DNA of 33,131 nucleotides from an uncultured Eubacteriales bacterium (GTDB lineage Bacteria > Bacillota > Clostridia > UBA1212 > CASDQQ01). Where the stretch lies: contig CASDQQ010000021.1 of NCBI GenBank assembly GCA_949282945.1, positions 1 through 33,131 of the forward strand, read 5' to 3'. Positions 1-33,131 of this stretch are shown piece by piece. How positions within the stretch are numbered: position 1 is the stretch's first letter; the number at the start of each line of letters is the position of its first letter. The position numbers were made by a program, and so were the translations under genes. A model generated the notes under the pieces. It was not told where the DNA came from and searched no databases. It was given only the letters and a program-made list of their open reading frames with translations.

Positions 1-436
1 CAGAACACCACTGGTTATATTTCTTGGGCAAATCCCTGTAAGACTGTATTATATTTGCGTAATGTTCGCAAAAAAGCGTTTCTGACGTAGGTCTTACACA
101 AAGCCTTTCCGTAAGAGGTTCGCTTCCTCCGTGAGTTACCCACGCAACCTCTGGAGCAAATCCCTCCACATGATCCTTCTCTTTCTGTAAAAGGCTCTCT
201 GGAATGAACATAGGCATATATACGTTTTCATGTCCGGTTTCTTTAAATTTACCGTCAAGTATTTTCTGTATATTTTCCCATATAGCATAACCATAAGGCC
301 TTAACACCATACAGCCCCTCACGCTCGAATAGTCTACAAGCTCAGCCTGCTTAACAATGTCCGTATACCATTTTGCAAAATCAACGTCCATAGATGTTAT
401 CGCTTCCACAAGCTTCTTTTCGTTGCCCTTTGCCAT
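1..436 (-). CDS. proS: Proline--tRNA ligase, 5' part (cut by window edge)
   Basis: Class II aminoacyl-tRNA synthetase that charges tRNA-Pro in the cytoplasm. Only the first 145 codons are present. My translation of the minus strand begins [17 protein letters not shown] and includes the conserved [17 protein letters not shown] and [12 protein letters not shown] segments, which belong to the motif 2 region of the archaeal/eukaryote-like ProRS without the large editing insertion. That form is common in Clostridia. The ATG at 434-436 is preceded by a strong AGGAGG, so the start is secure. A near-consensus promoter lies upstream (478-506). The gene diverges from the PBP5-like gene. No T-box leader is apparent, because the divergent gap is only about 180 bases. 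Confidence 0.95.
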
Positions 437-477
437 TTTAATGATCCTCCTCGTATGACAGCAAAATAATTTATTAA

Positions 478-506
478 ATTATCTGTTTATTTATCCTCTT
501 TGTCAA
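478..506 (-). promoter_or_regulatory. Sigma-A promoter for proS
   Basis: On the minus strand, TTGACA (501-506) is separated by 17 bases from GATAAT (478-483), about 40 bases before the proS start codon. The -35 is a perfect match and the -10 has one deviation. Confidence 0.75.
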
Positions 507-561
507 GTCTGCTTTATTTATATATTTTATTGCTTAACTTCTTTTTTAATTTAGGAGCAAA

Positions 562-570
562 TGGTATAAT
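562..570 (+). promoter_or_regulatory. Extended -10 promoter for the PBP5-like gene
   Basis: TGGTATAAT is a perfect TATAAT (565-570) with the TGn extension, 46 bases before the TTG start at 617. The upstream region is T-rich and shows no good -35, which fits an extended -10 promoter. Confidence 0.55.
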
Positions 571-616
571 ACTAAATATTAAAAAGCGTTTTGCTTGTTT
601 AAAGGAGATTTTTTAA

Positions 617-1900
617 TTGAAAAGATCAAAAAGGATATTTTGTTTTATACTGGCAAAAATAATATTTTTTCAAATAATTTTATGTTTTAATCCGTTGGAG
701 GTATATGGTGATACGCCGACTCTGGAAATATCTTCAGAGTCGGCTCTTGCAATAGATTTAGACAGCGGACAGATCTTATATGAAAAGTATTCTGACCTTC
801 AGCTTGATTCCAAGCTTTTATCAGAACTTATGACGGTACTGCTTGCTATTGAGAAAAATCCCTCCGGTTCTTTCATTACCGCAAGTACTAACGCCGCGGA
901 ACTCTCTTCCTCCTCCGTAACTTTAAATTCTGGTGTAATTTATAAATCGGACGATCTTATCTCCGCGGCAATACTTACGCTTTCAGACGCGGCATGCACT
1001 GCGCTTTATGAGTCGGTATCCGCCGACAAAACAGCCTTTGTAGAACTTATGAACGATAAAGCGTCATCTCTTGGCATGTCAAACACACTTTTTTCGGACC
1101 CCTGCGGAAAAGGCTCCGATATAAGCTACACTACCGCGAGGGACATCGCTTCATTTATGGTACATGCTTTTAATGTAGAAGCCTTTAATGAAAACTTTCG
1201 TTCAAATATAAGATTTATAGATACTTCAATAAACAGCAAGGGTTTTATTAAAAATACAAATGATATTCTATGGAGATATGAGTATGCTGACGGAGGAGTT
1301 CTCAAAATTCCAGAATCCGGAAAAATTTCTTCTATAACCTATTCATCCAATGAAGGTATGAATCTCCTTGTAATATCACTTAACAGTTCGCCCGAAAGTG
1401 ATGTATATATCGGGGATATAACTAAGATATTCGAATACTGCTTTTCAACATATGAAAAGCAGACTCTTGTATATAAGGGCCAGAATATGCACAGTATAAC
1501 TGTTTCTGATGAAAATCTTTCACTTATTGCCGCAAATGACGTTACCTATATCGCTCCTAAGGGTTCTGACAATATAGCAAACGCCGAAATGCAGCTTATA
1601 AAGAATCTTTCAGCTCCTATAGAGCAAGGTTCTTATATGGGTATAATAAAATATACTCTCTTAGACGGAACAGTTATAAATGTTACTTTATTGGCGAAAA
1701 ACAGCATTTATTCATCAAACTCTACTCTAAATGACGCAATTTCCGTTCTCCTCGCCAATAAAGACATTGTCAATCTTATAATAATATTGCTTTTTATAGA
1801 GCTTTTATTGATAATATTTCATATAAAAAACAAAACAAATATTTATATAAAAAAGAAGAAATATAAGGATTCAAAGAAAAAAATAACCGGTCGGAATTAA
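617..1900 (+). CDS. D-alanyl-D-alanine carboxypeptidase-like (S11/PBP5 fold) membrane protein, catalytic motifs lost
   Basis: The protein has 427 residues with an N-terminal signal peptide or anchor (about 5-31), a peptidase S11 (DacF/PBP5-like) domain (about 38-280), a PBP5 C-terminal-like region and a second membrane segment near 384-402 followed by a Lys-rich tail. The fold markers are clear: SALAIDLDSGQILYEK, MTVLLAIE, AFVELMNDKASSLGM and TTARDIASFM. Where active enzymes have S-x-x-K before (I/L)MT, this one has L67-L-S-E70. The SGN motif position reads TLSDAA with one residue missing, and the KTG position reads LKIPESGK. The serine, both lysine roles and SxN therefore look absent, so it is probably a non-catalytic peptidoglycan-binding or regulatory protein. 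The start is TTG with AAAGGAG about 10 bases upstream. A bidirectional terminator overlaps its last codons. Confidence 0.8.
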   Translation: MKRSKRIFCFILAKIIFFQIILCFNPLEVYGDTPTLEISSESALAIDLDSGQILYEKYSDLQLDSKLLSELMTVLLAIEKNPSGSFITASTNAAELSSSSVTLNSGVIYKSDDLISAAILTLSDAACTALYESVSADKTAFVELMNDKASSLGMSNTLFSDPCGKGSDISYTTARDIASFMVHAFNVEAFNENFRSNIRFIDTSINSKGFIKNTNDILWRYEYADGGVLKIPESGKISSITYSSNEGMNLLVISLNSSPESDVYIGDITKIFEYCFSTYEKQTLVYKGQNMHSITVSDENLSLIAANDVTYIAPKGSDNIANAEMQLIKNLSAPIEQGSYMGIIKYTLLDGTVINVTLLAKNSIYSSNSTLNDAISVLLANKDIVNLIIILLFIELLLIIFHIKNKTNIYIKKKKYKDSKKKITGRN

Positions 1901-1920
1901 AATCCGGCCGGCTGTTTTTA
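1887..1920. terminator. Bidirectional intrinsic terminator between the PBP5-like gene and fba
   Basis: A 9-bp GC-rich stem (1887-1895 with 1903-1911, one G-U pair) has a 7-base loop. It is followed on the plus strand by TGTTTTTATTATT and on the minus strand by TTATTTTTTTC. It can end both converging transcripts, and its left arm lies inside the last codons of the plus-strand gene. Confidence 0.85.
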
Positions 1921-1968
1921 TTATTATAATTTTCTTATAAAACCTATCAGTAATCAGTATGATCTCGA

Positions 1969-2904
1969 TCAGGCCTTTCCGTCGCATCCAAGAACATTAA
2001 CAATCTTTCTCTTGACCATATCCTTTATAGCGGCTCTTGCCGGGCTGAGATACTGTCTTGGATCAAAGTGAGAAGGATTCTCGTCAAAATACTTTCTGAT
2101 CGTAGCTGTCATAGCAAGTCTTAAGTCAGAATCTATATTGATCTTGCAAACAGCCATCTTAGCTGCTTCTCTGAGCATATCCTCAGGAATGCCTATAGCG
2201 TCTGGCATTTTTCCGCCGTGAGCGTTTATCATTTCAACAAACTCAGGTATAACTGAAGAAGCTCCGTGGAGAACTATTGGGAATCCCGGAAGTCTCTTCT
2301 CAACTTCTTTCAGAATATCAAATCTAAGCTGAGGCTTCTGGCCCGGCTTGAATTTGTAAGCGCCGTGAGAAGTACCGATAGCAATAGCGAGAGAGTCTAC
2401 TCCTGTCTTTGCGACAAACTCTTCAACCTGAGCGGGGTTAGTATAAGAAGCGTCCTCAGCGGATACGTTTACAGCGTCCTCTATACCCGCAAGTCTTCCA
2501 AGCTCACCTTCAACAACAACTCCATGTGCGTGCGCATAATCAACTACCTGCTTTGTAAGAGCAATATTATCCTCAAAAGAATGATGAGACCCATCGATCA
2601 TTACAGAAGTGAATCCGCCGTCAATACATGATTTACAAAGTTCAAAAGTATCACCGTGATCAAGGTGGAGCGCGATAGGAAGATTAGTCTCGATGATCGC
2701 TGCCTCTACCAACTTAACAAGGTAAGTATGATTAGCGTACTTTCTTGCTCCGGAAGAAACCTGAAGAATAAGTGGAGCGTTAACCTCTTTTGCCCCCTCC
2801 GTAATACCCTGGATAATTTCCATGTTATTAACGTTGAAAGCACCTATAGCATATCCGCCTTCATATGCTTTTTTAAACATTTCAGTAGTAGTTACTAATG
2901 CCAT
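1969..2904 (-). CDS. fba: Class II fructose-1,6-bisphosphate aldolase
   Basis: Cleaves fructose-1,6-bisphosphate to DHAP and glyceraldehyde-3-phosphate, a cytosolic Zn-dependent step of glycolysis. The 311-residue length is usual for the class IIB family. Visible motifs are H80-L-D-H83-G, with the catalytic Asp82 and metal-binding His83, then SVMIDGSHHSFEDN, VEGELG (about 131-136), the SHGAYKF metal/phosphate loop, VLHGASS and the C-terminal NIDSDLRLA substrate loop. The ATG is preceded by AAGGAGA. It lies 64 bases downstream of the phosphofructokinase gene in the same direction, so two consecutive glycolytic steps are encoded together, and it ends at the bidirectional terminator. Confidence 0.96.
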   Translation of the reverse strand: MALVTTTEMFKKAYEGGYAIGAFNVNNMEIIQGITEGAKEVNAPLILQVSSGARKYANHTYLVKLVEAAIIETNLPIALHLDHGDTFELCKSCIDGGFTSVMIDGSHHSFEDNIALTKQVVDYAHAHGVVVEGELGRLAGIEDAVNVSAEDASYTNPAQVEEFVAKTGVDSLAIAIGTSHGAYKFKPGQKPQLRFDILKEVEKRLPGFPIVLHGASSVIPEFVEMINAHGGKMPDAIGIPEDMLREAAKMAVCKINIDSDLRLAMTATIRKYFDENPSHFDPRQYLSPARAAIKDMVKRKIVNVLGCDGKA

Positions 2905-2968
2905 AAAATAAACATCTCCTTTAAATTAAATTTTATTATCAACTTGTAATTTCTCAGTAAATAAAAAT

Positions 2969-4204
2969 TTATCTCTTCTCAACAAGCACCTTTTTCAGAT
3001 TCGCAAATCTGGGAAGACCGTCCACAAGCAAAGGTCTGGTCTCTCCCTGAATCAAAGGAAGCGCATAATCTATAAATTCCTGAGTAACAAAATTTCCTTC
3101 CTCGTTTATCCACTCCCTGGGTACCTTCTTTTCAGTATTTGCAACCGAATCTAGCGGAAGGAGTTTCATATTGCATTTATATTCACTTCCAGGCGCTCTT
3201 TCAAAGCCCACCATATAATCTGTAACTCCCTCCACAGCCTTCTGGACAGCGGTCCTTCCCGCTTCATAAGACTCGTTTACGTCAGTAAGAGATCCGCAGT
3301 GAGCCGCGCACCTTTGGAGAAGAGAAAATTCTATTCCTCTTACTTTACATCCAAGCTTTTCTTTAACAATATTTGCAAGAGTTATAGCAACTCCGCCAAG
3401 CTGAGCATGTCCAAAGGAATCGCGTACGCCGCTGTCTGCCACATAACGTCCGTCGGCAAGCTTAGCACCCTCAGAAACAGCTACTATCACTTTCTTTTTC
3501 TCTTTATAAACTCTCTCCACATCAGCTAAAAACTTGTCCATGTCAAACACAAGTTCAGGGAGATAAATTAAATCTGGACCATTGCCCTTAGCCGCAGCCA
3601 AAGCAGAAGCAGCAGTAAGCCATCCGGCGTTTCTTCCCATAACCTCAAGAACGGTTACCATTCCTGTATCATATACCCTGGCGTCATGATAAACCTCCAT
3701 AAAGGAAGTAGCAATATATTTCGCCGCGCTTCCGTATCCCGGGCAGTGATCAGTCCCGAAAAGATCGTTGTCTATTGTCTTAGGCACTCCCATTACACGG
3801 CATTCATATCCGGATTTCTGCATATATTTACTTATTTTATTGCATGTATCCATGGAATCATTTCCGCCGTTATAGAAAAAATATCTGATATCATACTTTT
3901 TGAAAACTTCCAAAAGTCTCTTGTAATCCGTTTCATCATCCTCGGCATTTTTCAGCTTATAGCGGCATGAACCTAACGCGGACGACGGCGTAGTCTTCAA
4001 TAACTCCAATTCAAAGGCATCCTCTTTGCCTATATCATAAAAAACTTCATCAAGTATACCCTTTATACCGTGAGCCGCTCCATAAACAGCCGTTATATTC
4101 TCCTGCTTCAAAGCTTCCTACAAAACACCGGCGGCGCTCGCGTTTATAACAGAAGTAGGACCTCCGGACTGTCCGAATATACATGCACCTTTTAATTCGC
4201 TCAT
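2969..4204 (-). CDS. pfp: PPi-dependent 6-phosphofructokinase, reading frame interrupted by in-frame TAG at codon 29
   Basis: Phosphorylates fructose-6-phosphate, probably with pyrophosphate. GGND (full-frame residues 113-116) places Asp, and PKTIDND (141-147) places Lys, where ATP-dependent enzymes have Gly; both mark PPi-dependent enzymes. MGRNAGWLTAA and SEGAKLADG are also present. The natural start is the ATG at 4202-4204: it has GGAGG 8 bases upstream, a promoter before that, and begins MSELKGACIFGQSGGPTS, the nucleotide-binding start of the family. Codon 29 is TAG (4118-4120). From there to the TAA at 2969 the frame is intact (411 codons in all). Restart at the TTG at 4109-4111, 380 residues, would lose the GQSGGPT loop. 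TAG is a normal stop elsewhere in the window. The cause may be a true nonsense mutation, an assembly or sequencing error, or readthrough. Confidence 0.85.
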
Positions 4205-4243
4205 TATTCTTTCCTCCGTTTTCATAAAAATTCACCAATGATC

Positions 4244-4272
4244 AATATACCATAAATTGTCATTTAATGCAA
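4244..4272 (-). promoter_or_regulatory. Sigma-A promoter for pfp (and probably fba)
   Basis: On the minus strand, TTGCAT (4267-4272) is 17 bases from TATATT (4244-4249), giving a leader of about 33 bases before the ATG at 4204. The promoter lies directly after the flavin reductase stop codon. Confidence 0.6.
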
Positions 4273-4863
4273 TTAATCTTTTTGCATCCTGCGTTTAAGA
4301 ACATCCGGAGCGGCTATAGAATATCCGAAGAATCCGAGCTTTTCTCCGAGAGAAAAATACTCTCCGTGTGAATAACATATAAGTCCCGCTTTCTCGAGAT
4401 CGTATTTTCCGTTTTTGCTTAAATATTTGTCATCCGCCGTTATTCCCACTATTTTCGCAATAAACATATCATGGCTTCCCAATTCCAATACCTTCTCTAC
4501 CCTGCATTCCAATCTTACCGGAGATTCCTCTATCCCCGGAGCAGATATATTCTGGCTTTCAAGCGGCGTAAGCTTCAGTTCCTTAAACTTATCAACATCT
4601 CTTCCCGACTTTACTCCACAATAATCGCAAGCTTTGGCAAGTTCTTTGGTCACAAGATTTATAACAAACTCGCCTGTTTCTTTTATCATACTGTAAGAAA
4701 GACGTTCTTTTCTTATAGATACGCTGACCATAGGAGGCTCCGAACATACCGTTCCTACCCAGGCAGCCGTAAAAATATTGTTTTTTTCAGCGTTTTCGCT
4801 GCTTATCATTACCACCGGCACCGGATTCAAAAGCGTCGAAGGATTAAAATCTATTTTTCCCAT
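4273..4863 (-). CDS. Flavin reductase-like (flavoredoxin family) FMN-binding protein
   Basis: A 196-residue protein of the flavin-reductase-like/flavoredoxin family, small FMN-binding split-barrel proteins that move electrons in anaerobes. It shows the family pattern NPSTLLNPVPVVMISS, then NIFTAAWVGTVCSEPPMVSVSIR, TGEFVINLV, CGVKSGRDVDKF and ESPVRLECRVEKVLELGSHDMFIAKIVG. I chose the ATG at 4861-4863 because AAAGGAGAT lies 8 bases upstream; an earlier ATG 33 bases up has no such site. It follows the CotH gene by 16 bases and is probably the last gene of that operon. The physiological electron partner cannot be read from the sequence. Confidence 0.85.
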   Translation of the reverse strand: MGKIDFNPSTLLNPVPVVMISSENAEKNNIFTAAWVGTVCSEPPMVSVSIRKERLSYSMIKETGEFVINLVTKELAKACDYCGVKSGRDVDKFKELKLTPLESQNISAPGIEESPVRLECRVEKVLELGSHDMFIAKIVGITADDKYLSKNGKYDLEKAGLICYSHGEYFSLGEKLGFFGYSIAAPDVLKRRMQKD

Positions 4864-4879
4864 AAAAACACGATCTCCT

Positions 4880-7033
4880 TTATAAATAATCATCAAGCCA
4901 ATCCGCTCTTCGTTTTACCCAATTTATCAAATGCTCTACATTTTGTTCATAACTTGTAAATCTTCCTATCTCCTCAGTATTGGGCCATGTCCTGTTTCCG
5001 AAAATATTCCACCGTTCATCGTTTGCCTCAGCGGATTTCTTTATTATGGACGCCTGGGAGGATATCAGAGATTCAATCTGAGAGTCGCTCAATATACCTT
5101 TTCTAAGTTCTTTCCAACGTTTGCTCACCTTTTCTCTGAATTGGCTGTTAGCCATAAGACTGCTGTACCAACTGCAATTGTCCTTTATAAAAAATCCTGT
5201 AGGCGAATCACAATATGTTCCGTTAAACTCATAATCGCAGTTTCCAAAAGCTATATCGAAATCCCATATGGTAATATGCATTTTACCGCCTTTGTCTTTG
5301 TAAAAATAAGTGCTCAGCCGAAGATTACCGTCGATGTTTTTAGCCAACTCATTTATTATATAGTAATCTACAAACGAATCTATATCTATGTATTTTGAAT
5401 AGCTGTCATAATCTCCTGCTCGTATATACTCATCTATAACTATAAAAAATGTTCTTATATAGCGGGCAAATCCCTCATTTTCATTGGCGTTATGCGAACT
5501 GGGCCATGTATTGCTGTCAAGAGGATCAAACTCCGGATCCACGCTCATAATATCCTTATCCGGGCTTTTTACATTCAGAGGATATACCGTATTTACCACA
5601 AAATCTCCCAGTCCCGCTCTGTCAAAAGTTTCGATTTCAACAAGAAACGACCCGGCAAGCAGCCTTTCTTCGCTGCTAAAAGACGTAACGTTTCCTATTC
5701 CCGTGTCTCCCGTCACCATTTCTGAAATATTTATTTTCTCTTTAGCCACTTCTATTTTTTCCACCAAAAGATATGTGCCAAGATAGTCAACACTTGATCC
5801 GCTGCACATATATACTTCTATAAAATTACAATCCGCAACATACGCGCTGTCCATTTTCTTGCCCAGAGTATATGCCAAAAAGTTTCTCAGCATTGTTTTA
5901 TCAGCATAGTTAGCAGATAATACCCAGTCTTTATTTTCCTTCATTCCTATCATCTCGGATGACTCTTCCAACTTTAAAGTATATGATTTTTTAGGCATGC
6001 CAAAAGAGGAAAATCCCCTGAATTTCATCTTGAGCTTGCCTTGCTGATCAATGGTGCCATACTTTTTTGAAGAGCCTTCCACTATAGCGTAACTTCCAGT
6101 ATGCCATGTTTCTTTATCGCGGCTGTTGGTGCTGGTTCTTAAAGTATTATAAGAAGAACTGCTGTCCAAATTTATAAGCAGCGTTGGAAGCCCGTTGTTT
6201 ACCGTTTCAGAAGGCATATAAACAAAACGCGTATTCTCAATGTAATCGGTCTTGATCTCATTTCCTTTTTTCATATCCACCGAAACTTTTATGCTTGGAT
6301 TTTCTGTATCCACGCTCATAACAGAATTTGGATATTTAGAATACTCAGAAGAATAAGACCACTTTGATGAACTTCTTGACACAAGGAACGAAGTCTTCTG
6401 ATCTTCATATATAACAATATTTTCATCATTATTACATTCTTTATAATATCCTTTAAACTTTATGCTGCTTGTTAAGCTTTTAGCTCCGCCGGAAACATTT
6501 ATATCCAGGGTAAAATCTTCGATTTTTCCCATACTGCTCTTCTTTTTTGTGATTTTACCGCTTCCATTTTCTATTTCGTAAGAACACAGCCATGTATTGA
6601 TTTCACTTACAGAGGATTCCTTATTTATACTTCCATCCTTATTATAGGCCGTTACACAAACTCCGTTTTCCGTCGACGAAAGTTTAAAATCATAGGCCTT
6701 CAGAGTTATCACACTCCCCTTTTCCGGGAAATTTACCCAATATCTCAAAGTCTGATTTTCAACTACCGGCGTGGGTGTTGGCGTAATCGTAGGCTTTATA
6801 GTGGGCGTTTCTGTGGGAGCGGCAGTATCCGTTAAAATATCCGTATTTGTCGAACCCTCCGTGTTTTGGGGTGTTGGGGAAGTATCGACGGTATTTCCCG
6901 GATCACGCGTGTCAGTTGCAGTACCAGTTACAGTACCTGTCTTACTGTTATCCGTACCTGAAGAACTCTCTGTCGTACATCCTGAAAAAAACATACATAT
7001 TAATAGCAGAATTGCAATCGTTCTTTTTGCCAT
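4880..7033 (-). CDS. CotH-kinase-domain lipoprotein
   Basis: A 717-residue secreted lipoprotein. The signal peptide ends in lipobox FSGC (Cys19). It is followed by a low-complexity Ser/Thr/Asp linker and a TPTETPT...TPTPTP stretch (about 20-85), then a beta-rich region, then a CotH domain in the C-terminal half. CotH signatures are GTYLLVEKIEV, the helical FVDYYIINELAKNIDG and the catalytic-type IWDFDIAFGN. CotH proteins have a kinase-like fold; those of Bacillus phosphorylate spore-coat proteins, while many clostridial CotH proteins are exported and of unknown target. The ATG at 7031-7033 is preferred over an in-frame GTG five codons earlier, since GAGGTG precedes it and it gives a clean signal peptide. 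It starts just after the HATPase stop codon. Confidence 0.88.
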   Translation of the reverse strand: MAKRTIAILLLICMFFSGCTTESSSGTDNSKTGTVTGTATDTRDPGNTVDTSPTPQNTEGSTNTDILTDTAAPTETPTIKPTITPTPTPVVENQTLRYWVNFPEKGSVITLKAYDFKLSSTENGVCVTAYNKDGSINKESSVSEINTWLCSYEIENGSGKITKKKSSMGKIEDFTLDINVSGGAKSLTSSIKFKGYYKECNNDENIVIYEDQKTSFLVSRSSSKWSYSSEYSKYPNSVMSVDTENPSIKVSVDMKKGNEIKTDYIENTRFVYMPSETVNNGLPTLLINLDSSSSYNTLRTSTNSRDKETWHTGSYAIVEGSSKKYGTIDQQGKLKMKFRGFSSFGMPKKSYTLKLEESSEMIGMKENKDWVLSANYADKTMLRNFLAYTLGKKMDSAYVADCNFIEVYMCSGSSVDYLGTYLLVEKIEVAKEKINISEMVTGDTGIGNVTSFSSEERLLAGSFLVEIETFDRAGLGDFVVNTVYPLNVKSPDKDIMSVDPEFDPLDSNTWPSSHNANENEGFARYIRTFFIVIDEYIRAGDYDSYSKYIDIDSFVDYYIINELAKNIDGNLRLSTYFYKDKGGKMHITIWDFDIAFGNCDYEFNGTYCDSPTGFFIKDNCSWYSSLMANSQFREKVSKRWKELRKGILSDSQIESLISSQASIIKKSAEANDERWNIFGNRTWPNTEEIGRFTSYEQNVEHLINWVKRRADWLDDYL

Positions 7034-7047
7034 AAATAAGCACCTCA

Positions 7048-7614
7048 CTAATTTATTTCAACCAATATTCCTTTAAAAGCCGCCTCTACGCCTTCGTTTA
7101 TATATTCTTTGACCCAGTTTATAACTTCAAACTCCGTAATGCTAACGCCGTCAAGCTGTCTTTCAATTTCCTTTGAATTAAACTTAAAATACTCATTTCC
7201 TCCTGACAGCGTAACCTCATATTCTAAATCAGGATGAGAAAGAATAGTCCCTGTTACCGTGTCCCCTATATCTCCTAAAGGTATTCTGTCAATATTTGAT
7301 ATACCGTACCCTGCTGTAATTTCCGTACCTACCCCTTCTTTAGATTTTATGGAAAAACAACCTCCGCATATCTCTCCCGAAAGCTTAAACATAGGAATGC
7401 CAAGACCGATAGATCTTGTGGTCCGCGTAGTGGTAAAAGGACTTATAACCTTTTGTATAAAATCTTCACTCATACCGCAGCCATTGTCTGAAATAGTTAC
7501 ATAAAGCATATCCTTAGATACATCCGCCGATATAGAAAGTCCTATTTTTGTGGCTCCGGCCCTTACGGAATTCTGCATTATATCCATTACATGTAATGAA
7601 ATATCTCTCATCAT
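7048..7614 (-). CDS. Stand-alone HATPase_c (anti-sigma/histidine-kinase-like) ATP-binding protein
   Basis: A 188-residue protein that is essentially one GHKL ATPase domain. The N box has Asn15 in DIMQNSVRAGA, the G1 box is DNGCGM (43-48), the F box is SPFTTT (58-63), and the G2 box is GLGIPM (70-75). There is no dimerisation/His domain, sensor or membrane segment. Similar short ATP-binding proteins occur in Clostridia near iron hydrogenase subunits or as serine-kinase-like regulators; no such partner is visible here. The last 100 residues (from about 90) are beta-rich and I do not recognise them. ATG ATG occurs at the start, and GGAGG upstream fits either. It sits 29 bases after addA and is followed by the CotH gene at 14 bases. 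It ends in TAG. Confidence 0.8.
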   Translation of the reverse strand: MMRDISLHVMDIMQNSVRAGATKIGLSISADVSKDMLYVTISDNGCGMSEDFIQKVISPFTTTRTTRSIGLGIPMFKLSGEICGGCFSIKSKEGVGTEITAGYGISNIDRIPLGDIGDTVTGTILSHPDLEYEVTLSGGNEYFKFNSKEIERQLDGVSITEFEVINWVKEYINEGVEAAFKGILVEIN

Positions 7615-7643
7615 TATATCATAACCTCCAAAAAATTAAACAG

Positions 7644-10600
7644 CTAAATTTGTATATTTTCTCCGGTGGAAAGAAAACATATATTTTTTTCTTTCACTTT
7701 CTTTTTGGTTTCTTCTTCCAATGCCCTGGCGTAAAGATCAAGCTGGAGACTGTATTTTTCAACGGCCTTCTTTCCTTCACCCATACCCAATTCGTCAGTC
7801 TTATAGTCTATTACTACGAGACCGTCTTCTTCTTCAAAACAACAGTCTATGATTCCCTGAACTAATATTTCCTCGTCCCTGCCACAGCGGATATCATATA
7901 GTTCCCATGCTCCGACCTTCAGAGTAAACGGTATTTCTCTTTTAGCATTTCCCGAATTTATCATCCTGCGCCCCATATCGCTTTTAAAAAAATCCATTAT
8001 CGGCCTTACATTAAAATTTTCGCACTCAGCCTCCGTAAGTCCCTGTTTTCTGCAAAGGGACCTTATGCTATCCTCACTTATTTCTTTAAAATCTATATGC
8101 TGCATTATATAATGAGTTATTGTTCCCATCTCTGCCGCGTCCCTTTTTCCTTCTCTGTCCAAAAACGCGGGGTTTTTCACCAGTCTGGGTATTTCATCTG
8201 CGGCTTTAATCTGAGACACGCTTACCTTTACCGGCATTTTCGCCGCTTCTGCATAGGGATATTTATAGTCAAGCCTTCTGCAAAGCTCCCGATAAATTTC
8301 ATTTTCTTCCGTAACCGTTTTAGAACTTATATCTTCGACTTCCTGTTCCGGTAAAAAATTTTTTGTTTCTTCTTGCCCAACTGTCAAAAACAACTGGTTT
8401 ATTTCTTTATATATAAATTTAAAATCGCAGCTTTCTTCCTCACCCGGATATATGATGTCCTCTTCCGCCCATTCTATATCCGCCATATCCCTAAGTCCTG
8501 CCATACCTGGATGTCTTATCAGGACAGGTATTAAAAAATCACAAAAAGATCTGGCGCTCAATGCGTAAAACGACGGTATTTTTTTCGATCCGGGAGAAAT
8601 CACTCCCCAATATTTTTTCAGAGTTTTTTGTGCTCCTGATATAATGCCCGATAAAATAATTTTTTCTTTCGCCCTTGTCATCGCCACGTACAAAAGGCGC
8701 ATTTCTTCGGCTATCATTTCTTCATTTATTTTTAATTTTATTACGTTCTTGGTTACTGTATCCCATTTTGCTCTAAGTTCCGTATCAAAAGCATCCGCTC
8801 CGAATCCAAGATCCTGATGCATTATTATGCTGTCCGACAAATCTCTCCTATTAAATCCTTTATCAATATTGGCAAGAAATACTATAGGGAATTCAAGGCC
8901 TTTACTTTTATGTATGCTCATTATTCTTACAACATCGTCATTTTCTCCCAAAACCGCGGCGCTCCCCATATCTCCGCTGCTTTCTTTTATTTTATCTGTA
9001 TAATATAAAAACTCAAATACTCCGCACCCTGTTTCTCTTTCATAATTGACAGCCTCATCATAAAGCTTTCTAAGGTTTGCCTGTCTTTCATTTCCGTCCT
9101 CAAAAACTCCTGAATAATCAAAGCAATCTGTATCCCTGTATAACTTTAATATAAGTTCTGAAAGCTTCATATCCGCAGCTGCATCTCTGAGGCCGTTTAA
9201 TTTATCCAAAAATACGGAGGCTTTTTGCGAAAGCTCAGAATTTCCAGAACACGCCAAATCCCTCAGATTTTTATATACACTCTCTTCTCTTCCCTGACAG
9301 CGCAGATCCGCTATATCGTTTTCATCAAATCCGCCTGCCGGGGATTTCAAAACAGCAGTAAGCGGTATGTCCTGTATGGGATTATCTATTATCTGAAGAA
9401 AAGAAATTATGAGCTTGATTTCTTTAGACTGGTAAAAACCTGTATTTACATCGCAGTAAGCGGGTATCCTGAACTGTGAAAGTATCTCTTTATATACATC
9501 GGCTCTGTCTTTGGTAGCCCTCAGTAATATCACAATATCTTTATATTTTATTTTTGGGTTTTCCCCGATAAGTTCTTTTATCCTGGCAGCAATCATCGCA
9601 GCCTCAAATTCCGTTTTTTTTCTGTCGGAAAGTTCGCCGTCTCTCTCCTTAATATCTGAAAGCATAAGCTCGCATGACACATCCCAGTCCGCGTTTTCAT
9701 AATCGGCTCCATAATAAAGATACTCTTCAGTTCCATAGCCCATTCCACAGATTTCCTTTGTCATTACTGCTGAGAAAATATAGTTTACCCCTCCTATTAC
9801 ATCCCTTCTGCTCCTAAAATTTTTATATAGTTTTATAAGCCTTTCTCCTTTTTTTAAATAATCTTCTGTTGAAAAGCTCTCATATTTTTTCATAAAAATA
9901 TCCGGCCTTGCCTGTCTGAATCCGTATATACTCTGTTTTACATCTCCCACCATAAAAAGATTGGGAACGTCAGGCTTTTTCCTTGATATCAAAGACAGTA
10001 TTGTTTCCTGAGTTAAATTAGTATCCTGATATTCGTCGGTATAGACCTCTTCATAATAGCTTTTGAAACCGTCCGCTATATCGGGATTTTCCGTAAGTAT
10101 CCTTAAAGCAAAATGTTCCAGATCATTATAATCGGCGTATTTTTTTCTTTCCTTTCTTTCTCGGTATTCTTTTGAAAAGGCTAAAACCAACGCTCCCACC
10201 GTTTGCAGCGGCTTACGTATATTTTCCAGATCGCTTCGGTTTCCGGCGCTGTCCTTAGCAAAAAGGACATCTCCATACTCTTTTAAAGTGTCCTTTATGT
10301 TTTCCGCTATATTCGACACTGAATCCAAAATTTTTTCATCGCATCCTTTTGTTTTGGGCGGAAATCTTTTTATCTCAAAATTTCTCAATTCATCATATAC
10401 ATTATCCCATGTATATCCATTTTCGATATTGGTCATAAGAATTTCAAAAAATCCCTTATATCTTCTGAAATTTCCCACATATGAATCCGCCCCGCCTCTT
10501 TCGCAAAGCTCTATGGCATACTCACATGCCTGTATCAATTGCGGCAGTTCTTTCTTTAGCTTTGAAAAAATAAAGTCTCCCCAGACGGTGGACCTGAAAT

Positions 10601-11252
10601 CTTCGGCTTCATCCATTGGCTGTTCAGAATAAAATCTGCGTATATTTTCCTCAAGCCATTTTCCGGGAAAAGGACAGCTGTTTATATACTCATATATATT
10701 AAGTATGAGTTTTTTCAGGCCCTCGTCATTTCTTGAACCTCCGTAAATATCCACGGCCATTTCAAAATTTTCCCTGTCCTCTTCAGACTCATACATAATA
10801 TCCATAATATGGTCCAGTGACTCCGCTTTCATTATATCCGCTTCTATCGCGTCTATTATTTTAAAATTAGGATCTATATTTATTTTATTAAAATTTGTTC
10901 TTATTACTTTGGCACAAAAGGAATGCATCGTTGTTATAGTAGCACGGTTCAAAAGAGTAAGCTGTCTTTTTAATCTATTTTTAAAGTCGCGTCCATCCTT
11001 TTCCGTTATATTCGCTATTCTTTCTGAAACGGCTCTTTCAATACGCTCTCTCATTTCTGAAGCGGCGGCTTCTGTAAATGTAACGATTATAAGTCTGTCT
11101 ATATCCACTCCCTCATTTGGATCAAGTATCCTTTGTATGATCCTCTCCACAAGAACAGCGGTTTTTCCGGAACCGGCTGCCGCCGCTACCAAAAGGCTGC
11201 AGTTTCTTGAAGATATGGCACTTTTTTGCTCTTCCGTCCATTTTACCGCCAT
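7644..11252 (-). CDS. addA: ATP-dependent helicase/nuclease subunit A
   Basis: Motor and nuclease subunit of the AddAB (RexAB) recombination complex, which processes double-strand DNA ends for RecA. The 1202-residue length is near the usual size. UvrD/SF1 motifs are in order: Walker A AAGSGKT (25-31), VTFTEAAASEM, TTMHSFCAKVIR, YTDEYQDTN (Walker B), VGDVKQSIYGFRQA, MSIHKSKGLEFPIVF and LLYVAMTRAKEK. The C-terminal RecB-type nuclease has GTITHYIMQHID, then GIIDCCF, VVIDYKTDEL and QLDLYARAL. The ATG has AGAGGG upstream and its own promoter. The usual addB gene does not precede it: the upstream gene is a divergent amidase. TAG is the stop codon. Confidence 0.95.
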   Translation of the reverse strand: MAVKWTEEQKSAISSRNCSLLVAAAAGSGKTAVLVERIIQRILDPNEGVDIDRLIIVTFTEAAASEMRERIERAVSERIANITEKDGRDFKNRLKRQLTLLNRATITTMHSFCAKVIRTNFNKINIDPNFKIIDAIEADIMKAESLDHIMDIMYESEEDRENFEMAVDIYGGSRNDEGLKKLILNIYEYINSCPFPGKWLEENIRRFYSEQPMDEAEDFRSTVWGDFIFSKLKKELPQLIQACEYAIELCERGGADSYVGNFRRYKGFFEILMTNIENGYTWDNVYDELRNFEIKRFPPKTKGCDEKILDSVSNIAENIKDTLKEYGDVLFAKDSAGNRSDLENIRKPLQTVGALVLAFSKEYRERKERKKYADYNDLEHFALRILTENPDIADGFKSYYEEVYTDEYQDTNLTQETILSLISRKKPDVPNLFMVGDVKQSIYGFRQARPDIFMKKYESFSTEDYLKKGERLIKLYKNFRSRRDVIGGVNYIFSAVMTKEICGMGYGTEEYLYYGADYENADWDVSCELMLSDIKERDGELSDRKKTEFEAAMIAARIKELIGENPKIKYKDIVILLRATKDRADVYKEILSQFRIPAYCDVNTGFYQSKEIKLIISFLQIIDNPIQDIPLTAVLKSPAGGFDENDIADLRCQGREESVYKNLRDLACSGNSELSQKASVFLDKLNGLRDAAADMKLSELILKLYRDTDCFDYSGVFEDGNERQANLRKLYDEAVNYERETGCGVFEFLYYTDKIKESSGDMGSAAVLGENDDVVRIMSIHKSKGLEFPIVFLANIDKGFNRRDLSDSIIMHQDLGFGADAFDTELRAKWDTVTKNVIKLKINEEMIAEEMRLLYVAMTRAKEKIILSGIISGAQKTLKKYWGVISPGSKKIPSFYALSARSFCDFLIPVLIRHPGMAGLRDMADIEWAEEDIIYPGEEESCDFKFIYKEINQLFLTVGQEETKNFLPEQEVEDISSKTVTEENEIYRELCRRLDYKYPYAEAAKMPVKVSVSQIKAADEIPRLVKNPAFLDREGKRDAAEMGTITHYIMQHIDFKEISEDSIRSLCRKQGLTEAECENFNVRPIMDFFKSDMGRRMINSGNAKREIPFTLKVGAWELYDIRCGRDEEILVQGIIDCCFEEEDGLVVIDYKTDELGMGEGKKAVEKYSLQLDLYARALEEETKKKVKEKNICFLSTGENIQI

Positions 11253-11291
11253 ATATATTCCCTCTCGATGAATTAAAATTCTTTTTCAGTT

Positions 11292-11320
11292 ATTATATAA
11301 TTTCACGACCGTTTAAGCAA
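11292..11320 (-). promoter_or_regulatory. Sigma-A promoter for addA operon
   Basis: On the minus strand, TTGCTT (11315-11320) is 17 bases from a perfect TATAAT (11292-11297), about 40 bases before the addA ATG. Confidence 0.7.
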
Positions 11321-11407
11321 TACTGTGAAGATCAAGCCATTACTGATTTATAAAATATATTTATACCTGTAATTTGTAACCAAGTTGTAAAAACTCCAAA
11401 TTGCTTA

Positions 11408-11436
11408 TTGCTAAAAACATGTTTTATACCTAAAAT
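11408..11436 (+). promoter_or_regulatory. Sigma-A promoter for the amidase gene
   Basis: TTGCTA (11408-11413) is 17 bases from TAAAAT (11431-11436), leaving a short leader before the GAAGGAG and the ATG at 11469. It diverges from the addA promoter; the two -35 boxes are about 90 bases apart. Confidence 0.55.
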
Positions 11437-11468
11437 AAATTCCAGTAACAATACGAAGGAGAAAACAC

Positions 11469-12320
11469 ATGGACAGAAGAGATCCCAGAAATTACAGACA
11501 GTACACGAATTCAAATCAAAGAAGCCAATATCCATCCCGTATGAATAAGAAAGACAGATCAAAAATGATAGTATCTCTTACTTTTATACTCGTAGTAATA
11601 TGCGCATTTCTATTTATGCTCTACGCAAGCGGAAACAGCTCGCCTGCTTCTACAGGAAATATTCCGGAAAATACTGATCCAACGGCACCGGAAACCACTT
11701 TAAACACAAACTCTCAAATACCTGCCTCTACAGAGCCTTCCACCCCTACCGCTAAAGTGACCAAAGTCATTATCGATCCTGGTCACGGAGGTTTCGACGT
11801 TGGGACAGAAGGTTCAGGAAATTATAAAAATGAAGACGATCTGAATCTGGCTATATCGTTAAAATTAGGAAACGAGCTGCAAGCAATGGGAATAACCCCG
11901 ATTTTTACAAGGAGTGACGAAAATGCTGTGGGAAATACAAAAGAATTGGATATGGCTAACCGGGTAGCCGCGATAAACAGCAGCGGAGCTGTTTTGGAGG
12001 TAAGTATACATATGAACAGCTTTGCCACGGACAGCTCGGTAAAAGGCCCTGAAGTTTATTATTACGAAGGCAACGCAAATTCTTCGGAAAGCATGACTAT
12101 AGCCAGTATTCTGCAAACCAGGTTAAATTCTGTTTCAGGCGGAAAACGTTCCTATAAGCACGGTGATTTTATGGTGATAAGAGATGTAAACATTCCGGCT
12201 GTATTGGTCGAATGCGGGTTTTTATCTAATTCTTCAGAGGAGCAGCAGCTTAACTCAGAAGAATATCAGACTCAATTGGCCAGAGCCATAGCAGAGGGCA
12301 TAATTCAATATTTGAGCTGA
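11469..12320 (+). CDS. N-acetylmuramoyl-L-alanine amidase (Amidase_3), membrane-anchored
   Basis: Zn-dependent amidase cutting the bond between muramic acid and the stem peptide outside the cell. The 283 residues comprise a short cytoplasmic Arg/Asn-rich tail (1-32), a single membrane segment (33-54), a Pro/Thr/Ser-rich linker (55-96) and an Amidase_3 domain (97-283). Zinc ligands and the catalytic residue are visible: H106 in DPGHGG, E122 in NEDDLNL, H181 in VSIHMNS and E248 in VECGFLSN. The domain resembles CwlD/AmiC-type enzymes without extra binding modules; its lack of a cleavable signal suggests it stays anchored. It is monocistronic, converges on the LysM gene and ends at a strong hairpin. 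Confidence 0.93.
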   Translation: MDRRDPRNYRQYTNSNQRSQYPSRMNKKDRSKMIVSLTFILVVICAFLFMLYASGNSSPASTGNIPENTDPTAPETTLNTNSQIPASTEPSTPTAKVTKVIIDPGHGGFDVGTEGSGNYKNEDDLNLAISLKLGNELQAMGITPIFTRSDENAVGNTKELDMANRVAAINSSGAVLEVSIHMNSFATDSSVKGPEVYYYEGNANSSESMTIASILQTRLNSVSGGKRSYKHGDFMVIRDVNIPAVLVECGFLSNSSEEQQLNSEEYQTQLARAIAEGIIQYLS

Positions 12321-12355
12321 TACTGTCTCCAAATCGATATATACTGTATCTATTA

Positions 12356-12410
12356 AAAACTAAATGGAACATATTGGGAAATAATTCTCATATATGTTCC
12401 ATTTAGTTTT
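12356..12410. terminator. Perfect 19-bp bidirectional terminator between amidase and LysM genes
   Basis: Left arm 12356-12374 and right arm 12392-12410 are exact inverse complements (19 bp). The loop can pair further. The arms begin and end in A4/T4 tracts, so each strand presents a U-tract after the stem. It lies between convergent genes. Confidence 0.85.
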
Positions 12411-12448
12411 ACAAAATTAAAGTTTATAAAAAATACTTTCGTATCTTT

Positions 12449-12796
12449 TTACTGTGGAATAAGTATAATCATCCCCGGATATAGATCGCTGTCATCCATT
12501 TGATTATACTTTTTTATTTCTCTTATTACATCTCTGACGTCCCTTCCATCAGAATAATCCGAAGCTATATTCCAAAGACAATCTCCCTTTTTAACCTTTA
12601 CTACCACCGGATCTTTCTGCTCATCTGAAGCAAACATATTATCCGATAATATTGTCAGGAACAAAAAAGCAACTGCAGTTACTACTATAGCCACTATGGC
12701 AATACTACGAAGAAAAATGAACATATTTTTCTTTTTGCTTTTCTTTATATCTTGTTTTAAAGCTTTATACCTGTTTGAAACAATTATTCTACTCAT
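12449..12796 (-). CDS. Small LysM-domain single-pass membrane protein (YneA-like)
   Basis: A 115-residue protein with a basic cytoplasmic start (1-27), one membrane helix (about 28-50) and one extracellular LysM peptidoglycan-binding domain (about 65-113, VKVKKGDCLWNIASDYSD to YPGMIILIP). Size and layout match YneA-type cell-division suppressors, which stop septation during the SOS response. Support comes from the promoter, which carries two GAAC-N4-GTTT boxes resembling the LexA site. I start at the ATG at 12794-12796, which has GCGAGG 9-10 bases upstream; an in-frame ATG six codons earlier is within that leader. The function is inferred from architecture plus promoter. No lexA gene is in the window, so I leave the symbol blank. 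Confidence 0.82.
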   Translation of the reverse strand: MSRIIVSNRYKALKQDIKKSKKKNMFIFLRSIAIVAIVVTAVAFLFLTILSDNMFASDEQKDPVVVKVKKGDCLWNIASDYSDGRDVRDVIREIKKYNQMDDSDLYPGMIILIPQ

Positions 12797-12812
12797 AAAT
12801 CTAAAACCTCGC

Positions 12813-12824
12813 AAACTTTCGTTC
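12813..12824. promoter_or_regulatory. LexA/SOS-like box 2 (in leader)
   Basis: Minus strand GAACGAAAGTTT has the same GAAC-N4-GTTT pattern as box 1, lies 18 bases away in opposite orientation, and sits just after the expected transcription start, 17 bases before the ATG. Confidence 0.55.
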
Positions 12825-12835
12825 TTTACAACATC

Positions 12836-12864
12836 ATTATACGAACAAAAGTTTACAAAGTCAA
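12836..12864 (-). promoter_or_regulatory. Sigma-A promoter of the LysM gene
   Basis: On the minus strand, TTGACT (12859-12864) is exactly 17 bases from a perfect TATAAT (12836-12841). The spacer contains a LexA-like box, so a bound repressor would cover the promoter. Confidence 0.8.
12842..12854. promoter_or_regulatory. LexA/SOS-like box 1 (in promoter spacer)
   Basis: Plus strand CGAACAAAAGTTT is a one-base departure from the GAAC-N4-GTTC core of the Bacillus-type LexA site. It fills most of the spacer between -35 and -10 of the LysM gene promoter. Confidence 0.6.
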
Positions 12865-12879
12865 TAGTTTTTTTAGCAA

Positions 12880-12908
12880 AAGAACATTTTTTCCCAAGAA
12901 CATTTTTT
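12880..12908. repeat. 13-bp direct repeat AAGAACATTTTTT, two copies
   Basis: Identical copies lie at 12880-12892 and 12896-12908, between the pullulanase stop codon and the LysM promoter. Each begins with the GAAC half-site found in the nearby LexA-like boxes but lacks the second half. Function unknown; low complexity contributes to the match. Confidence 0.5.
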
Positions 12909-12913
12909 TACGT

Positions 12914-14869
12914 TTATTTTTTCTCTATCGTAAGTATCATTGCTTCTTTTCCAGGCACTTCGGCTATATTTCCGGCTATATACTTTATAATTTGGTCTCC
13001 GGCTACATTTCCGTCCGCAACTACTCCCCAGTTCCCGCATGGCAGTTGGACTTTTGCGGAATTTTCTCCCACATTAAATATTACGGCGATTTTTTCCCAA
13101 ATATCTCCATTGGCATCTCCTGATATTATATATGTAATAATATTGTTGTTTTCAGTATCTATAAATTCTATATTTTTTTCAACATCCTCCTGTTCTTTCA
13201 TTCTGAAAGCCGGATGCTTTTTCCTTATTTTTATAAGTCCTTTGTAATATTCTACTACATCTTCATGTAATTTGGTATTGTCCCACTTTAGAGCATTTAC
13301 CGCATCTCCTGAACGATAACTATTGTGGTCGCCGTCCTTACTTCTAAGAAATTCCTCTCCCTCTCCTATAAATGGTATGCCCTGACATGTCAGCACTATA
13401 GCCGCGCAAAGTTTGGTAAGTTTTCTTGCCATGTTTTCCGTAATATCTTTGTCGCAGCACTTAAGCTTATCATACAGAGTAAAATTATCGTGACAGGAAA
13501 CATAGTTTACAGACTGCATTGGACTTTTAGCCCAAAAGCCGTCCTTACGTACAAGAAAGGCCTGATTTACCGACGGATGAAAACATCCCCCGACTATGCC
13601 AAATTTTACTGACTCTCTGCAGTCTGTATTTCCATGTATATATCCTCTGGACGCCCCTTCAAAAACATTCCCTTTTACAGCGTCTCTCAAATCATCAGAA
13701 AAAGCCGCTATGCTTTTTGGAAGCTTTGATATATTTCTTTTTATACCTGAGTAATCCGGATCAAGAGGAGAAACTCCTCCCGTCCACGGCTCTCCGTAAG
13801 TTATAATATTAGGGTCTATTTTATCAAGCTCTTTCCTTACGTATTCTAAAGTATTAATATCATAAAGACCCATTAAATCAAATCTAAATCCGTCCACATG
13901 GTATTCTTTTACCCAAAATAAAAGGGAATCTACTATAAATTTTCTTACCATAAATCTCTCGGTAGCCAACTCATTTCCGCATCCCGAACCGTTTGTAAGA
14001 TTCCCATGTTCATCGCATCTATAGTAAAATCCCGGAAAAACTCTGTAAAGGTCGCCTTCTGTTCCCCTATATGTATGATTATATACTACGTCTAGCACAA
14101 CGTTCATTCCCAAGTCGTGTATCGCTTTTACAAGACTTTTAAATTCTTTAACCCTTACGCCTCCGCGAAACGGATTGGTGGAATAAGAACCCTCCAAACT
14201 GAAAAAATGCTGCGGATTATATCCCCAGTCATATTGACTGCCGTCGTCCGCAGCCTCATTTATCGTGGCAAAGTCATTCACAGGCAACAAATGTACATGA
14301 GTTATTCCTAATTCCTTAAGATAGTCTATGCTTGTAGGCATGCCATATGAATTAACAGTACCTTTTTCCGCAAGTCCTATAAATTTTCCCTTGTGAATGA
14401 CTCCGGAGTCCCCGCTCATTGTCATATCTCTTATGTGGCATTCGTAGATTATCGCTTTATCAGCGGGGATTCTCTCATGATCAGCATCCTGGCTCCATCC
14501 TTCCGGCTCCAGTTCTCCAAAGTCCGTTATTCTGCCTCTTATACCATTTACACCGGTAGTTTTTACGTAAGGGTCGACCACTTCGGACCAGTCTCCGCCG
14601 TATCTTACTGAAAAGTTATAATAATATCCGTTAAAATTACCTTCGATCTCGCAAGTCCATACGCCTGACTCACCATAATCCATATTGAAGCTTCTTATAG
14701 GTCCGCCCAAATGTCCGTCAGCATACAAAACAACCCTGCACTCGTCAGCCATAGGTGCCCAAAGTTTAAAGACAGTATTCCTTTTACTCCAATTACACCC
14801 AAGATCATCCTTTTTATAGGCATACCGCTCATTAAAATCCTCTGTGTCAAAAACGTAAAAACAGTTCAA
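12914..14869 (-). CDS. pulA: Type I pullulanase (GH13 debranching enzyme)
   Basis: Hydrolyses alpha-1,6 branch points in glycogen, pullulan or starch fragments. The 651-residue length is usual for a single-module type I pullulanase. An N-terminal CBM48-like domain (about 25-110; WAPMADECRVVLYADG) precedes the GH13 barrel. The pullulanase signature YDWGYNP is at 213-219. Conserved GH13 regions are DVVYNH (260-265), GFRFDLMG with nucleophile Asp331, TYGEPW with acid/base Glu360, and SCHDN with Asp461. No signal peptide is present, so it acts inside the cell. Translation starts at TTG (14867-14869), supported by GGAGG 8 bases upstream; no better ATG exists in frame. It follows rnpB directly, and no independent promoter is obvious in the AT-rich 40-base gap. 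Confidence 0.94.
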   Translation of the reverse strand: MNCFYVFDTEDFNERYAYKKDDLGCNWSKRNTVFKLWAPMADECRVVLYADGHLGGPIRSFNMDYGESGVWTCEIEGNFNGYYYNFSVRYGGDWSEVVDPYVKTTGVNGIRGRITDFGELEPEGWSQDADHERIPADKAIIYECHIRDMTMSGDSGVIHKGKFIGLAEKGTVNSYGMPTSIDYLKELGITHVHLLPVNDFATINEAADDGSQYDWGYNPQHFFSLEGSYSTNPFRGGVRVKEFKSLVKAIHDLGMNVVLDVVYNHTYRGTEGDLYRVFPGFYYRCDEHGNLTNGSGCGNELATERFMVRKFIVDSLLFWVKEYHVDGFRFDLMGLYDINTLEYVRKELDKIDPNIITYGEPWTGGVSPLDPDYSGIKRNISKLPKSIAAFSDDLRDAVKGNVFEGASRGYIHGNTDCRESVKFGIVGGCFHPSVNQAFLVRKDGFWAKSPMQSVNYVSCHDNFTLYDKLKCCDKDITENMARKLTKLCAAIVLTCQGIPFIGEGEEFLRSKDGDHNSYRSGDAVNALKWDNTKLHEDVVEYYKGLIKIRKKHPAFRMKEQEDVEKNIEFIDTENNNIITYIISGDANGDIWEKIAVIFNVGENSAKVQLPCGNWGVVADGNVAGDQIIKYIAGNIAEVPGKEAMILTIEKK

Positions 14870-14920
14870 GAATTTTTCCTCCGAAAAAATATATAAATAA
14901 AATTTGATTAAAAAATAAAA

Positions 14921-15256
14921 TGAGCAAACCTGTAAGCCGGGTTCTGTATTAAACGGTCATCTATCTAGGCCTTACATCTCTATAAGGCTCAAGCCACCAT
15001 GGAAACTTTACGGGCGTTATAGCGTTTCACAGCGGTGTTGCTCCGGATGGGGTTTACACGCAAAATATGTTACCATATTTGCGGTGAGCTCTTACCTCAC
15101 CTTTTCATCCTTACCGTAAATGGCGGTTATTTTCTGTTGCACTTTCCTTAAAGTCGCCTTCACCGGCATTTCACCGGCATCCTTGCCCTGCGGAGCCCGG
15201 ACTTTCCTCACGTATAACCTTTCGTTATTATACCCGCGACCGTCTGGTTTACTCAA
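14921..15256 (-). ncRNA. rnpB: RNase P RNA (bacterial type A)
   Basis: Catalytic RNA that removes 5' leaders from pre-tRNAs. On the minus strand the conserved blocks appear in order: GAGGAAAGTCCGGGCTCC, GTGCAACAGAAA, GGATGAAAAGGTGAGG with GGTAAGAGC-type continuation, AGATAGATGACCG, and ACAGAACCCGGCTTACAGG. The termini pair to form P1: 15246-15255 with 14921-14930, 10 bp with one G-U. P1 is followed at once by TTTTATTTTTT, so the 3' end probably also acts as the terminator. The 5' end is placed by the promoter inside nif3 and is accurate to a few bases. The first bases overlap the nif3 stop codon. Confidence 0.96.
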
Positions 15257-15984
15257 TGTAATATAGTATATTTAAAGGGTACTTTTGTCAAGCAAAACTC
15301 CGTTCCAGGGTTTAACTCTTTTAAATAATCACAGAGTGTAGAAAGAACTGTTTTTTCACTGTAATAATGCCCCACTTCAATGATCGTGATCCCATTTTCC
15401 ACAAGATCCACAGCATCATTATACTTTATTTCTCCCGTAACCAAAACATCCGCGCCCGATTCCAAAATTCCGTCTATATTTCCATCAAATGCTCCGCACT
15501 GGGAAATAAATTTTTTAAAGGCACGGTTCCCTTCTCCTATCACTCCTATTCCCTCGGTCTCTATTACCTTATTTATTTTTCGCGCAAAATCGTTTACACT
15601 TTCACAATCCATTTCAAAAGCTTTTTGCAAATACTGTCTAAAACAAAAGTTTACACCGTTTTTCGCATAATCCAGATTAGTATGAGCCGAGTAAACCGCT
15701 ATTCCTTTATTAATGAGCTTTTCTATAAGCATTCCTTTACCTTTCGTTAAATCTATACTTCCCATTTTATGAAAAATAAACGGATGGTGAGTTATTATAA
15801 GTCCACAGCCGAGTTTCTCCGCTTCATCTATAATATCTGACGTTATATCTAAACATATAAGGACTTTCTCGACTTTACGTCTTACATCCCCTACCATAAG
15901 TCCTACGTTATCCCACGGTTCAGCCAACTCGACAGGGGCATATTTTTCCAAAGATAAAATGATATCTTTTATTTTGTTTCCCAT
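15253..15984 (-). CDS. Nif3-like dinuclear metal-centre protein (DUF34/GTP cyclohydrolase I type 2 family)
   Basis: A 243-residue member of the Nif3/YqfO/YbgI family. The hexameric metal-binding proteins are widespread but lack a settled reaction. Visible metal-site motifs are H66-H67 in ITHHPFIF, H101 and D105 in SAHTNLDYAKNGVN, and the C-terminal EVGHYYSE, with the GEIKYND segment in the core. It is the compact form, without the middle domain found in longer Firmicute homologues such as YqfO. Its start overlaps the end of trmK by 16 bases, the conserved trmK-nif3 pairing of Firmicutes. Its last codons contain the rnpB promoter, and the TGA stop is at the 5' end of the RNase P RNA. Confidence 0.92.
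   Translation of the reverse strand: MGNKIKDIILSLEKYAPVELAEPWDNVGLMVGDVRRKVEKVLICLDITSDIIDEAEKLGCGLIITHHPFIFHKMGSIDLTKGKGMLIEKLINKGIAVYSAHTNLDYAKNGVNFCFRQYLQKAFEMDCESVNDFARKINKVIETEGIGVIGEGNRAFKKFISQCGAFDGNIDGILESGADVLVTGEIKYNDAVDLVENGITIIEVGHYYSEKTVLSTLCDYLKELNPGTEFCLTKVPFKYTILH
15263..15291 (-). promoter_or_regulatory. Sigma-A promoter for rnpB inside the nif3 coding end
   Basis: On the minus strand, a perfect TTGACA (15286-15291) is 17 bases from TACTAT (15263-15268). Both boxes lie in the last 13 codons of the nif3-like gene. The predicted start near 15256 coincides with the 5' strand of P1 of the RNase P RNA. Confidence 0.8.
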
Positions 15985-16646
15985 AATATCCTCTCTTTCA
16001 ATTTGGCATATTCTTTCAAAAGCCAGCTATATTCCTCATTCTCCGTTTTTGCCAATATTCTCTCTAATCTTGTTATTTCTTTATCTAAAAACTTTTCGAG
16101 GAGTACATCTTTATTTTCAATAAGCTTCTGTCCTATATAATAGTTAAGCCTGTCTGTTTTCAAAGGTTTTCCGCTGTAATGTATGACCATTACCGTATAA
16201 AACTTTCCGTCCTCAAAAACCAGTTTTTCATTTTCAGTCTCAAACCCGTTTTCCGCCAGATATTTTCTAACTCTTTCATGAGCGTTTTGAGGCTGCAATA
16301 TAATGCGATTTATATTTTTTACTTTTTCACTGTCGGCATCAAAAATACTTATCGTTATATTTCCCCCTAGTCCCGCTATTATAGCTGTATCGCACTCGTT
16401 TTGGCCTATTTTTTCAAATCCATTTCCCATTCTGATTTCTATTTTGTCTGAAAGTCCGGCCGATATTACATTATTTTTCGCAGCTTCACAAGGACCTTTT
16501 TTTATATCTGACGCAATAGCTCTCCGAGCAATATTTTTTTTCACAAGATATATAGGTATATGGGCATGGTCGGTGCCTATATCGCATACACATCTGCAAG
16601 GAGTTACTTCATCCGCTATACATTTTAGCCTGTTTGACAAACGCAT
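15969..16646 (-). CDS. trmK: tRNA (adenine(22)-N1)-methyltransferase
   Basis: A 225-residue class I SAM-dependent methyltransferase of the TrmK/YqfN family, which methylates A22 in the D-arm of tRNAs. Signatures are MRLSNRLKCIAD at the start, the SAM loop CDIGTDHAHIP (21-31), ASDIKKGPCEAAKNN, and AIIAGLGGN, with ILQPQNAHERVRKYLAENGF later. The C-terminal part is coiled-coil-like (DKEITRLERILAKTENEEYSW). The ATG at 16644-16646 follows GGAG; an upstream in-frame ATG 42 bases earlier would lie inside the terminator of the previous gene. In many Firmicutes rpoD precedes trmK; here it is replaced by the HAD gene. Confidence 0.92.
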   Translation of the reverse strand: MRLSNRLKCIADEVTPCRCVCDIGTDHAHIPIYLVKKNIARRAIASDIKKGPCEAAKNNVISAGLSDKIEIRMGNGFEKIGQNECDTAIIAGLGGNITISIFDADSEKVKNINRIILQPQNAHERVRKYLAENGFETENEKLVFEDGKFYTVMVIHYSGKPLKTDRLNYYIGQKLIENKDVLLEKFLDKEITRLERILAKTENEEYSWLLKEYAKLKERILWETK

Positions 16647-16660
16647 ATTATTTCTCCGAT

Positions 16661-16697
16661 AAAAAATGGAGGGAATTTGCCTAAACAAATTCCCTCC
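16661..16697 (-). terminator. Intrinsic terminator of the HAD hydrolase gene
   Basis: A perfect 12-bp stem (16686-16697 with 16668-16679) with a 6-base loop is followed on the minus strand by ATTTTTT. It lies between the HAD stop codon and the trmK ribosome binding site. Confidence 0.88.
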
Positions 16698-16708
16698 TTC
16701 AAAAGTTA

Positions 16709-17692
16709 TTATTCAAGAATCTTTAAGATTTCATCAAATGTTTCACAGTAGTAATCGCAAAGAGGTTTCGTACCGCTCTTTTCAATATTTCCTCCTCCAA
16801 TACCTATTGTCGGGAATCCTGCAAGCTTAATGGAACACACTCCGGCGCCGCTGTCTTCAATACCAACTACATGGTTTCTGTCCTCAAACGGAATACCCAA
16901 TCCGACTCTGGCAACTTCCGCATAAAGCCAAGGATGCGGCTTTGGAGAAAGCTCTCCCAGTGTTCCTACAGAACCTTTTCTCAAAGGGAACCCGGCTGTT
17001 ATAGAAGCGTCGTAAAATTCCTTAGGATCTCCCATATCAAGAGTTTTGAAAGCCGACATAATCTCCGGCCACGCCTTTTCGTAGAGTCCCGAAGTAACAA
17101 GTCCTATTTTAACCCCTTTGGCTTTAAGCGCAAGCAGGAACTCCTTTATTCCCGGTGAAGGAACAAAAGCTCCTTCCTTACCTCTTCCCTCAAGGATTTC
17201 ATTCATCTCTCTGTGAGTATGTTCAAAATAGTAATTTCTTGCCTCCTCAAGAGATTTATCAGGACAATATTTATTTATACAATATTTAAGATGTTCGGAC
17301 ACGCTGTGACCTGAAACATATGGCATATCGGCCTCTTCAAGCTCAAAATCCGGATTCCCCAAAAGAGAAGCCGTCGTCATCTGTATAATCCATATCCAGA
17401 ATTCCTCAGACCTTACGCTTGTTCCGTCAAGATCCATAAGTACAGCCTTGAGCGGCTTTTCAAATTTGATCTCATGTACTGGATAATACGCCGGATATCC
17501 CATGGCCGACTTAACATAGGCAATAGTCCTGTCCTTAAAAGCTATAAATTCAACCTTTTTATCCCCGGTAGCCGTTATGGAAACAACTCCGTCCTTGCCT
17601 ACTTCAAACTGTCCGTCGCTGCACTTATCCAATTTAATAAATCCGCAATCTTCATCAAAGCAGCCAATATTAGGTATATTATAAAAACTCAT
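16709..17692 (-). CDS. HAD-superfamily hydrolase with N-terminal extension
   Basis: A 327-residue phosphatase or phosphomutase of the HAD family (phosphoglycolate phosphatase/beta-phosphoglucomutase group). Motif I is D87-L-D89-G-T, motif II is VTSG (T200-S201), motif III is K251 in SPKPHP, and motif IV is GIEDSGAG (E279-D280). A helical cap domain lies between motifs I and II (about 95-180). Residues 1-80 are an extra beta-rich segment (CGFIKLDKCSDGQFEVGKDG...) that I do not recognise and that simple HAD phosphatases lack. The start is the ATG at 17690-17692 with AAAGGAG upstream. It follows the GH38 gene by 86 bases, so a sugar-phosphate substrate is a reasonable guess, not shown by sequence. 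Confidence 0.85.
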   Translation of the reverse strand: MSFYNIPNIGCFDEDCGFIKLDKCSDGQFEVGKDGVVSITATGDKKVEFIAFKDRTIAYVKSAMGYPAYYPVHEIKFEKPLKAVLMDLDGTSVRSEEFWIWIIQMTTASLLGNPDFELEEADMPYVSGHSVSEHLKYCINKYCPDKSLEEARNYYFEHTHREMNEILEGRGKEGAFVPSPGIKEFLLALKAKGVKIGLVTSGLYEKAWPEIMSAFKTLDMGDPKEFYDASITAGFPLRKGSVGTLGELSPKPHPWLYAEVARVGLGIPFEDRNHVVGIEDSGAGVCSIKLAGFPTIGIGGGNIEKSGTKPLCDYYCETFDEILKILE

Positions 17693-17722
17693 TTTCTGTC
17701 TCCTTTTATACTTTTCCACAAA

Positions 17723-17757
17723 ATTGCGATATATGGATATTTCCCATATATCGCAAT
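17723..17757. repeat. 14-bp perfect inverted repeat between GH38 and HAD genes
   Basis: Arms 17723-17736 and 17744-17757 are exact inverse complements with a 7-base loop. On the minus strand the hairpin is followed by only a short TTTT and then GTGG, so it may be a weak terminator or attenuator after the GH38 gene, an RNA-stabilising hairpin, or an operator. Confidence 0.6.
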
Positions 17758-17778
17758 CAATAAATTATCTACAAACCA

Positions 17779-20622
17779 TTACGGAAGCAAAACAAAAGTT
17801 AAGATCTTATGAGGTCCCATATCGGCAGTAAATTTGCCGTCTGTAAACTCAACGTCTCTTATGAAAGATTCATCCATCTTAATCTCTTTTACAGCCTTGA
17901 CCGGCAATATAGTAGACACTTCAAGGTCGATATTCTCACCTGTAGTATTCCAGAGCCTTATTACAGTTCCGTTTCCATCTTCAGCCTGCTTAATAGCAGA
18001 AACCATAACCTTATTTTCAGGATTTACTGAAATAATGCTTGCTGTAGTAGGAAGAACGCCGTCTTTAGTTACTCCCTTGATAGCCTTTATATCTACTTTA
18101 TAGTCATAAGCAGCCTGGAGTACTCTGCCTTCTGCCCAATCTCCGGTATGAGGATATACAGCATATTCATACTCCATCTTTCCTATTGAGTGTTGGCCTG
18201 TATATTTAGCGTACTCCTCAGGGATCATGTCAGGGTTGGCAGTCATATATGCTCTCTGAGTTCTGATAAGAGTAATCTTGATAGTCCTGTCTTCATCATC
18301 CTGAACTTCATATTCTCTTAAACCTTTATTGAGTATCGCAACACCTTCTTTACCGTCGCTCAAATCAACAAAATTCTGCATAGGCTGGAACGGGAAGAAT
18401 TTTTCCTGGTTATCCCCGTCTTCTGTCCAACGTATAGTCCTTTTGGCAACATCCCACGCGCTTTCGGAAACAGCCCAGTCGGTCTTTATGCCGCTTGGGA
18501 AGTTTACGCAAAGCTTATGGTCGCGAGCTTCGTTGTCGAGAGTAGTCTTGATCTTTAAGAACTCAGCTCCCTTTTCAAGGGTCAGATAATATGTTATAGG
18601 TATCTCTTTGATCTCCGTAAGTCTGTCTTTGCTGTCGTAAGTAGCGGCCGCGGGGATCTTCATAGTCAAGTCTATCTTAAATGTTCCTCTTTGCAGGTTG
18701 CTTTCCATCATTGTTATATTGGCAACGCATCCGTGACTTGTATTTACAAAGTTTCTTACAGGCTGAGTGCTCACATGAGCGCTTCCTGTTTCACCGGAAT
18801 CTGTAAAGTAGTGCATATTCTCCATAGTTCTTCCAGTTTTCTTATAAGTAAGAGAAAAAGTACCGTTAGAATTAATCTTAACTTTTATATTCTCATTTTC
18901 AAGAACTCCGTTATCTCTTGCTATAAGCTTTCTGTCCTCGCCTATCTGGGGGAAATATTCAAACTTAGGTCCACGGAAACGCATAGCATATGTGGTATAT
19001 CCCATAGCCGGAAGCTCTGCTTCGATCAAAATCCTTCTTCTCTTAGCAGGGAACTTAATGGCCTTAGTATCTAATTCTCTCTCCACGCCGATCTTGATAT
19101 CTTCACAGGAAAGCTCCGTATAGGCGATCTTATTTCCCTTAGCGTCAAATATATCGTAGAATTCGTCCGCCGCGCCCATTCCGTCAACGCCCGTATCAAC
19201 CTTGATCTTAGTTCCGCCTTTAGGAGTATCTATCACGAGAGGAACTATCTGTTTACGCGAATACGGCAGCGTATTATATAGAGTGATTATGTGATCGTCA
19301 GGCTCAAAGTCCTTTGCGGTATCTACAGCATTATACATAGTTATAACGCTTCTTGCTGTAACTTCTTCAGCAACAGTCTGTGAAATAGAGAAATTATAAA
19401 GCATATCTTCGTGAGCTCTGTCTACGGCAGCTCCGCAGATACTGTCATGAGCGTGACACTTAAGCAAAGATTCCCAAGCTCTGTTAAGGTTGGTCCTTGG
19501 ATACTCTCTTCCATAGAAAGAAGCGAAAGACGCCAAAGGTTCAGCAAGATTGATCAGGTAATTCTCCACTCTGTCATTTAATATTTTAAGTTTTATTCTC
19601 GAAGAGTGAGTAGCTCCCAACAGAGAGTTAAAGTTGTTGTACTCCATTGTAGTATATCTTAACTCGCCTACATGGTGGTACATATCCTCAGGCTTCATAG
19701 CCGCTCTTATAGTATCCATGTAATCATCCATGGAAGTCTGTACGAACTCAATGTCCTCTGACACCTTATTCATATCTTCTATCATTTCAGGAAGGTATTT
19801 ATAGGGCTCGTCATTATCCTCCATATTCAGGGCAAGAAGGTTATTCCCTATAGCATAAGGCTCAGCCTGCTCTTTTATAGCATTTATTCCCTTTTTCAGC
19901 ACTTCTTCGTCATGGTTATAATCAAAGTCTTCATGCAAAAGAACAAATGCTTTTTCATAAAGGCCCATATCGGACATGTGAACAGGTATCTGAGTTCTGT
20001 CATAGGTATAAGATAGATCTTTGGACGGCTTTCCGAGAACAATAGGATTATGTACATAGAAGAACCAGTTAGTTCTTGTAACTTCATCGAAAGTTCTCAA
20101 AGTATCTAGTGTAGAACCGTCAGCACCCTCCCATTTGAAAAGAGGCGTCTTGATAACATATTTATTGGTCCCGCGGTAAAATATAGCGGTATCAATTCCA
20201 AATCCTTTATAAAGCTGAGGCATCTGTGAATGCTGTCCGTAAGAAGTGGCTGTATAACCTGACTTCATTCCTCCGCCAAACTCGGCAGCCATTTTATGTC
20301 CCCATAAAAGGTTTCTTATCAAAGACTCAGGAGCAACGGTATTTACCTCAGGCAGTGTATACCAATTTACAACCCACATTTTCTTAGCTTCAATTAATTT
20401 CTTTATTCTTTCTCTGTTTTCCGGTCTGATAGTTAAATAATCTTCAATTACAATCATTCCGCCGTCAACGCAGAAACATTTGTATGATTCCTTATTCTCA
20501 AGGATATTGATAATATTATCCATAAGGTCAACAAGTCTCAGTTTTGACTGTTCAGCGGTATGTCTCCACTCTCTATCCCAGTGTGTTCCGCTGATGACAT
20601 GCATTTTGTACTTTTTAGCCAT
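17779..20622 (-). CDS. Glycoside hydrolase family 38 (alpha-mannosidase-like) protein
   Basis: A 947-residue GH38 protein, which would cleave alpha-mannosides in the cytoplasm (no signal peptide). The N-terminal barrel begins with the zinc-site motif GTHWDREW (His14, Asp16); HAHDSICG (about 390-397) supplies the later His, and GELRY is near 317-321. The GH38 C-terminal beta domains follow to the end. At the segment that normally reads D-(P/S)-F-G-x-S and carries the nucleophile and zinc-binding Asp, this protein reads ATSYGQHSQMPQ, with Thr126 in place of Asp. The ATG at 20620-20622 is preferred over the adjoining GTG because AGGAGG lies 7 bases before it. Its partner appears to be the downstream HAD gene. 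Specificity cannot be read from sequence. Confidence 0.88.
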   Translation of the reverse strand: MAKKYKMHVISGTHWDREWRHTAEQSKLRLVDLMDNIINILENKESYKCFCVDGGMIVIEDYLTIRPENRERIKKLIEAKKMWVVNWYTLPEVNTVAPESLIRNLLWGHKMAAEFGGGMKSGYTATSYGQHSQMPQLYKGFGIDTAIFYRGTNKYVIKTPLFKWEGADGSTLDTLRTFDEVTRTNWFFYVHNPIVLGKPSKDLSYTYDRTQIPVHMSDMGLYEKAFVLLHEDFDYNHDEEVLKKGINAIKEQAEPYAIGNNLLALNMEDNDEPYKYLPEMIEDMNKVSEDIEFVQTSMDDYMDTIRAAMKPEDMYHHVGELRYTTMEYNNFNSLLGATHSSRIKLKILNDRVENYLINLAEPLASFASFYGREYPRTNLNRAWESLLKCHAHDSICGAAVDRAHEDMLYNFSISQTVAEEVTARSVITMYNAVDTAKDFEPDDHIITLYNTLPYSRKQIVPLVIDTPKGGTKIKVDTGVDGMGAADEFYDIFDAKGNKIAYTELSCEDIKIGVERELDTKAIKFPAKRRRILIEAELPAMGYTTYAMRFRGPKFEYFPQIGEDRKLIARDNGVLENENIKVKINSNGTFSLTYKKTGRTMENMHYFTDSGETGSAHVSTQPVRNFVNTSHGCVANITMMESNLQRGTFKIDLTMKIPAAATYDSKDRLTEIKEIPITYYLTLEKGAEFLKIKTTLDNEARDHKLCVNFPSGIKTDWAVSESAWDVAKRTIRWTEDGDNQEKFFPFQPMQNFVDLSDGKEGVAILNKGLREYEVQDDEDRTIKITLIRTQRAYMTANPDMIPEEYAKYTGQHSIGKMEYEYAVYPHTGDWAEGRVLQAAYDYKVDIKAIKGVTKDGVLPTTASIISVNPENKVMVSAIKQAEDGNGTVIRLWNTTGENIDLEVSTILPVKAVKEIKMDESFIRDVEFTDGKFTADMGPHKILTFVLLP

Positions 20623-20658
20623 CACACTTCCTCCTAAATTTGTATAATTTGGTTGTCC

Positions 20659-20677
20659 GAATGATAGTCAATCATTC
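20659..20677. promoter_or_regulatory. Candidate operator: 7-bp inverted repeat in the GH38 leader
   Basis: GAATGAT-AGTCA-ATCATTC is a perfect 7-bp inverted repeat around a 5-base centre. It lies between the -10 box and the ribosome binding site of the GH38 gene, a position suited to a repressor. No regulator gene is adjacent. Confidence 0.45.
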
Positions 20678-20690
20678 TACATATGTATTG

Positions 20691-20720
20691 ATTATATTAA
20701 CTCTGCGCATATAAAGTCAA
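20691..20720 (-). promoter_or_regulatory. Sigma-A promoter for the GH38-HAD unit
   Basis: On the minus strand, TTGACT (20715-20720) is 18 bases from a perfect TATAAT (20691-20696), about 70 bases before the ATG. The rest of the gap up to the mazF terminator (20721-20812) is AT-rich with no further feature I can support. Confidence 0.7.
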
Positions 20721-20812
20721 GAGAAACTTAAAACATTTTTCCTATTTTACCTTTTTCTGCTTTACACCCATTTACTAACCTGATATTTTTCTTTAATAAG
20801 GATAAAAAACAT

Positions 20813-20848
20813 ACGGCCGAGTGCGTTTTTAAAAACGCAATCGGCCGT
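20813..20848 (-). terminator. Intrinsic terminator after mazF
   Basis: A long hairpin (20813-20830 with 20831-20848; 18 complementary positions with one mismatch, the centre forming the loop) is followed on the minus strand by ATGTTTTTTATCC. It closes the carD-to-mazF cluster. Confidence 0.85.
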
Positions 20849-20873
20849 AAAATAAATATAGCTAAAAAATCTA

Positions 20874-21221
20874 TTACTGCAAAAGACCAAAGCTCACAGA
20901 CAGACCTCTGTCAACGCTATCCATAAGCTCACTGTCCAGATGACCTATTTTTTCCTTCAACCGCTTTTTATCAATTGTTCTGATCTGTTCCAAAAGAATT
21001 ACAGAATCTTTCGGAAGCCCGAAAGTTTTCGCGTTCAATTCCATGTGCGTAGGTAGCTTAGCTTTATTTATCTGAGATGTAATGGCGGCAATAATAACTG
21101 TCGGACTGAACTTATTGCCGACGTCATTCTGTATAATCAGAACCGGCCGAACACCGCCCTGTTCGGATCCAACTACCGGACTTAAGTCCGCGTAATACAT
21201 ATCGCCTCTTTTTATAATCAA
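20874..21221 (-). CDS. mazF: MazF/EndoA-type mRNA interferase toxin
   Basis: A 115-residue sequence-specific endoribonuclease of the MazF/PemK family. It closely follows the Bacillus EndoA pattern: [20 protein letters not shown], then [25 protein letters not shown] and [14 protein letters not shown]. Arg25 and Thr48, the catalytic pair of Bacillus MazF, are both present, so the toxin looks intact. I start at the TTG at 21219-21221, giving the family-typical MIIKRGD, with GAGGAG about 10 bases upstream. An earlier in-frame TTG has no ribosome binding site. It follows alr, as in Bacillus, but no MazE/EndoAI-like antitoxin gene occupies the 132-base gap. Confidence 0.92.
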
Positions 21222-21273
21222 AACATTCCAACTCCTCAATGTTACTTATTACTATTCTGCTCAAAATTTTCAA
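21124..21273 (-). CDS. Possible micro-ORF upstream of and overlapping mazF
   Basis: A 49-codon frame starts at TTG (21271-21273) exactly 7 bases after a perfect GGAGG, begins [18 protein letters not shown], and runs into mazF in another frame to a TGA. It sits where the antitoxin gene is found in related clusters, but shows no MazE, CopG or AbrB likeness. It may be a leader peptide that couples translation into mazF, or chance. Confidence 0.25.
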
Positions 21274-21353
21274 AATAATACCTCCGAAAATGAGTGTCTT
21301 ATATTTATATAGTATTTTGCAACCTCAAGTAAGTTGTAAATTATTGTTATAAA

Positions 21354-22541
21354 TTATTTAAGAAGATAATTAAGCACATTTACTATCCTGCCCTCTTTTG
21401 TATATATCCTTGGTATCCTCTTACCAATAATACATATGAGTTCATAATTTATAGTACCCATAATATCCGCCAGTTCTGTAACATTGATTTCCTTACTCCC
21501 CTGTCTTCCGAAAAGAACAGCTTCATCTCCGATACATATATTTTTACCGGAATTGATAATATCAGTCACATCAGCCATACACTGATCCATGCATATGTTT
21601 CCTACTATGTTTGCGTACTCTCCTCCTATAAGGACTCTTGTTCTATTACTTAAAAGCCTTGAATACCCGTCGGCGTATCCTATCGGCAAAGTGGCTATAT
21701 ATGAATCTCTCCCCGTACAGAAAGTTCCCCCGTAGCTTATACATGTCCCTTTTTCTACCTTTTTCACCATTATTACTTTACTTTTCAGCGTCATAGCAGG
21801 CTTCAGTTTTAAAAGACTTTTATCTACCTGGTGGGAAGGATAGAGACCGTACTGTATAATTCCCGGTCTTATCATATCCATCTGCATTTCGGGAAACGTC
21901 ATCGCGGCTGCGCTGTTTGACACATGCTTTATAGGAATAAGTATTCCTATACGGCTGAGTTCGGAACATATGCTCATAAAACGCTCGAACTGCATATACG
22001 TATATGTTTTATCCCATTCATCCGCCTTAGCAAAATGAGTAAAAAGCCCTTCTATTATTATTCCGGGAAGCCTGCTTATATCAACCACATCTTTTACTGC
22101 CGAATATCCAGGGGCAAAACCTACTCGAGTCATTCCGGTGTCTATCTTTATATGTATCTTTACCGGCTTATTAAGTCTTACTGCAGCGTCGGAAAGACTT
22201 TGAGCGAGTTCGTGGGAAAAAACCGTCTGGGTAATTCCATATTCTATTATTTCTTCAGCCCTCGAAGGATCGGTGTAGCTTAGGATCAATATCGGAACTG
22301 TTATTCCGCTTTTTCTAAGCTGTATAGCCTCATCTAACATAGATACCGCCAAACGGGTGGCTCCGTTTTCTAAAAGGGTGCGCACCGTCTCAAAAACCCC
22401 ATGCCCGTACGCGTCAGCTTTAACAACGCTCATAATTTCAGTATTTCTTGCAAGCTTACTTTTTATTTCCCTGAGATTATGAGCAATAGCGTCAAGATCC
22501 ACTTCTGCCCACGACCTGTTTTTCATAATATCCTCTGTCAT
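21354..22541 (-). CDS. alr: Alanine racemase
   Basis: PLP-dependent interconversion of L- and D-alanine, supplying D-Ala for peptidoglycan. The protein has 395 residues as written, or 390 from the next ATG. The PLP lysine is K41 in VVKADAYGHG. Other family marks are WAEVDLDAIAHN, HIKIDTGMTRVGF, EGLFTHFAKAD, HVSNSAAAM, MIRPGIIQYGLYP, and CMDQCMADVTD with the catalytic Tyr region SYGGTF before it. Two starts are possible: ATG at 22541 just after AGGGTG, or ATG at 22526 after AGAGG with short spacing; the conserved start WAEVDL lies near both. It follows nnr by 9 bases and is probably translated in the same operon. Confidence 0.95.
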   Translation of the reverse strand: MTEDIMKNRSWAEVDLDAIAHNLREIKSKLARNTEIMSVVKADAYGHGVFETVRTLLENGATRLAVSMLDEAIQLRKSGITVPILILSYTDPSRAEEIIEYGITQTVFSHELAQSLSDAAVRLNKPVKIHIKIDTGMTRVGFAPGYSAVKDVVDISRLPGIIIEGLFTHFAKADEWDKTYTYMQFERFMSICSELSRIGILIPIKHVSNSAAAMTFPEMQMDMIRPGIIQYGLYPSHQVDKSLLKLKPAMTLKSKVIMVKKVEKGTCISYGGTFCTGRDSYIATLPIGYADGYSRLLSNRTRVLIGGEYANIVGNICMDQCMADVTDIINSGKNICIGDEAVLFGRQGSKEINVTELADIMGTINYELICIIGKRIPRIYTKEGRIVNVLNYLLK

Positions 22542-22550
22542 ATATACACC

Positions 22551-24131
22551 CTAATCCATTATTGAAATTATAGCTTTGGGAAGCGATTCTATTATATCTC
22601 CCGCGATCATCCCATACTCTCCGTATTTTTCAGCCGCAATATCTCCCGCAAGTCCGTGAAGGTAAGCTCCGCAGGGAGCCGCTAATTCAAAATTTCCATT
22701 TGCTGCCATAGACGCAATGATTCCGCAGAGCACATCGCCAGATCCGCCGGTAGACATACCCGGATTTCCCGTGGGATTGATATAAACAAATCCATCAGGT
22801 AAAGCCGTAACCGTCGCAGCTCCCTTTAAAACCACAGTTTTTTCAAATTCTTTTGAGAAATATCTGGCACAGCTTATCCTGTCCGACTGCACCTCCCTCA
22901 CCGAGGTACCACAAAGTCTGGCCATCTCGCCCGGATGAGGAGTCAAGATCGTCGGAATATTTACTTCCCTTAATATTTCTGTATTTCTTGATACAATATT
23001 TAACGCGTCTGCGTCCAATACTAAAATTTTCTTAAAAGCGTCCTTTATATTACCTATCTCCGTTAAAAAATCATAAAGGAAATCTTCTGTTTCCTCATTA
23101 GTACCCATTCCAGGTCCAACTACTATTACATCAAGCTTTTGACAAAACTCTAAAATATTTTTAACACATCCCGCCGAAAGCCAAAGATTTTCACATTTTA
23201 CCGGAACAGTCACCGTTTCCAAGGAAGTGTATTCGTATATATCTGAAATCCCTTCAGGAACTATATTATATACTAATCCGGCGCCAGTCCTCAGCGCGGC
23301 TCTTGACGCCATGATCCCGGCCCCGGTCATTCCCTCGCATCCGCCTATTATACCTATCCTTCCGTAAGTACCTTTGTTTGTGTCAGATTTTCTTTTAGGA
23401 AAAAAATCTTTCACAAGGCTTTTTTCTGTTTCAAAAATTTTTATTTTCATATCCTGTATAAGTTTTTCCGGAACTCCTATATCCGCCATAATTATCTCTC
23501 CGCAGAAATCTTTTCCCGGATACATTATATTTCCGGCTTTCAGTATCGCCATAACAACAGTCATATCCGCGTTTACAGCCGTACCCATTATTCTTCCGTT
23601 TTCTCCGTTTATTCCGGAAGGTATATCCGCCGAAATCTTAACCGCGTTCTTACATCTGTTTATACATGTTATGATTTTTTCATATATACCGCTTATTTCC
23701 GAATTAAGACCTGTTCCTAAAATGGCGTCTATTATAATGTCCGAAGTTGAAAGAATTTCTGATATCCGATCGATATTCTCATTTGAAATACTTGTAAGCT
23801 CCGCTCCCATGTTTTTAAGTATGCTATAGTTTTCATAAGCAGAAGCCCCTTTTATTCCGCTTTCTTCCCCACATATAAAAATATTGGTCTTTATGCCGCC
23901 GTTAATAAAATATCTGGCGGCCACAAAACCGTCTCCGCCGTTGTTCCCCCTGCCGCACACCACAGAAACCGTTAATTTTTCAGTATATATGCCTCTTTTT
24001 TCAATATATTTTAAAGTTTCTGAATACAGGCTCCTTCCGGCATTTTCCATAAGCCTTATCTCAGGTATGCCATACTCCAAAGCACACCTTCTGTCCATTT
24101 CTTTTATTTGATCTGGAAAAGCAATTTTCAT
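22551..24131 (-). CDS. nnr: Bifunctional NAD(P)H-hydrate epimerase/dehydratase
   Basis: Repairs hydrated NADH and NADPH: the N-terminal YjeF_N domain epimerises the hydrates and the C-terminal ribokinase-like domain dehydrates the S form using ADP (or ATP). The 526-residue length is that of the usual fusion. YjeF_N marks are ENAGRSLY, GRGNNGGDGFVAARYF, ILGTGLNSEISG and SADIPSGINGE (residues 1 to about 215). The dehydratase shows GTYGRIGIIGGCEGMTGA, VVGPGMGTNEE, DADALN, LTPHPGEMARLCG and NPTGNPGMSTGGSGDVLCG, whose GSGD Asp is catalytic. It sits 4 bases after ispD and 9 bases before alr; nnr followed by alr is frequent in Firmicutes. TAG is the stop. Confidence 0.95.
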   Translation of the reverse strand: MKIAFPDQIKEMDRRCALEYGIPEIRLMENAGRSLYSETLKYIEKRGIYTEKLTVSVVCGRGNNGGDGFVAARYFINGGIKTNIFICGEESGIKGASAYENYSILKNMGAELTSISNENIDRISEILSTSDIIIDAILGTGLNSEISGIYEKIITCINRCKNAVKISADIPSGINGENGRIMGTAVNADMTVVMAILKAGNIMYPGKDFCGEIIMADIGVPEKLIQDMKIKIFETEKSLVKDFFPKRKSDTNKGTYGRIGIIGGCEGMTGAGIMASRAALRTGAGLVYNIVPEGISDIYEYTSLETVTVPVKCENLWLSAGCVKNILEFCQKLDVIVVGPGMGTNEETEDFLYDFLTEIGNIKDAFKKILVLDADALNIVSRNTEILREVNIPTILTPHPGEMARLCGTSVREVQSDRISCARYFSKEFEKTVVLKGAATVTALPDGFVYINPTGNPGMSTGGSGDVLCGIIASMAANGNFELAAPCGAYLHGLAGDIAAEKYGEYGMIAGDIIESLPKAIISIMD

Positions 24132-24135
24132 AAAA

Positions 24136-24837
24136 TCAGCCTCTTAGTCTTATAATGTTTTCTGCCGTAAATATATCTTCTGATGTCGTAATCTTTATAT
24201 TTTCATAGCTGCCTTGGGTTATATGGGTGGTATATCCGTAATATTCCATAAGTCCACAATCATCCGTTGAGCTTACACTGTCCAAAGCAGCCATTTTATG
24301 GACATTTCTCAGGCTCTCAGCCCTAAATCCCTGAGGAGTCTGAGAAAGGTAAAGCGTTCGTCTTTCTGGAGTATATGCCACGTTCATATTTTCATCGGCC
24401 ATTTTTATAGTATCCTTGACCGGTACGCACGCGCATACTGATTCATATTCTTTAAGTCCAGACAAAACCCTTTCTATAATATCCGAGCCGGCAAGAGGCC
24501 TGGCTCCGTCATGCATAAGCACAAGCTCTATATCTAAGGGTACATTTTCTATACCGTTTTTGCAGGATTCCTGTCTTTCTCCTCCTCCACCCACAATACG
24601 GCCTACTTTTTGTATAGTATATTTTTCGATTATATCTTTTTTGCAAAAATCTATATCTTTCTCGTTTACTACAAGGACTATATAGTCTATATAAGGATTA
24701 TCATCAAATATTTTTAAAGTTCTTGCAAGCACAGGAATCCCTTCTAAAGGAATATACTGTTTATTTATACTGCTCTTCATGCGGCTCCCGCTGCCCGAAG
24801 CTAAAATAACCGCCGCCGTACGCTTACCACTATACAT
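24136..24837 (-). CDS. ispD: 2-C-methyl-D-erythritol 4-phosphate cytidylyltransferase
   Basis: Third step of the MEP isoprenoid pathway: MEP plus CTP gives CDP-ME. The 233-residue length is usual. Nucleotidyltransferase marks are AVILASGSGSRM with the S-x-N-K-Q region (INKQYIPLEGIPVLARTL), IVGGGGERQESCKNGI, LMHDGARPL, YLSQTPQGFR and SSTDDCGLMEYYG. It lies between the PIN/TRAM gene (8 bases) and nnr (4 bases). The partner gene ispF, often directly downstream, is not in this window. The ATG at 24835-24837 has a weak ribosome binding site, consistent with translational coupling. Confidence 0.95.
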   Translation of the reverse strand: MYSGKRTAAVILASGSGSRMKSSINKQYIPLEGIPVLARTLKIFDDNPYIDYIVLVVNEKDIDFCKKDIIEKYTIQKVGRIVGGGGERQESCKNGIENVPLDIELVLMHDGARPLAGSDIIERVLSGLKEYESVCACVPVKDTIKMADENMNVAYTPERRTLYLSQTPQGFRAESLRNVHKMAALDSVSSTDDCGLMEYYGYTTHITQGSYENIKITTSEDIFTAENIIRLRG

Positions 24838-24845
24838 ATTTTCAG

Positions 24846-25904
24846 CTACTCAGCAAGATTTGCAAATATCATTCTTCCGGCCTGCGTCTGTATAACACTT
24901 GTAACGATCGCAGTGACCTCTTCTCCCACTCTGCTTCTGGTATTTTCCACAACCACCATAGTTCCGCTTTCAAGATATCCTATTCCCTGCTGCCTTTCCT
25001 TTCCCTGCTTTATTATATTTACCTTTATCTCGTCTCCCACATTAGCAAGAGGCTTGAGCGCGTTTGCCAACTCGTTTATGTTCAGCACCTTTATATTTTT
25101 CAGCTTGGCTATTTTGTTAAGATTAAAATCATTTGTAACTATAGTCAGATTATTCTCATAAGCCGCTTCTATTAAAAGTTCGTCAACTCCCTTTGCCATA
25201 TTTACATTATAGTTTTTTATATATATCCTGTCTCCGAATTCTTTTTGCATATTATTGAGCATATCAAGACCCTTGCGACCTTTGCCCCTCTTGACCGAGT
25301 CCTGCGAGTCCGCCAAAGTCCCAAGTTCATCTATTACAAACTGTGGAATGATAAGTTTACCTTCCAAAAATCCGGTAATAAGTATGTCAAATATTCTTCC
25401 ATCTATTACTGTACTTGTATCCAAAAGCTTTGCATTGCTTTTTTCTCTTGTTTCGTCTTCATATCTTTGTCTCAGTTTTGTGAAAAGCCTGTCGTTTTTA
25501 AATCTCAGCGTAAGACAAAAACCTAAATATGCGAATATTATATTGAATATCAGCGTGAGTGGTATTCCTATAAATTTTATACTGAGTATCGGTATACAAA
25601 TCAAATTAGCTATAACAAGACCTATTATAAATCCTGAACATCCCAAAATAAATTCATATGATGAATAATGCCTGTCCTTTAACGCCGCTTCAATTTTGTC
25701 CACTATCTTAGAAAAATTATCTATAATAAGCGCCGATATTATATAAAAAATAAAAAAGAATAAAATACAGATTGCAATAGAGGCAATAACGTCCATACTA
25801 ACGTCATTTCTGATTATGCCTTGCGGGAATAGCTCTTTTATGGCCACAAAGGCTGACGCCGCTCCTATAGCTCCAAACACTGCTTTGGAAATTCTTTTAA
25901 TCAA
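24846..25904 (-). CDS. PIN/TRAM-domain membrane protein (YacL family)
   Basis: A 352-residue protein with four N-terminal membrane helices (about 8-24, 38-62, 84-107 and 112-134), a PIN nuclease-like domain (about 159-270) and a C-terminal TRAM domain (about 290-350) that probably binds RNA. PIN acidic residues are in place: D162 and D168 in LLDTSTVIDGRIFD, E193 in VIDELGTLAD, D241 in GVDELLIEAA and D259 in IVTNDFN. The family is a membrane-bound probable RNase of unsettled role. It is conserved next to carD and ispD in Firmicutes, as here; carD ends 4 bases upstream. TAG is the stop codon. Confidence 0.92.
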   Translation of the reverse strand: MIKRISKAVFGAIGAASAFVAIKELFPQGIIRNDVSMDVIASIAICILFFFIFYIISALIIDNFSKIVDKIEAALKDRHYSSYEFILGCSGFIIGLVIANLICIPILSIKFIGIPLTLIFNIIFAYLGFCLTLRFKNDRLFTKLRQRYEDETREKSNAKLLDTSTVIDGRIFDILITGFLEGKLIIPQFVIDELGTLADSQDSVKRGKGRKGLDMLNNMQKEFGDRIYIKNYNVNMAKGVDELLIEAAYENNLTIVTNDFNLNKIAKLKNIKVLNINELANALKPLANVGDEIKVNIIKQGKERQQGIGYLESGTMVVVENTRSRVGEEVTAIVTSVIQTQAGRMIFANLAE

Positions 25905-25908
25905 TATT

Positions 25909-26421
25909 TTACCCTCCCAGTTTTAATTCGGATTTTCCGATATAGGCTTCTATTGCTTTATTTACCATTTCTTCAACCTCCGACAAAGTCAGATTTCCGG
26001 CTAATATCAACTCGCTGAATAAAATTTGCCTGGCATTGGCAAGCATCTTTCTCTCTCCAGTTGAAAGTCCTTTTTCATGTTCGCGCTTTGCCAGTACTTT
26101 ATATACGTCAGCAGCGTCGTACACCGATCCGCTTTTAAGCTTTACAATATTTTCACGGTAACGTTTATTCCAGTTGGTATTTTCCTTAAAACCGCTAGTC
26201 AAAAAGCTTTCGATAACTTTGCTTATTTCACTTTCGGAAATAACTGGTCTTATGCCTAATTCATTGATGGATTCTACGGGCATCATTATTTTAACGCTGC
26301 CTATAGGCATCTTAAAAAGGTAATAGTCTCTGATTTCTCCCAAAACCTCTTGTTGTTCAATTTCGCTTATAATACCCGCGCCGTGCATCGGATACATAAC
26401 CTTGTCGCCTATGTTAAACAT
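25909..26421 (-). CDS. CarD-family RNA polymerase-binding regulator
   Basis: A 170-residue CarD/CdnL protein. The N-terminal Tudor-like domain (about 1-60, MFNIGDKVMYPMHGAGII through PIGSVKIMMPV) binds the polymerase beta subunit and stabilises open promoter complexes, notably at rRNA promoters. The helical C-terminal domain (about 65-165) contacts promoter DNA upstream of -10. The protein has the usual length and starts with ATG. GGAGG is 12 bases upstream, slightly long spacing. It leads the carD-yacL-ispD-nnr-alr-mazF cluster and has a strong promoter. Confidence 0.93.
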   Translation of the reverse strand: MFNIGDKVMYPMHGAGIISEIEQQEVLGEIRDYYLFKMPIGSVKIMMPVESINELGIRPVISESEISKVIESFLTSGFKENTNWNKRYRENIVKLKSGSVYDAADVYKVLAKREHEKGLSTGERKMLANARQILFSELILAGNLTLSEVEEMVNKAIEAYIGKSELKLGG

Positions 26422-26461
26422 ATATCATATATCCCTCCGCAATGAATAATTTCCCCTTTAT

Positions 26462-26490
26462 ATTTTAAAACAGAAAAAAAGCTATGTCAA
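26462..26490 (-). promoter_or_regulatory. Strong sigma-A promoter for the carD cluster
   Basis: On the minus strand, a perfect TTGACA (26485-26490) is 17 bases from TAAAAT (26462-26467), about 40 bases before the carD ATG. Confidence 0.8.
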
Positions 26491-26553
26491 ACGGCCTGGA
26501 AAATATATGTTCTTATTAAAATATGCCTTCATAGTATTTATATCTACATTTAT

Positions 26554-27333
26554 TCAGAGTTTTTTAATGCCTTTTTCAACAAGAGGGAAAATCAGCGATA
26601 TTATATAGGCTTGTATTATACAGATGAACACCTCTTCTATAAGTCTGGGAGTATAAAAGATCATAAAAGCCGACTTCACTTCGTATAGATCCATTATTAT
26701 AAACGTATTCAAAGTAGTAACTATGATACCTGGAACCAACAGAGTAAATATAAGTTTTATAAAAACCTCTCCGGTAAATTTTGAAATACAGACAAGAACA
26801 GTTCCGACTATACCGGTCAAGGAAAGTCCGTACGTAATAAAATAAACCGCCTTCATATTATTCATACCTTTTAGAAATTCAGTATATATGAAGTCAGACA
26901 GAAAATAATAGCTTACAGTGCTGAATATGCCTATAAAAGCTATTGACGCGAAAATACATACAAGCCATATTCTCGTATTTTTATTTTTAAATGAAAAAAA
27001 TTTCCACACTAGTCCTTTGATAAGTCCGCTTGCCACAGCGGTAAGCGTCAAGATAGGCACCCATGCCCCTTCCTTATAACCTGAAACCAGATAACCTATG
27101 ATATCGGTAATCCCTCCGGTGATCGCTCCAATTATCGGGCCCAAAAGTATTGCCGGGACAGTGCTGAAAACTCCCGCAAAGCTTATATGCATTGCTGCTA
27201 CTCCCCCTATGGGGACAGTAATCTGAAAAAACTTCGCTATGCAAGCCAAAGCTATAAACATAGCGGTCACCGTCATATTTCTTACTGATAAAATTCTCTT
27301 GTTGCTGCTTTTTTGAAAAATATTTTCAGACAT
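26554..27333 (-). CDS. folT: ECF transporter S component, folate type
   Basis: A 259-residue integral membrane substrate-binding subunit of an energy-coupling factor importer. It is very hydrophobic, with about six helices, and carries the family start (TVTAMFIALACIAKF, then HISFAGVFSTVPAILLGPIIGAITGGITDIIGY). Assignment to folate rests mainly on the tetrahydrofolate riboswitch in its leader. The ATP-binding and EcfT subunits must be encoded elsewhere. The ATG at 27331-27333 is preceded by GGAGG at 7 bases; the longer frame upstream runs through the riboswitch and is not real coding. After a short membrane core, an insertion around 165-190 is charged. Confidence 0.9.
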   Translation of the reverse strand: MSENIFQKSSNKRILSVRNMTVTAMFIALACIAKFFQITVPIGGVAAMHISFAGVFSTVPAILLGPIIGAITGGITDIIGYLVSGYKEGAWVPILTLTAVASGLIKGLVWKFFSFKNKNTRIWLVCIFASIAFIGIFSTVSYYFLSDFIYTEFLKGMNNMKAVYFITYGLSLTGIVGTVLVCISKFTGEVFIKLIFTLLVPGIIVTTLNTFIIMDLYEVKSAFMIFYTPRLIEEVFICIIQAYIISLIFPLVEKGIKKL

Positions 27334-27340
27334 AAATATA

Positions 27341-27443
27341 CCTCCAGTGGATGAAATGCCGCACCGCAAATCCTTACGGATTTTTCGCCCAGAGGCTCTA
27401 CTCCCATCCTCTGATACTTTACGCGCTAAGCACCTGCTCTGTT
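27341..27443 (-). promoter_or_regulatory. Tetrahydrofolate riboswitch (THF-I type) controlling folT
   Basis: The minus-strand leader carries the conserved THF-I blocks in order: AGAGCAGGTGC, GCGCGTAAAGT, AGAGGATGGGA, GGGCGAA, GCGGTGCGG and CATCCACTGG. A variable hairpin (AATCCGTAAGGATT) is in the middle. The closing helix CAG/CTG abuts GGAGG, the folT ribosome binding site, so ligand binding probably hides it and blocks translation. Confidence 0.88.
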
Positions 27444-27453
27444 ATACTAAGCT

Positions 27454-27481
27454 ATTTTACCACTAAAAACAGAGACGTCAA
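27454..27481 (-). promoter_or_regulatory. Sigma-A promoter for the folT leader
   Basis: On the minus strand, TTGACG (27476-27481) is 16 bases from TAAAAT (27454-27459). The predicted start lies just ahead of the riboswitch. Confidence 0.7.
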
Positions 27482-27526
27482 TATTTGTGAGATATTTATA
27501 TTTCTGCCTGAATTATTTTTCCTGTT

Positions 27527-27557
27527 ATAAAAATGCCAGGGATTAAAAATCCCCGGC
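27527..27557 (-). terminator. Intrinsic terminator of the GxGYxYP lipoprotein gene
   Basis: A 10-bp stem (27548-27557 with 27535-27544, one G-U pair) with an AAA/TTT loop is followed on the minus strand by ATTTTTATAAC. It insulates the folT promoter from the gene upstream. Confidence 0.85.
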
Positions 27558-27587
27558 TTGAAAAATTGAATATTTAATTTTTATTTA

Positions 27588-29378
27588 TCAACCGCCTGTT
27601 TTAGTATATTCCTTATCAGTATGCTTAACATTTTTCTTTATAAGCTGTATAAACTCATCCGGCGTAACCACTTTTATCTTTTCTTTATCGATTTCGTTAT
27701 AGAAGCTCTTCTGAAGCTCTCCATATTTATATGACCAACAATGAACCTGTATAAATGTATAACCTCCGGTACTGGTTTTGTCTGTGGAGAAATTGGATAT
27801 TTTGGTTATATTCTTAGCTACCTTGGCGGGATCTCCTTCGTCCCCCGTATCTTTCCAGAATATTATCCTGTCGTTTACAAAAGGCTTATCATTAGACCAG
27901 TAAATGCTTCCGTCTCTTCCATACATAACAAATCCGCCTTCTATAGCCTCCTGCTGCGCGAAAGCGTCTTTCGCGTTATCTTTGATGCCTTTTACCGCAA
28001 GATACTTCATATCTGCCTTTTTCATAAGCTGAGCAGTATTCTTAGCGTACTGCTGTATAGCTTCATCAGAAAAATACTGCGGATGCGCGTATGTATATCC
28101 GGATACGGAACAAACAAAGTGCTCAAGACCTAACATATTTTCATAAATATAGCTCAGCTGAGCCGGGGCTGTCTCTGCAAGGTTTGCGGTCAAGGTCCAA
28201 CCGAACGGCATTTCTTTCTTGTTAGCTTTTGTCGAGAGAAAATACTGGTCCGTAAATGCTGTTCCGCTAGTCCACTGAAGATTGTCTCCGTCGCTGAAAA
28301 GCATTGTTACATAGTGAACATTTTCATCCTCTGTAGCATATTTTATAGATTCTACCTGTTTATTATCTGTTATAGGCATAGAAGACCATACGGAAAGATT
28401 TGAACACCAGTCGGCGGCAATAACACTCGCGTCATATCTTGCGGCAAAATCCACGGAAGGATCCTCGACAGCGCCTACTTTTACTCCGTCCTCCATCTCA
28501 TCGATTTGTGCCCAACCGAAAACATTGGCAAGCATATTAAGTTTTGAATAAACTTCCTTTCGGTCTGCTATGGGATCTCCCTCATTGTAGAAAAAGAATC
28601 CCGCCTTTGAAGCTATACCGTATTCTCTCAAATTCTCATATCTCTTTGCTGCCTGCATTATAAGCATATCTTTGTTTAATAAATCTACATTCTCTAAAAA
28701 TATATCTTTTTGAGTAAGATCAGTATTAGATATATCCCTGCCCAATTTAACGCCGGGGCAATATTCATTTATAGTAGCCTCTATTTCTTCAGAAACCATA
28801 ATCCATTTATTGATTCCTGCTAATGTACATGCCTGATTTACCTGGTTATCCTGTTCATTATACCTACTGGAATCAAACCTTAGCTTAACATATCCCTTGA
28901 TATCTCCGGTTTCCACATAATGGTTTATTATCGTTCCTAAATTGGCAAGCCATTCTGTGCTAGATTCTGTTTTAACCTCCTCACCATTTTCATCTACAGT
29001 ATAAACATACCTTCCATCATCTAACGTAAGCCCATATTTTTTCTTAGCATATTTAAGAAATTTATCCGAGGCTGAACCTATGTATATCTCAGCCTTTCTT
29101 TGGGCTACAACACCCTGCAGGCTTTGCAGAAGCATCTTTTCATCAGCTTTCATAGTCTTTCCGGAAATTCCTTTTGTACTGGCTCTGATTACATAAATAG
29201 TGTCTGCTCCTTCAAAACGCTGCATTATAGGTTTATATTCTTCCACAGGTTCTTCTGTAGGATTTGCCGTAGGCTGTTCTGTAGTAGCAGCTGGCTTCTT
29301 TTCACACCCCGTAAACATTGAAAGGACAAAAACAGCCGCTAATATAAGAGCACAAAAGCCACATAGTTTTCTTTTCAT
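27588..29378 (-). CDS. GxGYxYP-domain surface lipoprotein (putative glycan-active)
   Basis: A 596-residue exported lipoprotein with lipobox FTGC (Cys25), then a Thr/Pro/Glu-rich linker (26-50). The body matches the GxGYxYP family, a putative glycoside-hydrolase-like family seen in Bacteroidetes and Clostridia whose reaction is not established. Typical segments are LLQSLQGVVAQRKAEIYIG near the start, VHYVTMLFSDGDNLQWTSG in the middle, SVSGYTYAHPQYF, and VHCWSYKYGELQ near the end. It stands alone, with its own promoter and terminator, so the context gives no substrate. The ATG follows AAGGAGA. Confidence 0.85.
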   Translation of the reverse strand: MKRKLCGFCALILAAVFVLSMFTGCEKKPAATTEQPTANPTEEPVEEYKPIMQRFEGADTIYVIRASTKGISGKTMKADEKMLLQSLQGVVAQRKAEIYIGSASDKFLKYAKKKYGLTLDDGRYVYTVDENGEEVKTESSTEWLANLGTIINHYVETGDIKGYVKLRFDSSRYNEQDNQVNQACTLAGINKWIMVSEEIEATINEYCPGVKLGRDISNTDLTQKDIFLENVDLLNKDMLIMQAAKRYENLREYGIASKAGFFFYNEGDPIADRKEVYSKLNMLANVFGWAQIDEMEDGVKVGAVEDPSVDFAARYDASVIAADWCSNLSVWSSMPITDNKQVESIKYATEDENVHYVTMLFSDGDNLQWTSGTAFTDQYFLSTKANKKEMPFGWTLTANLAETAPAQLSYIYENMLGLEHFVCSVSGYTYAHPQYFSDEAIQQYAKNTAQLMKKADMKYLAVKGIKDNAKDAFAQQEAIEGGFVMYGRDGSIYWSNDKPFVNDRIIFWKDTGDEGDPAKVAKNITKISNFSTDKTSTGGYTFIQVHCWSYKYGELQKSFYNEIDKEKIKVVTPDEFIQLIKKNVKHTDKEYTKTGG

Positions 29379-29416
29379 ATTATTTCTCCTTTATTGAAAT
29401 GTATATTTATGTGTAT

Positions 29417-29445
29417 ATTTTACCATTAGGCTCAGACAAAATCAA
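29417..29445 (-). promoter_or_regulatory. Sigma-A promoter for the GxGYxYP lipoprotein gene
   Basis: On the minus strand, TTGATT (29440-29445) is 17 bases from TAAAAT (29417-29422), about 40 bases before the ATG. Confidence 0.6.
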
Positions 29446-29512
29446 GACATTTTATTGATAATACGTATAAACGCATAAAAACATCAATAAAGTAGAAAAA
29501 CAATCAATATTT

Positions 29513-30415
29513 TTATATTATTTTGCCAAACATCTTTGCCTCTTCGGCCAGAATGCCGTCCCTAATTCCTCTATCGCTTATGATTATACGTTCCGCGGAG
29601 ATTCTGTGTCCTATATATACTACAGGAGAAAGTCCTCCTATTATAATATCCGCCCTGTCCGAATGCTCTCCTAAAATATTCTTTCTTTCTTCAAGATTGG
29701 AACCGAGCATTTTTAAATAAAATATATCAGCCTCTTCTACAGAAAAAGACCTCTTATTTAAAACTCTGCCTATAGCCTTGTTTGAGCCGCCTATAGCTAT
29801 AATTGGAAAATTTTTCCCTTTGTCTATCCAAAATGCTTTTTCTATTTCTCTATGTATGTATTTAAAAATATTAAAAAGAGCCGGCGCAGATACTTTGTCT
29901 TTTTCAAGAAATTCCTCTGTAAGCACCACTCCTCCCAGTGGAAGGCTTATTATATTTTCTACTCTTCCCTTTGTTATAAGAGCAATCTCTGTACTGCCTC
30001 CGCCTGTATCGGTAAGAATACAGTTATCCATATCAACTTCGTCTGAAACTCCAATAAAATCATAATAAGCTTCTTTCTCTCCGCTTATTATTTCAAAACG
30101 CACTCCCGTGCTTTTAAAAATATGATCTATAAACAGCCCGCTGTTTGAAGCTTTTCTCAAAGCTTCAGTTGAAACCGCTATTATCTTGTCCACATCATAT
30201 TCTTTTATTATTTTGCAAAATTTTCTGACCGCTTCTTCTGTACGCAAAAAAGAGACCGGCTTTATAGTTTTTTCCGGTCCCATCTTCTCGCTTACGCGTA
30301 CAGTTTCTCTGCGGTTTTCCAATTCTTTTATACTTCTGTCTTTTCCTATCTCGGCAATAGTCATACGTATAGAATTCGACCCTAAATCTATTACCGAAAC
30401 TGTTTTTTTATCCAT
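29513..30415 (-). CDS. Ppx/GppA-family phosphatase
   Basis: A 300-residue member of the exopolyphosphatase/pppGpp phosphohydrolase family (ASKHA fold), consisting of the core domain only. Motifs are VIDLGSNSIRM (phosphate 1, residues 8-18), AVSTEALRKASN, ISGEKEAYYDFIGV, DTGGGSTEIALI (phosphate 2), LPLGGVVLTEEF and AIGGSNKAIG. The short single-domain form cannot be assigned to polyphosphate or pppGpp from sequence. The ATG at 30413-30415 is preferred, with AGGCGG 10 bases upstream; a TTG 33 bases earlier lies too close to the dnaJ stop. It follows dnaJ by 36 bases and is probably the last gene of the chaperone operon. No convincing terminator follows. Confidence 0.88.
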   Translation of the reverse strand: MDKKTVSVIDLGSNSIRMTIAEIGKDRSIKELENRRETVRVSEKMGPEKTIKPVSFLRTEEAVRKFCKIIKEYDVDKIIAVSTEALRKASNSGLFIDHIFKSTGVRFEIISGEKEAYYDFIGVSDEVDMDNCILTDTGGGSTEIALITKGRVENIISLPLGGVVLTEEFLEKDKVSAPALFNIFKYIHREIEKAFWIDKGKNFPIIAIGGSNKAIGRVLNKRSFSVEEADIFYLKMLGSNLEERKNILGEHSDRADIIIGGLSPVVYIGHRISAERIIISDRGIRDGILAEEAKMFGKII

Positions 30416-30451
30416 AAGACTCAAACCGCCTTTACTTTCACTCTTCAAACT

Positions 30452-31590
30452 TTATTTACGTTTTCCGAAAAAGGATTTTTTCTCCTCTCCGTTTTCCGGC
30501 GCTTTACCCTCAAGCAAATCGTTAAATTCTCTTAAGACCTCTTTCTGCTTTTCCGTGAGCTTAGTAGGAACTACTACCTTAACAGTAACATACTGATCTC
30601 CTCTTCCGCTTCCTCTCAAATAAGGTATACCCTTGTTTTTCAGTCTGAAAACAGATCCGGTCTGCGTTCCTCCGTTTATATTATATTTAACTTTTCCGTC
30701 AAGAGTATTTACCTCTATTTCGTCTCCTAAAGCAGCCTGAACAAAACTTATTGGAACCTCACAGTAAACATTGTATCCGTCTCTCCTAAAATAGGGATGA
30801 TTCTTGATTCTTATGGTTACAAGCAGATCTCCAAATGGTCCTCCTTTTGTCCCGGGTTCACCCTGACCTCTTACAGAAATAGTCTGACCGTCATCTATGC
30901 CTGCCGGAATATCAACCTGTATCTTAACATTTTTCCTATAACGTCCTCTTGCAGAGCATTTAGGGCAGGGATCGTTTATGATCGTCCCGGTGCCGTTGCA
31001 CTTATCACATACAGACTCCCTTTGTATAGTTCCAAGAATAGAATTCTGACGTACATATACCCGCCCGGTACCTTTACAGTTTGGGCAGGTAGTTGTAGTT
31101 CTTGATTTTGAACCGGTTCCATTGCATGCGTCACATGAAACATCTTTTGTTACCGGTATCTCTTTCTTTACCCCAAAAGCGGCTTCTTCAAAAGTCAGGT
31201 CGCAGCTTATATGTACGTCCTGACCTTTTTGCGGTCCCGTCTTTCTTCTGGCGCTTCCGCCTCCGAAAAATGATTCAAAAATATCGCTGAAATCTCCAAA
31301 TCCTCCTGCTCCGCCAAATCCGCTAAAATCACCGAAGCCTCCCGCTCCGCCGCCCGCAGTCTGATCAAACGCCGCGTGGCCAAATTGGTCATATTGCTGC
31401 CTTTTCTGCTGATCGCTCAATACAGCGTATGCTTCTCCAGCCTCTTTAAATTTAGCCTCAGCTTCAGCATTACCCGGATTTAAATCCGGGTGATACTGTT
31501 TTGCTACTTTTCTATACGCTTTTTTGATTTCATCATCGGTGGCCGTCTTGGGAACCCCAAGCACCTCATAATAATCTCTTTTTTCAGCCA

Positions 31591-31591
<1 letters not shown>
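30452..31591 (-). CDS. dnaJ: Chaperone protein DnaJ
   Basis: Co-chaperone that delivers substrates to DnaK and stimulates its ATPase. The 379-residue length is usual. The J domain (1-70) has HPD at 34-36. A Gly/Phe-rich region (about 75-115) follows. Then come four zinc-finger repeats, [24 protein letters not shown] and CPKCSARG; the last lacks the usual first Gly but keeps its cysteines. The C-terminal substrate domains run from about 215 to 350. The start ATG overlaps the dnaK stop by one base (TAATG), so the two are translationally coupled. Confidence 0.97.

Positions 31592-33131
<1,540 letters not shown>

Follow-up and report, generated by a model that had tools for sequence, protein, structure and literature searches.

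The stretch of DNA analysed here, 33,131 nucleotides long and referred to as the window, corresponds to contig 21 of an assembly that comprises 153 contigs totalling 1.92 Mb and is 84% complete. A gene for a PPi-phosphofructokinase (pfp) runs on its minus strand from position 4204 to position 2969, and its reading frame is open throughout except for a TAG at codon 29. The features of the locus, all on the minus strand, are as follows.

2969..4204, minus strand: pfp, diphosphate--fructose-6-phosphate 1-phosphotransferase, 412 codons including the stop, 410-residue type, with one internal TAG
4154..4174, minus strand: GQSGGPT phosphate-binding loop, residues 11-17, located 5' of the TAG (position computed from 4204)
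4121..4123, minus strand: TTG, codon 28, encoding Leu; of 84 homologues with a residue at this position, 82 have Ile or Phe
4118..4120, minus strand: TAG, codon 29 (the plus strand reads CTA); a sense codon in all homologues examined, most commonly CAG
4109..4111, minus strand: TTG, codon 32, the earliest possible restart past the TAG (ORF 2969-4111, 380 residues, TTG start)
1969..2904, minus strand: class II fructose-bisphosphate aldolase (fba), intact (PF01116, E 1.2e-103), downstream neighbour and pathway partner of pfp

An interrupted gene of the PRK14072 type

The gene consists of a ribosome site, an ATG, 28 codons, the TAG, 382 sense codons and a terminal TAA. The original prediction, which described an in-frame TAG in an otherwise intact pfp, is borne out in that GGAGG, the ATG and MSELKGACIFGQSGGPTSVINASAAGVL all lie upstream of the TAG in the same frame; it was likewise right that a restart at the following TTG, separated from the TAG by two codons, drops the GQSGGPT loop. 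Since the frame aligns on both sides of the TAG with homologues from the order and the class (66-80% identity over residues 1-411, with codon 29 entered as X), the interrupted frame is not a product of chance.

Scored against the NCBIfam subfamily profile PRK14072.1 (cut-off 273 bits), the part following the TAG reaches 536 bits and the read-through form 586 bits, so that the product belongs by the curated cut-off to the PRK14072-type PPi-phosphofructokinases, even though the uninterrupted reading frame expected of that type is broken at codon 29. The nearest solved structures are PPi-phosphofructokinases (PDB 3k2q and 3hno), and the translation contains both PPi-type determinants, that is, the Asp of GGNDS and the Lys of PKTIDND. 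We take the latter, at the position of E. coli residue 124, to be a determinant for PPi rather than ATP. Asp at the position of E. coli residue 104 is a documented determinant of the same preference (PMC10339645). In 58 of 109 loci, relatives of fba lie close to pfp.

Codon 29 in relatives and the meaning of TAG

The comparison of codon 29 in relatives that had been proposed could be made with relatives from the order and the class, none being from the same genus or family. Sense codons are present at this position in all of ~105 homologue loci (CAG 27, CGC 16, ATC 10, CAA 8, and others), and the sequences nearest to the window usually have Ile or Phe at codon 28 followed by Gln at codon 29. 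A single C-to-T step converts CAG into TAG, and the ancestral codon was presumably CAG, judging from these relatives. At least eight different residues are accommodated at position 29 across the homologues and, given this variability, any residue inserted there would probably be harmless. Two unusual bases thus stand next to each other, one giving Leu at codon 28, where nearly all homologues have Ile or Phe, and one giving the adjoining TAG; the former could stem from another error at this spot or from a double change that is real.

The remainder of the gene exhibits no sign of decay. In the alignment of 85 homologues, pfp matches every one of the 143 columns in which at most two sequences deviate, while 24 other homologues depart at 1-9 of them; left out of this count was one sequence (L007), for which an N-terminus lost in extraction had given 109 apparent deviations. 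The relaxed constraint that marks a pseudogene is hence not seen, although a very recent pseudogene would look alike, and the lack of decay across the 143 columns indicates that the stop is either very recent or absent from the organism. The nearest relatives found in public genomes are ~80% identical and come from metagenome assemblies. A stop reported in another locus of the order (L010, genome G030) falls outside the aligned protein and was discarded.

UAG is read as a stop in this genome. TAG terminates 123 of 816 long coding ORFs and, as had been stated for at least four neighbouring genes, the window genes at 7048-7614, 7644-11252, 22551-24131 and 24846-25904, and release factor 1 (RF1) is intact on contig 58 (541 bits versus a cut-off of 423). 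Neither mark of TAG reassignment, loss of RF1 or disuse of TAG as a stop, is therefore present. The suggested search for pyrrolysine genes came out negative: no PylRS, on which pyrrolysine decoding depends, matched above the TIGR02367 cut-off, and the weak matches obtained resemble those in most control genomes. As for an amber suppressor tRNA, which had also been proposed as a target, no CUA anticodon occurs among the 28 tRNAs found, a set from which many expected tRNAs are missing, so that a suppressor may lie among those; tRNA-Gln(CUG) is normal.

Long in-frame stretches come after genes ending in TAG two to three times more frequently than after those ending in TAA or TGA (window and loci L141-L260). 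Readthrough was considered as the source of this excess of coding-like sequence and rejected: in nearly all of the long-frame cases, as judged by eye, the following gene begins in frame, often with its ribosome site overlapped by the TAG, an arrangement that apparently generates the in-frame stretches.

Internal stops were sought in about two thirds of the genome (~1.3 Mb, of which 47.7 kb were masked, leaving ~1.26 Mb readable) with a hexamer scan that recovers the pfp TAG, has 81% sensitivity at random positions in long ORFs, and was followed by inspection of the matches. A codon-usage scan proved too strict, yielding zero matches and missing even the known pfp site. Apart from pfp, one interrupted gene was found, and the stop is again TAG:

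Contig 12, G000:C12:3215-3217 (L152), plus strand: in-frame TAG in a phosphomannose-isomerase-like ORF; the closest relatives have Tyr or Phe; adjoins a ROK-like kinase gene

The name of this ORF derives from 27-37% similarity, below every Pfam cut-off. An intact isomerase, its paralogue, is encoded on contig 140. Interrupted genes are rare here: two in ~1.26 Mb correspond, by our rough estimate, to ~5 wrong bases per 100,000, a rate that we judge ordinary for a draft metagenome assembly. That both stops are amber lends weak support to suppression, an outcome of about 1 in 9 if the three stops were equally likely.

Phosphofructokinases of the order and the origin of the stop

The search for a second pfk or pfp gene, likewise proposed at the outset, revealed an intact ATP-dependent PfkA equivalog on contig 2 (G000:C2:25680-26498). 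Within the order, 29 of 30 genomes encode one PPi-type enzyme each, 21 being of the 410-residue type (some seen as fragments only) and 8 of a ~550-residue type that was called PPi-type from its length; the genome with neither is 69% complete. The two types never occur together in one genome (G001-G030), which looks like a swap of PPi-phosphofructokinase types within a single order. In one 97%-complete relative, the 410-residue enzyme is present only as residues 1-125, in an open frame of 161 (G009:C11:5206-5580), representing either a contig end or an interrupted gene.

Transaldolase is absent from 29 of the 30 genomes of the order, and neither transaldolase nor glucose-6-phosphate dehydrogenase (G6PD) was found in the 84% complete assembly of the organism itself. 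In cellulolytic clostridia, PPi-phosphofructokinase and aldolase stand in for transaldolase (PMC7029132), and it has been argued that an ATP-dependent enzyme cannot simply replace Pfp, being unable to dephosphorylate sedoheptulose bisphosphate (PMC10339645). The expectation that glycolysis would rest on another gene is partly sustained: the intact PfkA could carry glycolysis, but a loss would weigh more heavily on the pentose phosphate link. Since PPi-phosphofructokinase is kept across the order while transaldolase is missing from nearly all of its genomes, a fixed pfp null is unlikely, and a settled null here would not fit the pattern of the order.

The same two observations favour an error or a transient variant over a settled loss. 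Hence, of the three options that the original prediction had soundly named but left unranked (fresh loss, readthrough or suppression, and base error), we prefer the last, widened to include a transient variant; the others are less supported. The TAG is probably a wrong consensus base or a transient or minor-strain nonsense variant and not a new kind of decoding; we consider it most likely that the base at codon 29 is either erroneous or transient, and not fixed. According to this scenario, pfp would have been under full constraint until a single C-to-T nonsense change arose at a site that is mostly CAG in relatives, its source being either an erroneous base in the draft metagenome consensus or a short-lived or minority-strain variant; the living population would then mostly make a normal PPi-phosphofructokinase. 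In-frame stops in bacteria do persist mostly on the scale of population polymorphism only (PMC7918605). Counting against an error or a transient variant are the unusual codon 28, the intact PfkA and the 84% completeness of the assembly.

Ranked second, and in our view possible if unlikely, is a real and recently fixed loss of PPi-phosphofructokinase, in which the 28-residue product is dead and PfkA carries glycolysis; as part of such a loss, the pentose phosphate link would run poorly via PfkA or via a gene missing from the assembly. Consistent with a loss are (i) the intact PfkA equivalog, (ii) the presence of pyruvate kinase together with the failure to find a PPDK above its cut-off or a membrane pyrophosphatase in this genome, so that no commitment to PPi-based glycolysis is apparent, and (iii) the intact paralogue of the second amber-interrupted gene. 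However, a loss has to be reconciled with the zero decay of the remaining pfp, with the retention of the enzyme by the order relatives, nearly all of which lack transaldolase, and with the finding of neither transaldolase nor G6PD in the genome itself.

It appears rather improbable that the TAG is real and that leaky reading of UAG or a natural amber suppressor tRNA supplies enough full-length enzyme at lowered pfp dosage. Almost any insertion would serve at a codon that accepts so many residues, the sole other internal stop found is TAG as well, and in-frame stops with retained purifying selection have been reported for bacteria (PMC7918605). Yet RF1 is intact, the PylRS search and the incomplete tRNA set described above revealed no decoder, internal TAGs number just two in the part of the genome scanned, and the coding-like stretches past other TAGs are nearly all explained by the next gene in frame. 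Quite remote is the specific variant in which a natural amber suppressor encoded on an unassembled contig allows TAG to be tolerated in both pfp and the phosphomannose-isomerase-like gene, with low pfp dosage and an unchanged code. Programmed recoding, either by a hop from the TTG of codon 28 to the TTG of codon 32 or by restart at the latter, is scarcely credible: the repeated TTG and an AGGA just upstream of the second one are short features expected by chance, neither layout occurs in any homologue, a restart would remove the phosphate-binding loop that homologues keep, and ribosomal bypass was rejected because the hop deletes four residues right after the conserved N-terminal segment.

If the TAG were fixed, the organism would be devoid of both transaldolase and PPi-phosphofructokinase, and the link known to join pentose and hexose phosphates in these clostridia would go unexplained. 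More probably, the case is a caution against taking a single-base nonsense codon in a draft metagenome assembly for gene loss when read support is lacking.

Comparison with known systems

With published bacterial in-frame stops under constraint, pfp shares a CAG/TAG difference within a gene that is otherwise constrained, as in that work's own TAG/CAG example; unlike them, the pfp TAG is confined to one genome with no orthologous stop and would fail their artefact filter. Amber suppression and pyrrolysine decoding share with pfp an in-frame TAG within a conserved gene, and differ from it in that here RF1 is intact, neither PylRS nor a CUA tRNA was found, and the TAG is not conserved at its site. 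The closest likeness is to the PRK14072-type PPi-phosphofructokinases themselves (C. thermocellum Pfp, Clo1313_1876 / Cthe_0347; 3k2q, 3hno), with which the window gene shares full-length homology, the PPi-type residues and the adjoining class II aldolase, and from which it is set apart by the one TAG at codon 29.
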